From assembly GCA_017519405.1 (NCBI GenBank), contig JAFWSH010000006.1:153653-217652 (forward strand): 64,000 nt of DNA, in the 5' to 3' direction. How positions within the stretch are numbered: the stretch's first letter is position 1; every line of letters starts with the position of its first letter. This document shows positions 1 to 64,000 of this stretch, piece after piece. A program made the position numbers and the translations under genes. The DNA is from Clostridia bacterium (GTDB lineage: Bacteria > Bacillota > Clostridia > Christensenellales > Aristaeellaceae). The notes under the pieces were generated by a model. It made no database searches, was not told the origin of the DNA, and saw only the letters and a list, made by a program, of their open reading frames with translations.

Positions 1-310
1 CGGAGACGTAGGTCTGGTTGCAGGCCTTGGACTCGGCGAAGGACTGCTCCAGCAGCTTTTTCATCCGGGGAGAGAAGGAGGAGACGGTCTCTGCGGGGGT
101 GCTGTCCGGGTCGGGACGCCCTTCCAACAGGATGTCCATGACCTTCTTCTCGTCCATATGGGAAGCGATCTCGGCCGGAAGCTCGTTCATGGTGTGGAGA
201 AGTCCCACCAGCAGGTGCTCCGTGCCAACGCACTTCTCGTGGAGCCTTTCCGCGGTTTCGCGGGCTGCGGTCAGGGCGGCGTGGGCGCGCTCGGTATAGC
301 GTCCAAACAT
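1..310 (-). CDS. clpC: ClpC AAA+ unfoldase, N-terminal part (runs off the window)
   Basis: About 103 N-terminal codons of ClpC, the Hsp100 unfoldase that feeds substrates to ClpP. The visible part is the Clp_N double repeat: it begins MFGRYTERAHAAL, has the typical TEHLLVGLL segment near residue 50, and a second repeat begins near residue 80 with FSPRMKKLLE. The ATP-binding modules lie outside the window. The start is the ATG at 310, 36 bp after the ctsR stop, so the two genes should share a transcript. No mcsA or mcsB lies between them, unlike the Bacillus ctsR-mcsA-mcsB-clpC order. ClpB or ClpE are conceivable, but the direct pairing with ctsR favours ClpC. Confidence 0.88.
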   Translation of the reverse strand, partial: MFGRYTERAHAALTAARETAERLHEKCVGTEHLLVGLLHTMNELPAEIASHMDEKKVMDILLEGRPDPDSTPAETVSSFSPRMKKLLEQSFAESKACNQTYVS

Positions 311-328
311 GGTATCGCCTCGCTTTCT

Positions 329-343
329 CCCCCGGAGCGGGGG
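329..343 (-). other. Short GC hairpin between ctsR and clpC
   Basis: CCCCC and GGGGG arms flank a 5-nt loop just upstream of the clpC ribosome site. No T tract follows in the direction of transcription, so it is not a clear terminator. It could tune clpC translation or mRNA processing; this is inference only. Confidence 0.3.
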
Positions 344-346
344 TTG

Positions 347-850
347 TTACAGGGGGTTGGATGGGGGAGGAACGGCGTCATTCTGCCGGTTCTTTCCGGC
401 GACGGCGGTGAGCATGGCCTTCATGGTCCGGGCCCGCAGGGCGTCCTTGACGTTCTCCGGCATGGGAACGCCCAGGGCCTGGTCGGATACGGCGGCCCGC
501 ATGATGTCCGCCTCGTCCCGGGTGATGATCCCCTCCTGGGTCAACTGGCCGATGAGCCGCAGGGCCTCCACCCCGGTCAGGGCGGTGCCGATGCGCTCCC
601 GGATCATCCATTGCAGCCGCTGGCCGCTGCTTCGCACGATCCGCACGATGCGGATGTATCCGCCGCCGCCCCGCCTGGACTCGATGATGTAGCCGTTGTC
701 CGGCGTGAAGCGGGTGGCCAGTACATAGTTGATCTGGCTGGGCGCACAGCTGAAGTACTCCGCCAGCTCGTTCCGCCGCAGCTCCACCTCGGGCTCCTCC
801 TGGGTCATCAGTTCCTTGATGAATTGTTCAATGGTGTCGCTCAGTCTCAT
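347..850 (-). CDS. ctsR: CtsR, class III heat-shock repressor
   Basis: 167-residue transcriptional repressor of clp genes. The N-terminal winged-helix region starts MRLSDTIEQFIKEL and contains the family glycine loop RRGGGGYIRI near residues 59-68. In Bacillus CtsR this loop forms the wing that contacts DNA and senses heat. The C-terminal half (ALTGVEALRLIGQL, then ITRDEADIMRAA) is the dimerisation domain, followed by a short low-complexity tail. It is first in a ctsR-clpC operon and a CtsR-type operator lies in its own promoter, so autoregulation is expected. The McsB arginine kinase that inactivates CtsR in Bacillus is not encoded next to it. Confidence 0.95.
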   Translation of the reverse strand: MRLSDTIEQFIKELMTQEEPEVELRRNELAEYFSCAPSQINYVLATRFTPDNGYIIESRRGGGGYIRIVRIVRSSGQRLQWMIRERIGTALTGVEALRLIGQLTQEGIITRDEADIMRAAVSDQALGVPMPENVKDALRARTMKAMLTAVAGKNRQNDAVPPPSNPL

Positions 851-872
851 AGGACTCCCTCGATTCCGGTCA

Positions 873-889
873 ATAGACTTTCTTTGACC
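873..889 (-). promoter_or_regulatory. CtsR operator
   Basis: On the minus strand this reads GGTCAAA-GAA-AGTCTAT. The first heptad is a perfect CtsR half-site, and the second matches 5 of 7 positions at the canonical 3-bp spacing. It lies between the ctsR -10 box and the start codon, as expected for autorepression. A further GGTCAAT / TTTGACC inverted arrangement overlaps it at 868-889. Confidence 0.75.
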
Positions 890-896
890 TAAGTCT

Positions 897-902
897 ATTA
901 TA
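897..902 (-). promoter_or_regulatory. ctsR promoter, extended -10 box
   Basis: TGGTATAAT on the minus strand is a consensus -10 with an extended TG motif. No good -35 box is found 17 bp upstream, which fits an extended -10 promoter. The operator lies just downstream. Confidence 0.6.
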
Positions 903-927
903 CCACGGCTGTCAAGGGATGGAGCGC

Positions 928-956
928 TTGACAGGGAGGGCGGCGTGCGCTATGAT
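928..956 (+). promoter_or_regulatory. Sigma-A type promoter for the gene at 1071
   Basis: TTGACA at 928-933, a 17-bp spacer, and TATGAT at 951-956. It faces away from ctsR. Confidence 0.7.
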
Positions 957-1070
957 GATCCGGGTATGCCGGATCGTCTGAATGCATCATAGCACAGGGG
1001 ACGGGGCGCTGCAAGCGTACCGGCGGTTCAAAGGCAGGGAAGGCGGAACAATCGGACAGGAGGGACGGGC

Positions 1071-1535
1071 TTGTACAGCGAGGAGGAATTGACCGGCCTG
1101 CGGCGGAAGATCGCCGGGCGGCGGTGGATGATCCTGGTGCCGGCGGCGCTGCTGGCGGCGGGGGCTGTGACGGCCGCGGTGCTGCGGCAGGAGCTGCTGA
1201 CGGAGATCCTCACGATCCTGACCGGCGTGCTGCTGATCTTCGCCTGGGACATGTTCCTGCGGCCGCTGCGCTGCTATGAGCGGCACATGAACCAGATGCT
1301 CCACGGGCGCCTCCACGAGGTGGAGGGCGACTGGGCCGGCATGGAGGACGAGGTCTCCCTGGTGGAGGGCGTCCGCTTTCACCCGGTGACCCTGGCCTGC
1401 ACGGACGAGGCGGGCAAGCCCTATGAGCGCCTGCTGTACTATGACGCGGAAAAGGAAAGACCCGCCATCCTGCGGGGACAGCGGGTCCGGGTGACCTACA
1501 GCGACCGGCAGATCGCGCAGATCCACATATTGTAA
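1071..1535 (+). CDS. Small two-helix membrane protein of unknown function
   Basis: 154 residues, starting at a TTG that follows a strong AGGAGG ribosome site. Two hydrophobic segments (about residues 19-38 and 42-60) form a hairpin in the membrane. A charged C-terminal domain of about 95 residues follows, probably cytoplasmic and beta-rich, ending in VTYSDRQIAQIHIL. I do not recognise the family. It is monocistronic, with its own promoter at 928-956 and a terminator directly after the stop codon. The two neighbouring operons are on the other strand. Confidence 0.75.
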   Translation: MYSEEELTGLRRKIAGRRWMILVPAALLAAGAVTAAVLRQELLTEILTILTGVLLIFAWDMFLRPLRCYERHMNQMLHGRLHEVEGDWAGMEDEVSLVEGVRFHPVTLACTDEAGKPYERLLYYDAEKERPAILRGQRVRVTYSDRQIAQIHIL

Positions 1536-1542
1536 ACTGTTC

Positions 1543-1566
1543 AGCCGCCTTCGGGCGGTTTTTTTT
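1543..1566 (+). terminator. Rho-independent terminator after the membrane protein gene
   Basis: AGCCGCC, a TTCG tetraloop, then GGCGGTT, followed by a run of eight T. It ends where the convergent aroC gene ends. Confidence 0.88.
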
Positions 1567-2657
1567 CATGCCTGGTGCAGGAAGGCCAGGCGCTCCATCC
1601 ACAGCTCCGTGAGGCCGGTGGCTGCCACGGCCTCCACCACCGGGCAGACCCGGGGCAGCAGGCAGGGATCATGGCGGCCCCGGACGGTGAGGGGGACGTT
1701 CTCCATCCGCGACAGGGAGACGGTCTCCTGGGGCCGGGCGATGGAGGGGGTGGGGCGCACGGCGCAGGTGAAGAGCAGGGGCATGCCGTTGGTGATGCCG
1801 CCGTTGACGCCGCCGGAATGGTTGGTGGCGGTGACCACCCGCCCCGCCTCCACCCGGAAGGCGTCGTTCATCTCGCTGCCCCGGCCGCCGGCAAAGTCGA
1901 AACCGTCCCCGAAGGAAACCGCCTTGATGCCGGGCACGGAGAAGAGCAGCCGGGCCAGGGTGGACTCCACGCTGTCGAAGAAGGGCGCCCCCAGGCCGGC
2001 GGGCAGGCCGTCCACCCGGCAGGTGACGGCGCCCCCCAGGGAGTCCCCCTCCGCCTTGGCCCGGAGAATGAGCGCCTCCATCTCGCCGGCCAGGCCGGGC
2101 CGCAGGGTCGGGAGGACCATGCCGGCGAGGAAGCCGAGGTCCCCTCCGGCCTCCCCGATGGGGTCGTCCCGGAGGCTGCCCAGGCGGCTGATGTGGCTCG
2201 CAATCCGGATCCCCTGCGCCCGGAGGAACTGGGCGGCCAGGGCGCCGGCCAGCACCAGCGGCGCGGTGAGCCGGCCGGAGAAGCTGCCGCCGCCCCTGCT
2301 GTCCTCGAAGCCGTAGAAGCGCACATGGCCGGTGTAGTCCGCATGGCCGGGGCGGGGACGGTCCAGCGGGTCCTCATAGTCCCCGCTGTGCTGGTCCCGG
2401 CTGCGGAAGATGGCGCACAGAGGCTGCCCGGTGAGGACACCGTCCCGGATGCCGGAGAGGAATTCCGGCTCGTCCTGCTCCCGGCGGGGGGTGGTGAGGG
2501 GGCTGCGGCCCGGGGCGCGGCGCGCCAGCGCCTGCCGCAGGGCCTCCTCATCCACCCGCATGCCGGCGGGCAGGCCCTCCACCGTGATGCCCACCGCCGG
2601 TCCGTGGCTCTGGCCGAAAATGCTCAGCCGGAGATACTGCCCGAAGCTGCTGCTCAT
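1566..2657 (-). CDS. aroC: Chorismate synthase
   Basis: 363 residues, full length for AroC. It converts 5-enolpyruvylshikimate-3-phosphate to chorismate using reduced FMN, the last step of the shikimate pathway. Family signatures are visible: FGQSHGPAVG near the N-terminus, RPGHADYTG, a glycine-rich SRGGGSFSGR segment, GSEMND, TNHSGGVNGGITNG and RPTPSI. The start ATG at 2657 overlaps the aroA stop by the ATGA arrangement, so the two are translationally coupled. Together they catalyse consecutive steps. Confidence 0.96.
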   Translation of the reverse strand: MSSSFGQYLRLSIFGQSHGPAVGITVEGLPAGMRVDEEALRQALARRAPGRSPLTTPRREQDEPEFLSGIRDGVLTGQPLCAIFRSRDQHSGDYEDPLDRPRPGHADYTGHVRFYGFEDSRGGGSFSGRLTAPLVLAGALAAQFLRAQGIRIASHISRLGSLRDDPIGEAGGDLGFLAGMVLPTLRPGLAGEMEALILRAKAEGDSLGGAVTCRVDGLPAGLGAPFFDSVESTLARLLFSVPGIKAVSFGDGFDFAGGRGSEMNDAFRVEAGRVVTATNHSGGVNGGITNGMPLLFTCAVRPTPSIARPQETVSLSRMENVPLTVRGRHDPCLLPRVCPVVEAVAATGLTELWMERLAFLHQA

Positions 2658-3928
2658 TCCGCTTTGCCTCCAAGACTCCGGTAGGCGTCCAGGTAGCTGG
2701 GCCAGGACTTGTCCAGGGCCTCGGCGTCCGGCACGGTGACGGGGCCGTCTGCGGCCAGGGCGGCGGCGGAGGCCAGCATCACCATCCGGTGGTCCTTCAG
2801 GTCCGGGAGAACAACGCCGCCCCGGAGGCGCTTCACGCCCCGGATCACCAGGGTATCCCCGTCCTCCACCCGGGCGTTCCCGCCCAGGGCATTCAGGATG
2901 GCGGCGGTGGTGCCCAGCCGGTCGCTCTCCTTCAGGCGGAGGCGGCTGCAGTGGGTCAGGCGGCTCTCCCCCTCCGCCAGCTGGCACACCAGGGCCAGCA
3001 TGGGGGCGATATCCGGGGTGTCCTGCATGTCCAGCACCGCGCCCCGCAGCGCGCCTGCATACACCCGCACGCTGCCGCCGCTGGTCTCCACCCCGGCGCC
3101 CAGGGCCCTGAGATGCTGCACCACGGCGCGGTCCCCCTGGAGGGAGTCCGGATCCAGACCGATGACGCGGACATCCCCGCCGATGGCGCCCATGCACAGG
3201 GCCACCGCGGCCTGGCTCCAGTCCCCGTGCAGGGGGCCGCTCATCGCCTGGTAGCACTGCCCGCCGGGGATGCGCCAGGCGGCCTCCCCTGTCTCCTCCA
3301 CCGTGATGCCGCTCTCCCGCAGGGCCTGCACCGTCATGCGGATATAGCTCACGGACTCCAGCGGGGGCTTGACGGTGATGGTGGAAGCCCCGGGCAGCAG
3401 GGGCAGGGCAAAGAGCAGGCCGGAGACAAACTGGCTGGAGACATCCCCGGGCAGCACATACTGGCCGTTCTCAATGCCGCCGGTGATGGTGAGTTCCGCC
3501 GTGCCGTCGGCGCCCTCTCCCATGCGCCAGAGCACGCCCCGGGGCACAAAGAGCTGGCGGTAGACCTCCATGGGCCGCTGGCCCAGCCTGCCGTGCATCC
3601 GGAAGACGCCGCCGTGGGTCAGGGCCAGGGCGATGGGGACAAAAAAACGCAGCGTGGAGCCGCTCTCCCCGCAGTCATAGACGGGAAGCAGCGCCGGCCG
3701 GTCCTTGCGGCCCGCCACCGTCACCGCGTCGCCATCGGTGCTGATCCGGGCCCCCAGGGCCCGCAGACACCGGATGGTGGCGTCCGTATCCTGGGAATAC
3801 ATATAGCCCGTGAGCCGGGTTTCACTCCCCGACAGACCGGCGCAGAGGAGTCGGCGATGGGCTTCGGACTTGGAGGGCGGGGCAGTCAGGGTGCCGGCGG
3901 CGCGCGCCGGGGAGAAGGTGATCTGCAT
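2654..3928 (-). CDS. aroA: 3-phosphoshikimate 1-carboxyvinyltransferase (EPSP synthase)
   Basis: 424 residues from the ATG at 3928; a TTG two codons upstream is less well placed relative to the AAGGAAAGGAAG ribosome site. It transfers enolpyruvyl from PEP to shikimate-3-phosphate. Visible motifs are PPSKSEAHRR at the N-terminus, DCGESGSTLRFF (in place of the NAGTAMRP form of E. coli-type enzymes), LRLKESDRLG, and a C-terminal DHRMVMLASA. It is the first gene of an aroA-aroC operon with a plausible promoter at 3964-3992. Confidence 0.95.
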   Translation of the reverse strand: MQITFSPARAAGTLTAPPSKSEAHRRLLCAGLSGSETRLTGYMYSQDTDATIRCLRALGARISTDGDAVTVAGRKDRPALLPVYDCGESGSTLRFFVPIALALTHGGVFRMHGRLGQRPMEVYRQLFVPRGVLWRMGEGADGTAELTITGGIENGQYVLPGDVSSQFVSGLLFALPLLPGASTITVKPPLESVSYIRMTVQALRESGITVEETGEAAWRIPGGQCYQAMSGPLHGDWSQAAVALCMGAIGGDVRVIGLDPDSLQGDRAVVQHLRALGAGVETSGGSVRVYAGALRGAVLDMQDTPDIAPMLALVCQLAEGESRLTHCSRLRLKESDRLGTTAAILNALGGNARVEDGDTLVIRGVKRLRGGVVLPDLKDHRMVMLASAAALAADGPVTVPDAEALDKSWPSYLDAYRSLGGKAE

Positions 3929-3963
3929 GGGCAAGGGCTTCCTTTCCTTTGGTTGATGATGAC

Positions 3964-3992
3964 ATCATAACACACGGGACGGGCGGTGTCTT
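3964..3992 (-). promoter_or_regulatory. Putative aroA promoter
   Basis: On the minus strand AAGACA, a 17-bp spacer, then TATGAT. The -35 box matches 4 of 6 positions. Confidence 0.45.
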
Positions 3993-4086
3993 GTTTTCAT
4001 TCTGTATTTTAGGTTTTTTTCACTGTTTTTCGGTCGGGGCGCGGCCCCGGGCAGGGGAATGTTGCAATGATGAAGCGGGGAAACGG

Positions 4087-4115
4087 TTGCGGGTTTCAGC
4101 CGGATGTGGTAAAAT
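4087..4115 (+). promoter_or_regulatory. Promoter of the CotH cluster
   Basis: TTGCGG at 4087-4092, a 17-bp spacer, and TAAAAT at 4110-4115, about 55 bp before the ATG of the lamin-tail/CotH gene. Confidence 0.55.
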
Positions 4116-4168
4116 GGGCAGGCCGGCCGGTGCCGGTTGGTTTTCAGAGTATGTCATGAGGTGATTCC

Positions 4169-7100
4169 ATGAGCCAGACCAGGCGCAGAAGGGGCTCTGC
4201 CCAGCAGCCTGATATCGCCCTGCGGACCCGCCGCCGCAACAAGGCCAGGATTGTTGTGTCCATTTTTGCTTTTGCCGCCGCCCTGGCGCTTTTGCTGCTG
4301 ATCACTCCCCGGGGACAGACCCGGGCGCAGCACACCATTGCCTCGGAGGACGGCACCCTGGAGAATGAGGAGGGCGTGGTGGCCACCCATGCCTACAGCG
4401 GCCTGCGGATCAGCGAGGTCATGCCCTCCAACCATACGGCGGTGCCGGACGAGAACGGCAAGTTTGCCGACTGGGTGGAGATCTGGAACGCGTCGACGGA
4501 GGTGAGGTCCCTGTCGGGGATCGGCCTGAGCGACCGGGGCGACTCCATCCGCTTCCTCTTCCCCGACATCAGCCTGCCCCCGGACGGCCGGGTGGTGGTC
4601 TACTGCGACAACACCAACCAGGTGGAGAGCGGCAAGCCCTTCCACGCGAAGTTCAAGCTCTCCAGTGTGGGGGAGAAGGTGTACCTCTACGACCCCAACG
4701 CCTACGTGATCGACTCCGTCTCCTACGGCATCCTGGGGTCCGATACCTCCTGGTCGCTGCTGCCGGATGGCCAGTGGGCGGAGGTGCCCTACTTCAGCCC
4801 CGGCTATGAGAACACCCAGACGGGCCATGCCGCCTACCGGACGGACACCATGGTCACCGACGGCGCACTGATCATCAACGAGGTCTGCGCCGACCCCAAG
4901 TCCGGCCTCACCGACCAGGATGGGGAGTTTGTGGACTGGGTGGAGCTGTATAACACCACCGACCGGGACATCTCCCTGGACCTCTACGCCCTCTCGGACA
5001 AGGAGAACAGGCCGCTGCGCTGGCGCTTCCCGGATGGGGCGGTGGTGCCCGCCCGGGGCTATTATCTGGTGTTCTGCTCCGGCAAGAACCGCCGGGATGA
5101 CCCCACCGACATCCCCCACACGGACTTCCGCCTCAGCGCGGAGCACGACACCCTGGTGCTCTCCGACAGCCGGGGCCGGATCGTGGACCGCACCATCATC
5201 GACAACCTGCCGGAGGACGCCTCCTGGGCCCGGGACCCCAACGGCATCTTCTCGGTGCACCCCATGACCACCCCCGGCCGGGACAACGCGGACGTCGGCG
5301 GTGCGGACACGGACCTGCGCCGCCGCAACATCTCCGGCGTCTACATCACCGAGGTCATGGCCTCCAACGACTCCGTGAAAACCCTGGACGACACCACCTT
5401 CGTGGACTGGATCGAGCTGTACAACGCCGGCACCGAGCAGATGAACCTCAGCGGATACGGCCTGTCCGACAACATCGGCAGGCCCCGCCGCTGGCAGTTC
5501 CCGGCGGGCACGGTGATCAACCCGGGCACGTATCTCATCGTCCACTGTGACGGGAACGAGGCGGCCTCCACCGCCCAGCAGCCCCACACCTCCTTCCGGA
5601 TTGTCCGGGCCGGCGGGGAAACCGTCTGCCTCAGCGATCCCCAGGGCAAGGTGCTGGATAAAATGATCCTGCCCACGGTGCCCACCAATATCTCCTATGG
5701 CCGCACGGCGGGCATTTCCGGCTTTTTTTATTATGACACCCCCACCCCGGGCGCGGCCAATGCTGGCGGGTTCAAGGGCTATGCCGAGCCGCCGGAATTC
5801 ACGGTGGCGCCGGGGCTCCACTACGGCACGGTGCAGACCGGCTTCACCATCCCCGAGGGCACCACGGTGTTCTACACCACCGACGGCTCCGTCCCCACCC
5901 GGGATTCTGCCCGGTACGGCGGGGAGATCCTGGAGCTGAACTTCACCGGGATCCTGCGGGCCAGGGCCTTCTCCGACGACGAGCTGATCTACCCCAGCAC
6001 CATCACCAGCGGTTCCTTCCTGGTGAACACCTACCACAACCTGCCGGTGTTCTCCCTGATCACGGATCCGCAAGGGCTGTGGAACGAGACCGACGGCATG
6101 CTGGTGACGGGCAGCAATGTGGTGAAGGAGCCCGGCAAGCTGCCCTTCAAAAACACCATCTACCGCCAGTTCGGCAAGACGCTGAACCGGGAGGTGCATG
6201 TGGAGTACTATCAGCTGGACGGCACCCAGGTGCTGAACCAGGACAGCTCCTTCCGGCTGATGGGCGACTATTCCCTGGACATGCCCCAGAAGAGCATGAA
6301 GTTCCGGGCCAAATCCCTCTACGGCGCCAAGACCTTTTCCGCCGCCCTGTTCGAGGACAGGCCCTACACCGAGTACAAGTCCATCGTGCTGCGCAACAGC
6401 GGCAACGACTGCATGTGGACGCGGCTGCAGGACGGTTTCCAGTCCCGGCTGCTGGACGCCTACCAGGCGTCGGCCACCTACAGCGAGGACACCATCCCGG
6501 TGATCCACCAGGCCTGGAAACCGGTGGTGGTGTACATCAACGGGGTCTACTGGGGGCACATGAACCTGCGGGAGCGGGTGGACCGCTTCTTTGTGGCCCA
6601 GCACGAGGGCCTGGCCCTGTCCGACGCCGACAAGATGGTCATTCTCCAGGGCTCCGGCACGGTGAAGGTGGGGGTCCGCAGCGACCGCAAGGAGTGGCAG
6701 GCCTTCCTGCAGAAGGTCAAAAAGTCCAACCCGGCCAAGAACCAGGAGGACCTGCAGTACATCCTGGACAACGTGGATGTGGACAACCTCTTTGAGTACA
6801 TGGCCTTTGAGATGTTTGTGGGCAACTCGGACATCGGCAACACCCGCTACTACCGCCTCAAGACGCCGGGGAGCAAGTGGCGCTGGATCCTCTACGACGT
6901 GGACTACGGCCTGTACGACTCCGGCTTCAACAGCCCCAAGAGCTACACCAAGACCCAGGGCATGGGCCAGATGAAGATCGACAACACCGTCTTCCGGGCG
7001 CTGCTGAGCGTGCCGGAGTACAAGGACAAGTTCCTGCGGAAGATGGCGGATGTCTACTACTTCCTCTCCACGGACAAGATGCTGGAGATCCTGGAGCCGC

Positions 7101-7363
7101 TGGTGGCGCAGATCGAGCCGGAGATGGGCATGCACTGGGCCCGGTGGGGGGAGCTGAACGACCCCTATGTCATCAGCGAGGTGCCCACCACCGCCGACGG
7201 CGCCTACCGCTACTGGGAGAAGCGGGTGGAGCGGCTGCGCAATGTGTGCCGGAAACGGCCCCGGCTGCTGTGGGGCTTCATCAAGGACGCCTTTGGGCTG
7301 AGCAACCTGCAGATGCTGGAGTATTTCGGCCCTCAGCCGGAGTTCCCGGAGGGCGTGGTCTGA
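4169..7363 (+). CDS. Membrane-anchored lamin-tail / CotH kinase protein
   Basis: 1064 residues, exported. An Arg-rich N-terminus and one transmembrane segment (about residues 27-45) anchor it. Three lamin-tail-like domains follow, starting near residues 74, 231 and 390, each with an ISEVM/INEVC/ITEVM opening and a DWVE/DWIEL strand. A chitobiase-like beta-sandwich comes next (about 546-610, FYTTDGSVPT). A CotH-family kinase domain occupies about 620-990, with SMKFRAKS, a GNDCMWTRL helix and the DxD motif of ILYDVDYGLY. CotH of Bacillus phosphorylates spore-coat proteins. Here the ectodomain architecture suggests a cell-surface role; the substrate is unknown. It heads the DUF4956/VTC cluster, an association seen in other bacteria. 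Confidence 0.85.
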   Translation: MSQTRRRRGSAQQPDIALRTRRRNKARIVVSIFAFAAALALLLLITPRGQTRAQHTIASEDGTLENEEGVVATHAYSGLRISEVMPSNHTAVPDENGKFADWVEIWNASTEVRSLSGIGLSDRGDSIRFLFPDISLPPDGRVVVYCDNTNQVESGKPFHAKFKLSSVGEKVYLYDPNAYVIDSVSYGILGSDTSWSLLPDGQWAEVPYFSPGYENTQTGHAAYRTDTMVTDGALIINEVCADPKSGLTDQDGEFVDWVELYNTTDRDISLDLYALSDKENRPLRWRFPDGAVVPARGYYLVFCSGKNRRDDPTDIPHTDFRLSAEHDTLVLSDSRGRIVDRTIIDNLPEDASWARDPNGIFSVHPMTTPGRDNADVGGADTDLRRRNISGVYITEVMASNDSVKTLDDTTFVDWIELYNAGTEQMNLSGYGLSDNIGRPRRWQFPAGTVINPGTYLIVHCDGNEAASTAQQPHTSFRIVRAGGETVCLSDPQGKVLDKMILPTVPTNISYGRTAGISGFFYYDTPTPGAANAGGFKGYAEPPEFTVAPGLHYGTVQTGFTIPEGTTVFYTTDGSVPTRDSARYGGEILELNFTGILRARAFSDDELIYPSTITSGSFLVNTYHNLPVFSLITDPQGLWNETDGMLVTGSNVVKEPGKLPFKNTIYRQFGKTLNREVHVEYYQLDGTQVLNQDSSFRLMGDYSLDMPQKSMKFRAKSLYGAKTFSAALFEDRPYTEYKSIVLRNSGNDCMWTRLQDGFQSRLLDAYQASATYSEDTIPVIHQAWKPVVVYINGVYWGHMNLRERVDRFFVAQHEGLALSDADKMVILQGSGTVKVGVRSDRKEWQAFLQKVKKSNPAKNQEDLQYILDNVDVDNLFEYMAFEMFVGNSDIGNTRYYRLKTPGSKWRWILYDVDYGLYDSGFNSPKSYTKTQGMGQMKIDNTVFRALLSVPEYKDKFLRKMADVYYFLSTDKMLEILEPLVAQIEPEMGMHWARWGELNDPYVISEVPTTADGAYRYWEKRVERLRNVCRKRPRLLWGFIKDAFGLSNLQMLEYFGPQPEFPEGVV

Positions 7364-7374
7364 GGCACGCTTTC

Positions 7375-7403
7375 TTTACAGATCGCCGGACTTATGTTAT
7401 CAT
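7375..7403 (+). promoter_or_regulatory. Possible internal promoter before the DUF4956 gene
   Basis: TTTACA, a 17-bp spacer, then TATCAT, in the 78-bp gap after the CotH gene. It could drive the DUF4956-VTC pair separately from the large surface protein. Confidence 0.4.
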
Positions 7404-7441
7404 GAACCGAATGAAACCAACGACCGGAGGAGGCTGAACCA

Positions 7442-8149
7442 ATGTTCTCTGTCGCATATGCGGACGGTGTCAAGACGGCGCTGCAGGCGGATTCTGCGCT
7501 GGCCAACTACTTTATCGAGTCTGCCGAGAAGCTGGATGTGCTGGCCATCGTGATTGCCCTGGGCATGGGCCTGCTGGTGGGCCTGCTGATTGCCTTCACC
7601 TACAAGCGCTGCTACCGCGGCGTGCTCTACAGCCCCAACTTCTCCCTGACCCTGATCATGCTGACCCTGATCACCACGCCTGTGGTCATGTGCATCAAGA
7701 GCGACATCGCCCTGTCCATGGGCATGGTGGGCGCCCTGTCTATCGTGCGTTTCCGTACGGCGGTGAAGGAGCCCCTGGACACCGCCTACATGTTCTGGGC
7801 GCTGACCATGGGCATCCTGCTGGGGGCGGGGCTGTACCCTGCCGCCATCGCCGTGGCCCTGGGCATTGCGCTGATCCTCTTCCTGCTCACCTTCCTCAAG
7901 TTCTCCAACCAGGCGGCCTATCTGCTGGTGGTGCACTATGACGAGGCGGCGGAGAGCGACATCCAGCAGCTGCTGCGCTCCACGGTGAAGTATCGCCGCC
8001 TGCGCTCCAAGACCGTGACCCGCAACGGCGCGGAGATGACGGTGGAGGTGCGGCTGACGGACCGCCAGAGCCTGGTGGCCAGCGTGCTGAACATCGAGGG
8101 CGTCTACGATGCCACCCTGGTGGCCTGCCAGACCGAGGCGGGGGTGTGA
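7442..8149 (+). CDS. DUF4956 family integral membrane protein
   Basis: 235 residues. Four hydrophobic segments lie in the first 150 residues. The best conserved part is the GALSIVRFRTAVKEP segment around residues 101-115, the DUF4956 hallmark. The last 90 residues form a soluble domain (ALILFLLTFLKF, then a charged alpha/beta region). Genes of this family commonly sit beside VTC-domain and CotH genes, as here, which suggests a shared role in membrane-linked polyphosphate or surface chemistry. The molecular function is not known. The start ATG follows an AGGAGG site. Confidence 0.85.
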   Translation: MFSVAYADGVKTALQADSALANYFIESAEKLDVLAIVIALGMGLLVGLLIAFTYKRCYRGVLYSPNFSLTLIMLTLITTPVVMCIKSDIALSMGMVGALSIVRFRTAVKEPLDTAYMFWALTMGILLGAGLYPAAIAVALGIALILFLLTFLKFSNQAAYLLVVHYDEAAESDIQQLLRSTVKYRRLRSKTVTRNGAEMTVEVRLTDRQSLVASVLNIEGVYDATLVACQTEAGV

Positions 8150-8170
8150 TCCTCGGGGGGGGGTGACCCC

Positions 8171-8247
8171 TCAACGATTCACATGGGCGTTGAAAAACTC
8201 CTGAGCAACCGCTGAATACTCAACGCTGTCCATGGGCGTTGAAAAAC
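8171..8247 (+). repeat. Two 28-bp hairpin repeats between the DUF4956 and VTC genes
   Basis: Two copies (8171-8198 and 8220-8247), both of the form TCAACG, 11 nt ending ATGGG, then CGTTGAAAAAC. In each copy TCAACG pairs with CGTTGA, giving a 6-bp stem and an A-rich tail. The 21-bp stretch between the copies is unique. The second copy ends just before the VTC ribosome site GGGAGG. The pair may act on mRNA structure or processing between the two genes. Confidence 0.7.
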
Positions 8248-8262
8248 ATGGGAGGTGAAAAA

Positions 8263-8970
8263 ATGGCGACAACACTGCCCTTGCGGCATGAGCTGAAGTT
8301 CATCATCAGCCCGGCCCAGGAGTTCCTGTTGTCCCGGGCACTGGATGCCGTGCTGCACTGGGATCCCAACGGGGATGAGCGCAACGAGTACGCCATCCGC
8401 TCCCTGTACTTCGACACGGTTTTCGACAGCGCGCTGTATGACAAGCTGGACGGCGTGCGGAACCGGGACAAGTACCGCATCCGCATCTATAATTTCTCTG
8501 ACAAGGTCATCAAGCTGGAGTGCAAGACGAAGATCGGCTCCCTGATCTCCAAGCGCTCCATCAGCATCCCCCGGGACCTGTGCGAGCAGCTGATGGCGGG
8601 GGATCCCAGCGGTCTGGAGCGGACCCGCTCGGGCCTGCTCAACGATGTGTACCGGGAGATGACCATCCACCTGCTGCGGCCGGTGGTGCTGGTGGACTAT
8701 GTGCGGGAGGCCTACCTCCACGACGCGGAGGAGGTGCGGATCACCCTGGACAAGCACCTGCGCTCCGGCATGGGCTCCATCGACCTGTTCAACCCCCAGG
8801 TGCCCACGGTGCCGCCCTTCGACCATGACGAGACCATCCTGGAAGTGAAATACAACCATTTTCTGCCGCCCTATATCCGGGACCTGATCAGCACCTACGC
8901 CGGCAATGCCGTGCAGACGGCGGTGAGCAAATACACCTGGTGTCGGGTCTTCGAGGAGAAGGAGGCGTAA
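8263..8970 (+). CDS. VTC-domain protein, putative polyphosphate polymerase
   Basis: 235 residues from the ATG at 8263, chosen because it follows GGGAGGTGAAAAA; an upstream in-frame TTG at 8239 has no ribosome site. The VTC tunnel fold is clear: RHELKFIIS, SLYFDT, KYRIRIYN, KLECKTKIG, ISKRSISI, VRITLDKHLRS and a late LEVKYNHFLPPYI strand. In yeast Vtc4 this domain makes polyphosphate from ATP; bacterial homologues are usually annotated as polyphosphate polymerases. The alternating Arg/Lys/Glu residues that line the tunnel are present, so activity is plausible. It follows the DUF4956 protein, which may supply a membrane partner. Confidence 0.87.
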   Translation: MATTLPLRHELKFIISPAQEFLLSRALDAVLHWDPNGDERNEYAIRSLYFDTVFDSALYDKLDGVRNRDKYRIRIYNFSDKVIKLECKTKIGSLISKRSISIPRDLCEQLMAGDPSGLERTRSGLLNDVYREMTIHLLRPVVLVDYVREAYLHDAEEVRITLDKHLRSGMGSIDLFNPQVPTVPPFDHDETILEVKYNHFLPPYIRDLISTYAGNAVQTAVSKYTWCRVFEEKEA

Positions 8971-8974
8971 AGGC

Positions 8975-9514
8975 ATGGAGACGGCAAACAGGGAACAGGA
9001 GCCGGTGTTTGCCTGCGAAAAGGAAATGACACCGAAGATCTATATCAAGGCATACTTTGCGCAGTACAAAAAACCGGCAGGCGCGGTTCTGGCCGTGCTC
9101 CTGCTGCTCGGCCTCGGCTATGAGCTCTATGAGTACGTCACCCTGAGGCATCCCGTGTTTCTCGTGTGCAGCGGCCTCCTGGTCCTGCTTGCGGCGCTTC
9201 CCCTCTGGAAGGGGCTGCTGGCGTACCGGCAGGCGATGAAGCACAGCGGCGGAGAGCCGATCATCCGCAGGGAATTCTTTTTTGAGGACGGATGCGAGGC
9301 ACAGCTCCTTAATGTGACCGTCCGGTACGAATATGCGAATCTCGTGGAGATCAGGATGACCGGACGCGGGCTGGTGCTCGGGATGAAGTACGGGCAGACG
9401 GTCGGCGTGGCGCAGGACAGCTTCACCCGGGGCACCTGGGAGGAATTCCTGCCCTGGATTGAGCAGAAGCTGCAGGAGGCGGAGGCACGGCGAGGCGCGG
9501 CACCGGAGGCGTGA
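8975..9514 (+). CDS. YcxB-like membrane protein
   Basis: 179 residues, 4 bp after the VTC gene and probably in the same transcript. It has an N-terminal cytoplasmic segment, two transmembrane helices (about residues 35-52 and 59-77), and a soluble C-terminal domain. The domain opens RREFFFEDG and contains RYEYANLVEIRMT, resembling YcxB-type proteins, which have no assigned function. Codon choice looks somewhat less GC-biased than in its neighbours, which could mean later acquisition. A terminator follows directly. Confidence 0.6.
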   Translation: METANREQEPVFACEKEMTPKIYIKAYFAQYKKPAGAVLAVLLLLGLGYELYEYVTLRHPVFLVCSGLLVLLAALPLWKGLLAYRQAMKHSGGEPIIRREFFFEDGCEAQLLNVTVRYEYANLVEIRMTGRGLVLGMKYGQTVGVAQDSFTRGTWEEFLPWIEQKLQEAEARRGAAPEA

Positions 9515-9515
9515 A

Positions 9516-9537
9516 AGCGGGGGTTTCCCCGCTTTTT
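9516..9537 (+). terminator. Terminator ending the CotH/VTC cluster
   Basis: AGCGGGG, a 4-nt loop, CCCCGCT, then a T run, starting 2 bp after the stop codon. Confidence 0.88.
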
Positions 9538-9581
9538 GTCCCTCTGCCGGGCGGCGGAGGGGGAAAGGAGAGGACAAGCCC

Positions 9582-10331
9582 ATGGAAATCGGCGCCCAGC
9601 TCTACACGGTGCGGGCCTTTACCCAGACCCTGGCCGACTTTTCCCTGACCCTGCGGAAGGTGGCGGACATGGGCTACCGGACCGTCCAGGTCTCCGCCAC
9701 CTGCCCCTTCCGGGCGGAATGGCTCCGGGAGGAGCTGGAGAAGAATGGCCTGCGCTGCGTCCTGACCCACACTCCCGCGGACCGGCTGACGGGCGACACG
9801 GAGCGGGTCATCGGGGAGCACACGGTCTTCGGCTGCGACCACATCGGCCTGGGCTGGTGGTCCTTCCGGCCGGAGGAGGGCATGGGCTACGACGACTTCC
9901 TGGGGCGGTTTGCCCCGGCGGCGGAGAAGATCGCCGGGGCCGGGAAGCTGCTCATGTACCACAACCACGACCAGGAATTCCGGAAACTGGACGGGAAACT
10001 GATCCTGGAGCGGCTGGCGGAGGACATGCCGGCGGACCGGATGGGCTTCACCCTGGACACCTACTGGGTGCAGGTGGGGGGCGGAGATCCCGCCTGGTGG
10101 GTGGAGCACCTGGGGGGCCGGGTTCCCTGCCTTCACCTGAAGGACTGCGCCTATGGCCGGAAAATGGCGGTGCTGGGGGAGGGCAACATGAACCTGGACC
10201 GGGTGCTGGAGAAGGCGGAGACCGCCGGCACCCGCTGGCTGCTGGTGGAGCAGGACGACTGCGGGGGCGAGGATCCCTTTGACTGCCTGCGCCGCTCCCG
10301 GGCTTGGCTGGCCAGCCGGGGCCTGATGTAA
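9582..10331 (+). CDS. Sugar phosphate isomerase/epimerase family TIM-barrel protein
   Basis: 249 residues from the ATG at 9582, which follows GAAAGGAGAGG. The fold is the xylose-isomerase-like / AP endonuclease 2 barrel: MEIGAQLYTVR opening, DMGYRTVQVS, LMYHNHDQEF near residue 125, GFTLDTYWVQVGG near 155, CLHLKDCAYG and LLVEQDDCGG near the end. The His, Asp, His and Glu in these strands are the usual metal ligands. Proteins of this group isomerise or epimerise keto-sugars or inositols. The substrate cannot be told from sequence. It appears monocistronic. Confidence 0.85.
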   Translation: MEIGAQLYTVRAFTQTLADFSLTLRKVADMGYRTVQVSATCPFRAEWLREELEKNGLRCVLTHTPADRLTGDTERVIGEHTVFGCDHIGLGWWSFRPEEGMGYDDFLGRFAPAAEKIAGAGKLLMYHNHDQEFRKLDGKLILERLAEDMPADRMGFTLDTYWVQVGGGDPAWWVEHLGGRVPCLHLKDCAYGRKMAVLGEGNMNLDRVLEKAETAGTRWLLVEQDDCGGEDPFDCLRRSRAWLASRGLM

Positions 10332-10378
10332 AAGGAGTGCGCTTTTCTGCCCTTTGACGCTGAATTCGGCGGGAGATC

Positions 10379-10407
10379 TTGTCTTTTTGTGGAAGAACAG
10401 CTATAAT
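10379..10407 (+). promoter_or_regulatory. Promoter of the pseudo-receiver gene
   Basis: TTGTCT, a 17-bp spacer, then a perfect TATAAT at 10402-10407. Confidence 0.6.
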
Positions 10408-10452
10408 GGGTATATTCCGGAGAGCATGCGCGAAGGAGGATGAGTTAGGCTT

Positions 10453-11265
10453 ATGTACAAACTACTCCTGGTCACAGACAAACCGGAAGTCCGGGCTGCG
10501 TTCGACGCGGTGACGGACTGGGAACGGCTGGGCTTCAAGCAACCCAGAACAGCCGCCAGCGCCGATGAGGCAACGGACAGCCTGACCCACCACCACGCAG
10601 ATGCGGTGGCCATCGCCCTGCCGGCTGAGGAGGAGAAGAAACTGCTCTCCGCCATGGAGTGCCCCCACTGGCACCTGCGGCCCGTGCTGGATGCTGCGGA
10701 CACCAAGGAGCAGGTGCTCAAGGACATGGTGGAGCTGGAGCTGCTGCTGAGCCGGACCCATGCGGACTATTCCAACGATCCCTACAGCGAGGAAACCATG
10801 ATGCAGCTGGCCCGCCACGAGTTCTTCCGGCGGGTGATCAGCGGCAAGACCAGGAGCCCGGAGCGCATCCGCCGCTACCTCCGCTTGCTGCGCAGCCGCA
10901 TGGATCCCACCCGCCCCTGTGTGCTGCTGCGCCTGGCCATCCCGGACGATGACGGCTATCTGAGTGCCCACTGGCACTATGGCGCGGACAGGCTGGAGGT
11001 GGCCATGCGAAACATCTTCGGCGCGGAGCTGAGCGGCATGCGGCTGCTGGTGTCGGTGCTGGACAGCGAGGAGATCTATCTGCTGGCCTGCCCCATGCTG
11101 GAGCATGAGGCCCCGGAGGCCGGGGAGATGGAGCGCATCGTCGTGGAGCACGCCACCTGGGCCTGCCAGCATGTGCGGGAGTACCTGGACATGGAGCTGG
11201 AGATTGACAGCGTGCGGATGCTGTCCTGCCTGTATGACCTGGCGGTTCCGGAAACCGCTGAATGA
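10453..11265 (+). CDS. YesN-like protein with degenerate receiver and no DNA-binding domain
   Basis: 270 residues. The first 55 or so align by eye with the receiver of YesN-type AraC response regulators: LLLVTDKPEVRAAF, a DWERLGF segment, and ADAVAIALP. The expected DD acid pair is reduced to TD, and the phospho-acceptor Asp position is Ala, so phosphorylation looks impossible. The middle (about 115-260) resembles the YesN linker region, with ARHEFFRRVISGK, LLRLAIPDDDGY and a cytosine-deaminase-like spacing of hydrophobics. The protein stops where the AraC helix-turn-helix would begin. It could be a scaffold or a remnant. The next gene is only 48 bp away. Confidence 0.6.
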   Translation: MYKLLLVTDKPEVRAAFDAVTDWERLGFKQPRTAASADEATDSLTHHHADAVAIALPAEEEKKLLSAMECPHWHLRPVLDAADTKEQVLKDMVELELLLSRTHADYSNDPYSEETMMQLARHEFFRRVISGKTRSPERIRRYLRLLRSRMDPTRPCVLLRLAIPDDDGYLSAHWHYGADRLEVAMRNIFGAELSGMRLLVSVLDSEEIYLLACPMLEHEAPEAGEMERIVVEHATWACQHVREYLDMELEIDSVRMLSCLYDLAVPETAE

Positions 11266-11313
11266 TAGAGACTAACCCCACAGAACCAACAGCAAGACGA
11301 GGAGGACTGCGAC

Positions 11314-12381
11314 ATGGGCATTCTTGACACCATCGGAAACATTGTGGCGGGTCAGCTGATTGACGTCATCGAGTGGACGGACACCACCCGCAACACCATC
11401 GTGCACAAGTACGACATGAAGGGCAAGGAGATCATGAACGGCGCCCAGCTCACCGTCCGGGAGGGACAGGTGGCGATCTTCGTCAGCGAGGGACAGTTGG
11501 CGGACGTGTTCGAGGCCGGCCGCTATGAGCTCAAGACCGCCAACATGCCTGTGCTGACGGCACTGAAGGCCTGGAAGTACGGCTTCAACAGCCCCTTCAA
11601 GTGCGACGTCTATTTTGTGAACGTGCGCCAGTTCACCGACTGCAAGTGGGGCACCCAGAATCCCGTGATGATGCGGGACGCGGAGTTCGGCATGATCCGC
11701 CTGCGGGCCTTTGGCAACTACTCCTTCCGCATTGCGGACCCCAAGGCCTTCCTGCTGGAGTGCTTCTCCACCGGCAAGACCTTCACCGTGGAGGACATCG
11801 AGGGCCAGATCAAGCGCACGGTGGTCTCCTCCCTCTCCGATGCCATCGCCGAGAGCAAGATCCCGGCCCTGGACCTGGCGGCCAACTATGACGAGCTGGG
11901 CCAGTATGTCCAGGCGGCGGTGACCCCCAAAATCAGCAGTCTGGGCCTGCAGCTGACCTCCGTGGTCATTGAGAATGTCTCCCTGCCCCAGAATGTGGAG
12001 GAGGCCATGGACCGCCGCACCTCCATGGGCGTCCTGGGCGACATGACCCAGTACACCCAGTATCAGGCGGCGGAGGCCATGCGGGAGAGCGCCAACAACC
12101 CCGGCGGCTCCATGGGCGCCGGCATGGGCATGGGCGCCGGCATGGCCATGGGCCAGATCATGGCCAACACCCTGGGCCAGCAGGCTGCTCCGGCGGCCCA
12201 GGCTCCCCAGACAGCGCCTGCCGGCGGCTTCTGCGCCTCCTGCGGCCAGCCCCTGCCCGCGGGTGCCAAGTTCTGCCCCAGCTGCGGCGCGAAGCAGAAC
12301 GCCGGCGCGGTGTGCCCTGCCTGCGGCCAGGCGGTGGACGCGGGCGCCAAGTTCTGCCCCAGCTGCGGCCAGAAGCTGTAA
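11314..12381 (+). CDS. SPFH-domain protein with two C-terminal zinc ribbons
   Basis: 355 residues. The N-terminal 270 residues form an SPFH/band-7 domain of the YdjI/virion-core type (MGILDTIGNIVAGQ, VREGQVAIFVSEG, MRDAEFGMIRLRAFGNYSF). A Gly-Met-rich stretch (GAGMGMGAGMAMGQ) and an Ala-Pro linker follow. Two zinc ribbons complete the protein: the first pairs FCASCG with FCPSCG, the second CPACG with FCPSCG, so eight Cys in four CxxC knuckles. Such proteins are thought to organise membranes or stress responses. It probably shares the promoter of the preceding gene; a terminator follows it. Confidence 0.85.
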   Translation: MGILDTIGNIVAGQLIDVIEWTDTTRNTIVHKYDMKGKEIMNGAQLTVREGQVAIFVSEGQLADVFEAGRYELKTANMPVLTALKAWKYGFNSPFKCDVYFVNVRQFTDCKWGTQNPVMMRDAEFGMIRLRAFGNYSFRIADPKAFLLECFSTGKTFTVEDIEGQIKRTVVSSLSDAIAESKIPALDLAANYDELGQYVQAAVTPKISSLGLQLTSVVIENVSLPQNVEEAMDRRTSMGVLGDMTQYTQYQAAEAMRESANNPGGSMGAGMGMGAGMAMGQIMANTLGQQAAPAAQAPQTAPAGGFCASCGQPLPAGAKFCPSCGAKQNAGAVCPACGQAVDAGAKFCPSCGQKL

Positions 12382-12401
12382 TCTGATCCCCAGTCTATCC
12401 A

Positions 12402-12436
12402 AGCCGTTCTCCGAAAAAACGGGGGACGGCTTTTTT
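12402..12436 (+). terminator. Terminator after the SPFH gene
   Basis: AGCCGTTCTCCG and CGGGGGACGGCT arms around an A-rich loop, then six T. Confidence 0.82.
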
Positions 12437-12480
12437 GCGGGGCGGGGAATGTAACAATTGTGCCCCGGGGCGGGAAAGAT

Positions 12481-12509
12481 TTGCAGCCGCATGGAAAATA
12501 CGGTATAAT
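12481..12509 (+). promoter_or_regulatory. Promoter of the DUF218-radC-DUF218 operon
   Basis: TTGCAG at 12481-12486, a 17-bp spacer, and TATAAT at 12504-12509. Confidence 0.7.
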
Positions 12510-12540
12510 GGGGGTACCCCGCAGAAGGGAGGGCACAGAC

Positions 12541-13143
12541 ATGGCCATGGAACCGGATGCATTTCTCCGGGCGGTGACGGAGCTGGTGTTTGTCAGCGAT
12601 CCGCCGGTGGAGGCGGACATGCTGTTTGTGCCGGGCTCCTCCCACAGGGAGCCTGTGATGCAGGCGGCCGCCCTCTACCGGCAGGGTCTGGCGCCGCGGA
12701 TTCTCCCCAGCGGGCTGTATGGCATGGGGGTTGACGGGTTCAGGATTCCGCCCTGGGAGAGCGAGTGCGCCTGGATGTGCGGCCTGCTGGCAGCGGAGGG
12801 CATCCCGGAGGACGCCCTGCTGCGGGAGGACCGGGCCCGCTGCACCTGGGACAACGCCCGCCTCAGCCGGGCGGTCTGCGACGGGGCGGGGCTGAAGATC
12901 CGCCGGGCGCTGATCTGCTGCCGACCCTTCCACGCCCGCCGGGCAAAGCTCTATTACCAGTGGGCCTTCCCGGAGGCGGAACTGCGCTGCGTTCCCTGCC
13001 GGGAGGAGGGCGTCAACCGGGAGGACTGGTTCCTCACCCCGGAGGGGCGCCGCCGGGTGCTGGGGGAGGTCCGGCGGCTGGGAGATCAGATCAATGTGCA
13101 GCTGGAGGAACTGATCAGGGATGAGCGGAGAGAAGAAGACTGA
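12541..13143 (+). CDS. YdcF-like (DUF218) protein, cytoplasmic
   Basis: 200 residues from the ATG at 12541, 9-10 bp after GAAGGGAGG. The DUF218 fold is seen in MLFVPGSSHREPVMQAAAL, YRQGLAPRILPSG, TWDNARLSRAV (the conserved Thr/Asn motif) and RRALICCRPFHARRAKLYY. No signal peptide or transmembrane segment is present. DUF218 proteins include SanA, ElyC and YdcF, with roles in envelope metabolism or nucleotide binding, but this soluble form has no known role. Its end overlaps the radC start by 23 bp. Confidence 0.82.
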   Translation: MAMEPDAFLRAVTELVFVSDPPVEADMLFVPGSSHREPVMQAAALYRQGLAPRILPSGLYGMGVDGFRIPPWESECAWMCGLLAAEGIPEDALLREDRARCTWDNARLSRAVCDGAGLKIRRALICCRPFHARRAKLYYQWAFPEAELRCVPCREEGVNREDWFLTPEGRRRVLGEVRRLGDQINVQLEELIRDERREED

Positions 13144-13831
13144 GACGACCCCCCATGCGGGGCACAGGAAACGCCTCCGGGAGCGCTACCGGGGGGAGGG
13201 ACTGGCGTCCTTCGCCCCCCACGAGGTGCTGGAGCTGCTGCTTTGCTATGCCCATCCCCGGGGGGACATGAACCCGGTGGCCCATGCCCTGCTGGAGACC
13301 TTCGGCTCCCTGAAGGGCGTTCTGGAGGCCTCCCCGCAGCAGCTGATGACGGTGAAGGGCGTGGGGGAGGAGGCAGCCACGCTGCTGTCCCTGATGGTGC
13401 CCATGTTCCGGCGCTATGAGCTGACCCTGACGGAGGAGCGGCCCCGGATCGAGTCCACAGCGGAGGCCAGGCAGTACGCCCTGGCCCTGCTGGCAGGGGA
13501 GCGGACGGAGCACTTCTATGTGATCTGCCTGGGCACCAACCGCAGCGTCCTGGGCCGGCGGCTGATCGCCGAGGGGACGGTGACGGAGGTGGCCGCCTAT
13601 CCCCGCCAGGTGGTGGAGACGGCCCTGAACCTGGGTGCCCAGGGGGTGGTGCTGTGCCACAACCACCCGGACGGCCGCTGTGAGCCCTCCCCGGAGGATG
13701 TGAAAACCACCCATATGCTCTTCAGCCTCCTGGAGCAGCTGGACATCGCCCTGCTGGACCATGTGATTGTGGCGGGGAACCGGGCCTGCTCCCTGGCGGA
13801 GCTGGGAGAACTGAAACCAAAGAGGAGATAG
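13121..13831 (+). CDS. radC: RadC-family JAMM protein
   Basis: 236 residues, complete. A helix-hairpin-helix region (KGVLEASPQQLMTVKGVGEEAA, here split across residues 67-88) is followed by the JAB1/MPN-like domain. The JAMM metal site is intact: Glu in LIAEGTVTEV, then HNHPDGRCEPSPED. Despite the name, a repair role is not established; the motif predicts a metal-dependent hydrolase. It begins inside the preceding DUF218 gene and is followed 10 bp later by another DUF218 gene. The chromosomal context, with no mobile genes, argues against a phage origin. Confidence 0.92.
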   Translation: MSGEKKTETTPHAGHRKRLRERYRGEGLASFAPHEVLELLLCYAHPRGDMNPVAHALLETFGSLKGVLEASPQQLMTVKGVGEEAATLLSLMVPMFRRYELTLTEERPRIESTAEARQYALALLAGERTEHFYVICLGTNRSVLGRRLIAEGTVTEVAAYPRQVVETALNLGAQGVVLCHNHPDGRCEPSPEDVKTTHMLFSLLEQLDIALLDHVIVAGNRACSLAELGELKPKRR

Positions 13832-13841
13832 GGACGGACGG

Positions 13842-14516
13842 ATGAACCGGAAGAAGACGGACAACGGGAAAAGGAGGCACCCGGTACTGCGGGTGCTGCT
13901 GGGGCTGCTGCTGGCGGCCGTCGTGGCCTACCTGGGGGTGATCGGCATGGTGGTCTGGAAAAAGCATCATCTTCCGCCGGTGGAGGACTATGACGCCATC
14001 ATTGTGCTGGGTGCCCAGGTGAAGCCGGACGGGACGCCCAACCTGCAGCTGCAGTGGCGGCTGGACGCGGGCTATGAGGCCTGGCGGGAGCACCCCTGCC
14101 TGATGGTGGTCTGCGGCGCCCAGGGGGACGACGAGCCTGCCCCGGAGGGGGAGGTCATGCGGGGCTACCTGATGGGGAAGGGGGTGCCGGAGGAGATGAT
14201 CCTGGCGGACACCACCTCCTTCAACACCCGGGAGAACCTGCAGAATGCCGCGGCCCTGCTGGCGGGGCGGGATGTGAAGAAGGTACTGATCGTCACCAGC
14301 GACTACCACGTGCCCCGGGCGCTGGCCCTGGCGGAGGACGAGGGCTTCCAGGCCTGCGGCATCGCCAGCCCGACCCTGGGGGGCTGGTGGCTGGTGAAAA
14401 ACCACACCCGGGAGGCGGTGGCCTGGATCAAGTACTGGGCGGAGAAGGCCTTCGGGATTGAGATCCACAATTACAACTTCCGCATTCACGGGATTGAGCC
14501 CCACGACGGGGAGTGA
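13842..14516 (+). CDS. SanA/ElyC-like DUF218 membrane protein
   Basis: 224 residues. A basic N-terminus and one transmembrane helix (about residues 17-39) anchor an extracytoplasmic DUF218 domain: DYDAIIVLGAQVKPDG, MVVCGAQGDDE, DTTSFNTRENLQNA (family Thr/Asn motif) and KKVLIVTSDYHVPRA. The topology matches SanA/ElyC/YdcF envelope proteins, which affect cell-wall or lipid-carrier metabolism in E. coli. It is the third gene of an operon whose first gene is a soluble member of the same family. Confidence 0.86.
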   Translation: MNRKKTDNGKRRHPVLRVLLGLLLAAVVAYLGVIGMVVWKKHHLPPVEDYDAIIVLGAQVKPDGTPNLQLQWRLDAGYEAWREHPCLMVVCGAQGDDEPAPEGEVMRGYLMGKGVPEEMILADTTSFNTRENLQNAAALLAGRDVKKVLIVTSDYHVPRALALAEDEGFQACGIASPTLGGWWLVKNHTREAVAWIKYWAEKAFGIEIHNYNFRIHGIEPHDGE

Positions 14517-14529
14517 AGCGGCAGTCTGC

Positions 14530-14557
14530 TTGACTTGCCCTGCCGCTGTGCTATAAT
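14530..14557 (+). promoter_or_regulatory. Promoter of the degV operon
   Basis: TTGACT, a 16-bp spacer, then TATAAT at 14552-14557. Confidence 0.7.
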
Positions 14558-14586
14558 GGGCAGGTGCATGGAAAGGAGGGAAGGCC

Positions 14587-15462
14587 ATGTTTGTCCTTGG
14601 CGAGGAGCGCGTAGCGCTGGTGACCGATACCGCGTGCGATCTGAGCGATGCCCAGCTGGCCGCGGACGATATCCGGACCGTGCCCCTCCGTATTGCCACC
14701 AGCCACGGGGAGTTCCGGGACCGGGTGGAGATCCGGCCGGATGAGCTCTATGAGATGATGAAGACGGAGCTGCCCAAGACCTCCCTGCCCCTGCCGGCGG
14801 ACGTGAGCCGGGTGTATCAGGAGCTGGCTGCCGCCGGTGCCACCCGCATCCTGCACCTGTCCATCTCCTCCGGCCTCTCCGGCGCCTTCAACATGGCGTC
14901 CATGGTGGCCTCCGAGACGGAGAACGTGCGGGTGGACGTGGTGGACACGCAAACCCTCTCCGCCGGGGAGGGCCTGCTGGTGCTCACCGCCGCCCGCTGC
15001 CTGCGGGAGGGCATGAGCGTGGAGGAGACCATCCGCCGGGTGGCGGAGAAGCGGGCAAACCAGCTGGGGACCTTTGTGATCCGCACGCTGGAATACCTGC
15101 GCAAGGGCGGCCGCATCGGCCTGGTGGAGGGCGTGGTGGGCAGCCTGCTGCAGATCAAGCCCGTGATCTATGTCAACGGGGACGGGGTGTATCAGACCCT
15201 CACCAAGGCCCGGGGATTCTCCAAGGCGCTGGACGCCATGGAGGGGGAATTCTACCGGCGCTATGAGGGGAAACGGGTGCAGCTGGCCATTGTCCACGGC
15301 AACGCCTATGAGGACGCCTGCCGGCTGCAGGAGCGCATCCTGAGCCGTCTGGACGCGGAGTTCTCCTTCGTAAGCCCCGTGAGCCCGGCCCTGGCCATTC
15401 ACACCGGACCGGGGCTGCTGGGCATCATCGCCCAGCTGGCGGACGGGGAGAGCGGAACCTGA
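14587..15462 (+). CDS. DegV family fatty-acid-binding protein
   Basis: 291 residues, full length. The N-terminal Rossmann-like part has VTDTACDLSDAQL, TSLPLPADVSRVY and LHLSISSGLSGAFN (the Ser pair that binds the carboxylate in FakB proteins). The C-terminal part has LEYLRKGGRIG, GSLLQIKPVI and the signature HTGPGLLGI. FakB homologues present exogenous fatty acids to the FakA kinase. FakA is not in this window. The ATG follows AAAGGAGGG. It is the first of a run of closely spaced genes extending through the aminotransferase and CapA. Confidence 0.92.
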   Translation: MFVLGEERVALVTDTACDLSDAQLAADDIRTVPLRIATSHGEFRDRVEIRPDELYEMMKTELPKTSLPLPADVSRVYQELAAAGATRILHLSISSGLSGAFNMASMVASETENVRVDVVDTQTLSAGEGLLVLTAARCLREGMSVEETIRRVAEKRANQLGTFVIRTLEYLRKGGRIGLVEGVVGSLLQIKPVIYVNGDGVYQTLTKARGFSKALDAMEGEFYRRYEGKRVQLAIVHGNAYEDACRLQERILSRLDAEFSFVSPVSPALAIHTGPGLLGIIAQLADGESGT

Positions 15463-15486
15463 GCAAGACAGAAGTGGAGCGGCGGC

Positions 15487-16221
15487 ATGAAGAAGTGTAT
15501 CTTTCGACGGGCCTTTGCGGCAGGCGTGCTGATCTGCATGGGCTGCGTGATCTATCTGAAGGTGGGGGGCGTGGCCGGCGCCGTGCTGTTCTCCGCCGGA
15601 CTGTGGTTCGTGGTGAACTTTGACGCGGAGCTCTTCACCGGCCGGGTGGCCCGGGACGACTATTCCGCCGGGCAGAAGCTGCTGATGCTGCTGTTCAATG
15701 TGCTGGGGGCCGCGGCCTGCGGCGTGCTGATCTGCACCCTGGTGGATCCCATCACGGACAAGGCGGGGCAGGTGATGGACGACCTGGCGGCCTGGGGCCC
15801 GCTGACGGTGTTCTGCAAGGCCCTCATGTGCGGGATCTGCATGTACCTGGCCACCACGAAGGCCGGGGAGGGCAGCCGGCTGCCCCATGTGATCTACGGC
15901 GTGGCACTGTTCATCCTGTCAGGCTACGCCCACTCGGTGGCCATTGCCGGATACACCGCCCTGGGCCTGTGGGCCGGCATGACGGAGTGGAGCCAGGCGG
16001 GCGCCCTGCCCCTGGAGCATCTGCTGGCCTGGGGCTGGGTGCTGCCGGTGGCGGCCCTGGGCAACGCGGTGGGCAGCTGGATCATCCGCTGGCTGCTGAG
16101 CATGCCCCGGCCGAAAGCCTCCAGGACCGTGCCGGAGGCGGCGCCGGAAACGGCAGCGGTCACGGCGCCGGCCCCAAATGCAACGAGCGGGACAAATGCA
16201 GAGAGGAGTGAAACCCCATGA
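15487..16221 (+). CDS. Formate/nitrite transporter (FNT) family channel
   Basis: 244 residues with six hydrophobic segments. Recognisable FNT signatures are AELFTGRVARDDY and the central GYAHSVA, where the His gates substrate in FocA. Two differences from typical members are the missing Asn after HSVA and a Pro/Ala-rich C-terminal tail of about 35 residues. The substrate (formate, nitrite, acetate, lactate or hydrosulfide) cannot be assigned. Its stop overlaps the start of the Lrp-family gene in an ATGA arrangement. Confidence 0.85.
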   Translation: MKKCIFRRAFAAGVLICMGCVIYLKVGGVAGAVLFSAGLWFVVNFDAELFTGRVARDDYSAGQKLLMLLFNVLGAAACGVLICTLVDPITDKAGQVMDDLAAWGPLTVFCKALMCGICMYLATTKAGEGSRLPHVIYGVALFILSGYAHSVAIAGYTALGLWAGMTEWSQAGALPLEHLLAWGWVLPVAALGNAVGSWIIRWLLSMPRPKASRTVPEAAPETAAVTAPAPNATSGTNAERSETP

Positions 16222-16709
16222 CAGCCTTGGAGAGCCAGGTACTGGAGATTATGCGGGAGGACTGCCGGCTGCCCATCGAGAAAATCGCGGTGATGACCGG
16301 GGCGTCCCTGGTGGATGTGGCCGCGGCGGTGCGGACGCTGGAGGAGAACAAGGTGATCCTGCGCTATGCCCCCATCGTCAACTGGGACAAGACGGACCGG
16401 GAGCGGGTGGAGGCCATGATCGAGGTGCGGGTGACCCCCCAGCACGAGATGGGCTTCGATGCCGTGGCCCGGCGCATCTATGCCTTCGATGAGGTGAGGA
16501 GCGTCTACCTGATGAGCGGCAGCTATGACCTGCTGGTGCTGGTGCAGGCCCGGACGCTGAAGGAGCTGGCCTTCTTTGTGTCGGAGAAGCTGTCCACCCT
16601 GGACACGGTGACCGGCACTTCCACTTCCTTTGTGCTGAAGCGTTACAAAGAGGACGGCGTGGTGTTCGAGGAAGACCACGGTGACGGACGGCTGGTGATC
16701 ACCCCGTGA
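16218..16709 (+). CDS. Lrp/AsnC family transcriptional regulator
   Basis: 163 residues. The N-terminal helix-turn-helix (about residues 4-55: LEIMREDCRLPIEKIAVM) is followed by an alpha/beta RAM domain (about 65-150) containing VYLMSGSYDLLVLVQ, the ligand-binding Gly-rich loop of this family. Translationally coupled to the upstream FNT gene (ATGA) and to the downstream aminotransferase (GTGA), so the regulator probably senses the amino acid that the aminotransferase handles. Confidence 0.92.
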   Translation: MTALESQVLEIMREDCRLPIEKIAVMTGASLVDVAAAVRTLEENKVILRYAPIVNWDKTDRERVEAMIEVRVTPQHEMGFDAVARRIYAFDEVRSVYLMSGSYDLLVLVQARTLKELAFFVSEKLSTLDTVTGTSTSFVLKRYKEDGVVFEEDHGDGRLVITP

Positions 16710-17884
16710 ATTATGACCGCTATCTGAACGCCGCCATTGCGGCGGTGCCCCCCAGCGGCATCCGCCGGTTCTTTGACATGGCCTCCACCATGAAGGGCAC
16801 CATCTCCCTGGGGGTGGGCGAGCCGGATTTCATCACGCCCTACCACATCCGGAACGCGGCCATCAACAGCCTGCTGGCGGGGGAGACCCAGTACACCGCC
16901 AACCGGGGCATGCTGGAGCTGCGGGAGGAGATTGCCCGCTACATGCAGGACCGCTTCGGCCTGTCCTATGATCCCAAGACGGACATCGTGGTGACGGTAG
17001 GCGCCAGCGAGGCCATTGACACAGCGCTGCGGGCCATCACGGGCCCCGGGGACGAGGTGCTGGTGCCCGAGCCCAGCTATGTCAGCTACTCGCCCAGCGT
17101 CATCTTCGCCGGGGGCACCCCGGTGCCCATTGTCACCACCCGGGAGACAGAGTTCCGGCTGACCCCGGAGGCGCTGCGGGCGGCCATCACCCCCCGGACC
17201 AAGGCCCTGATCCTGCCCTACCCCAACAACCCCACCGGCGCCATCATGGAGCGGGAGGACCTGGAGAAGATCGCGGAGGTGGTGCGGGAGAAGGAGATCC
17301 TGGTGCTCTCCGACGAGATCTACGGGGAGCTGACCTACGGCGGCCGTAAACACGTGTCCTTCGGCACCATGCCGGGCATGGCCCCCTACACCATCACCCT
17401 GAACTGCTTCAGCAAGTCCTTCGCCATGACGGGCTGGCGGGTGGGCTTTGCCTGCGGCCCGGCTCCCCTGATGGAGGTCATCAACAAGATCCACCAGTAC
17501 GCCATCCTCTGCGCCCCGCGCCAGGGGCAGGCGGCGGCGCTGGAAGCCCTGCGGGCCGGCCGGGAGAACGGCTATGAGGACGTGACGAAAATGCGGGAGG
17601 CCTATGACCGGCGGCGCCGGCTGATGCTGGCGGGCTTCCGGGACATGGGGCTGGACTGCTTTGAGCCCCTGGGGGCCTTCTACGTCTTCCCCTCCATCCA
17701 AAAGACCGGGCTGAGCAGCGAGGAGTTCTGCCAGCGGCTGCTGCGGGAGAAGCAGGTGGCCTGCGTGCCGGGCAACGCCTTTGCCCCCTGCGGCGAGGGC
17801 CACATCCGCTGCTCCTACGCCACCGGCGTGGACAAGCTGAACACCGCCCTGGAGCGGATCGCGGCCTTTATTCAATCACTCTGA
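16706..17884 (+). CDS. Class I/II PLP-dependent aminotransferase
   Basis: 392 residues, GTG start overlapping the Lrp stop. Fold type I PLP enzyme: SLGVGEPDFITP, YTANRGMLELRE, GASEAIDTALRA, PYPNNPTGAIM, SDEIYGELTY and the PLP-lysine motif FSKSFAMTGWRVG near residue 235. The C-terminal Arg that binds substrate carboxylate lies in HIRCSYAT. The sequence is close in style to PatA/AspC-like enzymes acting on aromatic or aspartate substrates; the exact substrate is open. Confidence 0.93.
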   Translation: MNYDRYLNAAIAAVPPSGIRRFFDMASTMKGTISLGVGEPDFITPYHIRNAAINSLLAGETQYTANRGMLELREEIARYMQDRFGLSYDPKTDIVVTVGASEAIDTALRAITGPGDEVLVPEPSYVSYSPSVIFAGGTPVPIVTTRETEFRLTPEALRAAITPRTKALILPYPNNPTGAIMEREDLEKIAEVVREKEILVLSDEIYGELTYGGRKHVSFGTMPGMAPYTITLNCFSKSFAMTGWRVGFACGPAPLMEVINKIHQYAILCAPRQGQAAALEALRAGRENGYEDVTKMREAYDRRRRLMLAGFRDMGLDCFEPLGAFYVFPSIQKTGLSSEEFCQRLLREKQVACVPGNAFAPCGEGHIRCSYATGVDKLNTALERIAAFIQSL

Positions 17885-17900
17885 TCACGGGAGGAAGCGC

Positions 17901-19064
17901 ATGCGCAAATGGCTGGCCCTCTGTCTCCTGCTGGTGCTGCTGGTGCCGGCGGCCGGGGCGGAGGAGGACGACGAGGATTTCTATGTGGGCGACATCCTCT
18001 ATGAGGAAGTGCTGCTGGACGACGAGGACGGGGAAGCGCAGCCCGCCGTGGAGGAGAAGCCCGTCTATGAGGAGGACGGCTCCCGGCTGCTGACCATGAC
18101 CTTCACCGGGGATTTCACCATCGGCCGGGACACCCGGAAGCGGGCGGACATCTTCGGGGATGAGCTCAAGAAGCACAACGGGGACGTCAACTTTGTCATG
18201 GCCGGCGTCCGGGACATCCTGATGGCGGACGACATGACCCTGGTGAACTTCGAGGGCACCCTCACCAACTCCACCTATGTGCCCACCAACAAGAAGGAGA
18301 ACCAGTTTCTCTTCAGCGCGCCGCCGGAGTGGGCGGAGGTGCTGCCCATGAACGGCGTGGAGTGCGTCTCCCTGGAGAACAACCACGTAATGGACCACGG
18401 CGAGGAGGCCTACGAGGACACCAAGAACGCCCTGCGGGAGGCCGGCGTGGTGTACTCCAACTCCACCGAGATGGGCGTGTACAATGTGAAGGGCATCGAC
18501 GTGTGCATGCTCTCCTACCTGTGCATTGACCGCTATGAGAAGCCGGTGGGGGGCTATCCCACCCTCTACGACAAGGTGGCGGCGGACATCGCGGCGGCCA
18601 AGCAGGAATACCCGCTGGTGATTGTCTCCTTCCACTGGGGGGTGGAGAAGGACTATGTGCCCACCAAGAACCAGATCAAGATGGGCCGGCTGGCGGTGGA
18701 CAGCGGCGCCGACCTGGTCATCGGCCACCACTCCCACCGGATGAACCCCGTGGAGTGCTACAACGGGGTCTACATCTGCTACTCCCTGGGCAATTTCTGC
18801 TTCGCCGGGAACTCCAAGCCCAGCGACATGAACTCCTTCCTCTTCCAGACCCGGTTCCGGGAGAAGGACGGGACCATCGTCAACGAGGGCTTCCGGATCA
18901 TCCCCATCCGGATTTCCAGCCGGAAGGACCGCAACGATTTTATCCCCACCCCGCTGACGGAAGCCACGGCCACGGACGCGGTGGTGACGGTGCTCAAATC
19001 CAACGGAAAGAACCTGAAATACGCGGTGCCCACCTATCCCCTGACCTGGGACAGCGGGGAGTGA
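17901..19064 (+). CDS. CapA-family (PGA_cap) metallophosphatase-like lipoprotein-like secreted protein
   Basis: 387 residues with a cleavable signal peptide (MRKWLALCLLLVLLVPAAGA) and then an acidic linker (about 21-60). The CapA catalytic-fold motifs are FTGDFTIGRD, NFEGTLTN, ENNHVMDHGEEA, VSFHWGVE and IGHHSHRMNP, providing the Asp, Asn and His ligands of a calcineurin-like metal site. CapA proteins act in poly-gamma-glutamate capsule formation, but many stand-alone homologues have unknown roles. It lies 16 bp after the aminotransferase. There is no lipobox Cys at the signal cleavage site, so it is probably freely secreted rather than a lipoprotein. Confidence 0.88.
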   Translation: MRKWLALCLLLVLLVPAAGAEEDDEDFYVGDILYEEVLLDDEDGEAQPAVEEKPVYEEDGSRLLTMTFTGDFTIGRDTRKRADIFGDELKKHNGDVNFVMAGVRDILMADDMTLVNFEGTLTNSTYVPTNKKENQFLFSAPPEWAEVLPMNGVECVSLENNHVMDHGEEAYEDTKNALREAGVVYSNSTEMGVYNVKGIDVCMLSYLCIDRYEKPVGGYPTLYDKVAADIAAAKQEYPLVIVSFHWGVEKDYVPTKNQIKMGRLAVDSGADLVIGHHSHRMNPVECYNGVYICYSLGNFCFAGNSKPSDMNSFLFQTRFREKDGTIVNEGFRIIPIRISSRKDRNDFIPTPLTEATATDAVVTVLKSNGKNLKYAVPTYPLTWDSGE

Positions 19065-19070
19065 ACACGA

Positions 19071-19111
19071 AAAAACCTGACGGAGCCTGTGGCAAAGACC
19101 GTCAGGTTTTT
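19071..19111. terminator. Bidirectional terminator between capA and the DUF523 gene
   Basis: AAAAACCTGACGG and CCGTCAGGTTTTT form a 13-bp perfect stem with A and T tracts on the two sides, so it should work for both converging operons. Confidence 0.92.
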
Positions 19112-19124
19112 CTGTACCCTTTTT

Positions 19125-19562
19125 TCAGGGCGCCACGTTGCCTCGGATGACATCCTCCTCCGAGACCACCCGGATGCCCTTCTCCTTCAGCAGGGCGGCA
19201 AAGACGCCGTCCCCCGCCGTGAGGGTGCCGGAGAAGGTGCCGTCGTAGATCCGGCCTGTGCCGCAGGAGGGGCTGCGGGCCTTCAGGACAGCCAGGGTGA
19301 CGGGCTTGCCCTCCAGCTGCCCCAGGCAGCTCACGGCCCCCGCCCGGAAGGCAGCGTCCACGGAGACGCCCTCCCGGTTCACCACCACCCCGTCCCGGAT
19401 TTCCGAGGGCAGGCGGGGCGTGCCCAGGCCGCCGGCGCACTCCGGACAGACGGGGATCACCTCCTGCCCCCGGCAGAGGCGGATCACCGCCTCACAGCGG
19501 TTGGTTCCGCCGTCCCAGCGGCAGCATTCCCCCAGCAGGCAGGCGCTGACTGCAATGGCCAT
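19125..19562 (-). CDS. DUF523 / TudS-like iron-sulfur protein
   Basis: 145 residues. The family Cys motifs are complete: SACLLGECCRWDGG, PVCPECAGGLGTPR and KARSPSCGTG, then IYDGTFSGTL. TudS, a characterised DUF523 member, uses three Cys to hold a [4Fe-4S] cluster that removes sulfur from thiouracil. Here the three matching Cys are at about 8, 39 and 96. Its start overlaps the tyrA stop (ATGA), so it is the last gene of a three-gene operon. Confidence 0.86.
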   Translation of the reverse strand: MAIAVSACLLGECCRWDGGTNRCEAVIRLCRGQEVIPVCPECAGGLGTPRLPSEIRDGVVVNREGVSVDAAFRAGAVSCLGQLEGKPVTLAVLKARSPSCGTGRIYDGTFSGTLTAGDGVFAALLKEKGIRVVSEEDVIRGNVAP

Positions 19563-20398
19563 CAGCTCTCCTCCAGGGCTTCCTTGATCTCACGCCCCTC
19601 CCGGAGCATCTGCTCCAGGGCCTGGGCGTCGCCGGCCTCCAGGGTGTCGCGGTAGGCGGTGAGCCGCTGAATGATCCCGTTCAGCTCCGGCAGCAGGGCC
19701 TCCCGGTTGGCCAGGAACAGCTCCGTCCACATATCCTCCTTCATCCGGGCCACCCGTGTCATGTCCCCGAAGGAGCCGGCGGAGAAGCCCTTGTGACGGT
19801 CCGCCAGGGGGGACTTCACATAGGCGGAGGAGACCAGATGGGCCAGCTGGGAGGTGAAGGCGATCATCTCATCGTGCTGTCGGGGCGTGGTGAACTGCAC
19901 CCGCCGGAACCCGATGTCCATAAAGAAATCCCGGCAGCGCTGCAGCACGGAGAGATCCTCCTCCGGCAGGGGGGTGAGGATCATGCTGGCGTGGTCGAAC
20001 AGGTCGTCCTGGGAATACCGGAACCCGCTGTACTCCCGGCCTGCCATGGGGTGGCCGCCCACATAGTGCCAGCGGCGGTGGAGGGCCACGGGGGTGAGGG
20101 CCTCCACCACGGTCCCCTTGACGCCGCCGCAGTCAATGACCAGGGCGTCGGGGGCAAAGCTGTCCGCATGGGCGGTGATCCACTCCACGATGGCGCCGGG
20201 GTAGAGGGCAACCAGCACCATGCCGCAGCCCCGGAGCTTCTCCTCGTCCAGCTCCGCGTCAATGGCCCCCATCATCAGGGCATGACGGATGGCCTGCCTG
20301 TCGATGTCCGCGCCGAAAATCCGGTGGTCGGTGTGCAGCTTGATGGCCTTGGCCAGGGAGCCGCCGATGAGTCCCATGCCGATGATGGCGATATCCAT
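19562..20398 (-). CDS. tyrA: Prephenate dehydrogenase
   Basis: 278 residues. The NAD-binding motif IIGMGLIGGSLAKA opens the protein. VIDCGGVKGTVVEAL and HYVGGHPMAGREYSG carry the catalytic His-containing strand and the prephenate-binding region, and HDEMIAFTSQLAHLVSSAY belongs to the helical dimer domain. It makes 4-hydroxyphenylpyruvate for tyrosine. No ACT domain follows, so it may lack tyrosine feedback through that domain. It lies 15 bp after the amidohydrolase. Confidence 0.95.
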   Translation of the reverse strand: MDIAIIGMGLIGGSLAKAIKLHTDHRIFGADIDRQAIRHALMMGAIDAELDEEKLRGCGMVLVALYPGAIVEWITAHADSFAPDALVIDCGGVKGTVVEALTPVALHRRWHYVGGHPMAGREYSGFRYSQDDLFDHASMILTPLPEEDLSVLQRCRDFFMDIGFRRVQFTTPRQHDEMIAFTSQLAHLVSSAYVKSPLADRHKGFSAGSFGDMTRVARMKEDMWTELFLANREALLPELNGIIQRLTAYRDTLEAGDAQALEQMLREGREIKEALEES

Positions 20399-20413
20399 AC
20401 GTCTCCTCCTGTC

Positions 20414-21556
20414 TTACACCACGCGCAGGCCGTCCACAAAGACGGCCTTTGCCCGGGCCTGAATGCTGTGGAGGGGGTTCTCGTCGAAGACCGCGATGTC
20501 CGCGTCCTTGCCTGCCTCCAGAGAGCCTACCCGGCTCTCCACCCCGGCCACCCGGGCGGGATTGATGGTGATGGCCCGCCAGGCGGCGTCCTCCGGCAGC
20601 CCCTCCCGCACCGCCAGACCCGCCACCAGGGGCAGGTAGTACAGGGGAATCACCGGCGCGTCCGTGATCAGGCAGACCTCCAGCCCCGCCTTGTGGAGGA
20701 TGGCCGGGGTCTCGAAGGTCTTGTTCTTCAGCTCAAACTTGCTCTTGTCCCCCAGGCTGGGGCCTACCAGCACAGGCCGGCCCTTTTTCGCCAGGATGCC
20801 GGCGATGAGATGGCCGTCGGTGCAGTGGTCCAGGGTGATGTCGATGCCGAACTCCTCCGCGATGCGCAGGGCGGTGAGCATGTCGTCGGCCCGGTGAGCG
20901 TGGCACTTCAGGGGAATCTCCCGGCGGATCACCGGCAGCATGGCCTCCAGCTGGAAGTCGAAGGGCACATCCTCCCCGGCGTCCTTCTTCTCGGCGTAGC
21001 GCTTCGCCTTGGCCAGGGTCTCCCGGAGCAGGGCGGCGATGCCCATGCGGGTGACGGGCTTCTTGCGGTCCCGCTGGCCGTAGCAGCCCTTGGGGTTCTC
21101 ACCGAAGGCCGCCTTCATGGCCACCGGATCCCGGAGGATCATGTCGTCCACACAGTCCCCGTGGAGCTTGATGGCGGAGAAGGTGCCGCCGATGACGTTG
21201 GCGGAGCCGGGGCCGGTGACGGCGCAGGTGACGCCGCCTTCCAGGGCCAGGCGGAAGGCCTCGTCCTGGGGGTTGATGCCGTCGATGCCCCGCATCTCCG
21301 GGGTGACGGGGCTGCTCATCTCGTTGTAGTCGTCCCCCTCCCAGCGCACGGCCTCCTCGTCCAGGCCGATGTGGGTGTGGGCATCCATCAGGCCGGGGGT
21401 CACCAGCATGCCCTCCGCCTCAAAAACCTCGCAGCCCTCCGGCGCCTCCAGGTGCTCCCCGATGGCGGCGATTTTTCCGTCCTCCACTAGGATATCGGCG
21501 CAGGGCAGGTCGCCGCGGGTGATGGTCTTCACATAGCCGTTGCGAATCAGCAGCAT
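20414..21556 (-). CDS. Amidohydrolase, imidazolonepropionase-like
   Basis: 380 residues from the ATG at 21556, which follows an AGGAGG site; the reading frame continues upstream but without support. Metal ligands of the amidohydrolase barrel are seen: DAHTHIG (HxH), PLKCHAHRAD, LDHCTDGH and LITDAPV (Asp). The C-terminal composite beta domain has SLEAGKDADIAVFDENP. The substrate is unknown. It heads the operon with tyrA and the DUF523 gene and has its own promoter. Confidence 0.9.
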   Translation of the reverse strand: MLLIRNGYVKTITRGDLPCADILVEDGKIAAIGEHLEAPEGCEVFEAEGMLVTPGLMDAHTHIGLDEEAVRWEGDDYNEMSSPVTPEMRGIDGINPQDEAFRLALEGGVTCAVTGPGSANVIGGTFSAIKLHGDCVDDMILRDPVAMKAAFGENPKGCYGQRDRKKPVTRMGIAALLRETLAKAKRYAEKKDAGEDVPFDFQLEAMLPVIRREIPLKCHAHRADDMLTALRIAEEFGIDITLDHCTDGHLIAGILAKKGRPVLVGPSLGDKSKFELKNKTFETPAILHKAGLEVCLITDAPVIPLYYLPLVAGLAVREGLPEDAAWRAITINPARVAGVESRVGSLEAGKDADIAVFDENPLHSIQARAKAVFVDGLRVV

Positions 21557-21590
21557 GGGGTTTCCTCCTGTCGTGATAACGTGCGAAAGC

Positions 21591-21619
21591 ATTATAACGT
21601 ATCCGGGAAGGGCTGGCAA
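21591..21619 (-). promoter_or_regulatory. Promoter of the amidohydrolase-tyrA operon
   Basis: On the minus strand TTGCCA, a 17-bp spacer, then TATAAT at 21591-21596. Confidence 0.65.
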
Positions 21620-21660
21620 GCGGAAAACCGCCTTCCGCCGCAGTCCGTGCGAAAGAAATA

Positions 21661-21701
21661 CAAAGAAAAGGGGACCCACCCCGCGGTGCGGGTGAATCCC
21701 C
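21661..21701 (-). terminator. Terminator of the rhamnose operon
   Basis: On the minus strand GGGG...CACCC / GGGTG...CCCC arms with a small internal loop, followed by TTTTCTTTG. It lies just beyond the aldolase stop. Confidence 0.75.
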
Positions 21702-21715
21702 TTCCGGGAGGACAC

Positions 21716-22528
21716 TCAGTCCAGATACCCCTCCCGGGCCTTGATGCCGAAGCGCTGCTCCAGCAGGTGCATCTGCTCGTCGGTGATGGTGTTGAGCCGG
21801 GGGAGGTGGGCGATCTTCATGTAGATCTCCGCGGCCTTCTCGGCGGTTTCGATCAGGCCGAAGGTCTCGTCCAGGTCCTTGCCCGCGCCGTAGATGCCGT
21901 GCTGGCTCCACACCACCAGGCGGGCGGTGCGCATCTTCTCCGCGGTGGCCTCGCCGATCTCGTTGGTGCCGCAGAGCATCCAGGGCAGGACGTTCACGCC
22001 CTCGGGGAAGACCACGATGCACTCGGTGCACATCTGCCACAGGGTGCGGGTGAAGGCCCGCTCGTCCAGGGTGTGCACATAGGTCATGGCCAGCAGATTG
22101 GCGGGGTGGCAGTGCATCACCACCCGGTTCTCCGGGTTCACCTGCAGCCGGGCCACGTGGCTCATCATGTGGGCCGGGAACTCGCTGGTGAACTGGCCGC
22201 CGTCGGCATAGCCCCAGAGCAGGTCTGCCCGGCGTCCCTGGTCCTGCAGCCGCACGATGCCCAGGTTCACCTCCGGGGCGTACTGCACGTTCTTGAAGTA
22301 CTTGCCTGTGCCGGTGACCAGGAAGATCCTCCCCTCCAGCGCCGGGGCGGTGAAGCCCGTGGGGATGGTGCGCAGGACGCTGTGCAGGTCCAGGTACTCC
22401 GCCACGGCAGCCTCCTCCAGCATCAGGGAGATGTTGCCGCCGTTGCGCTCGTCCCAGCCGTGGGCGTACATGTTGGTGGCGGTGCGGATCATCTCCACCA
22501 TGAAGGGCGCTTCCAGAATGTTCTTCAT
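21716..22528 (-). CDS. rhaD: Rhamnulose-1-phosphate aldolase
   Basis: 270 residues. Class II zinc aldolase of the AraD/FucA/RhaD type: AHGWDERNGGNISLML near the N-terminus (Gly-Gly-Asn phosphate loop), VTGTGKYFKN, the zinc pair in MHCHPANLLAM, and WSQHGIYGAGKD with the third His. It splits L-rhamnulose-1-phosphate into DHAP and L-lactaldehyde. Fourth gene of the minus-strand operon that starts with the AraC regulator. A fuculose aldolase reading is possible, but the kinase next door is of the rhamnulokinase type. Confidence 0.9.
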   Translation of the reverse strand: MKNILEAPFMVEMIRTATNMYAHGWDERNGGNISLMLEEAAVAEYLDLHSVLRTIPTGFTAPALEGRIFLVTGTGKYFKNVQYAPEVNLGIVRLQDQGRRADLLWGYADGGQFTSEFPAHMMSHVARLQVNPENRVVMHCHPANLLAMTYVHTLDERAFTRTLWQMCTECIVVFPEGVNVLPWMLCGTNEIGEATAEKMRTARLVVWSQHGIYGAGKDLDETFGLIETAEKAAEIYMKIAHLPRLNTITDEQMHLLEQRFGIKAREGYLD

Positions 22529-22542
22529 AATTCAATTCCTCC

Positions 22543-23967
22543 TCAGCGGGTGATGACGTCCACAGGGACGTTGAAAATCTTGGCTACCTTCAGGATGGTG
22601 TCGATGTGCCGGCCCACGGCCGCCGCCATGTGGTGGGTGGGGCCCGCCTCGCTCCAGCGGTTGCAGAAGTCCCGGGCGCCGCAGGTGAAGCGCATGCGCA
22701 TGTTGGTGTCGCCGAAGGTGAAGATGGGGCCGTCCTCGTTGACGCCCTCCGCCGCCACAAACTTGAAGTGCCCGTCCCGGTCCTGGGTGATGCCCAGGAA
22801 GGTGATGGCCTGGTTGACGGGGGGGTAGAACTGGGTGAGGTAGCCGCCGCCGGTCTTGCCGTGGAACACCGGCACGATCTTCATGGTGGGCTTCCTCGCC
22901 TGGGAGATGTCCGCGTCGCCGGAGCCGGAGTGGCCGATGATGCAGATGTCCTCGTCGAAGTCGATGGAGTACATTTCACTCAGCTGCCCCGTGCCGGCGA
23001 TGGTCTTGAGGATGCCCATGGCCATGGCCACCTTGATGTCCCCCTCCACGGCGCAGGCGGTGCCCTGCTTGATGAGCATGGAGAAGGCAGGGATCAGCAT
23101 GGAGTCCAGCTTGCCGGCCACGCCCTGGGCGAAGCCGTCGTAGTGGGAGGCCACGAAGCCCAGCTGCTCGTCCTTTACCCACTGCTCAAAGGCCACCACA
23201 TACCGGGCCATGTCCCAGACCTTCTCCACCGTGCCGCCGCCCTCGATGTCGAAGGTGTCCAGGATGTCCCGGGCCTTGGACCGGATGGCGTCCTCGTCGG
23301 TGATGCCGTCGGCGATGGCCCACATCTTCTCCCAGTCGAACTGCTTGGTGTAGAGCCACATGCGGTGGTAGAGGTTGGTCTCGTCGATGTACAGGTCCAT
23401 CATGCCGGGGTAGGGCCGGCCGATCTGGGCCAGGTTCAGGTCCCGGAAGCGGCGGCGCACCTGGGCGGCGCGGCACCAGTCCGCGATCTCCCGCGCCACC
23501 TCGGGGTCGCCCCCCTCCACCACGCCGGTGATGACCGCGTGGCGCTTTCCGGCCCGCTCCAGGTCCGCCACCATCTCGCCCACGGCGCCGCAGGCGTAGA
23601 GCTCACCCAGCCAGGTGGCGGTGTCGGTATGGGCGTAGTCCGGGGCCTTCTTCTTCTGCACGTTCACCAGCACCACCGGCACATCCAGGTCCCGTATGGC
23701 GGGGAGCATGTTGTAGCTGGTGGCGTAGGTCAGCAGCTGCAGGATCACCAGGTCCACATCTGCCGCCCGGAATTTGTCCCCGGCGGCCATGGCCTTCTCC
23801 TTGGTGGTAACGATGCCGCCGTCCACCAGCTCCACCGTGTCCGGAAGGGACTGCTTGAAGGCGGCATACTGCCCCTCAAACTCCGGCACCAGGGACGGGA
23901 ACTGGGGCAGATAGGCCCCCAGGGCGATGGCGAAGACGCCGACGCGGGCTTTGGTTTCCACAAGCAT
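22543..23967 (-). CDS. L-fucose/L-arabinose isomerase-family protein (putative rhamnose isomerase)
   Basis: 474 residues. The fold is that of FucI/AraA: RVGVFAIALGAYLPQF at the N-terminus, DVDLVILQLLTYATS, an AVEGDIKVAMAMGILK segment holding a predicted metal Glu, and HMAAAVGRHIDTILKVA at the end, like the AraA His region. This is not the RhaA (xylose-isomerase-like barrel) family. It stands between rhamnulokinase and rhamnulose-1-phosphate aldolase, exactly where rhaA normally sits, and no rhaA is visible in the window. The inference is that it converts L-rhamnose to L-rhamnulose, perhaps with broader 6-deoxy-sugar specificity. Confidence 0.82.
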   Translation of the reverse strand: MLVETKARVGVFAIALGAYLPQFPSLVPEFEGQYAAFKQSLPDTVELVDGGIVTTKEKAMAAGDKFRAADVDLVILQLLTYATSYNMLPAIRDLDVPVVLVNVQKKKAPDYAHTDTATWLGELYACGAVGEMVADLERAGKRHAVITGVVEGGDPEVAREIADWCRAAQVRRRFRDLNLAQIGRPYPGMMDLYIDETNLYHRMWLYTKQFDWEKMWAIADGITDEDAIRSKARDILDTFDIEGGGTVEKVWDMARYVVAFEQWVKDEQLGFVASHYDGFAQGVAGKLDSMLIPAFSMLIKQGTACAVEGDIKVAMAMGILKTIAGTGQLSEMYSIDFDEDICIIGHSGSGDADISQARKPTMKIVPVFHGKTGGGYLTQFYPPVNQAITFLGITQDRDGHFKFVAAEGVNEDGPIFTFGDTNMRMRFTCGARDFCNRWSEAGPTHHMAAAVGRHIDTILKVAKIFNVPVDVITR

Positions 23968-23970
23968 GGT

Positions 23971-25251
23971 TCAGTCCTCCTTGCTGATCTTGCATTGGAT
24001 GGCCAGATTCCCCAGGGCGGTGGCCTCGATGGGCAGGGCGATGACCTGCTTGCCGGTGGCCTCCTCCGTGAGCCGGTTCAGGAAGCTGTTTTTGGCGCCG
24101 CCGCCCACGATGTACAGGGCGCTGAAGGTGCGGCCGGTGTTGTGCTCCAGCTCCGCGATGGCCTGGGCATAGCTCCGGGCCAGGCTGCGGTAGGCGCAGC
24201 GGAAGTAGCCGGCGGTGCACTTGGGCGGGTGGGGGAGCCGGGCGTCGAAGGCGGCCTTCATGCTCTCCGGCGCCAGGAAGATGGGATCGCTCACGTCCAC
24301 CAGGTGGTCGAAGTGCTTCGCCTCGGCCTCCGCAGTGATCTCGTCCCAGGGCGTGTCCGGGCAGAGCTCGGCCCGCAGGCGGTTCACCAGCCACATGCCC
24401 ATGATGTTCTTCTGGTAGCGGTTGTAGCCCACGCCCCCCTCGTTGGACCAGTTGGCGGCCATGCTGGCGGCATCCGTGAGGGGAGCGGGGGTCTTCACCC
24501 CCAGCAGGGACCAGGTGCCGGAGGAGAGATAGAGCGCGTCCTCCGCCATGGGGATGCCCTCCACGGCGCTGCCGGTGTCGTGGGTGGCGCACAGGACGGC
24601 CTTGATGCCCCTGTAGGTCCCGATCACCGTGCCCGGCTGCTGCAGGGACTTGAAGAACCGCTTCGGGAGCCCCAGGGCATCGATGATCTCCGGGTCATAC
24701 TCCCCGGTGCGGGCGCTGACCATGCCGCCGGTGGTGGCGTTGGTGTACTCATGGCTCTTCACGCCGCACAGCCGGTACATCAGGTACTCCGGGATCATCA
24801 GGAAGCCGCAGGCCTTGTCCAGCCGCCCGGCCAGCTTGTCGGCGTACAGCTGGTAGAGGGTGTTGAAGGGCTGGAACTGGATGCCGGTGCGGCGGTACAG
24901 CTCCGGGAAGGGGATCTTCCCGTGAACCTCCTCAATCACCGCCTCCGTGCGGCTGTCCCGGTAGGCGTAGCAGGGGAGGATCGGCCGATTGTGGTCCATC
25001 AGCACATAATCCACGCCCCAGGTGTCCACCGACAGGCTTTCGATCTCAGGGCAGGCATCCAGCGCCCGGTCGATGCCGGCGCGCACATGGGCCTCCAGCG
25101 CGTCAATGTCCCAGGTGAGGTGCCTGTCCTGCTCCGTCACCCCGTTGGGAAAGCGGTAGACCTCCCGGGTTCTGATTTCCCCGTCCTCCGGCCAGCCCAG
25201 GATGTGGCGGCCGCTGGACGCGCCGATGTCGATGGCAAGGTAGTGTTTCAT
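23971..25251 (-). CDS. rhaB: Rhamnulokinase
   Basis: 426 residues from the ATG at 25251, 7 bp after CGGAGG; a TTG two codons upstream is less likely. FGGY/ASKHA kinase: AIDIGASSGRHILG (ATP-phosphate loop), LSVDTWGVDYVLMD and PCYAYRDSRT (substrate side), GIQFQPFNTLYQL typical of rhamnulokinases, ATHDTGSAVEG and IVGGGAKNSFLN. It phosphorylates L-rhamnulose. It lies 25 bp after the AraC gene and 3 bp before the isomerase. Confidence 0.93.
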   Translation of the reverse strand: MKHYLAIDIGASSGRHILGWPEDGEIRTREVYRFPNGVTEQDRHLTWDIDALEAHVRAGIDRALDACPEIESLSVDTWGVDYVLMDHNRPILPCYAYRDSRTEAVIEEVHGKIPFPELYRRTGIQFQPFNTLYQLYADKLAGRLDKACGFLMIPEYLMYRLCGVKSHEYTNATTGGMVSARTGEYDPEIIDALGLPKRFFKSLQQPGTVIGTYRGIKAVLCATHDTGSAVEGIPMAEDALYLSSGTWSLLGVKTPAPLTDAASMAANWSNEGGVGYNRYQKNIMGMWLVNRLRAELCPDTPWDEITAEAEAKHFDHLVDVSDPIFLAPESMKAAFDARLPHPPKCTAGYFRCAYRSLARSYAQAIAELEHNTGRTFSALYIVGGGAKNSFLNRLTEEATGKQVIALPIEATALGNLAIQCKISKED

Positions 25252-25276
25252 GGCCAACCTCCGATACAGTCATGCC

Positions 25277-26326
25277 TTACGATTTGGGCTGCTTCCGCTG
25301 GCGGTAGCCGCCGGGGGTCTCCCCGGTGTGGCGGCGGAAGGTGCGGATGAAGTGTTCGGCGCTCTCATAGCCCACGGCGGAGGCCACCTCCGCTACCGGC
25401 AGCGCCGTGTCCCGGAGAAGCTGCTCCGCGTTCTCCATGCGGATGATGGTCAGCAGCTGAATAAAGGTTTGCCCGGTGGTCTGCTTGATGAGCCGCGAGG
25501 TGTACTCCGGGGAGTAGTGGAACTCTCCGGCGATGTCCGCCAGGGTGGCGGTGGCGGCGTGGGCCTGGAGAAACCGGGCGATGCGGATGGCGGTGCGGGA
25601 GCTCTCCTCCTGGTCCCGGGGCAGCTCGCAGGTCTCCATGTGCCGCCGCAGCAGCTGGACAAAGATGGAGGTCATGACGGCGTTGATCTGGGTGGAGTAG
25701 TAGGCCTGCTTCTCCAGGGACTCCGTGCACAGCCGCAGGATGTCCCGCTTCAGCAGCGCGTCCTCACCGGTGTGAAAGATGAGATAGTCGATGCCCTGGT
25801 CGCTGTAGAGGGTGCTCATGAAGAAGTTGGACAGGAGGTTGTCGCCCTGGAGGATGCTGTAGAAATAGTGGCGGAAGGTGGACTTGCGCATCAGGATGTC
25901 CAGCACGATGCTCTCGTCGCTCACGTCCAGGGCGTGAGTGACCCGGGGCTGGATGAAGCACAGGTCCCCGCTGTGCAGCAGGGAGTGGTTGTCCCGGACC
26001 TGGTGGATGCAGCGCCCCTCCAGCACATAGAACAGCTCGAAGAAATCGTGGTGGTGGGGGATGGGCGGGGTATAGCAGTTGTGCTTGAACAGGTGCAGCC
26101 CCTCCCGGCTGTCCCGGGGGAAATAGGAGTCCTCAAGGTATTCCTGGCGGATGGTCTCCGGCCACTCCGGGATCAGCAGCGCCATGCGCGCCACCTTCTC
26201 GGGATCCAGCCGGGAGAGGTACTCCTCAAAGCCCGTGGGGGAGGACCGGGCCAGGCGGTAGTCGCGGTAAAACAGCTCGCTTTCGTTCAGCGTGCGGAGC
26301 CGGGCCAGCAGGACTTCCTCTTCCAT
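25277..26326 (-). CDS. AraC-family regulator of the rhamnose genes
   Basis: 349 residues from the ATG at 26326; the frame runs further upstream, but the promoter there rules that out. A sugar-sensing cupin (about residues 75-160) shows PHHHDFFELFYVLEG and a GDLCFIQPRV strand. The C-terminal AraC domain has two helix-turn-helices: TLADIAGEFHYSPEYTSRLI and VAEVASAVGYESAEHFIRTF. It leads the rhaB-isomerase-rhaD operon and is divergent from the GH78 gene, so it probably controls both sides of the 249-bp region. Confidence 0.9.
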   Translation of the reverse strand: MEEEVLLARLRTLNESELFYRDYRLARSSPTGFEEYLSRLDPEKVARMALLIPEWPETIRQEYLEDSYFPRDSREGLHLFKHNCYTPPIPHHHDFFELFYVLEGRCIHQVRDNHSLLHSGDLCFIQPRVTHALDVSDESIVLDILMRKSTFRHYFYSILQGDNLLSNFFMSTLYSDQGIDYLIFHTGEDALLKRDILRLCTESLEKQAYYSTQINAVMTSIFVQLLRRHMETCELPRDQEESSRTAIRIARFLQAHAATATLADIAGEFHYSPEYTSRLIKQTTGQTFIQLLTIIRMENAEQLLRDTALPVAEVASAVGYESAEHFIRTFRRHTGETPGGYRQRKQPKS

Positions 26327-26348
26327 GGCGCATCCCCCTCTCACCCGC

Positions 26349-26377
26349 AGTATACAAGAGAGAAGAATTTTTGTCAA
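26349..26377 (-). promoter_or_regulatory. Promoter of the araC-rha operon
   Basis: On the minus strand TTGACA, a 17-bp spacer, then TATACT. It is close to consensus, so basal transcription of the regulator is expected. Confidence 0.75.
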
Positions 26378-26434
26378 TTTTGATGCCGAAAACCTCAGAA
26401 AACAAGAAAACGCGGATGTTTACATGCCAAATTC

Positions 26435-26519
26435 CACATGTCCGGAAATGTGATGTCAATAATTATCAGTCGATTTGCGCAAAAATGCACATAGCCATTC
26501 CGGCCCACGGGGTTATAAT
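26435..26519 (+). promoter_or_regulatory. Activator-type promoter region of the GH78 gene
   Basis: A perfect TATAAT lies at 26514-26519 but has no recognisable -35 box, as is common at AraC-activated promoters. A CACAT-N8-ATGTG inverted repeat at 26435-26452 is a possible operator. The whole 26330-26510 stretch is distinctly AT-rich compared with its surroundings. Confidence 0.5.
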
Positions 26520-26575
26520 GGGATTGACAACAAACGGCAAACGGGACCGCCCGTTGCCTCACAGAGAGGAACAAT

Positions 26576-28111
26576 ATGGAACTGATATCGATCATCCCGG
26601 ATTTTCAGCCCCGGAATGATCCGGAATTGCTGAAAAAGGCGGAGGCGCTGCGGCCTGAGCTCCACCACACGGAGTATCCGGCGCCGGCGGCGTATCTGCT
26701 CAACGGCGCTCCCCTGACCGGGAACCCGGAGGAGACGGAACTGCGGCAGGGGGATCAGCTGCTGGCGGACTTCGGCCGCCATCTGGTGGGCCGCGTGAGC
26801 CTGCAGCTGGCGGCGGCGGGATCCCACCAGGACGCCCCCGCTTTCCTGCAGCTGGATCTGGCGGAGATCCCCGGGGAACTGGCGGAGGACCCGGAGAGCT
26901 ATCACGGCTGGCTGTCCCCCAGCTGGATTCAGCGGGAGCGGCTGCACATCGACCGGCTGCCGGCGGAGGAAACCCTGCCCCGGCGCTATGCCTTCCGCTA
27001 TGTGCGCCTCACGGTGCTGGGCACCTCCCCCAAATACCGCCTGGTGGTGAAGGGCATCTCCTGCCGGGCGGAGAGCGCGGCGGACGAGACAAGGCTACCC
27101 GCCCTGCCCCCCCTGGACCCGGAGTTGACGGCCATCCGGGCCGCCGGGCTGCGGACCCTGGCGGAGTGCATGCAGGAGGTGCTGGAGGACGGCCCCAAGC
27201 GGGACCAGCGGCTCTGGCTGGGGGATCTGCGGCTGCAGGCCCTGGGCATCTACGCCTCCTACCGGCAGACGGACCTGGTGAAGCGCTGCCTGTATCTCTT
27301 TGCGGGCACCACCTTCCCGGACGGCCGGATGAGTGCGAACGTATTCACCGAGCCGGAGCCGGCGGCGGACGATACCTATCTGGCGGATTTCGCCCTGATC
27401 TATCCCATGGCGCTGCAGGAGTACCTGTCGGAGACCGACGACGGGGAGGCCGCGGAGGATCTCACGGAGCCGGCCCTGGCGCAGACCGACTGGGTGCTGG
27501 CCCACTGCCTGGGGGCCGACGGCCTCATCACCCGGGAGGCGGCGAAGGACTGCCTCATCGACTGGAGCGACACCCTGGACCGCAGCGCCTGCCTCACCGG
27601 CGTGCTGATCTGCAGCCTGGACGCCTGCGCCGGGCTCTGCACACGGCGGGGCGCGGAACTGCGGGCGGCGGCCTACCGGCGGGTGGCGGCGCAGCTGCGC
27701 CGGAGCGCCCTGGAGAAATGGTGGTCGGAGCAGGAGGGCTGCTTCGTCACCGGCGGCCAGACCGCCATCCACACCCAGGTGTGGATGACCCTGGCGGATG
27801 TGATGCCGGAGGGCCGGGCAGAGGCGGCTTTCGGAAAGGCACTGAACGCCCTGGACAGCCCCCGGATGATGACCCCCTACATGCACCACTACTACGTGAC
27901 GGCCCTGCTCCGGGCGGGACTGCGGGAGAAGGCGGAGGCCCACCTGCGATCCTACTGGGGCGGCATGATTGCCCAGGGCGGGGACACCTTCTGGGAGTGC
28001 TGGGATCCGGAGCATCCGGAGGCCTCCCCCTACGGCGGCCGGGTGGTTAACAGCCACTGCCACGCCTGGAGCTGCACCCCCGTGTATCTGATCGGGCGAT
28101 TCTTCTCCTGA
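26576..28111 (+). CDS. GH78-like alpha-L-rhamnosidase (six-hairpin glycosidase)
   Basis: 511 residues, no signal peptide, so cytoplasmic. An N-terminal beta-domain (to about residue 175) precedes the six-hairpin barrel. The family signature EDGPKRDQRLWLGDLRLQ is at about 202-219, and the late SYWGGMIAQGGDTFWECWD segment at about 460-478 matches the GH78 catalytic region. It is shorter than many GH78 enzymes, lacking extra N-terminal beta-domains. It would cleave terminal rhamnose for the divergent rha operon. First gene of the glycosidase locus, 31 bp ahead of the GH43 gene. Confidence 0.85.
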   Translation: MELISIIPDFQPRNDPELLKKAEALRPELHHTEYPAPAAYLLNGAPLTGNPEETELRQGDQLLADFGRHLVGRVSLQLAAAGSHQDAPAFLQLDLAEIPGELAEDPESYHGWLSPSWIQRERLHIDRLPAEETLPRRYAFRYVRLTVLGTSPKYRLVVKGISCRAESAADETRLPALPPLDPELTAIRAAGLRTLAECMQEVLEDGPKRDQRLWLGDLRLQALGIYASYRQTDLVKRCLYLFAGTTFPDGRMSANVFTEPEPAADDTYLADFALIYPMALQEYLSETDDGEAAEDLTEPALAQTDWVLAHCLGADGLITREAAKDCLIDWSDTLDRSACLTGVLICSLDACAGLCTRRGAELRAAAYRRVAAQLRRSALEKWWSEQEGCFVTGGQTAIHTQVWMTLADVMPEGRAEAAFGKALNALDSPRMMTPYMHHYYVTALLRAGLREKAEAHLRSYWGGMIAQGGDTFWECWDPEHPEASPYGGRVVNSHCHAWSCTPVYLIGRFFS

Positions 28112-28142
28112 GACCCCGGAACCGCGAAAGGAGGCGCTTCCC

Positions 28143-29609
28143 TTGAGCACCCGTCAGGCTTTCAACCCCTACCTCCCCAGCTGGGAGTATGTCCCCGACG
28201 CCGAGCCCCACATTGTGGACGACCGGGTGTACATCTACGGCTCCCACGACCTGTTCAACGGCCTCAACTTCTGCCTGGGGGACTATGTCTGCTGGTCCGC
28301 CCCGGTGGATGACCTGGGGAACTGGACCTACCACGGCTGCATCTACCGCCGGGAGCAGGACCCCGCCGCGCCGAAGATCCGGCTGACCAACGGCCTGGCG
28401 GCGCCGGACATGGTGGTCGGCCCTGACGGAAGGTACTACCTGTACTACTTCATGGGCGGCACCAAGATGATCTCCGTGGCCGTGTGCGACGAGCCTGCGG
28501 GCAAGTATGAATTCTACGGCTATGTGAAATACCAGGACGGCACCCCCATCGGCAAGCGGGGCGAGCCCTTCCAGTTCGACCCGGGCTGCCTGATGGACGA
28601 GGACGGCCGGCTCTACCTCTACACCGGCTTTGCCTTCGGCGGCAACCCCATCCTGCTGGACGGCTCCCAGCCCACCAAGCACGGCCCCATGTTCTTCGAG
28701 CTGGACCCGAAGGACATGCTGACGGTGATCTCCGGGGACGAGCTGCGCTACATCGGGGTCCTCACCGGGGAGGAGGCCAAGGGCACCCCCTATGAGGCCC
28801 AGCCCTTCGGCGAGGCCAGCTCCATGCGCAAGTTCGGCGGGAAGTACTACTTCATCTACTCCTCCCTGAACAGCCACAACCTGTGCTGGGCGGTGAGCGA
28901 CCGGCCCGACGGCGGTTTCACCTACGGCGGCGTGCTGGTCTCCTGCGGCGACATCGGCCTGCCCGGCGTGCCGGATGTGAAGCACGCCCGGATGTGCACC
29001 GGCAACACCCACGGCAGCCTCATTGAGATCGGCGGCCGCTACTACGTCTTCTACCACCGGCACTCCAACCGGAAGCAGTCTTCCCGGCAGGCCTGCGCCG
29101 AGGAGATCCGCTTCGAGGACGGGAAATTCTTCCAGGCGGAGATGACCTCCTGCGGCCTGAACGGCGCGCCCCTGAGCGGCAAGGGACACTACCCGGCCTA
29201 CATCGCCTGCAACGTGTACGGCAAGGACGGCACCATGTTCCTCTCCATGCTGAAGCACCCCCGGGGCAGCCACCCCTTCCTCACCCAGAAGGGCGGGGAC
29301 CGGGAGGAGGGGCCGGACCAGTACATCTCCAACTTCTGCACGGACTGCACCGTGGGCTTCAAGTACTTCGACCTGCGTGAGACCCGGAGCATCACCGTGC
29401 ATCTCCAGGGCTACGGCAACGGCTGCTGTGTGGTGGTCCGCCGGGAGGAGCACGGCGACCCCATCTGCCGGATTCCCGTGGAGACCGCCCTGCAGGAGAA
29501 GGCCTTCACCGGCAGCCTGCCGGAGGGCCTGGGAGAGCGGGAGGCGCTGTACTTCTCCGTGGAGGGCAAGGGCGGCACCTTCGACTTCGTCTCCTTCGAC
29601 CTGGCGTGA
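28143..29609 (+). CDS. Glycoside hydrolase family 43 protein
   Basis: 488 residues, starting at a TTG after AAAGGAGG. Five-bladed beta-propeller GH43: DAEPHIVDDRVYIYGSHD near the N-terminus (catalytic base Asp region), LAAPDMVVGPDGRYYLYY (the pKa-tuning Asp) and FGEASSMRKFGGKYYFIY (acid Glu). A C-terminal beta-sandwich of about 120 residues (DCTVGFKYFDL to the end) looks like an accessory carbohydrate-binding domain. Likely arabinofuranosidase or xylosidase activity. It has no signal peptide, so it acts on imported oligosaccharides or glycosides. Confidence 0.88.
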   Translation: MSTRQAFNPYLPSWEYVPDAEPHIVDDRVYIYGSHDLFNGLNFCLGDYVCWSAPVDDLGNWTYHGCIYRREQDPAAPKIRLTNGLAAPDMVVGPDGRYYLYYFMGGTKMISVAVCDEPAGKYEFYGYVKYQDGTPIGKRGEPFQFDPGCLMDEDGRLYLYTGFAFGGNPILLDGSQPTKHGPMFFELDPKDMLTVISGDELRYIGVLTGEEAKGTPYEAQPFGEASSMRKFGGKYYFIYSSLNSHNLCWAVSDRPDGGFTYGGVLVSCGDIGLPGVPDVKHARMCTGNTHGSLIEIGGRYYVFYHRHSNRKQSSRQACAEEIRFEDGKFFQAEMTSCGLNGAPLSGKGHYPAYIACNVYGKDGTMFLSMLKHPRGSHPFLTQKGGDREEGPDQYISNFCTDCTVGFKYFDLRETRSITVHLQGYGNGCCVVVRREEHGDPICRIPVETALQEKAFTGSLPEGLGEREALYFSVEGKGGTFDFVSFDLA

Positions 29610-29773
29610 ACCCGCCCCGGGCGGATCCAACAAGTCACCTTTGACCCGGCAGAGTGCGGCCGGGCTGAATGATGAGCGGCGCAGGAGCCCCCTCCCGCGC
29701 CGGACCCCTGCGGGGCAGGAAGGAAATCCTCAGCAAAACTGCGCACGGTGCGCAAGGAAAGGAAGAATGGAAC

Positions 29774-32700
29774 ATGGGAAAGTCTAAGAAACTCACATCC
29801 TTCTTCAAGGGCATGGCCTGCTTGCTGGCCTGTCTGCTGGTCTTCGCCTCGGTGGGCTCCGGCATTGTGGAAGGGTACCGCGGTTCCCTGGACAGCGTTC
29901 TGGGCACTGAGAGCTACAGAACGGTGGAGGACGCCTCCACGGCGGTCTTCAAGAGCGACTATGCCACCATCGAGGAGATGGCGGCGGCCGCCAAGGACAT
30001 CGCCATCCGTGAGGGCGAGGAAGGCACCGTCGTCATGAAGAACGACAACGCCGCCCTGCCCCTGGCCAAGGGCAGCCAGGTGGTGCTCTTCGGCCTGGCC
30101 GCCTATGCGCCGTATCCCTATGCAAACGGCGACCTGAAAGGCGGCAACGCGGACGCCGTTGACCTGGTGCAGGCGCTGGAGGCGGAAGGCCTCAACATCA
30201 ACGCCACGGTGAAGGACTTCTACGTGACCAACATCCTCAACCGGCACGAGGAGATGGTGCCCAACCGCTGGACGGGCGAACTGATGCCCTCTGTGGCCTA
30301 TGACAACATCTATGTGGCGGCCCCCGGCGACATGGTGGACTACAAGGTGGTGGAAGTCGCGCCTGAGCTCTACGCGGAGAAGGGTGCGCCCGAGACCTGG
30401 AAGGAGTCCATTGACAAGGAGAACACCACCGCCATCGTGGTCTTTGCCCGGGGCGCCGGCGAGGGCAACACCTATGCCCCCGGCAAGGCCCTGAACTATG
30501 CCGGCGAGGCCACCGGCGCGGATCCCCTGGCCCTGTCTGCGGACGAGCTGGCCGTGGTGGACGTGGCCAAGGAAACCTGCGGCAAGGTCGTGGTGCTGAT
30601 CAACTCCGGCAACAACATGGTGCTCAAGGAGATCGCCAAGGGCGGCGCCCATGAGGTGGACGCCATCTGCTACATCGGCGTGATCAACGACTATCAGCTC
30701 ACCGGCGTGGCCCGGGTGCTCACCGGCGCGGTGAACGCCACCGGCGCCATGGCGGACACCTATGTGGCCGACAACGCCTCCATCCCCGCAGTGGTGAACT
30801 TCGGCGGCGGCTACTTCGCCGACTATGACATCGCCGCCTCCCACGGCGACGATCCCCGCTACCCCGGCCAGGAGATCGGCAACACCGAGACCGGCTCCTT
30901 CGGCGGCAGCGCCTCCTACAACGGCGGCCACTACATCGTGGAGGCCGAAGGCATCTACGTGGGCTACAAGTACTTTGAGACCCGCTACTTCGACAGCATC
31001 GCCAACCCGGCCTTCAACGCTGCCTCCGCCAAGGGCGCGACCCAGGACGCTGCCTGGGACTACAACAAGGAAGTTCTCTACACCTTCGGCCACGGCCTGT
31101 CCTACATCCCCTATGAGCAGACCATCAAGAGCGTGACCGTGGACAAGACCGAGGACGGCGAGGTCAAGGCCGTGGTGGCCGTGACCAACAAGGGCGACAA
31201 GGACGGCAAGTTCCTGGCCCAGCTCTATGTGCAGGTCCCCTACACCGAGTATGACAAGACCAACCTGGTGGAGAAATCCGCTGTGTCCTTCCTGAACTCC
31301 GCCAAGGTGGACGTGAAGGCCGGCGAGACCCAGGAGGTCACCATCACCGTGCCCGCCAAGTACCTGGCCAGCTACGACTACAAGGCGGCCAAGACCTGGA
31401 TCCTGGACGAGGGCGACTACCTCTTCACCGCCGCGGCGGGCTCCCACGCGGCCGTGAACAACTTCCTGGCCTACGCGGGCCTGGAGACCGACGGCACCAC
31501 CGAGAAGGGTGAGGTCGTCACCTGGAACCTGGCGGCCTTTGACAAAACCACCTATGCCACCGACAACGGCACCGCCGTCACCAACGTGGCGGACAACGCC
31601 GACCTGAACTATTGGACCGGCAAGGACACGGTCACCTACCTGTCCCGTCAGGACTGGGACGCCACCTATCCCATCAACTACAACGAGGTGGAGATCAAGA
31701 TCGGCGACAGCCCCAAGAAGGATGAGTGGATTGCCCAGATGCGGGGCCAGGTCTACACCGTGAAGACCAACGAGCCCGCCAAGGAAGGCGAGGACACCGG
31801 CCTGCGCTTCTACACCGTCAATGGCGACACCGAGAAGATCGGCAACATCAACGATCCCTACTGGGACAACCTGGTGAACCAGATCCTCATCGACGAGGCG
31901 GTGGGCGCGGTCATCCACGGCGGCAGCCGCAGCGACGAGCTGACCCATGTGGAGAACCCCATCGTGCTCCAGAACGAGGGCGTGTCCGGCTTCACCACCG
32001 GCTACAATGACCAGGCCAGCGGCAAGACCTACAAGTTCAACATCCACTCCCAGACCCTGATCGGCTCCTCCTTCAACCCGCAGCTGGCCTATGAGTGGGG
32101 CCGCGTGGAGGGCAACTCCGGCCTGTGGATCAAGCGCTACGACCTGTGGGGCACCGGCCTGACCCTGCGCCGCACCCCCTACAACGGCCGCAACTATGAG
32201 TACATCTCCGAGGATCCCATGCTGACCAACCGGATGGGCTACAGCATTATGCTGGGCTGCAAGGAAAAGGGCATCATGAACGGCCCGAAGCACATGGGCT
32301 TCAACGACCAGGAGCACAACCGCGCCGGCATCTCCGCCTACATGCATGAGCAGAAGTTCCGGGAGACCGACATGCGGGGCTTCCAGGGCGGCCTGGACGA
32401 CGCCAAGGGCCTGGCGGTCATGATCGCCTTCAACCGCATCGGCGCCACCGCCGCCGCCCACCATGCCGGCATGATCCAGCAGGTCATGCGCAAGGAGTGG
32501 GGCTACTGGGGCCTGATCTCCACCGACATGATGAACAACTCCTACTACTTCAACCCCGAGTCCATGGTCATGGCCGGCATCACCCAGGTGGCCGACTTCG
32601 CCACCAACGACAACCATATCAATCAGGGTGAGGGCGGCGTGGACAAGACCTGGCCCTACATCTCCGTGGAGAGCGTCAAGAACGACGCCACGCTGGTGAA

Positions 32701-32902
32701 CATGGCCCGGGAGGACCTGAAGTATCAGCTCTACACCTTCGCCAACAGCGCCGTGATGAACGTGCGCACCGAGAAGCTCACCACCTGGTATGACAACGCC
32801 CTGAACGCCGTGAAGTACGTCGGCGGCATCGGCGGCGGCATCTGCTGCCTGGCCTGGCTGGCCCTGTCCCTGCTCAAGGGGAAGAAAGAACAGGAGGCAT
32901 GA
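29774..32902 (+). CDS. Permuted GH3 glycosidase with transmembrane segments at both ends
   Basis: 1042 residues. The domain order is reversed compared with common GH3: GH3_C first (about 72-437, opening AIREGEEGTVVMKNDNAALP and ending in FGHGLSYIPYEQ), then an FnIII-like domain (about 450-550), a variable region, and GH3_N (about 700-960) with PYNGRNYEYISEDP, GPKHMGFNDQEHNRAG and the nucleophile Asp near 918 in LISTDMMN. This order is known from Ruminococcus albus and Butyrivibrio beta-glucosidases. Unusual here are a membrane helix at about 11-33 and a second at about 1014-1036, so the enzyme should be an ectodomain pinned at both ends. It is followed at once by a small membrane protein. The ATG at 29774 has AAGGAAAGGAAG 8 bp upstream. 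Confidence 0.9.
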   Translation: MGKSKKLTSFFKGMACLLACLLVFASVGSGIVEGYRGSLDSVLGTESYRTVEDASTAVFKSDYATIEEMAAAAKDIAIREGEEGTVVMKNDNAALPLAKGSQVVLFGLAAYAPYPYANGDLKGGNADAVDLVQALEAEGLNINATVKDFYVTNILNRHEEMVPNRWTGELMPSVAYDNIYVAAPGDMVDYKVVEVAPELYAEKGAPETWKESIDKENTTAIVVFARGAGEGNTYAPGKALNYAGEATGADPLALSADELAVVDVAKETCGKVVVLINSGNNMVLKEIAKGGAHEVDAICYIGVINDYQLTGVARVLTGAVNATGAMADTYVADNASIPAVVNFGGGYFADYDIAASHGDDPRYPGQEIGNTETGSFGGSASYNGGHYIVEAEGIYVGYKYFETRYFDSIANPAFNAASAKGATQDAAWDYNKEVLYTFGHGLSYIPYEQTIKSVTVDKTEDGEVKAVVAVTNKGDKDGKFLAQLYVQVPYTEYDKTNLVEKSAVSFLNSAKVDVKAGETQEVTITVPAKYLASYDYKAAKTWILDEGDYLFTAAAGSHAAVNNFLAYAGLETDGTTEKGEVVTWNLAAFDKTTYATDNGTAVTNVADNADLNYWTGKDTVTYLSRQDWDATYPINYNEVEIKIGDSPKKDEWIAQMRGQVYTVKTNEPAKEGEDTGLRFYTVNGDTEKIGNINDPYWDNLVNQILIDEAVGAVIHGGSRSDELTHVENPIVLQNEGVSGFTTGYNDQASGKTYKFNIHSQTLIGSSFNPQLAYEWGRVEGNSGLWIKRYDLWGTGLTLRRTPYNGRNYEYISEDPMLTNRMGYSIMLGCKEKGIMNGPKHMGFNDQEHNRAGISAYMHEQKFRETDMRGFQGGLDDAKGLAVMIAFNRIGATAAAHHAGMIQQVMRKEWGYWGLISTDMMNNSYYFNPESMVMAGITQVADFATNDNHINQGEGGVDKTWPYISVESVKNDATLVNMAREDLKYQLYTFANSAVMNVRTEKLTTWYDNALNAVKYVGGIGGGICCLAWLALSLLKGKKEQEA

Positions 32903-32904
32903 AC

Positions 32905-33360
32905 ATGAAGAAACTCTCTGTCGGCGCGTGGATCACGTGCATTGCCGCCGTGCTGGCGATCGTTGCCCTCTTCGTCTTCATGGGCAACACGGGCTCCGGC
33001 TACTTCAAGGACAACAAACCCGCCAACTTTGAACTCTACGTCATCCTCGGCGCCGTCGCCCTGGTGGGCGCCATCGCCCTGAAGACGGGTGTGGACAACA
33101 AGTGGGCCGACCTGGCGGCGGGTGTGCTGCAGGTGGCGGGCCCGGTGCTGCTGGCCCTTGCGCTGATCACCCTGGTGGGCACCCGGGTGGAAGGCCTCGG
33201 CTTCATCTACTTCTCCAACGCGGACGTGGCCAAGGAAGTCCAGACGGCGGAAAACCTCGCCTCCGGCTCCGGCGCCATCGCCAACATGGTCCTCCTGGGC
33301 TGCGCAACGCTGCTGGGCATTGTGGGCGCGTTCTGCAACCTGCGGAAGAAGGGCGCGTAA
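32905..33360 (+). CDS. Small multi-helix membrane protein paired with the first GH3
   Basis: 151 residues from the ATG at 32905, chosen because AGGAGG is 7 bp upstream; an ATG at 32899 overlapping the GH3 stop is too close. Four hydrophobic segments lie at about 7-27, 44-60, 68-95 and 122-143. Between the third and fourth is a polar loop (FIYFSNADVAKEVQTAENLA). No known family is recognised. The second GH3 gene has a comparable small four-helix partner (46749), which suggests a functional pair with the membrane-anchored glycosidase. Confidence 0.82.
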   Translation: MKKLSVGAWITCIAAVLAIVALFVFMGNTGSGYFKDNKPANFELYVILGAVALVGAIALKTGVDNKWADLAAGVLQVAGPVLLALALITLVGTRVEGLGFIYFSNADVAKEVQTAENLASGSGAIANMVLLGCATLLGIVGAFCNLRKKGA

Positions 33361-33388
33361 TTCGCGCCAACCCTCGGAAAACCCCATG

Positions 33389-33419
33389 GCGGGCGGCCGG
33401 ATCTCCGACCGCCCGCTTT
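33389..33419 (+). terminator. Probable weak terminator after the first GH3 module
   Basis: GCGGGCGG and CCGCCCGC arms with a 12-nt loop and only three T. It may give partial termination before the SGNH/LRR gene. Confidence 0.5.
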
Positions 33420-33453
33420 CCCACATTCTGCTGTACTCAGGGAGGGGATGCCC

Positions 33454-36399
33454 ATGGCGGAGAAACGCCTGCTCCGGCTGGCCTGCAGCCTGCTGGCGCT
33501 GTTGGTTCCCCTTGCCCTGACACTCTTTGCCTTCGCCCTGCCGGCCCAGTACAGCCGGACCTGGCTGGGGGGCCTCCCGCTGAAGCTGGACGCCCTGGAG
33601 GCGGCGCCCGCCCCGCGGATTGTGGTGATCGGCGGCAGCGGCGCGGCCTTCAACACCCGCTGTGAGCTGCTGGAGGAGGCGTTTCCCGGCTATCGGGCGG
33701 TGAACCTGGGCCTGTATGCGGGGCTGGGCACCACGGTGATGCTGGAGCTGGCGCTGCCGCGGCTGCAGCCCGGGGACCTGGTGGTCTTCTCACCGGAGCT
33801 GAGTCCCCAGACCCTGTCGGACTGGTTCGGGGCGGAGACCATGTGGCAGGCGGCGGACGGCCGGGCGGACCTCCTGGCCGCCCTGTCCGGGGACCGCCTG
33901 GGCGCGATGGCGGCCGCCTTTCCCGGCTTCGCCGGCGGGAAGGCCAGACTTTTTTTCACCGGCGACACCCCGGCGGGGGACGGCATCTATGCCCGGTCCT
34001 CCTTCACGCCCCGGGGGGACGTGAGCCTGGCTGCCCGGCCGCAGAACAGAATGGCGGAGGGCTGGGACGCTGCCATGCCTCTCTCCGCGGACCCGGAGCA
34101 GATGACCGATGCCTTCGCCGCGCGGGTGAACGCCTTTGCTGCGGCCTGTGAAGCGCGGGGCGTCCGGGTCTTCTTCCGCTTCTGTGCCATGAATGAGGCG
34201 GCCATGCCCCCGGAGGCGCAGCAGCGGCTGCCGGAGGTGGACCGCCGGGCGGCGGAACTGCTGGAGGTTCCGTTCCTGGGCAGCACGGCAGAGGCCCTGA
34301 TGCCCGCCGGCTGGTTCTACGACACGAATTTCCACCTGAACAGCGCCGGGGCTGCGGCCGATACCGCCGCCCTGGCGGAGGCCCTCTCGGCAGCAGCGGG
34401 CCTGCCCATGGCCAAGGCGCCGGCCGTTCCCGACATGCCTGCCCTGTCCGCGGTGACGACCGTGGCGGGAGAGAGCGGGGACGAGGCCTGCTTCCTCTAT
34501 CAGGAGACGGAGACGGGCTTTGTGGTCACCGGCGTGACGGCGCAGGGGCTGCAGCGCGCCCGCCTGACTGTGCCGGCGGCCCACAGCGGGAAGCCGGTGA
34601 CGGGGTTCACGGCGGAGGCCTTCGCCGGCCTTGTCCACCTGGAGGAGCTGGTGCTCCAGGAGAACATCACGGCCATCCCCGACGGCGCCTTTGCGGGCTG
34701 CACCGGGCTGCGGCGGCTTGTGCTGACCTCCCGGACCCCCGCCGGCTGCAGCGTGGGGGCGGACCTGCTGCGGGGTACCGGGGCCGAAATCCTGGTGCCG
34801 GCGGACCGGGTGAGCGCTTATTGCACTGACTACTTCTGGGCCCGATACGCTGCCCGGATCCGGGGCAGTGCCCGGGAGGCCGGGACAGAGCCGGCCCCGG
34901 CTGCCACGGCGGTGCCGGCACCGGCTGCCGCCCGGGGCATCCGCTACGAGGGCAACGGCGGCCATCTCCGCTATGCCCCCGAGGAGGACAGCCTGACGGT
35001 GCAGGCGGATCATGCCCACCTCCGCCGGAACACCCTCCAGGGGACGGCCTATTTCCAGCGGGAGGGGTATGTGCTCACCGGCTGGAACACCGCACCGGAC
35101 GGCGCCGGCCTCTCCGTCGGCCTGGGCAGCCGGGTGGACCCGTCCGTGGACACCCTCTGGGCCTGCTGGGAGGCGGCGGCGCCGGCGGAGGCTTTCCGCT
35201 TCCACGCAGGGGACCGGGGCGTCTGCATTGACGAATGGCTGGGCACCGGGAGCGTCTGCGTGGTGCCGGAGTCGCTGGAGGGCCTGCCGGTGCGGGAAAT
35301 CGCCGCCGGGGCCTTCACAGGCTGCCATCTGACGCGGCTGGTGCTCCCCTCCTCCCTGCGGACAGTGGAGGCCGGGGCCTTCCGCGGCGGCCGCCTGGAG
35401 ACCCTGGTGCTCTTCGACGGTATCACCGCCATGGGCGACGCGGCCTTCGACGGCTGCGACGGGCCTGCCTGCCTGCGGATCAACGCCTGTGTGAGCCCGG
35501 TTTTCGGCACCAGCTACTACGCGGTGTGGGCGGATGCCCACGACCGGCTGCTCTCCCTGCAGGGGCAGCGGAAGCTGGTGCTCTTCTCGGGCTCCTCCGG
35601 GCGCTACGGCTATGACGCCGAGGCGCTGGCCCGGGCCTTCCCCGGATGGGAGCCCGTCAACCTGGGGGTCTACGCCTACACCAACGCCCGACCGCTGGCG
35701 GACCTGATCCTGCCCCTGACGGAGGCGGGGGACGTGCTGCTCTCCGCGCCGGAGTTCGACGCCATCCCGGAGCAGTTCTGTGTCTCCCACCGCCTGGACC
35801 ATCATTTCTGGGCCATGATGGAGGCGGATTACGACATGGCGGCGGCGCTGGACATGCGGGCCTACACCGGCGTCTTCGACAGCCTGGGGGAGACCTGGCG
35901 CATCCGCAGCGGCATGGCGGCGGGGGACTACAGCCAGAGTCCCAACGGCTATGACGACGAGGGGAACCGGTATCCCTACGCCACCTACGACCGCTACGGC
36001 GACTTCATTCTGCCCCGGCCGAACCGGGACAGCGACGAACGCCAGCATGCCAACATGGCCGACTATACGCCGGAGAGCTTCCCGGAGGAGACCCTGGCCG
36101 GCCTCAACAGGGTGTACCGCCGCTTCCTGGACCGGGGTGTCCGGGTGTACTTCACCTACACCCCCCGGAACGCCTCCTCCCTCACGCCGGAGAGCACGCC
36201 GGAGAAGCGCCGGGCCCTGCACCGCTTGCTGTGCGATGCCCTCTGCGTGCCGGTGATCTCGGAGCTGGAGGACAGCCTCCTGCCCGGCCGGTATTTCTGG
36301 AAGATCGACAGCCACCCCAGCACCGAGGGTGCCGCCATCCGGACCAGGCAGGTGATCCGGGACCTGACCCGGGCCGCCCCGGACATGGCACAGCCCTGA
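33454..36399 (+). CDS. Surface protein with two SGNH-like domains flanking two LRR regions
   Basis: 981 residues from the ATG at 33454, which has better spacing to GGGAGGGG than the ATG at 33448. After an N-terminal membrane helix (about 9-30), an SGNH-like domain (56-315) shows IVVIGGSGAAFN and FYDTNFHLNSAG. A BspA-type leucine-rich region (345-435, AFAGLVHLEELVL), an Ala/Pro linker, a Flg_new-like repeat (about 496-575, GYVLTGWNTAPDG) and a second LRR region (600-675) follow. A second SGNH-like domain (707-975) has VLFSGSSGRYGYD and KIDSHPSTEGA. Candidate Ser/Asp/His residues are present in both, with nonstandard spacing. I know of no protein with this order. O-acyl transfer or ester removal at the surface is a guess. 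Confidence 0.8.
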   Translation: MAEKRLLRLACSLLALLVPLALTLFAFALPAQYSRTWLGGLPLKLDALEAAPAPRIVVIGGSGAAFNTRCELLEEAFPGYRAVNLGLYAGLGTTVMLELALPRLQPGDLVVFSPELSPQTLSDWFGAETMWQAADGRADLLAALSGDRLGAMAAAFPGFAGGKARLFFTGDTPAGDGIYARSSFTPRGDVSLAARPQNRMAEGWDAAMPLSADPEQMTDAFAARVNAFAAACEARGVRVFFRFCAMNEAAMPPEAQQRLPEVDRRAAELLEVPFLGSTAEALMPAGWFYDTNFHLNSAGAAADTAALAEALSAAAGLPMAKAPAVPDMPALSAVTTVAGESGDEACFLYQETETGFVVTGVTAQGLQRARLTVPAAHSGKPVTGFTAEAFAGLVHLEELVLQENITAIPDGAFAGCTGLRRLVLTSRTPAGCSVGADLLRGTGAEILVPADRVSAYCTDYFWARYAARIRGSAREAGTEPAPAATAVPAPAAARGIRYEGNGGHLRYAPEEDSLTVQADHAHLRRNTLQGTAYFQREGYVLTGWNTAPDGAGLSVGLGSRVDPSVDTLWACWEAAAPAEAFRFHAGDRGVCIDEWLGTGSVCVVPESLEGLPVREIAAGAFTGCHLTRLVLPSSLRTVEAGAFRGGRLETLVLFDGITAMGDAAFDGCDGPACLRINACVSPVFGTSYYAVWADAHDRLLSLQGQRKLVLFSGSSGRYGYDAEALARAFPGWEPVNLGVYAYTNARPLADLILPLTEAGDVLLSAPEFDAIPEQFCVSHRLDHHFWAMMEADYDMAAALDMRAYTGVFDSLGETWRIRSGMAAGDYSQSPNGYDDEGNRYPYATYDRYGDFILPRPNRDSDERQHANMADYTPESFPEETLAGLNRVYRRFLDRGVRVYFTYTPRNASSLTPESTPEKRRALHRLLCDALCVPVISELEDSLLPGRYFWKIDSHPSTEGAAIRTRQVIRDLTRAAPDMAQP

Positions 36400-36421
36400 A
36401 TCCCCAAAGGAGGATGAGACC

Positions 36422-38812
36422 ATGAGAAGACTGGACTTCAATACGGGCTGGACCTGCTGCCCCCTGAGCCGGGCGGGGGAGGCCGTCCCGGTGACCCTGC
36501 CCCACGACGCCATGCGCACGGAACAGCGGCTCCCCACCAGCACCGGGGAGGGCAACATCGGCTGGTTCGAGGGCGGGGACTACCTCTACCGGAAGGTGTT
36601 CACCCTGCCGGAGGAGGCCCGGGGACAGCACCTGGAGCTGCAGTTTGAGGGCGTCTACCACGGGGCGGAGATCACCTGCAACGGCATGCCGCTCCCGGCC
36701 TTCCCCTACGGCTATGCGGATTTCTCCGTGTCCCTGGACGGCCTGGTCCGGGAGGAGGGGGAGAACGAGCTGTGCGTGACGGCCCGCAACGCGGACCAGC
36801 CCAACTCCCGCTGGTATTCCGGCACGGGCATCTACCGCCCGGTGTGGCTGTGGACGGGGCATCCCCGGCAGCGGGTGCTGCTGGACGGCATCCGGGTCAC
36901 CACCTGCTCGGCACAGGAGCGGCGGATCCATGCGGAGGTCCGCCTCCTGGGGGAGGGGGAGGCGCGGATCTGCGTGCTGGACGGAGAGAAGGAGCTGGGC
37001 GCCTGCAGTGCGCCGGCGGAGAACGGAAAGGCTGAGGCGGAGCTGACCCTGCCCGGCGCGGAACTGTGGAGCGTGGAGCATCCCCGGCTGTACCGCCTGC
37101 GGGTGGATTTCGGGGAGGACCGGGCGGAGACCACCTTCGGCCTGCGGACCCTGGCCTGGGATCGGGAGAAGGGCCTGAGCATCAACGGGGAGCGGGTGGT
37201 GCTGCGGGGGGCCTGCATCCACCACGACAACGGCCTCCTGGGGGCCTGCACCTATCCCGAGGCGGAGGAGCGGCGGATCCGGATCCTGAAGGCCGCGGGC
37301 TACAACGCCGTGCGCTCCGCCCACAACCCCGCCTCCCGCTATCTGCTGGAGGCCTGCGACCGGATGGGCATGCTGATGATGGACGAGTATGTGGACTGCT
37401 GGTACATGCACAAGACAGCCCACGACTACGCGACCCTTGTGGGGGACTGGTGGCAGCGGGACCTGGAGCGGATAGTGGAGAAGGACTACTCCCACCCCTG
37501 CGTCATCATGTACTCCACCGGCAACGAGGTGGCGGAGAGCGCCCAGGCCCGGGGTATACAGCTACAGCGGGACTTCACCGCCTTTTTGCACCGGCTGGAT
37601 CCCACCCGGCCGGTGACCTGCGGCATCAACATCTTCTTCAACTTCCTCAGCAGCATCGGCCTGGGGGTTTACAGCGATGAGAAGGCCCAGAAACAGGCCC
37701 AGCCCCGGCAGCAGGCCCGGGAGAAGCCGAAGAAGAAATCCGTGGGCTCCGAGTTCTTCAACAACATGGCGGCGAAGCTGGGCACGGACTTCATGAAGTT
37801 CGGGGCATGGCTGCCCCCCTGCGACTGGAAGACCCGGGAGGTCTTCTCCGCCATGGACATTGCTGGCTACAACTACGGCAACTGGCGCTACCGCAAGGAC
37901 GCCCGGAAGTACCCGGAGCGGCTGATCCTGGGCTCGGAGACCCTCATCGGGGACGCCCGGGCCTTCTGGCAGATGGCCAAGGAAACGCCCCAGCTCATCG
38001 GGGATTTCGTCTGGGCGGGCTGGGACTACATCGGGGAGTGCGGCGGGGACAGCCCGGAGTACGGCTCCTGGCGCACGGAGAACCCGGAGGACCGGATCCG
38101 GGGCGGCACCTGCCGCATCGATGTCACGGGCAAGCTGACCCCGGAGGCGGACTACACCCGGGTGGTGTTTGACCTGGAGCCGGCGCCGCGGCTGGCGGTG
38201 CAGCCCCCCAGCGAGACAGAGCAGCCCACCCTCACCGGCTGGCAGCTCACCCGGGCCATCCGCAGCTGGACCTGGCCGGGCTGCGAGGGAAAACCCGCCG
38301 TGGTGGAGGTGTACAGCACCGCCGCGAAGGTGCGCCTGACGCTGAACGGGGAGACGGTGGGCGTCAAGCGGATGCCGAAAAACTGCCGGGTCCTGTTCCG
38401 CCTGTCCTATCAGCCCGGCGCCCTTGGTGTGGAGGCCCTGGACCGGGACGGCCGGGTGACCGGCCGGGACAGCCTTTCCACCGCGGGGGAGCGGGCGCTG
38501 CTGCGCCTGGAGCCGGAGACGGAACAGTGCCGTCCCGGGGGGATGGTCTACCTGCGGATGCGCTATGCAGACGAAAGCGGGGAAGGCCAGCCCCTGGTGC
38601 GCAGGAAGGTCCGGGTGTCCGCAGAGAACGCGGAGGTGATGGGCACCGCCAACGGCTGCACCTTCTTCCGGGGCAATTACGCCCAGGACACGGTGCCCGT
38701 CTACTTCGGGGAGGCCCAGGCTGTGGTGCGGGCCGGGGCTGCCGGCACGGTGCGGGTGACGGTGACGGACGGGGAGCAGACCGTCCTGGCAGAGATTCCA
38801 TGCGGGGAGTGA
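36422..38812 (+). CDS. Glycoside hydrolase family 2 enzyme
   Basis: 796 residues, ATG after AAAGGAGGATG. A sugar-binding sandwich (about 1-180; PHDAM, YLYRKVFTLP, NADQPNSRWYSGTGIYRPVW), an immunoglobulin-like domain, and the TIM barrel from about 265 (RGACIHHDNGLLGA, RSAHNPAS). The acid/base Glu is in YSTGNEVAES, and the nucleophile Glu is in LILGSETLIG. A Lys/Gln-rich insert at about residues 419-445 splits the barrel, and the second GH2 has one in the same place. C-terminal beta-domains complete the protein. Beta-galactosidase-like activity is most likely, given the downstream galT, but beta-glucuronidase is not excluded. No signal peptide. Confidence 0.9.
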   Translation: MRRLDFNTGWTCCPLSRAGEAVPVTLPHDAMRTEQRLPTSTGEGNIGWFEGGDYLYRKVFTLPEEARGQHLELQFEGVYHGAEITCNGMPLPAFPYGYADFSVSLDGLVREEGENELCVTARNADQPNSRWYSGTGIYRPVWLWTGHPRQRVLLDGIRVTTCSAQERRIHAEVRLLGEGEARICVLDGEKELGACSAPAENGKAEAELTLPGAELWSVEHPRLYRLRVDFGEDRAETTFGLRTLAWDREKGLSINGERVVLRGACIHHDNGLLGACTYPEAEERRIRILKAAGYNAVRSAHNPASRYLLEACDRMGMLMMDEYVDCWYMHKTAHDYATLVGDWWQRDLERIVEKDYSHPCVIMYSTGNEVAESAQARGIQLQRDFTAFLHRLDPTRPVTCGINIFFNFLSSIGLGVYSDEKAQKQAQPRQQAREKPKKKSVGSEFFNNMAAKLGTDFMKFGAWLPPCDWKTREVFSAMDIAGYNYGNWRYRKDARKYPERLILGSETLIGDARAFWQMAKETPQLIGDFVWAGWDYIGECGGDSPEYGSWRTENPEDRIRGGTCRIDVTGKLTPEADYTRVVFDLEPAPRLAVQPPSETEQPTLTGWQLTRAIRSWTWPGCEGKPAVVEVYSTAAKVRLTLNGETVGVKRMPKNCRVLFRLSYQPGALGVEALDRDGRVTGRDSLSTAGERALLRLEPETEQCRPGGMVYLRMRYADESGEGQPLVRRKVRVSAENAEVMGTANGCTFFRGNYAQDTVPVYFGEAQAVVRAGAAGTVRVTVTDGEQTVLAEIPCGE

Positions 38813-38817
38813 AGGGC

Positions 38818-40746
38818 ATGAACAACGCAGGAGCATACTGGCTGTGGTATCCCGGGGACCTGGAGCGGTACCACGCCATGAAGCAGAATTTCTCCCGGGT
38901 GGAGCGGGGCTGTCCCTGGCCCGCCTTCTGGAAGAGCGACGGCTTCCGGCAGCGGGTGGTTTTTCGCCGCACCTACCGGCTGGCGGAGGAGACGGAATGC
39001 ACCGTGTACGGGAATCCCGGCACGGTGGGCCATGTGGTGGCGGGGGAGCGGAAGGTGCCCTTCGGCACGCCCTTCACATGCGGCCCCGGGGAGGTGCGGC
39101 TCTCCATCCATGCCGCCTGCATTGCCTGCACGCCGGCGGTGTATGTGGCGGGGGACGTCATCCGCTCTGACGGGGGCTGGATGGTGGAGGACTACTGCAC
39201 TCCGCCGGTGGAGGCGGCCCGGAACCGCTATTTCACGGAACCGGACCAGGATGTGGCGGTGTGGCCCATGGTGGAGGAATGCTTCCTGCCCGTCTCCGCA
39301 GAGACGGTGAACGGCGGCGCCCTGTACGGCTTTGAGACGGAGCTCACCGCCCAGGTGGAGGTGATCCCCGCAGAGTCGGGGCGGCCGCTGCCCCTGGTGT
39401 ATCTGGGGGAGTCCCGGCAGGAGGCCCTGGACACGGAGGCCTGCTATTTCTTCTGCCGGCCGGATCCCGCCACCCGGCGCTGCCCGCGCCAGGCGGTGCG
39501 CTGGGTGTTCCTGCCGGGCTTCTCTCCGGAGGAGGCGGTGGTGCGGGCCCACCATCAGCGGGCGGACATCCCCGTGAAGGCGGCCTTCGACTGCGGGGAC
39601 CCCGAGCTGAACCGGATCTTCGCCGTGGCGGCCCACACCTTCTCCCTGTGCTGCGACGTGTTCTTCCTGGACGGGGTGAAGCGGGACAAGTGGATCTGGG
39701 GCGGGGACGCCTACCAGTCCCTCTTTGTGAACCGCTACCTCACCGGCGACCGGGACATCGAGGAGCGGACCCTCATCGCCCTGCGGGGAAACGACCCGCC
39801 CCTGACCCACGTGAACACCATTGTGGACTATTCCCTGCTGTGGATCCTCAGCCTGGACGTGCATGCGGACACCTTCGGGGACGAGGCCTTCCTGCGGCGC
39901 ATGTGGCGTCAAGCGGTGAGCCTCATGGAGCTGCTGCTGTCCCAGCGGGATGGGGACGGCTTCCTCCGTGGCCGGCCGGGGGACTGGGAGTTTGTGGACT
40001 GGGCGGACTTCGACCGGGAAGGGCCCCTGTGCGCCGAGCAGATGCTGCTGGCGGCAGCCCTGGACGCCATGGCCCGCCGGGCGCCGGATCAGGCGGAAGC
40101 GGTGCGCTATGCCGAAATGAAGCAGGCGCTGATGGAGGCCGTGGAGCAGCGGTTCTGGGACGGGGAGCAGGGGGCCTATGTGGACTCCTTCGTCTCCGGC
40201 AGGCGCCACGTGACCCGCCATGCCGCCATCCTCGCCATTGTGTTTGACCTGGTGGACGAGCCGCGGAAGCAGCTGCTGGCGGAGCGGGTGCTGCTGAATC
40301 CGGAGGTCCCCGCCATCACCACCCCCTACTTCCGCTTCTTCGAGCTGGACGCCCTGTGCCGCCTGGGACATCTCCGGGAGGTGCTGGCGGAGATCCGGGC
40401 GTACTGGGGCGGCATGCTGAGGCTGGGGGCGGCCACCTTCTGGGAGGAGTACAACCCCGCCCTGCCCCCGGAGGCGCAGTACGCCATGTATGGCGATCCC
40501 TACGGGAAAAGCCTCTGCCATGCCTGGGCGGCCAGCCCCATCTACCTGCTGGCCCGGTATTTCATCGGGCTGGAGCGGGATCCGGCGGCGCCTTCCGGCC
40601 TGTCGGTGCACCCGGCGCCCGGGTTCTTCAGCCGGCTGGACTGCACCCTGGCCTACGGCGAAAAGACGGTGGAGATCACCATCCGGGACGGGGAGACGTC
40701 CGTGCATGTGGCGCAGAACGGTCCGGAACGCAGCAAACAGTCATGA
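38818..40746 (+). CDS. GH78 alpha-L-rhamnosidase
   Basis: 642 residues from the ATG at 38818; GGGGAG overlaps the end of the GH2 gene. N-terminal beta-domains reach about residue 255. The six-hairpin barrel has the family signature DGVKRDKWIWGGDAYQS at about 285-301, with Asp/Glu, then RGRPGDWEFVDWAD near 384 and RAYWGGMLRLGAATFWEEYNP near 530, where the catalytic Glu is expected. A short C-terminal beta-domain follows. Second rhamnosidase of the locus, distinct from the gene at 26576 and without a signal peptide. It would release rhamnose intracellularly. Confidence 0.9.
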   Translation: MNNAGAYWLWYPGDLERYHAMKQNFSRVERGCPWPAFWKSDGFRQRVVFRRTYRLAEETECTVYGNPGTVGHVVAGERKVPFGTPFTCGPGEVRLSIHAACIACTPAVYVAGDVIRSDGGWMVEDYCTPPVEAARNRYFTEPDQDVAVWPMVEECFLPVSAETVNGGALYGFETELTAQVEVIPAESGRPLPLVYLGESRQEALDTEACYFFCRPDPATRRCPRQAVRWVFLPGFSPEEAVVRAHHQRADIPVKAAFDCGDPELNRIFAVAAHTFSLCCDVFFLDGVKRDKWIWGGDAYQSLFVNRYLTGDRDIEERTLIALRGNDPPLTHVNTIVDYSLLWILSLDVHADTFGDEAFLRRMWRQAVSLMELLLSQRDGDGFLRGRPGDWEFVDWADFDREGPLCAEQMLLAAALDAMARRAPDQAEAVRYAEMKQALMEAVEQRFWDGEQGAYVDSFVSGRRHVTRHAAILAIVFDLVDEPRKQLLAERVLLNPEVPAITTPYFRFFELDALCRLGHLREVLAEIRAYWGGMLRLGAATFWEEYNPALPPEAQYAMYGDPYGKSLCHAWAASPIYLLARYFIGLERDPAAPSGLSVHPAPGFFSRLDCTLAYGEKTVEITIRDGETSVHVAQNGPERSKQS

Positions 40747-40765
40747 AAAGATAAGGAGAGAGAAA

Positions 40766-41497
40766 ATGCCCTTTCAGCAGACCATACAGCCCCAATACCG
40801 GGACGCCGATCCCGACGGCCTCATCGGGCTCCGGGGGGCCATGCGAAACTTTCAGGATATCCACACCTGGTACATGCACAGCATCGACAAGGGCAACGAC
40901 GTGCTGCCGGAGCAGTACGGGGCGGCCTGGGTCTACACCCGCTACCTGGTGACCCTGTCCCGGCGGATCGATTATACGGACACCGTCCTGCTGACGGCCT
41001 GGATGGAGCCCTACCGCCAGCCGGTGTTGGTGAACGTGAATTTCACCCTCCAACAGCACGGGGAGATTGCCGCCCGGGGGAAGGTGGAGTGCTGTGTGTT
41101 CAGCCTGCAGCGGCAGCGCCCCCTCCGCCTGAGCGCGGTGGACTTCCCGGAGGGCATCCCGGAGGAGATCCCGGGCGCCATCCCCGATTTCATCCGCCTG
41201 GAGAAGACCGCCGAGGGCATGACGGAGCGGTACCGCCGGGTGGTGCGCTACAGCGACCTGGACAAGAGCCGCCACATGACCAACCTGCGCTATATCGAGA
41301 TGTTCCAGGACGCCTATGACGCCGCGTTCTGGAAGGATTTTGACGCTCGCTCCATGGAGCTGTGCTTCCTCTCCCAGTGCCGGGAGGGGGAGGAACTGTC
41401 GGTCCGCAGCATGGCGGACGGGGAAGCGCTGCGCTTTGCGGCGGTCCATGGGGACGGCACCCCGGCCTGCGTGGCCCGGTTCTCCGGGCAGGCATAA
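40766..41497 (+). CDS. Acyl-ACP thioesterase-like protein
   Basis: 243 residues, double hot-dog fold. The first half has TIQPQYRDADPDG and YLVTLSRRIDYTD, and the second has YSDLDKSRHMTNLRYIEMF, which corresponds to the conserved DxNxHxNN segment of FatA-type thioesterases with some changes. Such enzymes release fatty acids or aryl/acyl groups from a carrier. It is 19 bp after the GH78 gene with an AAGGAG site, and looks like the last gene of the first glycosidase operon. Its link to glycan use is unclear; it could remove acyl groups from acylated glycosides. Confidence 0.78.
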   Translation: MPFQQTIQPQYRDADPDGLIGLRGAMRNFQDIHTWYMHSIDKGNDVLPEQYGAAWVYTRYLVTLSRRIDYTDTVLLTAWMEPYRQPVLVNVNFTLQQHGEIAARGKVECCVFSLQRQRPLRLSAVDFPEGIPEEIPGAIPDFIRLEKTAEGMTERYRRVVRYSDLDKSRHMTNLRYIEMFQDAYDAAFWKDFDARSMELCFLSQCREGEELSVRSMADGEALRFAAVHGDGTPACVARFSGQA

Positions 41498-41517
41498 GCC
41501 CGGAAATCCTCCGCGGC

Positions 41518-41547
41518 TTGACGTACCGGCAGATCCCGTGCTATGAT
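41518..41547 (+). promoter_or_regulatory. Promoter of the LytTR two-component operon
   Basis: TTGACG, an 18-bp spacer, then TATGAT at 41542-41547. Confidence 0.65.
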
Positions 41548-41597
41548 GGATGCACGAAGGATCCCGGAGGGCGTTGACATACGGGAGGAATGGGCAC

Positions 41598-42308
41598 ATG
41601 ATCCGTATTGCCATGGTGGAGGACGAGGAGGAGTACGCGAAGACGATCCGCCGCTACTGCAGCCGCTACAGCACGGAGAAGCACACGGACATCGACCTGG
41701 TCTGGCACGACAACCCGGTGGCCTTTTTGGAGGGCTACCGGGGCGATTATGATGTGGTGTTCATGGACGTGGTGATGCCGCTGATGGACGGGATGACCTG
41801 CGCCCGGGGCCTGCGGGAGAGGGACGGCAACGTGCTGCTGTGCTTCATCACCAGCATGGCGCAGTACGCCATCCACGGCTATGAGGTGGGCGCCCTGGAC
41901 TATGTGGTGAAGCCCATCGCCTACGAGGAGTTCGCCCTGAAGATGGACCGGCTGGGCCGCCTGCTGGAGCGGCAGGGGGCGAGAACCTTCCTGATCAACA
42001 GCCGCAGCGCGGTGCACAGGATCGACCTGCGGGATTTGTACTACGTGGAGGTCTACAGCCACAGCCTGCTCTTCCACACGGCCCAGGGGGACTACGAGGC
42101 CTACGGCAAGCTCTCCGCCCTGGCGGAGGACGAGCGCTTCCAGCGCTTTCTGCGGGTGACGCCCAGCCACCTGGTGAACAGCGCCTACATCTCCGCCGTG
42201 TCGGAGGACACCCTGACGGTGCACGGCGTGGAGATCCCCATCTCCCGGCGCAGAAAGAAGGAGTGCCTGGAGAAGCTGGCCATGGCCATGGGAGGGGTGG
42301 GACGATGA
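41598..42308 (+). CDS. LytTR response regulator
   Basis: 236 residues from the ATG at 41598, which follows GGGAGGAATGGG. The receiver (1-120) has IAMVEDEEEY, the phospho-Asp in VVFMDVVMPLMDG, and ALDYVVKPI with the conserved Lys. The LytTR DNA-binding domain (about 135-232) has DLYYVEVYSHSLLFH, FLRVTPSHLVNSAYI and PISRRRKKECLEKL. Proteins of this type bind pairs of 9-10-bp direct repeats about 21 bp apart. Two such pairs are found downstream at 43582 and 47202. It overlaps the kinase start by ATGA. Confidence 0.95.
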   Translation: MIRIAMVEDEEEYAKTIRRYCSRYSTEKHTDIDLVWHDNPVAFLEGYRGDYDVVFMDVVMPLMDGMTCARGLRERDGNVLLCFITSMAQYAIHGYEVGALDYVVKPIAYEEFALKMDRLGRLLERQGARTFLINSRSAVHRIDLRDLYYVEVYSHSLLFHTAQGDYEAYGKLSALAEDERFQRFLRVTPSHLVNSAYISAVSEDTLTVHGVEIPISRRRKKECLEKLAMAMGGVGR

Positions 42309-43603
42309 GGGAGATGTGGTTTGTCAACTCGTTTCATCTGCAGATCCTGGTGATCGAGCTGATTTTCTGTCTGCGGCTGCAGCCCCGGGAGCGCTTCTGG
42401 CTGCGGTTTCTGCCGGGGGCGGCGGTGTATGTGCTGCTGCCGGTGCTCATCCCGGACATCTACTTCGCCCCGTATCTGACCGTGGGCTGGTTCACCTTCG
42501 GCTTCATGCTGTTTCTCGTGCTCTCCGGGCTGCTCATGGGGCTGTGCTTCCGGCTGAACCTCCGGCAGGTGGTCTTCTACTGCTGCGTGTCCCACACCCT
42601 GCAGCACCTGGTGCACTGCTGCTACCGGATGGCCACGCTGATCTTCCGCCTGGACACCACCTGGTCCCAGCTGCTGCAGCTGGTGTTCATGGGGATCGCC
42701 TGCCTGGTGGTGTGGTACCTGCTGCGGGAGCGCTTCGGGGGCAGTGCCACGGTGGACCTCCACGGCGGACACCTGGCGGGCTTTGCGGTGGTCTCCACCC
42801 TGATCGTCTATGTGCTCAGCTACTGGACCACCTCCCGGGAGACCGAGACCGTGGGCGTGATGGCCTTCGACGCCTTCACCTGCCTGCTGCTGCTGTTCAT
42901 CCTCATGGACATCTTCCGCATCCGCAAGGCGGAGCGGGACCAGCTCATCATGCAGCGCATGCTGCGGCAGGAGCAGGAGCAGCACGCCATGAGCAAGGCC
43001 ACGGTGGAGGTGATCAACCGCAAGTGCCACGACCTGCGGCATCAGATTGCCGCCCTGCGCACCATGAACCGGGAGCAGCGGGAGCAGAGCATCGCCGAGC
43101 TGGAGGAGGCGGTGCTGATCTACGACCGCTTCCCCAAGTCCGGCAACGCGGATGTGGACATCATCCTGGCGGAGAAGAGCCTGCTGGCGGAGCGGGAGAA
43201 GATCGCCATCCGGAGCGTGGTGGACGGGACGGGCTTCGCCTTCATGGCGGTGGAGGATCTGTACTCCCTGCTGGGCAACGCCCTGGACAACGCCATCGAG
43301 AGCACCCGGCAGGAGGAGAACGAGGCCCGGCGGGTGATCACCCTCTCCGCCGCCCGGCGGGGGAGCTTCTTTGCGGTGCATGTGGAGAACCCCTGCCGCC
43401 GGGAGCCCCGGTTCCTGGACGGCCTCCCCGTCACCAGCAAGCAGGACCGGGACTACCACGGCTACGGGGTCCGCAGCATGCGCTACCTGTGCGAGAAGTA
43501 CGGCGGGGTGATTACCACGGGCTGGGCGGAGGAGGTCTTCAGCGTGGACATGCTCTTCCCCCTCCGGCCGGATGCGGCGGAACCACCTGCGCCGAAAAAC
43601 TGA
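42305..43603 (+). CDS. GHKL sensor histidine kinase (AgrC-like)
   Basis: 432 residues. Six hydrophobic segments occupy about residues 10-210. A coiled linker (QRMLRQEQEQHAMSK) precedes the H-box NRKCHDLRHQIAALR, whose His is the phosphorylation site. The ATP-binding domain has the N-box LLGNALDNAIEST and the G-box HGYGVRSMRYLCEKYGG. Architecture matches AgrC/CitA-like kinases without an extracytoplasmic sensor domain. It probably works with the LytTR regulator; the signal could be a sugar, a peptide or a membrane state. Confidence 0.92.
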   Translation: MREMWFVNSFHLQILVIELIFCLRLQPRERFWLRFLPGAAVYVLLPVLIPDIYFAPYLTVGWFTFGFMLFLVLSGLLMGLCFRLNLRQVVFYCCVSHTLQHLVHCCYRMATLIFRLDTTWSQLLQLVFMGIACLVVWYLLRERFGGSATVDLHGGHLAGFAVVSTLIVYVLSYWTTSRETETVGVMAFDAFTCLLLLFILMDIFRIRKAERDQLIMQRMLRQEQEQHAMSKATVEVINRKCHDLRHQIAALRTMNREQREQSIAELEEAVLIYDRFPKSGNADVDIILAEKSLLAEREKIAIRSVVDGTGFAFMAVEDLYSLLGNALDNAIESTRQEENEARRVITLSAARRGSFFAVHVENPCRREPRFLDGLPVTSKQDRDYHGYGVRSMRYLCEKYGGVITTGWAEEVFSVDMLFPLRPDAAEPPAPKN

Positions 43604-43650
43604 CCACTTGCGAAGTACGCCTTCCTTTTTCCCACCCACCCGGCTATGCT
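43582..43650 (+). promoter_or_regulatory. LytTR-type operator pair and promoter of the second GH3 gene
   Basis: Direct repeats ACCACCTGCG (43582-43591) and ACCACTTGCG (43603-43612) start exactly 21 bp apart. Nine bp later comes TTCCTT (43622-43627), a 17-bp spacer, and TATGCT (43645-43650). The first repeat lies within the end of the kinase gene. The weak -35 fits an activator-dependent promoter. The layout is identical to the pair at 47202-47270. Confidence 0.65.
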
Positions 43651-43705
43651 GGGGGTGACAAGCGGGCGGGGCCATCCGTCCGCGGAAAAAGGGAGGCGAT
43701 TCGTT

Positions 43706-46700
43706 TTGAAAAACGCAAAACTGTGGTCCGGCTTGACATCGCTCTTCGCGGTCATCCTGGTGATCACGCTGATTGGCGGCACGCTGGCAAACGCCAACCA
43801 GGCCTACATCAACAACACCCTGGGCATTGACACGGCCCGGGTGGTGGAGAAGGGCGAGGCGCCCGCCGACACCACCTACTTCAAGAGCCAGTTCGGCGCC
43901 TTCGACGATCCGGAGGCCCAGGCCAAGGCCATCGAGGCCGCCCTGGAGCAGAACCGCAACGAGATGCGGGAAGGCGCGGCGCTGCTGCTGAACAAGGACG
44001 GCGCGCTGCCCCTCACGGAGGCCAAGAAGGTCACCGTCCTGGGCCACGGCGCCGTGGATCCCGCCTACCAGGCGTCCTCCGCCGGCACCAAGGTGAAGAA
44101 CGGCGCCGTGAACTCGGTGGACCTGAAGGCGGCCCTGGAGGGCCAGGGCTTCGAGGTGAACGGGACGCTGTGGACCGGCCTGCAGGGCGGCACCGCGGCC
44201 CGGGGCGTCCTCTCCACCACCCCCTGGGGCGGCGCCTCCATCCAGGTCAACGGCTCCGCCGCCGGCACGGAGGAGAACCGTGCCTTCTATGAGCAGTACA
44301 CCGACTCCTTCGCCGACTACAGCGACGCGGCCATCGTGGTCTTCACCCGGGAAGGCGCCGAGGGCACTGACCTGCTGATGAAGGACAAGGACGACGAGGG
44401 TGGCAAGGAGGGCAGCATCAGCTCCCTGGCCCTGCACAAGAACGAGCGGGACCTGCTGGAGCTGGCCCGGGCCAACTTCGGCAAGGTCATCGTCCTGCTG
44501 AACAGCCCCTACCAGATGGAGGTCCATGAGATCGCCGAGTACGCCGACGCCATCCTCTACATCGGCTATCCCGGCCACCAGGGCTTCGTGGGCGTGGCGG
44601 AGATCCTCCGGGGCGCGGTGAACCCCTCCGGCAAGCTGACGGACACCTATGCCACCAACTCCCTCTCCGCTCCCTCCGTGGTGAACTCCGGCACCGACTC
44701 CCCCCTCTTCGCCAACGTGGACGAGATCCACAGCGTCATCGGCACGGACGAGAGCGCGGACTACATGTCCTTCCAGGCGGAGAGCATCTACATCGGCTAC
44801 CGCTACTATGAGACCCGCTACGCCGACGCCGTCATGGGCCAGGGCAACGCCTCCGACAAGGCCGGCGCGCTGCCCGGCGCGGAGAAGTGGGACTACGCCG
44901 CCGAGGTGCAGTATCCCTTCGGCTTCGGCCTGTCCTACACCACCTTCGAGCAGACCCTGGACAGCGTGACGGTGGCGGAGGACCAGATCACCGCCAAGGT
45001 CACCGTGAAGAACACCGGCAGCGTGGCCGGCAAGGACGTGGTGCAGCTCTACGTCCAGACCCCCTACGGCGCCTATGAGAAGGAGCACAAGGTGGAGAAA
45101 TCCGCCATCGCGCTGGCGGGCTTCGGCAAGACCGGCCTGCTCCAGCCCGGCGCCTCCGAGACGGTGACCATAACCGTGGACAAGTACCTCCTGGCCAGCT
45201 ATGACATGACCGCCAACGGCGGCGAGGGCGGATACATCCTCTCCGAGGGCGACTACTACCTGGCCATCGGCAGCGATGTGCACGACGCCCTGAACAACGT
45301 GCTCGCCGCCCAGGGCTACACTGCCGCCAACGGCATGACCGCCGAGGGCGTCTCCGCCAAGAGCTACAAGTGGAACCAGGGCTTCGACAGCGAGAAGTAC
45401 CGCCACGGCGAGAACGGCGTGGCCGTCTCCAACCAGTTTGAGGACTGCGATCTGAACCACTGGGTCCCCGGCGCTGGCACCTACCTGAGCCGCTCCGACT
45501 GGGCCGGCACCTATCCCGTGAGCCAGACCGTGGTCAGCGCCACCAAGGAAATGATGGACATCCTGGACGGCGAGTGGTATGAGAAGCCCGCCGACGCCCC
45601 CTCCTTCGCCGAGGTGGCCGGCAAATTCGGCGTGGACAGCGGCCTGAACCTGGCCGCCATGAAGGACATCCCCCTCTCGGACACCGAGACCTGGGACAAG
45701 TTCATCTATCAGCTGAAGATCGAGGACCTGCCCAATGCCACGGCGGAGAGCTTCTCCTGCCCGGCGGTGGGCGAGCTGAGCCCCTCCTTCGCGGTGGGCG
45801 ACGGCTGCGACTCCGTGGGCGGCAACTATCCCCTGCCCATCAAGGTGAACGGCGAGGACATCACCGTGCCCACCACCCGCTACTGCTCCAACCCCATCAT
45901 GGTGGGCTCCTTCAACTATGACATCATCGCGAACCGCGGCACCATGATGGGCGAGGACGGCCTGTGGTCCAAGTTCATGATCAACTACAACGTGGGCAAC
46001 GACCTGCACCGCACCCCCTTCGGCGGCCGGAACTTCGAGTACATGTCCGAGTGCCCCATCCTGAACTACCTGGCCGGCGCGGCGGAGGTCATCGCCATGG
46101 AGAAGACCGGCTCCCACGCCGCCCCCAAGCACTTTGTGGGCAACGACCAGGAGTTCTACCGGGAAGGCATTGTCTGCTTCTTCAACGAGCAGGCCTTCCG
46201 GGAAGGCAACCTGAAGGCCTTTGAGGGCTCGGTGCGCGTGGCCAACGCCGGCGGCATCATGCAGTCCTTTGAGCGCCTGGGCCTGAAGTGGTCCTCCTCC
46301 AACTACGCCATGAACACCACCGTGCTGCGGGGCGAGTGGGGCTGGCAGGGCGCCATCGACACCGACGCCGCTCCCTGCTTCGGCGAGTACACCGACGGCG
46401 GCTTCAAGAACCACGCGGCGGAAGTGCTGGCTGCCGGCACCCAGGAGTGGTGCCTGGACGGCGTGGGCGGCCACGGCACCTGGGTCCTGAACAAGGCCCG
46501 GGAGACCGATGACGGCCACCTTCTGAACCTGCTCAAGGAAGCGGCCATCTCCTGGGAGTACGCCATCAGCCGCTCCGTGATCACCAACGGCTACTCTTCC
46601 ACGGCTGTCATCGAGCACATCACCCCCTGGTGGGCCAACGCCATCACCGCCGCCCAGTACTGCTCCGGCGTGCTGGCCGCCCTGTGCCTGGTGATGCTGG

Positions 46701-46732
46701 TGCTCTCCAAGATGAAGAAAAAGGCAAACTGA
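43706..46732 (+). CDS. Second permuted GH3 glycosidase with membrane segments at both ends
   Basis: 1008 residues from the TTG at 43706, 9 bp after GGGAGG; an earlier ATG at 43646 overlaps the promoter. The order is membrane helix (about 7-28), GH3_C (about 75-405, ending FGFGLSYTTFEQ), FnIII-like, GH3_N (about 760-915) and a C-terminal helix (about 978-1002). GH3_N motifs are FGGRNFEYMSECP, PKHFVGNDQEFYREG and a nucleophile candidate in GAIDTDAAP. It is a diverged paralogue of the protein at 29774 with the same plan. The C-terminal cytoplasmic tail is Lys-rich. It probably cleaves exo-linked sugars at the outer surface. Confidence 0.9.
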   Translation: MKNAKLWSGLTSLFAVILVITLIGGTLANANQAYINNTLGIDTARVVEKGEAPADTTYFKSQFGAFDDPEAQAKAIEAALEQNRNEMREGAALLLNKDGALPLTEAKKVTVLGHGAVDPAYQASSAGTKVKNGAVNSVDLKAALEGQGFEVNGTLWTGLQGGTAARGVLSTTPWGGASIQVNGSAAGTEENRAFYEQYTDSFADYSDAAIVVFTREGAEGTDLLMKDKDDEGGKEGSISSLALHKNERDLLELARANFGKVIVLLNSPYQMEVHEIAEYADAILYIGYPGHQGFVGVAEILRGAVNPSGKLTDTYATNSLSAPSVVNSGTDSPLFANVDEIHSVIGTDESADYMSFQAESIYIGYRYYETRYADAVMGQGNASDKAGALPGAEKWDYAAEVQYPFGFGLSYTTFEQTLDSVTVAEDQITAKVTVKNTGSVAGKDVVQLYVQTPYGAYEKEHKVEKSAIALAGFGKTGLLQPGASETVTITVDKYLLASYDMTANGGEGGYILSEGDYYLAIGSDVHDALNNVLAAQGYTAANGMTAEGVSAKSYKWNQGFDSEKYRHGENGVAVSNQFEDCDLNHWVPGAGTYLSRSDWAGTYPVSQTVVSATKEMMDILDGEWYEKPADAPSFAEVAGKFGVDSGLNLAAMKDIPLSDTETWDKFIYQLKIEDLPNATAESFSCPAVGELSPSFAVGDGCDSVGGNYPLPIKVNGEDITVPTTRYCSNPIMVGSFNYDIIANRGTMMGEDGLWSKFMINYNVGNDLHRTPFGGRNFEYMSECPILNYLAGAAEVIAMEKTGSHAAPKHFVGNDQEFYREGIVCFFNEQAFREGNLKAFEGSVRVANAGGIMQSFERLGLKWSSSNYAMNTTVLRGEWGWQGAIDTDAAPCFGEYTDGGFKNHAAEVLAAGTQEWCLDGVGGHGTWVLNKARETDDGHLLNLLKEAAISWEYAISRSVITNGYSSTAVIEHITPWWANAITAAQYCSGVLAALCLVMLVLSKMKKKAN

Positions 46733-46748
46733 GAGAGGAGGACTGACC

Positions 46749-47144
46749 ATGAAGAATAAGAGCGTGGGCTTCTATCTGGCGGCCATTACCTGTGCGCTGT
46801 CCGTGGTGACCCTCATCCTGCTGCTGGTCTACGGCTCCCGGGGCGGCCAGGTGCAGATCCCGGTGTACGCGGCCCTGGCCGGGGCGATTATCCTGGAGGC
46901 GGTTGCCCTGATGGGTGAGAAGCCCTGGACGGACTTCACCGGCATCCTGGGCGCCGTGGCGCTGGCCTATGTGCTGATGACCGTCTTCTCCGACGGCATC
47001 TGGAACATCGCCGAGTCCATGAATGGCATCAAGATGGTGGGCCTCCCCGAGCTGGCGGGCATGAACTACACCATCGCGGGCGTCAATATTGTGGCCATCA
47101 TCACCGCTATCGCGGCGTGCTTCACGAAGAAATCCAAGGCCTGA
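46749..47144 (+). CDS. Small multi-helix membrane protein paired with the second GH3
   Basis: 131 residues, 17 bp after the GH3 gene with an AGGAGG site. Four hydrophobic segments are predicted (about 8-27, 38-55, 61-78 and 103-122). A charged turn (MGEKPWTDF) and a polar stretch (DGIWNIAESMNGIKMVGLP) lie between them. It has no recognised family. The sequence differs clearly from the protein at 32905, but size, topology, position and spacing agree, which suggests two members of one family acting with their GH3. Confidence 0.82.
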   Translation: MKNKSVGFYLAAITCALSVVTLILLLVYGSRGGQVQIPVYAALAGAIILEAVALMGEKPWTDFTGILGAVALAYVLMTVFSDGIWNIAESMNGIKMVGLPELAGMNYTIAGVNIVAIITAIAACFTKKSKA

Positions 47145-47154
47145 CCCAATCACC

Positions 47155-47186
47155 GGGCGGCGGTCCAGGGAGGGCCGCCGCCCTTT
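47155..47186 (+). terminator. Terminator after the second GH3 pair
   Basis: GGGCGGCGG and CCGCCGCCC arms with an 11-nt loop and a short T run, just upstream of the next promoter. Confidence 0.72.
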
Positions 47187-47201
47187 CCATCGGATGCAAT
47201 G

Positions 47202-47270
47202 ACAGTTTACGCCGGAACAGCGGCAATCTGTGCCACTGGGCTTGCCCTGGGGGATTCCGGCGGGTAGAAT
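47202..47270 (+). promoter_or_regulatory. LytTR-type operator pair and promoter of the second GH2 gene
   Basis: ACAGTTTACG (47202-47211) matches the published LytTR site pattern at all positions. GCAATCTGTG (47223-47232) matches 7 of 10 and starts exactly 21 bp later. Nine bp on is TTGCCC (47242-47247), then a 17-bp spacer and TAGAAT (47265-47270). The distance from the first repeat to the -10 is 63 bp, the same as at 43582. Confidence 0.72.
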
Positions 47271-47332
47271 AAAGACAATGCCGCGCCTTGAGCGGGCGGA
47301 AGAAGAAACGGCGCCGCAAGGAGGACCAGACC

Positions 47333-49711
47333 ATGAGAAGCGAACTGTTTCACGACGGATGGACCTGCAAACACCTGGAGGACGCGGGGGAGGGCAGGCC
47401 TGTCTCCATCCCCGACGACGCCATGCTCCGGGAAAAGCGCACGGCCGAGGCCGAAAGCGGCCTGAACGGCAGCTGGTTTGAGGGGCACGACTATCTCTAC
47501 ACCAGGTCTTTCACTCTCTCGCCGGAGGATCTGCAGGACCACCTGGTGCTGGAGTTCGAGGGCGTATACCGCAACGCGGAGGTGCGCATCAACGGCCAGA
47601 AGGCCGGCTTCCGGCCCTATGGCTACACCAACTTCTATGTGGACTGCGACGCCTTTGTCCACGCGGGGGAGAACACGCTGGAGGTCATCGCCCGCAACGC
47701 GGACCAGCCCAACTCCCGCTGGTACTCCGGCGCGGGGATCTACCGGCCGGTGCGGCTGTGGCGGGGCCCGAAGCAGCACGTGGAGCTGAACGGCGTGAAG
47801 ATCACCACCCTGTCCGTGGACCCCGTGAAGGTCCGGGTGGACGTAAAGACCACGGGGGACGGCCCGGTGCGCCTGGAGATCCTGGACGGGGAGACGGTCC
47901 TGGCCTGTGCCGAGGGGGAGGCCCGTAGTTTTGAGATGGAGATCCCCGGCGCCCGCCCCTGGTCCCCGGAGGCGCCCAACCTCTACACCTGCCGGGTGTG
48001 CTACGGCGAGGACACGGCGGAGGAGTGCTTCGGCGCCCGGACCCTCACCTGGGGGGAGGACGGACTGAAGATCAACGGGGAGCGGGTGATCCTCCGGGGC
48101 GCCTGCATCCACCACGACAACGGCCTGCTGGGCGCCGCCTGCCTGCCCGACGCCGTGGAGCGCCGGGTGCGCCTGCTGATGGAGAACGGCTACAACGCCA
48201 TCCGCTCCGCCCACAACCCCTGCTCCAAGACCGCCCTGGCCATCTGCGACCGCCTGGGCATGCTGGTGATGGACGAGTATGTGGACATGTGGTATATCCA
48301 CAAGACCCAGTTCGACTACGCCAACGACTTCGGCCAGTGGTGGCAGCGGGACCTGGCGGACATGGTGGACAAGGACTACTCCCACCCCTGCGTGATCCTC
48401 TACTCCACCGGCAACGAGGTGGCGGAGACCGCCCAGAAGAAGGGCATTGCCCTCACCCGGGAGATGACCGACTACCTCCACGGCTTGGACCCCACCCGCC
48501 CCGTCACCGTGGGCGTGAACATCTTCTTCAACTTCCTGAACTCCATCGGCTTCGGCCAGTACTCCGACGAGAAGGCGGCCAAGGAGGCCGAGCGCAACGC
48601 CAAGGCCAAGGCCGAGGGCAAGAAGACCAAGGAGCGGGCCACGGGCTCCAAGTTCTTCAACGACCTGGCGGGCATTGTGGGCGCGGACTTCATGAAGATC
48701 GGCGCCACCCTCCACGGCTCGGACGTCACCACGCGCAAAGCCTTCGCGGCCATGGACATCGCGGGCTACAACTACGGCGAGAAGCGCTATGAACGGGATC
48801 TGCGCAAGTATCCCCAGCGGCTGATCCTGGGCTCGGAGACCTTCTGCGCCGACGCCTACCGCTTCTGGGAGATCGCCAAGAAGGAGCCCCGGATCATCGG
48901 CGACTTCGTGTGGTCGGGCATCGACTACCTGGGGGAGGTCATGGTGGGCTCCTGGGAGTACCAGGACTACGCCCCCAGCTTCGACCAGGGCCCGGGCTGG
49001 ATCACCGCCGGCAGCGGCCGGATCGACCTGACCGGCAAGCCCCTGGGGGAGGCCTTCTACACCCGGGTGGCCCTGGAGCGGGAGATGGGCCCCTACATCG
49101 CTGTGCGCCCCATCTGCCACGAGGGAAAGCACAGCCCCTCCGCCTGGAAGATGACCAACGCCATGCGCAGCTGGTCCTTCCGGGGCTTTGAGGGCCGGAA
49201 GGCGGAGGTGGAGGTCTACGCCCGCTGCGCCTGGATCCAGCTCAAGCTCAACGGGCACACCGTGGGCGAGCAGGCCGCCAACCCGAAGAACTGCCTCTTC
49301 CGCTTCAAGGTGCCCTACGAAAACGGGACCCTGGAGGCCGTGGCCTACGACGAGAGCGGCAAGGTCTGCGGCCGGGACTGCCTGACCACCGCGGCGGAGA
49401 ATATCGGCCTGTGTCTGGAGCCGGAGATCCCCGCCGTGGAGAAGGGGCATCTGGCCTTTGTCCGGCTGCGCCTGGCGGACGAAAATGGCGTCACGGACGT
49501 GACGAAGCGGGGGAAGATCACCCTGAGCGTGGAGGGCGGCAAGCTCCTTGCCTGCGGCAGCGCCTGCCCCTTCTATGCCCTGGACTACCTGGGCAATGTG
49601 TGCGACACCTACTACGGCGAGGCGCTGGCCATTGTGGAGGTGCAGGGCGATACGGTGCTGCGGGCGGAATCCCCCTTCGGATCCGCCGAGGTCGGCATTG
49701 CCGCAGTTTGA
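47333..49711 (+). CDS. Second GH2 glycoside hydrolase
   Basis: 792 residues from the ATG at 47333 after CAAGGAGG. Same layout as the protein at 36422: NADQPNSRWYSGAGIYRPVR, RGACIHHDNGLLGA, acid/base Glu in YSTGNEVAET, nucleophile Glu in LILGSETFCA, and a Lys/Glu/Ala-rich insert (residues about 415-450) inside the barrel. No signal peptide. It is preceded by a LytTR-type promoter and followed 24 bp later by galT, which favours beta-galactosidase activity. Confidence 0.9.
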   Translation: MRSELFHDGWTCKHLEDAGEGRPVSIPDDAMLREKRTAEAESGLNGSWFEGHDYLYTRSFTLSPEDLQDHLVLEFEGVYRNAEVRINGQKAGFRPYGYTNFYVDCDAFVHAGENTLEVIARNADQPNSRWYSGAGIYRPVRLWRGPKQHVELNGVKITTLSVDPVKVRVDVKTTGDGPVRLEILDGETVLACAEGEARSFEMEIPGARPWSPEAPNLYTCRVCYGEDTAEECFGARTLTWGEDGLKINGERVILRGACIHHDNGLLGAACLPDAVERRVRLLMENGYNAIRSAHNPCSKTALAICDRLGMLVMDEYVDMWYIHKTQFDYANDFGQWWQRDLADMVDKDYSHPCVILYSTGNEVAETAQKKGIALTREMTDYLHGLDPTRPVTVGVNIFFNFLNSIGFGQYSDEKAAKEAERNAKAKAEGKKTKERATGSKFFNDLAGIVGADFMKIGATLHGSDVTTRKAFAAMDIAGYNYGEKRYERDLRKYPQRLILGSETFCADAYRFWEIAKKEPRIIGDFVWSGIDYLGEVMVGSWEYQDYAPSFDQGPGWITAGSGRIDLTGKPLGEAFYTRVALEREMGPYIAVRPICHEGKHSPSAWKMTNAMRSWSFRGFEGRKAEVEVYARCAWIQLKLNGHTVGEQAANPKNCLFRFKVPYENGTLEAVAYDESGKVCGRDCLTTAAENIGLCLEPEIPAVEKGHLAFVRLRLADENGVTDVTKRGKITLSVEGGKLLACGSACPFYALDYLGNVCDTYYGEALAIVEVQGDTVLRAESPFGSAEVGIAAV

Positions 49712-49735
49712 CACAAAGAAAGGGCGGGAATCAGG

Positions 49736-51223
49736 ATGCATGTGAATCAATACCTGGCGTCGCTGGTGCACTACGGCGTCCAATGCGGCCTGGTGAAGGA
49801 GGACGACAGGACCTTCATCCTCAACCAGCTGCTGGATGCGCTTTCGCTGCACGAATACGAGCCTGCGGAGCCGGTGGACCTCCCCCTGGAGGAGATCCTG
49901 CGGGGGCTGTTGGAGGACGCGGTGCAGCGTGGCGTGTGCCCGGAGGATGCCACCAGCCGGGACCTGCTGGACACCAGGCTCATGGGCATCCTGACCCCCC
50001 GGCCCCACGAGGTGCGGGCCCGCTTTGCCCGGCTGTATGCCCGGTCCCCCCGGGAGGCCACGGACTGGTACTACACTTTCTCCCAGGACACCGACTATAT
50101 CCGCCGCTACCGCATCGCCAAGGACGTGCGCTGGGAGGCGGAGACAGCCTACGGGAACCTGGTGATCACCATCAACCTGAGCAAGCCGGAGAAGGACCCC
50201 AAGGCCATCGCGGCTGCCCGGAACGCCCCCCAGAGCGGCTATCCCAAGTGCCTGCTGTGCGCGGAGAACGAGGGCTATGCCGGACGGATGAACCACCCGC
50301 CCCGGCAGAACCACCGGATCATCCCCGTGACCATCGCCGGCAGCAGCTGGTTCATGCAGTACAGCCCCTACGTCTACTATCCGGAGCACTGCATTGTCTT
50401 CAACGCCCGGCACACCCCCATGGTGATCGACAAGGCGGCCTTCCTGAAGCTGCTGGATTTCGTCACCGTGTTCCCCCACTACTTCGTGGGCAGCAATGCG
50501 GACCTGCCCATTGTAGGAGGCAGCATCCTGAGCCATGAGCACTTCCAGGGCGGGCATTTCACCTTCCCCATGGAGAAGGCGCCGGTGGAGCGGACGGTGC
50601 AGTTCGCGGGCTATGAGGACGTCCGGGCGGGCATCGTGAAATGGCCCCTCAGCGTGATCCGGCTCACAGGCGCGGACCGGCAGCGGCTGGCAGACCTGGC
50701 GGACCACATCCTCCGCTGCTGGCGCGACTACACCGACGAGGCCGCCTTCATCCTGGCGGAGACGGAGGGCGTGCCCCACAACACTATCACCCCCATCGCC
50801 CGCCGCCGGGGGGAGGACTACGAGCTGGACCTGGTGCTGCGCAACAACATCACCACGGCCGAGCATCCCCTGGGGGTCTACCACCCCCACGCCGAACTCC
50901 ACCACATCAAGAAGGAGAACATCGGCCTGATTGAGGTGATGGGGCTGGCGGTGCTGCCGGCCCGGCTGAAGCAGGAGCTCTCCGGGGTGGCGGAAGCCCT
51001 CACCAGCGGCGCACCCCTCACCGGCGAGTTGGAGAAGCATGCGGCCTGGGCGGAGGAGCTGAAGGGCCGCTACAGCTTCACCCCGGAGAACGTCCGGGAG
51101 ATCCTCAGGCTGGAGACCGGACGGGTTTTTGCCCGGGTGCTGGAGCATGCCGGGGTCTACAAGCGCAATCCCGAGGGCCAGGCGGCCTTTGACCGCTTCA
51201 TCCGCAGCGTAAACCGGGGCTGA
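49736..51223 (+). CDS. galT: UDP-glucose--hexose-1-phosphate uridylyltransferase, type 2
   Basis: 495 residues, the long Gram-positive type of GalT. The catalytic region has LSHEHFQGGHFTFPME in place of the classic HPH motif, and YPKCLLCAENEGYAGR and NHRIIPVTIAG are typical of this class. It exchanges UMP between UDP-glucose and galactose-1-phosphate in the Leloir pathway. Cotranscribed with the GH2 gene, so galactose is a likely product of this module. galK and galE are not in the window. Confidence 0.95.
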   Translation: MHVNQYLASLVHYGVQCGLVKEDDRTFILNQLLDALSLHEYEPAEPVDLPLEEILRGLLEDAVQRGVCPEDATSRDLLDTRLMGILTPRPHEVRARFARLYARSPREATDWYYTFSQDTDYIRRYRIAKDVRWEAETAYGNLVITINLSKPEKDPKAIAAARNAPQSGYPKCLLCAENEGYAGRMNHPPRQNHRIIPVTIAGSSWFMQYSPYVYYPEHCIVFNARHTPMVIDKAAFLKLLDFVTVFPHYFVGSNADLPIVGGSILSHEHFQGGHFTFPMEKAPVERTVQFAGYEDVRAGIVKWPLSVIRLTGADRQRLADLADHILRCWRDYTDEAAFILAETEGVPHNTITPIARRRGEDYELDLVLRNNITTAEHPLGVYHPHAELHHIKKENIGLIEVMGLAVLPARLKQELSGVAEALTSGAPLTGELEKHAAWAEELKGRYSFTPENVREILRLETGRVFARVLEHAGVYKRNPEGQAAFDRFIRSVNRG

Positions 51224-51264
51224 GGGCCCGGCACGGCTGCGGCGGACAGCGGGACTGCAGGAAG

Positions 51265-51298
51265 AACAGAAGGGCGTCCGGCCTGCCCTTCTGTTTTT
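51265..51298 (+). terminator. Terminator after galT
   Basis: AACAGAAGGGC and GCCCTTCTGTT arms, a 9-nt loop and a T run at 51294-51298. Confidence 0.9.
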
Positions 51299-51352
51299 CT
51301 GTGGATGCGGCCCGGGCGGACCGGGGGGAGGGGACTGCGGGCCGACGGGTGA

Positions 51353-51381
51353 TTGACAATTGGGGGCGGACATACTACAAT
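51353..51381 (+). promoter_or_regulatory. Promoter of the nitroreductase-like gene
   Basis: TTGACA, a 17-bp spacer, then TACAAT at 51376-51381. Confidence 0.72.
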
Positions 51382-51467
51382 CTTTCAGACTGTTTCATCC
51401 ATCTCTGCCTGACCGGGAAGCCGGGGATTGCGGGCAGGCGGAAGAAAAAGGGCGGGGAGGCGAAAAC

Positions 51468-52166
51468 ATGCTGGACATCGGGAATGCCATGGATGTGATC
51501 CGGTTGAGACACAGCGTCAGGCAGTATCTGGAGAAGAAGATCCCGCCGGAGGTCCGGGCGGAGCTGGACCGCTGCGTGCAGGAGGTCAACCGGGCCGGCC
51601 GGCTGAATGTGCAGGTTTTTTATGACGAGCCCGGATGCTTTTCCTCCCGCATGGCCCACTACGGCCGCTTTGAGCATGCGGACAACTACATCGCCCTGGT
51701 GGGGGAGAAGGCCCCGGACCTGGAGGAGCGCTGCGGCTACTGGGGGGAGCAGCTGGTGCTGAAAGCCCAGGCCATGGGCCTGAACACCTGCTGGGTGGCC
51801 CTGACCCGGGGAAAGAGCAATGCGGCGGTGAAGCCCGGGGAGCGGGAGGTCATCGTCATCTCCCTGGGCTACGGAAAGACCCAGGGCAGCCCCCGGCGCA
51901 GCAAGACCGCGGCCCAGGTGAGCAGCCCGGCGGAGGATGCTCCGGCCTGGTTCCGCCGGGGAGTGGAGGCAGCCCTGCTGGCCCCCACCGCCGTGAATCA
52001 GCAGCGCTTCCGCTTTACCCTGTCGGATGGCAGCGTCGTCACCGCCGGCGCCGGGCACTTCGGCAGCCTGCTGAAGGTGGACCTGGGGATTGTGAAATGT
52101 CACTTCGAGCTGGGGGCCGGCCGGGAGAACTTCCGCTGGGCGGAGGAGACGGGCGCGGACGCCTGA
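51468..52166 (+). CDS. Nitroreductase-family flavoprotein
   Basis: 232 residues from the ATG at 51468, 7 bp after GGGGAGG. The flavin site is shown by RLRHSVRQYLEKKIP (Arg-Ser-Arg-type FMN-phosphate motif), GYWGEQLVLKAQAMGLNTCWVALTRG and LLAPTAVNQQRFRF. A short ferredoxin or second domain is absent. Substrates range from nitro-compounds to flavins in this family, and none can be assigned. It has its own promoter and appears to stand alone; the FlaA1-like gene starts 35 bp later. Confidence 0.85.
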   Translation: MLDIGNAMDVIRLRHSVRQYLEKKIPPEVRAELDRCVQEVNRAGRLNVQVFYDEPGCFSSRMAHYGRFEHADNYIALVGEKAPDLEERCGYWGEQLVLKAQAMGLNTCWVALTRGKSNAAVKPGEREVIVISLGYGKTQGSPRRSKTAAQVSSPAEDAPAWFRRGVEAALLAPTAVNQQRFRFTLSDGSVVTAGAGHFGSLLKVDLGIVKCHFELGAGRENFRWAEETGADA

Positions 52167-52201
52167 GACCGGTCAGCCCCGGACCATTGATTTAAAAGAA
52201 G

Positions 52202-54058
52202 GTGGATCCCATCAAATCCAAGAAAACGCTGCTCTGGATCCTGCTGGACACGGTAATTGTGGCGGGCAGCATGATCCTCTCCCTGCAGCTGCGCTTCGAC
52301 ATGGAGGCGCCTGCGGCCTATGCAACCCAGATGTGGCGCACCATCCCCATTCTGGTGGTCACCACCGTGGCGGCCCTTTGGCTGAACGGGGTGTACCGCA
52401 CCATCCTGAAATACGCCTCGGTGGAAACCTTCCTGCGGATCATCCTCTCCACCCTGGCCGGCACCGCCGTGACTTTCCTGGCCGCCCTGGTGACGAAGAT
52501 GGCCCTGGGCACCCAGAAGGAGACCAACGTGCTGCTGATGTCCCGGTCCATCTACTTTATGCAGTGGCTGAGCTCGGCCTTTGTGCTCCTGGGCAGCCGC
52601 TTTGTCTTCCGGATGCAGGACAGCGGCCTGAGGCGGCGTGCCCGGGAGAGCAGGAAGCGCATTCTGGTGGTGGGCGCGGGCTATGGCGGCGCCACCGTCA
52701 TCCGGGACATCCAGAACGGGCGCTACGGGGACGCCGCGGCGGTGGCCGTGGTGGATGACGACCCGGAGAAGGTGGGCAGCGATATTGCCCGGGTGCCCGT
52801 GGTGGGCGGCACCGATGCCCTGGCGGAGCATGTGCGGCGCACCGGCGCGGAGGAGATCATCATCGCCATCGCCACCCCCAAGGGAAGCCTCACCGGCCTC
52901 ATCGAGGAGGCCCTGGCCACGGGCTGCAAGGTGCGGATGTTCACCTCCGCCCAGGACATGAAGGGCGCGGCCGCCCGGGAGGTCAACATCGCCGACCTGC
53001 TGGGCCGCCCTGAGACCCACCTGGACATGACCGAGGCCCACAATTTCTTCACCGGCAAGCGGGTGCTGGTCACCGGCGGGGGCGGCTCCATCGGGGCGGA
53101 GCTCTGCCGGCAGATCCTGGCCTTCACCCCGGAGAAGCTGGTGCTCTACGACATCAGCGAGAACTACATGTACGATCTGTATTTCGAGCTGAAGGAGCGC
53201 TACGGGGAGATCGTGCGCAACACGGTGGTGCTGGAGGTGGGCAGCGTCCGGGATCCGGACAGCCTGTGCCACGTCATGGCCATGTACAAGCCCCACATCG
53301 TGATCCACGCCGCCGCCCACAAGCATGTGCCCCTGATGGAGGGCAGCCCGGAGCAGGCGGTGCTGAACAATGTGTTCGGCACCTACAACACTGCCTGCGC
53401 CGCCCGGGACGCCGGGGCCGAGCGCTTTGTGCTCATCTCCACCGACAAGGCGGTGAACCCCACCAACGTCATGGGCGCCAGCAAGCGCATGGCGGAGCTG
53501 ATCGTGGGGGCCATGCCCCACGGGAACACCGCCTTCATGACGGTGCGCTTCGGCAATGTGCTGGGGAGCCACGGCTCCGTGGTGCCCATCTTTGAGCGGC
53601 AGATCAAGGCCGGCGGGCCCGTCACCCTGACCCACCCGGACATCATCCGCTACTTCATGACCATCCCGGAGGCGGCCTCCCTGGTGCTGCAGGCGGCCTC
53701 CATGGCCAAGGGCGGTGAACTGTACATCCTGGACATGGGGGAGCCCGTGAAGATCAAGGACCTGGCGGAGCAGATGATTCAGCTCTACGGCACCGGGAAG
53801 GAGCAGATCGTCTACACAGGCCTGCGCCCCGGGGAGAAGCTCTATGAGGAGCTCCTGCGCAGCGAGGAGAACTCCACCGCCACCAGCAGGGAAAAGATCT
53901 TCATCGCCAAGCCCGAGGGCCACAGCTGGGCGGAGATCGAGCCCATGATGGCGGAGCTCCACCGCTGCATCGAGACCCGGGGCGACGTGAAGGCCTGCCT
54001 GCACCGGCTGCTCCCCACCTACCGGGAGCCGGAGGAGGTCAACGCTGCCCATACATAA
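52202..54058 (+). CDS. FlaA1/CapD-like membrane NDP-sugar 4,6-dehydratase/epimerase
   Basis: 618 residues from GTG 52202. The ribosome-like AAGAAGG sits against that codon, so the true start is uncertain. Four membrane helices (about 8-28, 42-60, 77-97, 112-136), a CoA-binding-like Rossmann domain (ILVVGAGYGGATVI) and an SDR domain from about 280 (VLVTGGGGSIGAEL). Catalysis: STDKAVNPTNVMGASKRM, with Met in place of Tyr, as in other FlaA1/CapD members. It modifies UDP-sugars for capsule, exopolysaccharide or glycoprotein glycans. It lies convergent to the phosphonate operon, suggesting a shared surface-glycan role. Confidence 0.9.
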   Translation: MDPIKSKKTLLWILLDTVIVAGSMILSLQLRFDMEAPAAYATQMWRTIPILVVTTVAALWLNGVYRTILKYASVETFLRIILSTLAGTAVTFLAALVTKMALGTQKETNVLLMSRSIYFMQWLSSAFVLLGSRFVFRMQDSGLRRRARESRKRILVVGAGYGGATVIRDIQNGRYGDAAAVAVVDDDPEKVGSDIARVPVVGGTDALAEHVRRTGAEEIIIAIATPKGSLTGLIEEALATGCKVRMFTSAQDMKGAAAREVNIADLLGRPETHLDMTEAHNFFTGKRVLVTGGGGSIGAELCRQILAFTPEKLVLYDISENYMYDLYFELKERYGEIVRNTVVLEVGSVRDPDSLCHVMAMYKPHIVIHAAAHKHVPLMEGSPEQAVLNNVFGTYNTACAARDAGAERFVLISTDKAVNPTNVMGASKRMAELIVGAMPHGNTAFMTVRFGNVLGSHGSVVPIFERQIKAGGPVTLTHPDIIRYFMTIPEAASLVLQAASMAKGGELYILDMGEPVKIKDLAEQMIQLYGTGKEQIVYTGLRPGEKLYEELLRSEENSTATSREKIFIAKPEGHSWAEIEPMMAELHRCIETRGDVKACLHRLLPTYREPEEVNAAHT

Positions 54059-54082
54059 AAAACACCGCCCCGGGCGGGGCGG
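54057..54082 (-). terminator. Terminator of the phosphonate operon
   Basis: On the minus strand CCGCCCC, loop GCCC, GGGGCGG, then TGTTTTTT. It overlaps the stop codon of the convergent gene. Confidence 0.82.
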
Positions 54083-54102
54083 CATCATCCGGAAGGGCGG
54101 CC

Positions 54103-55230
54103 TCAGGGCTTGCCCTGCCGGAGCCTTGCCATGAACCGTTCCTTGTTTTCCAGCGCCGTGGTGGTGGGACGACCCAGGTCGTCCCGGGCACCAATGGCGC
54201 TTTTTACTTCGATGAAGCACAGGCTGCCGGCGGCTTTCGCGGCCTCCAGCGCCCGGTCCAGGGCCTCGAAGCTGTCCACGCAGACGGCGCTGGGGTAGCC
54301 GCAGGCCCTCGCCACGGCGGTGAGGTCCGCCTGTCCCGCCACGGTGGGCATGCCCCCCACCGTCTCGTGGGCGCCGTTGTTGATGACGATGTGGATCAGG
54401 TTCGCCGGCCGCTGGGCGCCGATCACCGCCATGGCCCCCATGTGCATCAGGGCCGCTCCGTCCCCGTCAATGCACCAGACCCGCTCCTCCGGCTTCTGCA
54501 GGGCGATGCCCAGGGCGATGGAGGAGGCGTGGCCCATGGAGCCCACCGTCAGGAAGTCGTTCCCGTGGCCCTGCCCGGCGGCCTCCCGGATCTCAAACAG
54601 CTCCCGGCTGGCCTTGCCGGTGGTGGACACAATGGGGTCGTCCCCGGAGGCCGCCGCGATGTGCCGGATGATCTCCTCCCGGCGCAGAGTGAAGCTGTTT
54701 TCGTAGGTCACCTTCGGCGCGTCCGTCAGGGCGCCCTTGCGGATGACGAAGGCCACGTCCTTCCCCCGGGCCAGGAGCTCCCGGAACCGGGCCATCTGCT
54801 CCGCCAGCGCCTCCCGGGTGGTGTCCGGGCCCACCACAAAGGCGGCGATGTCCATGTCCTCCAGCAGCTTCAGCGTGATCTCCCCCTGCCAGATGTGCTG
54901 GGGCTCGTCGTGGACCCCGGGCTCCCCCCGCCAGCCCACCACAAAGATCACCGGGATGGCGTACACCTTCCCGTTCAGCAGGGACGCCGCCGGGTTGATG
55001 ATGTTGCCCTCGCCGCTGTTCTGCATGTACACCGCCGGCACCTTCCCGGTGGCCAGGTGGTAGCCCGCCGCCAGTGCCGCGCAGTTGCCCTCGTTGGCCG
55101 CGATGATGTGGTGCCGTCCGTCGATGCCGTACGTGGCCATCAGATAGTTGCACAGGGCCTTCAGCTGGCTGTCCGGCACCCCGGTCCAGAAGTCCGCCCC
55201 CAGGATCTCCACAAAGTCCTTGACGTTCAC
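54103..55230 (-). CDS. aepY: Phosphonopyruvate decarboxylase
   Basis: 375 residues, GTG start after GAGGAGAGG. Thiamine-diphosphate enzyme: FWTGVPDSQLKAL, ANEGNCAALAAGYHLATG (cofactor-activating Glu), MQNSGEGNIINP, and the ThDP/Mg motif CIDGDGAALMHM through VINNGAHETVGGM. Ending in the family-typical RFMARL tail. It decarboxylates phosphonopyruvate to phosphonoacetaldehyde, which makes formation of the C-P bond irreversible. Fourth gene of the operon and 36 bp after the lipoprotein gene. Confidence 0.93.
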   Translation of the reverse strand: MNVKDFVEILGADFWTGVPDSQLKALCNYLMATYGIDGRHHIIAANEGNCAALAAGYHLATGKVPAVYMQNSGEGNIINPAASLLNGKVYAIPVIFVVGWRGEPGVHDEPQHIWQGEITLKLLEDMDIAAFVVGPDTTREALAEQMARFRELLARGKDVAFVIRKGALTDAPKVTYENSFTLRREEIIRHIAAASGDDPIVSTTGKASRELFEIREAAGQGHGNDFLTVGSMGHASSIALGIALQKPEERVWCIDGDGAALMHMGAMAVIGAQRPANLIHIVINNGAHETVGGMPTVAGQADLTAVARACGYPSAVCVDSFEALDRALEAAKAAGSLCFIEVKSAIGARDDLGRPTTTALENKERFMARLRQGKP

Positions 55231-55266
55231 TGTCCCTCTCCTCGCTTCCGTCCCTGATTTCGTCCC

Positions 55267-56919
55267 TCACTCCAGGGCGTCCAGGCTGATCCACATGGCC
55301 GGGCGCACCCCGGTATAGCCCGTCTGGGTCAAACTGCTCAGGACGGAGTAGCTGGATGTATACACCAGCTGGGTGGCGGTGGAATCCCGCAGCAGCCACC
55401 AGGAGGACTTGGGGGTCACCACGGCGTGCTTCTTCCGGGCTTCCTGGGCGTGGGCGGTGTACTTGGGCTCGGCCCTCAGCAGGCTCCGATACTGCTCAAA
55501 CTCCGCCTTGCTCAGCAGGAAGACCTTGTCCTCGGTGGACGGGCCGGTGGCGGTGGGAAGGATCATCCCGCTCACCGCGGGGAGCGCTGACCGGATGAAA
55601 TCGTTGTTCAGCCAGTTCCGCAGGGAGCAGCTGGCCCAGTCAGCCGAGACCTTTTTGTTGTAGTCATAGCTGTGAAAGGACTTGTACTCCAGCACATTCT
55701 GGGCGATGAGGAGCACGGCGCCATCCTTCTGGTCCAGTACAATCCAGGTGATGTCGCCGTAGTAGTTCCCCAGCTGGACGATCCGCCCGGGGGTGTAGAC
55801 CGCCGTCTTGTCCGGGGCAGCCTGGGCGGCGGCCTCGTTGCTCTCCTCCGGGGCGTACCGCTTCTCGATGGTTTTCCTTCTGTAGTTCTCCACCACCTGG
55901 GCCTGGCCGTTCTTGAAGTCCTCCGCGTCCTCGAACTGGTAGTCGTAGGCGATCCCGCCCCGGTCATCGATGTAGCCGAACCTGTGGTCACTGTTCTCGA
56001 TGATGGCCATGCCGTCGGAGAAGAGGTGGAGCTTTGCGGCCCCCGGGATCACCTTCCAGGTTTTATTGGTGGCGTCGAAGAACAGGCTGTCCTGCTGGAC
56101 CCCGCCCAGCACGGTCTTTCCGGTGAACACCAGCCGCCCGTCCTCCGTACGGTATCCGTCCCCGAAGACCACAAAGCTGCCCAGCAGGTTCATGTCCGTG
56201 TCGTAGACCTCCTGGCCGCCGTGGGCGTTGGAGAGGATCAGCCCCTCCTTCTCCAGGAATTTGATTCCCCTGGAGGACACCGTCTTCCCGCTCAGGCTCA
56301 TGAACAGCTTGTCATGGTCCTTGGTCTGCCCCAGGAAGCCGATGCCGGGGAGGATCTCCGGCACCGACGTGAAGTCAAAGCCGCCGATCTTCTTCCCTGT
56401 GCTGATCTGCAGCATGCCGTAGGTGCTGGTGCCGCCGAATTTGCGGATAACGGCATAGTCCCCGGACACCATCTCCACATAGTCCTGGGAGACCAGGATG
56501 GTTTTCCCCGTATCCATGTCGATCAGGTGATAGTTTTTCGTGTCGCCCTTCATGCTGCCCACCGCGATGTGGTCCCCTTTGTAGAGGAGGTAGGCCCAGG
56601 TGGGTTCCACCACCATGTCGCCGTTTTCCAGGATGAGGCCCTCCCGGTCCGGATTGCCCTGAAGGGTGACGAAGAAGTAGTGCTTGCCGTCGATCTCCTT
56701 CTCCACAACGCTGTCCCAGACCGCGTCCGCGATGAGCTCGCCGCCCTTGCGCACGCCGATCTTGTTCCCCTCACGGAACTTCTCGAAGCCGTTGGCAGGG
56801 GCCTGCGTGGCCTGCGCCGGACTGCCGCCGTCCGCAGCGGGGGTTCCTCCCGTTGAAGAGCAGCCGGTAAGCACCAGGGCCAGCACCAGCATGAGGATGA
56901 TCAGAGCGCGTTTATTCAT
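55267..56919 (-). CDS. Lipoprotein with WG-like repeats and a DUF6273-type C-terminal domain
   Basis: 550 residues. A lipoprotein signal peptide ends in the lipobox LVLTGC (Cys at about 20). A Ser/Gly/Pro/Ala-rich linker follows. The middle (about 45-350) is a series of beta-rich units such as KGGELIADAVWDSV, RFGYIDDRGGIAYDY and the short FxDxxGxxx turns of WG repeats. The C-terminal domain (about 395-550) resembles DUF6273: GRIVQLGNYYGDITWIVLD, SLRNWLNNDF and GVRPAMWISL. It has no catalytic signature. Its place between aepZ and aepY is unexplained; a surface binding or display role is possible. Confidence 0.8.
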   Translation of the reverse strand: MNKRALIILMLVLALVLTGCSSTGGTPAADGGSPAQATQAPANGFEKFREGNKIGVRKGGELIADAVWDSVVEKEIDGKHYFFVTLQGNPDREGLILENGDMVVEPTWAYLLYKGDHIAVGSMKGDTKNYHLIDMDTGKTILVSQDYVEMVSGDYAVIRKFGGTSTYGMLQISTGKKIGGFDFTSVPEILPGIGFLGQTKDHDKLFMSLSGKTVSSRGIKFLEKEGLILSNAHGGQEVYDTDMNLLGSFVVFGDGYRTEDGRLVFTGKTVLGGVQQDSLFFDATNKTWKVIPGAAKLHLFSDGMAIIENSDHRFGYIDDRGGIAYDYQFEDAEDFKNGQAQVVENYRRKTIEKRYAPEESNEAAAQAAPDKTAVYTPGRIVQLGNYYGDITWIVLDQKDGAVLLIAQNVLEYKSFHSYDYNKKVSADWASCSLRNWLNNDFIRSALPAVSGMILPTATGPSTEDKVFLLSKAEFEQYRSLLRAEPKYTAHAQEARKKHAVVTPKSSWWLLRDSTATQLVYTSSYSVLSSLTQTGYTGVRPAMWISLDALE

Positions 56920-56943
56920 GAATCTTCTCTCCTTTGACGTGAA

Positions 56944-58059
56944 TCATAGTCCCAGGATCTCCCTGTACAGCTCCTCAATATCCTCCCCCTCCAGCCGGGC
57001 GGGGAAGTTCTTCAGCCGCACGGGGTTCACCCCCCGGCACAGCACCGGCAGGTCCTCCGCCTTCGCCGCGGGGGCCGGCAGGGCCATGCTGTCCACCAGC
57101 TGACCGAAGCGCGCCGCGGCCTCCTCCGTCGACGCGCAGCCCAGGGCCGCGTCCAGCTCCTCCATCGTCCGGCGCAGGTACGCCTCCCCCCGGGGGTCGA
57201 TGCACCGCTCCGGGTGCGCCGCCAGCCAGGGGAACAGCGCCTTGTTGCACAGGGCCGCGGCGTGGCCGTGGGCCAGGCGGTACAGGCTGGTGAGCTTGTA
57301 GCACATGGCGTGGCCCGCCGTGGTCTGGGTGATGTTGATGGCCCGCCCCGCCAGGTTCGCCGCCCGGAGCATGCCCTCGTTGCCCTTCTCCTCATTGACC
57401 AGGTACGCGTGCAGGTGTTCCCGGATCGCCCGGATGGCCTCCCGGGCAAAGTCCCGGCTCTCCGGCGTGCTGTTCACCGACCAGAAGGACTCCACCGCGT
57501 GGCTCAGGGCGTCCAGCAGCGTGCTCTTGCGCTGGTAGGCCGGCAAGGTTTCCAGGGTGTCCGGCGCAAAGAGCACCGTGGCGGGAATGCAGCTCTCATG
57601 GGCCACACTCTGCTTCTCCCCCTTGTAGTAGATCACCGCGAACCGGGTGGCCTCGGAGCCCGTGCCCGCCGTGGTGGGCAGGGCCATCAGCCGCACATCG
57701 TTGGGCCGGATCTCCTGCTCCAGATAATTCCGCTCCGGATCCATGTCGGCGTAGAGCTTGATGCACTTGGCCACGTCCATGGCCGAGCCGCCGCCCACCG
57801 CCAGGATCAGGCGGGTGCCCGCCGCCCGGAAGGCCACCACGCCCTTCACCACCGACTCATAGGCCGGGTTGGGGGCGAAGTCGCTGAAGGTCACCGCCCG
57901 GATCCCCAGCCGCGTTTCCAGGGTGTCGAAATACGCCTTCAGTCTCAGAAAGCGGAGGGCTTCGTCACACACCAGGAACAGGGTTTTCTCCCCCTCCTCC
58001 CGGAGCAGATCGTCCAGCCCGCCGTAGGGGGGCTCCACCCGGATATATCGCTGCGCCAT
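56944..58059 (-). CDS. aepZ: Phosphonoacetaldehyde reductase, iron-containing alcohol dehydrogenase
   Basis: 371 residues. Group III alcohol dehydrogenase fold: VGGGSAMDVAKCIK (NAD-binding), TTAGTGSEATRFAV, then the metal ligands Asp and His in LLDALSHAVESF and His residues in TTAGHAMCYK and RLAHGHAAAL. Lying 3 bp from the PEP mutase fusion and next to aepY, it most likely reduces phosphonoacetaldehyde to 2-hydroxyethylphosphonate. The absence of an aminoethylphosphonate transaminase in the operon supports that product over 2-aminoethylphosphonate. Confidence 0.88.
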   Translation of the reverse strand: MAQRYIRVEPPYGGLDDLLREEGEKTLFLVCDEALRFLRLKAYFDTLETRLGIRAVTFSDFAPNPAYESVVKGVVAFRAAGTRLILAVGGGSAMDVAKCIKLYADMDPERNYLEQEIRPNDVRLMALPTTAGTGSEATRFAVIYYKGEKQSVAHESCIPATVLFAPDTLETLPAYQRKSTLLDALSHAVESFWSVNSTPESRDFAREAIRAIREHLHAYLVNEEKGNEGMLRAANLAGRAINITQTTAGHAMCYKLTSLYRLAHGHAAALCNKALFPWLAAHPERCIDPRGEAYLRRTMEELDAALGCASTEEAAARFGQLVDSMALPAPAAKAEDLPVLCRGVNPVRLKNFPARLEGEDIEELYREILGL

Positions 58060-58062
58060 GGC

Positions 58063-60072
58063 TCACTCCTCCGCCGGAATCAGCCGGATGATGTCCTTGA
58101 AGGGCATCAGCATGCTGTCGCACTCCAGGGCCCGGTGGTTCTCCAGGATCATCCGGGCGGCCTTCTGGATGGCCGGCACCGTGGCCCGCATCAGCTGGTT
58201 GGCATAGATGATCACGTTGGCGCCCCGGGCCTTGAACTCCTCCTCCGTCACGGAGTTGAAGCTGGTGGGCACCAGCACTACCGGCGTGGCCTGGTCCTTG
58301 GCCCGGAACTTCTCCAGGAACTCGAAGATCTCCGCCGGATCCTTCTTCCGGCTGTGGATCATGATGGCGTCCGCGCCAGCCTCCACAAAGGCGAAGGCCC
58401 GGGTCAGGGCGTCCTCCATCCCCCGCTCCAGGATCAGGCTCTCGATCCGGGCGCAGATCATGAACTCCCGGGTCTTCTGGGCCTTCTTCCCCGCCCGGAT
58501 CTTGGCGGAGAAGTGTTCGATGGAGTCCTGGGTCTGCTGCACCTCCGTGCCGAAGAGGCTGTTCTTTTTCAGCCCCGTCTTGTCCTCGATGATCACCATG
58601 GAAACCCCCAGCCGCTCCAGGGTGCGCACCGTGTAGACGAAGTGCTCCGTCTTCCCGCCGGTGTCCCCGTCGAAGATGATGGGCTTGGTGGTCACCTCCA
58701 TGATGTCCTCAATGGTCCGGAAGCGGCTGGTCATGTCCACCAGCTCGATGTCCGGCTTGCCCTTGGCGGTGGAGTCGCACAGGGAGGAGATCCACATGGC
58801 GTCGAACTGGTGGGCGCCCCCGTCCTGGTGGACCACGCTGTTCTCCACCACCAGGCCCGTGAGCCCGTCGTGGGCCTCCATGGCGGTGATCAGCCCCTGG
58901 ATCTCAATGGCCCGGCGCAGCCGTCCCCGGCGGATGTCCGGCATGGCGATGTCCGAGCGGGCACGGCGCTCCAGCTCCCGGTACTTGTCGTCCCGGGCGT
59001 AGGGGAACTCCACCAGCCGCCCGCCGTAGCCCGCCAGGATGGAAACCACCTCATCCCGAATGGGCTTCTGGAAGCCCGTCACCCAGTCGTCCCCGTGGAC
59101 CACCATGTCCGGCTTGTACTTCTCCAGGTTCTCCCGGTAGCTCAGGCTCCTCTGCTCCACCACCTTCCACACCCCGGCGATGCTCTGGAACATGGCCGCC
59201 CGGTCAGCGTAAGGCACCAGGGGGAAGCGCTTGTAGGAGGCCACAGCCGCGTCGGACATCACCCCGATGATCAGCTTGCCCAGGCGCCGGGCCCGGCGGA
59301 TCAGGGCGATGTGTCCCCCGTGAAGGATGTCCGTGGAGAAGCACAGGTACACCGTCCGGTTCTCCACCTCCCGCAGCCGCCCGGAGACCGCCGCCAGGTC
59401 CTCCGGGTTGTCGATCTCGGCGCAGAGCATGTCCCCCACGTCCAGGGCGGCGATCCCACAGGCCCCGTCCAGCACGTTCAGGGCGTTCTCCGCGTAGACC
59501 TTCCGCTCCCCCCGCTCGCAGAAGGCGGCGATGCTCTCCAGCCATTTCCGCCAGTCCGCCCGCAGGAGCTTGTAGAGGGGCTGAGCCGCCACCGCGTGCT
59601 CAAAGAATTCGATGCCCACCTTCACCACCTGTCCGTCCCGGAGCACAGCCTTGAAGTCCTTCTCCGGCAGGGGCAGGGTGGAGGAGACCGCCATGCAGGA
59701 CCCCTCATGGGCCAGCACCCGGTCCACCACCCCGTTCTCGAACACCAGGTCCCCGTGCATCAGCAGAATGTCGTCGTCCAGGTATTCCCGGGCGCAGTAG
59801 ATGCTGTAGATGTAGTTGGTCTCCCGGAACACCGGGTTGGGCACGAAGGTGTAGTGCAGGGGCAGGTCCAGGCTCAGGCAATAGTTCTCCAGCACATCGG
59901 CAAAAAGCCCCGTGGTGATCACCACTTCCTTGATGCCCGCCTCTGCGATCTGGTTCAGCTGCCGGGACAGGATCGTCTCCCGGGGAGAGATCTCCGTCAT
60001 GCACTTGGGGTGCTCCGAGGTCAGCACCCCCATGCGGGTGCCCAGACCGGAATTCAGGATCAATGCTCTCAT
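58063..60072 (-). CDS. aepX: Trifunctional NTP transferase / cytidylyltransferase / PEP mutase fusion
   Basis: 669 residues. Domain 1 (1-230) is a LicC/PntC-like nucleotidyltransferase: GLGTRMGVLTSEHPK at 9-23 and HGDLVF (D108). Domain 2 (about 238-370) is a cytidylyltransferase of the HxGH type: HGGH at 251-254 and MVVHGDDW at 323-330. Domain 3 (about 375-669) is PEP mutase with EDKTGLKKNS at 496-505 and FDGDTGG at 467-473. Domains 2 and 3 together resemble Fom1 of fosfomycin biosynthesis, which both forms phosphonopyruvate and cytidylylates 2-hydroxyethylphosphonate. The extra domain 1 is unusual. It is first of a four-gene operon. Confidence 0.9.
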   Translation of the reverse strand: MRALILNSGLGTRMGVLTSEHPKCMTEISPRETILSRQLNQIAEAGIKEVVITTGLFADVLENYCLSLDLPLHYTFVPNPVFRETNYIYSIYCAREYLDDDILLMHGDLVFENGVVDRVLAHEGSCMAVSSTLPLPEKDFKAVLRDGQVVKVGIEFFEHAVAAQPLYKLLRADWRKWLESIAAFCERGERKVYAENALNVLDGACGIAALDVGDMLCAEIDNPEDLAAVSGRLREVENRTVYLCFSTDILHGGHIALIRRARRLGKLIIGVMSDAAVASYKRFPLVPYADRAAMFQSIAGVWKVVEQRSLSYRENLEKYKPDMVVHGDDWVTGFQKPIRDEVVSILAGYGGRLVEFPYARDDKYRELERRARSDIAMPDIRRGRLRRAIEIQGLITAMEAHDGLTGLVVENSVVHQDGGAHQFDAMWISSLCDSTAKGKPDIELVDMTSRFRTIEDIMEVTTKPIIFDGDTGGKTEHFVYTVRTLERLGVSMVIIEDKTGLKKNSLFGTEVQQTQDSIEHFSAKIRAGKKAQKTREFMICARIESLILERGMEDALTRAFAFVEAGADAIMIHSRKKDPAEIFEFLEKFRAKDQATPVVLVPTSFNSVTEEEFKARGANVIIYANQLMRATVPAIQKAARMILENHRALECDSMLMPFKDIIRLIPAEE

Positions 60073-60137
60073 GCTGCTGTTCCTCCCCTGGTATGGTGCC
60101 TGCGGGCCGTATGCCCGGAGGACTTCACTGCCCCTAC

Positions 60138-60165
60138 ATTATATGTTTTTGAAGACAAAACGCAA
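60138..60165 (-). promoter_or_regulatory. Promoter of the phosphonate operon
   Basis: On the minus strand TTGCGT, a 16-bp spacer, then TATAAT at 60138-60143. Confidence 0.65.
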
Positions 60166-60219
60166 GGGCCGGAGCCTGAAACAACCCTCGAAATCCACCC
60201 GAAAACCTCGAAAAAGCCA

Positions 60220-60248
60220 TTGACAAACAGGGGATCATAGGCTAAAAT
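60220..60248 (+). promoter_or_regulatory. Promoter of the str ribosomal operon
   Basis: TTGACA, a 17-bp spacer, then TAAAAT at 60243-60248, followed by a 75-nt leader. Confidence 0.78.
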
Positions 60249-60323
60249 GCAGAGGTTGAATACTGCACTTTGGCAGGTTCTCCTTTTTAAGGCGCGCCTG
60301 ACAGAGCAAGGAGGGATGACCGG

Positions 60324-60566
60324 ATGGAAGCGCTGAAAACCGGCGGAAACCGTGTGGTGGGGACCAAGCAGGTGCTGCGCGCCCTGAAGGCCGGAACCCT
60401 CAAGCGGGTGTATGTGGCCAACGATGCGGACACGTTCCTGTATCAGCGGATCGTCCTGGCGGCTGACGCAGCCGGGGTGCCGGTGACCAGGGTGCCCACC
60501 ATGAAGGAGCTGGGCCAGGCCTGCGGCGTCGACATCGGCGCGGCGGCGGCGGGTCTCGGGGCCTGA
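60324..60566 (+). CDS. rplGB: L7Ae-family ribosomal protein (YbxF-like)
   Basis: 80 residues. RNA-binding kink-turn protein of the L7Ae/L30e family: [35 protein letters not shown] and [17 protein letters not shown]. In Bacillus, YbxF/YlxQ-type proteins bind ribosomal or riboswitch kink-turns. First gene of the str operon, immediately before rpsL, as in many Bacillota. The ATG at 60324 is 8 bp after AAGGAGG. Confidence 0.9.
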
Positions 60567-60639
60567 TCCTTCATTCCAACATTGCTGCAAGTTTCCGAGG
60601 GTTGCGGAAAATTGTGGATACTACTTTGGAGGTGCTTCC

Positions 60640-61014
60640 ATGCCCACAATCAATCAGCTGGTTCGCAAAGGACGGGAGAAGGCTGCCAACAAGTCCACCG
60701 CTCCGATTCTGCAGGGCTGCCCGCAGAAGCGCGGCGTGTGCCTGAGCGTCAAAACCAAGACGCCCAAGAAGCCGAACTCCGCTCTTCGCAAGATCGCCCG
60801 TATCCGCCTGACCAACTCCATCGAGGGCACCTGCTACATCCCCGGCGAGGGACACAATCTGCAGGAGCACAGCGTGGTGCTGATCCGCGGCGGCCGTGTG
60901 CGCGATCTGCCTGGCGTGCGTTACCACATCATCCGCGGCGCGCTGGATACCGCCGGTGTGGCCAAGCGCATGCAGGCCCGTTCCCGCTACGGCGCCAAAC
61001 GGCCGAAGAAGTAA
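60640..61014 (+). CDS. rpsL: 30S ribosomal protein S12
   Basis: 124 residues, complete S12: [27 protein letters not shown] at the streptomycin-binding loop (K43/K44 present) and [20 protein letters not shown]. In the second loop the residue at position 88 is Arg (codon CGC at 60901-60903), where most bacteria have Lys. It helps decode at the A site of the small subunit. The start ATG follows GGAGG. The 275-bp gap to rpsG is unusually long. Confidence 0.97.
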
Positions 61015-61243
61015 GCCTGTTGACACGGCAAACCAACCGTTCGAGACGCTCTTTTGCCGGCACGCGGCCGCGTTTCTCCCCCTGGAACCGGGGAGGGACA
61101 GAGCCGCGATGACCGCCTGAGCGCCCCGCCCCGGGCAAGGGGCGGACACGCGTGATGCTGACGCGCGTGATGGAACCGGGAAGCCGTGCCTGCTGACCCC
61201 CAACAGGCCGACCGGCCGGGAGACCCACCCGGAGCGGACGGAT

Positions 61244-61263
61244 CCGCGGACAAGCTTCCGCGG
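61244..61263 (+). other. Hairpin in the rpsL-rpsG spacer
   Basis: CCGCGGA, a 6-nt loop, TCCGCGG, ending 14 bp before the rpsG ribosome site. Two related CGCGTGATG repeats (61148 and 61163) lie upstream. The spacer has no gene. It could control S7 translation, as the S12-S7 intercistronic region does in E. coli, but the structures are not homologous by eye. Confidence 0.45.
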
Positions 61264-61289
61264 GAAACGATGAATTCAGGAGGGATATC

Positions 61290-61760
61290 ATGCCCCGTCG
61301 CGGTTTTATTCCCAAGCGTGAGGTGCTGCCGGATCCTGTCTACGGGAACACGGTGGTGACCAAGCTCATCAATCAGATCATGCTCGACGGCAAGCGCGGC
61401 ATCGCCCAGGCGGTGTGCTACGAGGCGTTTGAGCAGGTGGCCCAGAAGACCGGCAAGGAAGCCAATGAGGTGTTCCAGGCCGCGCTGGCCAATGTCGCCC
61501 CCTCCCTGGAGGTGAAGGCCCGCCGTGTGGGCGGCGCCACCTACCAGGTGCCTATGGAAATCCGTCCCGAGCGCCGGCAGACCCTGGCCCTGCGCTGGAT
61601 CGTGGACTTCGCCCGCAAGCGCGGTGAGAAGACCATGGCCGAGCGTCTGGCCGGAGAACTCCTCGACGCCTCCAACAACACCGGCGCTGCTGTGAAGCGC
61701 AAGGAAGAGATGCATCGGATGGCCGAGGCCAACAAGGCTTTCGCCCACTATCGCTGGTAA
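61290..61760 (+). CDS. rpsG: 30S ribosomal protein S7
   Basis: 156 residues, complete. It starts [19 protein letters not shown] and includes [28 protein letters not shown] and [20 protein letters not shown], all typical. It nucleates assembly of the 30S head. The ATG follows AGGAGGG. Confidence 0.98.
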
Positions 61761-61796
61761 TCATCTTCCCATCCCCCGAAAGGAGCGTACACATAT

Positions 61797-63914
61797 ATGC
61801 CCAGGAGCCATCCGCTGGACCGGGTGCGCAATATTGGCATCATGGCCCACATTGATGCGGGCAAGACGACAACCACAGAGCGCATTCTTTTCTACACCGG
61901 CAAAACCCATCGCATCGGCGAGGTGCACGACGGCGCGGCCACCATGGACTGGATGGTCCAGGAGCAGGAGCGCGGCATCACCATCACCTCCGCCGCCACC
62001 ACCTGCATCTGGCACGATCCCCACGACGCCCAGAACAAGGACAAGACCTACCGCATCAACATTATCGACACCCCCGGACACGTGGACTTCACCGTGGAGG
62101 TGGAGCGCTCCCTGCGGGTGCTGGACGGCGCGGTGTGCGTCTTCGCTGCCAAGGGCGGCGTGGAGCCCCAGTCCGAGACGGTCTGGAAGCAGGCCAGAAC
62201 CTATCACGTCCCCTGCATGGCCTATGTGAACAAGATGGACATCACCGGCGCGGACTTCTTCCTCTGCATCCAGATGATGAAGGACCGCCTGGCCTCCAAC
62301 GCAGTGGCCATCCAGCTGCCCATCGGCAAGGAGAACACCTTCCGCGGCATCGTGGACCTGATCCGCATGCGGGCGGAGGTCTACTATGACGACCAGGGCA
62401 AGGACGTGCGCGATGAGGAGATTCCGGCAGACATGCTGGAGGAAGCCCAGCGCTACCGCGAGATTCTGCTGGAGAAAGTGGCGGAATCGGACGAGAGCCT
62501 GATGGAGCGCTATCTGGAGACCATGGGCGAGGATTTCACCGAAGAGGAGATCCGCGCTGCCATCCGGAAGGCCACCATCGCCTGTGAGATGAATCCCGTG
62601 ATGTGCGGTACGTCTTACCGCAACAAGGGTGTCCAGATGCTCTTGGATAACATCATCGACTACATGCCCTCCCCGCTGGACATTCCGGCGATCCGGGGCA
62701 CGGCGGTGGATGATCCCAAGGTGCAAATGGAGCGCCACCCCTCGGACGACGAACCCTTCTCCGCCCTGGCCTTCAAGATCATGACGGATCCCTTTGTGGG
62801 CCGTCTGGCCTTTGTCCGGGTCTACTCCGGCCATGTGGCCGCGGGTTCCTACGTCCTCAACTCCACCAAGCAGAAAAAGGAGCGCATCAGCCGCATCATG
62901 CTGATGCACGCCAACACCCGCGAGGAAATCAACGACCTGTATACCGGCGAGATCGCCGGCATCATCGGCCTGAAGGACACCACCACCGGTGACACCCTGT
63001 GCGATGAGAAGGATCAGATCATCCTGGAGTCCATGGAGTTCCCGGATCCGGTCATCGAGGTGGCCATCGAGCCCAAGACCCGTGCGGGCCAGGAGAAGAT
63101 GACCATGGCGCTGCTGAAGCTGGCCGAGGAGGATCCCACCTTCAAGACCTACACCAACCCCGACTCCGGTCAGACCATCATCGCGGGCATGGGCGAGCTT
63201 CACCTGGAAATCATCGTGGACCGCCTGCTGCGCGAGTTTAAGGTGGAAGCCACGGTGGGCCGTCCCCGGGTCACCTACAAGGAGACCATCCGCAAGGCGG
63301 CCAAGGCCGAGGGACGCTTCGTGCGCCAGACCGGCGGCCACGGCCAGTACGGCCACTGCTGGATCGAGATCGAGCCCACGGCCCCCGGCGAGCCCTACTC
63401 CTTCGAGAACAAGACCATCGGCGGTTCCATCCCGAAGGAATTCATCGCCCCCATCGACCAGGGCATTCAGGAGTCCGCCAAGGCGGGCCCCCTGGCCGGC
63501 TTCGAGGTGGTGGGCTTCAAGGCCAACGTCTTCGACGGATCCTACCACGACGTGGACTCCTCCGAGGCAGCCTACAAGATCGCCGCTTCCATGGCCTTCA
63601 AGGCGGCCATGGCCAAGGCGGATCCCTGCCTGATGGAGCCTGTGATGAAGGTGGAGGTCATCGTGCCCGACCAGTACCTGGGCGATGTGCTGGGGAACAT
63701 CTCCAGCCGCCGCGGCCGTGTGGACGGCACCGAGGTGCGGGGCCAGGACCAGATCATCCACGCCTTTGTTCCCCTGTCCGAGATGTTCGGTTACACCACC
63801 GACCTCCGTTCCCGCACCCAGGGCCGCGGCATGTTCACCATGCAGTTTGACCACTATGAGGAAGTGCCCAAGTCCCTGGCGGAGAAGATGATCGGTGAGC
63901 ACACCAAAAAGTGA
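61797..63914 (+). CDS. fusA: Elongation factor G
   Basis: 705 residues, full length. GTP-binding motifs are [15 protein letters not shown] (P-loop), DTPGHVDF and NKMDITGAD. Domains II to V follow, with [37 protein letters not shown] and [12 protein letters not shown]. It drives translocation on the ribosome. Standard position between rpsG and tuf; ribosome site AAAGGAG. Confidence 0.98.
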
Positions 63915-63947
63915 TATGAGCGTATAATTCAGAGGAGGAAAAACCCC

Positions 63948-64000
63948 ATGGCAAAGGAGAAATTCCAGCGGACGAAGCCCCATGTGAACATCGGCACCAT
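63948..64000 (+). CDS. tuf: Elongation factor Tu, N-terminal start (runs off the window)
   Basis: Seventeen codons plus are visible, MAKEKFQRTKPHVNIG, the invariant N-terminus of EF-Tu. AGGAGGAAAAA precedes the ATG. A TATAAT at 63923-63928 could be a separate tuf -10 box but has no -35 match. Confidence 0.95.
   Translation, partial: MAKEKFQRTKPHVNIGT

Follow-up and report, generated by a model that had tools for sequence, protein, structure and literature searches.

A putative trifunctional phosphonate enzyme of Clostridia joining two nucleotidyltransferase domains to phosphoenolpyruvate mutase

The window analysed here, a stretch of 64,000 nucleotides from a Clostridia bacterium, holds an operon whose first gene fuses a nucleotidyltransferase of the PntC/LicC fold (NT), a cytidylyltransferase of the Fom1 type (CyTase) and a phosphoenolpyruvate (PEP) mutase (PM) (Table 1). 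We favour, at somewhat better than an even chance, a reading drawn from sequence comparison in which this is a trifunctional phosphonate enzyme: the operon would make 2-hydroxyethylphosphonate (HEP), the CyTase would turn it into CMP-HEP for the cell surface, and the NT would be a second active transferase. By analogy with characterised relatives, domain 3 would convert phosphoenolpyruvate to phosphonopyruvate, the phosphonopyruvate decarboxylase (Ppd) of the operon would carry this to phosphonoacetaldehyde, and the iron-containing dehydrogenase would yield HEP. Domain 2 would then form CMP-HEP from CTP and HEP, and this donor would serve a LicD-, TagF- or Stealth-type transferase that attaches HEP to a glycan or polymer of the cell surface. 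The NT, a putative CTP-dependent enzyme in which one of PntC's two acidic amine contacts is missing, would most likely activate a different small phosphonate or phosphate, likewise lacking an amine, that goes into the same surface structure.

Table 1. Positions of the fusion gene, its domains and motifs, and the downstream operon features within the window.
Feature	Position	Strand	Residues	Basis or remark
Fusion gene, NTase - CyTase - PEP mutase	58063..60072	(-)	669 aa	ATG start; first gene of operon
Domain 1, PntC/LicC-fold nucleotidyltransferase (NT)	59365..60072	(-)	1-236	
NT signature GXG(T/S)RX4-8PK with R13 and K23, GLGTRMGVLTSEHPK	60004..60048	(-)	9-23	Sequence
His106 of NT	59755..59757	(-)	106	Aligned to PntC Glu104
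Domain 2, Fom1-type cytidylyltransferase (CyTase)	58957..59364	(-)	237-372	5x3d match
HGGH motif of CyTase	59311..59322	(-)	251-254	Sequence
Domain 3, PEP mutase (PM)	58066..58935	(-)	380-669	
EDKTGLKKNS, PEP mutase motif	58558..58587	(-)	496-505	Sequence
Iron-containing alcohol dehydrogenase (ADH)	56944..58059	(-)		PF00465, 112 bits; 3 bases downstream of fusion
Lipoprotein	55267..56919	(-)	550 aa	DUF6273, WG repeat below cut-off (Pfam)
Phosphonopyruvate decarboxylase (Ppd)	54103..55230	(-)		GTG start; TIGR03297, 458.7 bits (cut-off 312.5)
Terminator-like hairpin with T run, just past Ppd stop	54061..54086	(-)		Consensus match

The open reading frame lies on the minus strand and fills 58063-60072 exactly (the original prediction had named no strand), with a purine-rich ggggagga upstream of the ATG. 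The motifs ascribed to it beforehand, of GxGTRM type, HGGH and an intact EDKTGLKKNS, are all present in the sequence. The domain search proposed at the same time bears out the single 669-residue chain with three domains, as all three of the Pfam families named score above their curated cut-offs: PF12804 (NTP_transf_3) at residues 3-194 with 40.7 bits (cut-off 27), PF01467 (CTP_transf_like) at residues 248-342 with 57.1 bits (cut-off 21) and PF13714 (PEP_mutase) at residues 393-643 with 187.7 bits (cut-off 31.5). The NT motif reads G9-L-G-T-R13-M, followed by P22 and K23. In NCBIfam, the protein exceeds the cut-off for phosphoenolpyruvate mutase (TIGR02320, 395.8 bits against 319.55), with the EDKXXXXXNS motif also present, and falls below the curated cut-off for phosphonopyruvate hydrolase (TIGR02321). 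An assembly chimera is ruled out by the identical domain order in 80 of 80 related loci and a near-constant spacing from NT to PM. A 1008-codon open reading frame on the plus strand (57214-60240) overlaps the gene and is taken as the mirror frame of a GC-rich gene, because the homologues belong to the minus frame. The PEP mutase domain filled the result list of the full-length structure search, and the NT was therefore modelled by itself; among the structures listed in the sequence and structure searches there was no solved three-domain fusion.

The architecture itself is not new. Of 1485 PepM proteins, 42 have been counted as triple fusions of PF12804, PF01467 and PF13714 (Rice et al., 2019; PMC6697681, available part), the same three Pfam families as here. 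In the available part of that article these proteins are only counted, and the enzyme characterised there, PntC, is not a triple fusion. No characterised triple fusion was found in the open-licence literature, and the accessible part of PMC8931226 yielded nothing on fusions. The original statement that no characterised enzyme was known to combine these domains agrees with that literature; the combination is uncharacterised but catalogued. New are the breadth of the fusion, its operon partners, the loss and retention of the NT, a fusion of NT and CyTase to a dehydrogenase, His106 and the Fom1-like residues of the CyTase.

The CyTase lies close to the corresponding domain of Fom1. It matches 5x3d with E 2.2e-37 (TMt 0.93, rmsd 1.0) and is 49% identical to the Fom1 structure with bound HEP-CMP (rmsd 1.0). 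As in Fom1 of Streptomyces wedmorensis (fosfomycin pathway), a CyTase with HxGH precedes PepM in one chain, and the proposal that the last two domains recall Fom1 holds in identity (about 50% for the CyTase), in fold and in domain order. However, Fom1 is without an N-terminal NTase (PMC6697681, available part), whereas the fusion protein has an extra one of 236 residues; and, unlike in Fom1's pathway, no fosfomycin-type gene other than Ppd and the Fe-ADH was identified in the window operon. Seventeen CyTase positions separate the fused proteins from another CyTase subfamily, and at these Fom1 has the fused letter at eight and the commonest letter of the other subfamily at none, a likeness that partly reflects relatedness because the fused rows share a median 51% identity with Fom1, against 36% for the other subfamily. 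The window CyTase shares S246, K281, L310, N315, L316, D329, Q335 and L346 with Fom1; the nine rows of the other subfamily have C246 (nine), N281 (eight) and N329 (nine).

The genes that follow the fusion are, in order, the ADH, the lipoprotein and Ppd. Together, Ppd and a dehydrogenase suggest HEP as the product, as on the route to the substrate of Fom1, and a HEP operon is well supported for the window and its nearest relatives. The ADH is probably a phosphonoacetaldehyde reductase giving HEP; this substrate is assigned by context because the score against the named phosphonate Fe-ADH family (TIGR03405, Phn_Fe-ADH/PsrA), 132.8 bits, is far below the cut-off of 423.7 and places the enzyme outside that subgroup. 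Sequence searches of the PDB lead from the dehydrogenase to general Fe-ADHs and from the decarboxylase to distant matches. The lipoprotein is perhaps a passenger of the operon, and the hairpin past Ppd is one of four terminator-like sites in the whole stretch, against 3.4 expected by chance. No AEP transaminase was found in the window genome (80% complete) with a query that gives 1e-262 in the control genome G261. The two LicD and three TagF-like genes of the window genome all lie on other contigs, none in the operon.

The fusion is widespread. A search of 300 genomes of the window's family, of the kind the original prediction had called for, returned some match in 178 and the full-length fusion in 61, window genome included (counted by hand; matches had to begin at residue 1 or 2 and reach at least residue 649, and the split pairs of G106 and G127, read across a stop, were excluded). 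The fusion of G002 has an in-frame TAG. A scan of named collections gave at least 576 confirmed relatives, and all of the best 80, which were kept, have the fusion, with the NT ahead of the PM throughout; the match in L172 extends only to residue 635. Counts over these loci lean to close relatives because they are the best 80 of at least 576, and some come from genomes that the family sample also contains. Among the record titles are Lachnospiraceae, Ruminococcaceae/Oscillospiraceae, Ruminococcus, Erysipelotrichaceae, Mogibacterium and Prevotella/Bacteroidales. Records of carriers include Ruminococcus sp. FC2018 and the Ruminococcaceae bacteria AB4001 and P7. A few labels are odd (Lentisphaeria, Chloroflexi), and many records are rumen or gut metagenome bins, the titles of which can err.

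Neighbourhoods were counted by tblastn with bit-score thresholds, chosen because gene calling is incomplete in low-GC loci; contig ends limit the counts. Of the best 80 loci, 73 have an ADH relative within 2.5 kb (74 within 9 kb) and 66 have Ppd within 2.8 kb (72 within 9 kb); 70 have both genes inside the 9-kb range. A link to the surface is drawn from the genes of LicD-like (25/80) or TagF-like (10/80) type, one or the other of which occurs within 9 kb in 35 of these loci. AEP transaminase matches occur in two. An APS-kinase-like 3'-phosphorylating step, as known for Campylobacter phosphoramidate, was considered, and such a gene accompanies the fusion in only three of the 80. The operon is looser in the family sample, where 36 fused loci (window included) from the 61 genomes were fetched with flanks: within 9 kb, ADH is found in 17, Ppd in 19 and neither in 15, with LicD near three and a TagF-like gene near one, together at most four of the 36. 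In 13 of the 15 genomes with neither gene nearby, a clear Ppd relative lies at another place (E 1e-83 or better; partial in G294 and G296), and a whole-genome search found no clear one in G297 and G026 (97% complete). A close ADH relative is found only in G132 and G185 (51%) and G125 (47%), the other 12 having Fe-ADHs at just 34-40% identity. A strong AEP transaminase match was found in none of the 15 (control G261, 1e-262), so that a route to HEP is doubtful for these genomes.

The NT was expected to recall LicC and PntC, and it does: LicC is its best profile match (4.6e-17) and PntC tops the structure list, at identities of 17% and 18%, respectively. The signature GXG(T/S)RX4-8PK, which includes Arg15 and Lys25 of PntC (PMC6697681, available part), is present, with R13 and K23 as the equivalents of those two residues. 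In Treponema denticola PntC, Glu104 and Glu196 are positioned to contact the amine of AEP (PMC6697681, available part). Profile alignment pairs Glu104 with His106 of the NT and Glu196 with Glu195, the latter in a weak second segment, and only E195 matches. The NT was not adopted as a PntC member, one amine-contacting Glu being replaced by His106. Compared with PntC-AEPT of T. denticola (6pd1/6pd2), it has the same fold, the signature and a Glu at the Glu196 position, but it is fused to CyTase-PepM rather than to a transaminase; with LicC of Streptococcus pneumoniae (1jyk/1jyl) it has fold and signature in common, but the partners differ. All 107 fused rows and all 26 other NT rows collected have His106. 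All three PntC/LicC-like NTs compared have Glu at this position: those of L086 and L179 and a separate LicC-like NT that the window genome holds elsewhere. Such a clade-wide His in place of PntC Glu104 suggests a substrate without an amine. One locus, L103, runs against an amine-free substrate: its fusion has His106 and is followed by an AEP transaminase match, and neither ADH nor Ppd was found there.

Both transferase sites look alive, as judged from residue conservation in 107 distinct fused homologues. These exclude identical sequences, short matches (below 190 residues for the NT; stopping short of the CyTase start in the case of CyTase-PM) and loci L001-L032, most of which repeat L033 and later. 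G9, G11, R13 and K23 of the NT are kept in 106 rows, the exception being a gap in L158, which begins inside the fusion gene at a contig edge; N86, Y87, H106, D108, E195, N199 and D221 are kept in all 107. So are H251, H254, R291, Q307, H326 and W330 of the CyTase and E496, D497, K498, N504 and S505 of the mutase. R282 is kept in 106, residue 281 is Lys in 101 and Arg in six, and the two residues between the HxxH histidines vary among relatives. The loss of metal- or nucleotide-binding residues, which would have spoken against the original prediction, was thus not seen at the 11 NT sites or at H251 and H254, apart from the L158 gap at four, and a degenerate NT is rejected on the residues kept across the fused rows. 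Among NT-CyTase proteins without PepM, L078 and L079 have Arg for H251 and Gly for K281 with all 11 NT residues intact, and L080 has Gly at N199.

The domains have also been separated and recombined. In a tree of 124 PM domains, 102 fused rows share one starred branch with L072 and L073, two CyTase-PepM genes without NT; one further fused row, L067, lies outside this branch beside L087. Nine loci of split type, in which a separate NT gene immediately precedes one for CyTase-PepM, fall in one starred clade (no nearby ADH was found in five of them), and seven CyTase-PepM rows with the other CyTase subfamily form a separate starred clade. L072 and L073 are read as having lost the NT because both nest deep inside the fused clade. 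An intact NT gene is present on another contig in their genomes (G223, G235) and in the similar G217 and G293, which argues that the NT is wanted in its own right. These four unlinked genes form one starred clade in the NT tree, the backbone of which is unresolved, and are not grouped with the nearest fused relatives of L072 and L073; since the tree gives no tie, they may have replaced the lost domain and need not descend from it. The NT-CyTase pair of G132 and G185 is joined to a dehydrogenase (748 aa; loci L035 and L077). In four genomes a stand-alone NT lies beside an MFS transporter, with no PepM among the matches listed; one such transporter was scanned and is of the PgtP/GlpT organophosphate type, far below named cut-offs, a setting that fits an imported substrate.

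The NT frequently co-occurs with the Fom1-like kind of CyTase. For seven genomes with the other subfamily on PepM (G192, G032, G261, G128, G090, G196, G169), no NT of the His106 clade is among the matches listed, which reach to about E 1e-15. The other subfamily sits on PepM beside an AEP transaminase in four of nine loci (L177-L180, two of them near-identical; L177, TIGR03301, 454 bits, cut-off 360.8). Like the window operon, these four have an N-terminal CyTase on PepM and Ppd near, but they differ in CyTase subfamily, in having PhnW in place of ADH and in showing no His106-clade NT among the matches listed. The two remaining loci of this subfamily that have an ADH nearby, L035 and L077, owe it to the fusion, the ADH there being the fused one.

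Other divisions of labour between the two transferases are conceivable. The NT could be a PntC relative re-tuned by the Glu-to-His change to activate HEP, with the CyTase acting on another compound or at another stage. PntC does top the structure list, and a PntC/LicC-like NT is likewise present in three loci with the other subfamily of CyTase-PepM, L179, L180 and L086; in L179 and L086 it has Glu where the amine would be contacted, so that the NT may track the head group while the CyTase stays constant. This assignment is nevertheless unlikely: the CyTase is close to a domain solved with HEP-CMP and has its diagnostic residues, and the CyTase subfamily too differs between the two cluster types. 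A single head group, with both domains making CMP-HEP as backup or for channelling, is no less improbable. Each fold has phosphonate-acting members (PMC6697681, available part), the NT-CyTase pair is also fused to a dehydrogenase, and the loss of H251 beside an intact NT in L078 and L079, which have no PepM, is partly in its favour. Redundancy, however, should let one domain or the other decay in some lineages, and not one of the 107 fused rows shows such loss; the NT is also found beside a transporter without CyTase or PepM.

It is rather improbable that the NT activates a sugar, inositol or polyol phosphate with a nucleotide to build the glycan that receives HEP. The inositol-1-phosphate cytidylyltransferase 4mnd does lie within about one Z unit of PntC in the NT structure search, and in NCBIfam the NT region scores best against inositol-1-phosphate cytidylyltransferase and sugar-1-phosphate enzymes, always far below cut-off; LicC, however, is the best profile match, and fusion and operon tie the NT to phosphonate genes. 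An NT that serves as a dead scaffold, or that senses CTP, is very improbable: no evidence in its favour was found, and the tested residues are kept in stand-alone copies as well. For the trifunctional reading, the analysis itself establishes the domains, the conserved sites, the operon and the frequent pairing of NT with this kind of CyTase; the reactions of domains 2 and 3, of Ppd and of the dehydrogenase, and the surface destination, are carried over from relatives. A broader proposal is more tentative and somewhat short of an even chance: one polypeptide would form the C-P bond and feed two cytidylyl-activated head groups, CMP-HEP and a second, amine-free one, into one surface polymer, a two-headed coat common in gut and rumen anaerobes, with NT activity supplied from elsewhere where the gene has lost it.

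To our knowledge, the steps beyond the C-P bond mostly have no assigned function. Cell-surface decoration is regarded as the purpose of most phosphonate capacity in bacteria (PMC6697681, available part). Against this background the operon offers a case that is compact, widespread and open to experiment: a pathway in gut-type Clostridia that probably leads to HEP. It would extend Fom1-like activation beyond the making of antibiotics and add a second transferase clade in which a Glu-to-His change hints at the substrate. The two nucleotide-activated products, once known, would reveal the surface chemistry of common gut bacteria.

Within the window's operon, a DUF6273 lipoprotein gene is placed between those for the dehydrogenase and the decarboxylase. 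Among 80 loci (the best 80 of 576), the decarboxylase directly follows the dehydrogenase in most, and a few have a gap of another kind. A clear relative of the phosphonopyruvate decarboxylase (Ppd) was not found in two fusion-bearing genomes, G026 (locus L064; 97% complete) and G297 (L060); either phosphonopyruvate is routed elsewhere there or the gene is absent from the assembly.

The nucleotidyltransferase (NT) and cytidylyltransferase (CyTase) domains also occur joined to an iron-containing alcohol dehydrogenase (L035, L077), and the cluster of this fusion holds LicD genes and a CyTase-PEP mutase (PepM) protein of the other CyTase subfamily. The NT-CyTase proteins of L078 and L079 keep all NT residues examined, despite loss of the first catalytic His of the CyTase. 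At L088, consecutive genes encode LicD, a radical SAM protein, a free-standing Fom1-like CyTase, CyTase-PepM and Ppd. The SPASM-CyTase gene of L087, interrupted by the contig end, has Ppd and CyTase-PepM nearby. Fom3 modifies a CMP-phosphonate by radical SAM chemistry, and by analogy a similar modification is conceivable at L087 and L088.

Features and their coordinates
Locus	Coordinates	Feature
Window	55267-56919	DUF6273 lipoprotein
L035	9774-12020	NT-CyTase-dehydrogenase, 748 aa
L077	6619-8865	Same fusion
L078	9096-10187	NT-CyTase
L079	8630-9721	NT-CyTase
L087	6043-7068	SPASM-CyTase
L088	5930-10763	LicD to Ppd
L141	2167-2664	APS-kinase-like
L119	13289-16072	YidC-like/sulfatase-like, 927 aa
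L162	6167-9592	Stealth-like
L162	7782-8717	Stealth-like, Pfam
L171	13265-16687	Stealth-like
L091	8761-10810	Lone NT, MFS transporter
G000:C32	48535-50089 (L036:16397-18101)	LicD, LicC-like NT

An APS-kinase-like gene near the fusion in 3/80 loci (best 80 of 576; L141, L124, L106) could specify 3'-phosphorylation of a cytidylyl donor. The L119 protein, whose sulfatase-like part scores below the cut-off, adjoins the phosphonate operon and has cluster members in L138 and L175; is it a membrane polymer enzyme or a flippase? In the Bacteroidales-labelled bins of L162 and L171, the region beside the fusion holds LicD genes with two Stealth-like genes next to them; these are candidate 2-hydroxyethylphosphonate transferases, assigned by clustering except for L162:7782-8717, which Pfam confirms.

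At L091, L092, L182 and L183, a lone NT-clade gene directly adjoins an MFS transporter gene (PgtP/GlpT-like at L091, assigned by similarity at the others), which may point to the NT substrate; the matches listed for these genomes include none to PepM. In the window's own genome (G000), a LicD gene precedes one for a LicC-like NT that carries Glu at the amine-contact position (PntC Glu104 equivalent). Both sit within a glycan cluster that also contains TagF-like genes, and may serve a separate decoration of choline or AEP type.
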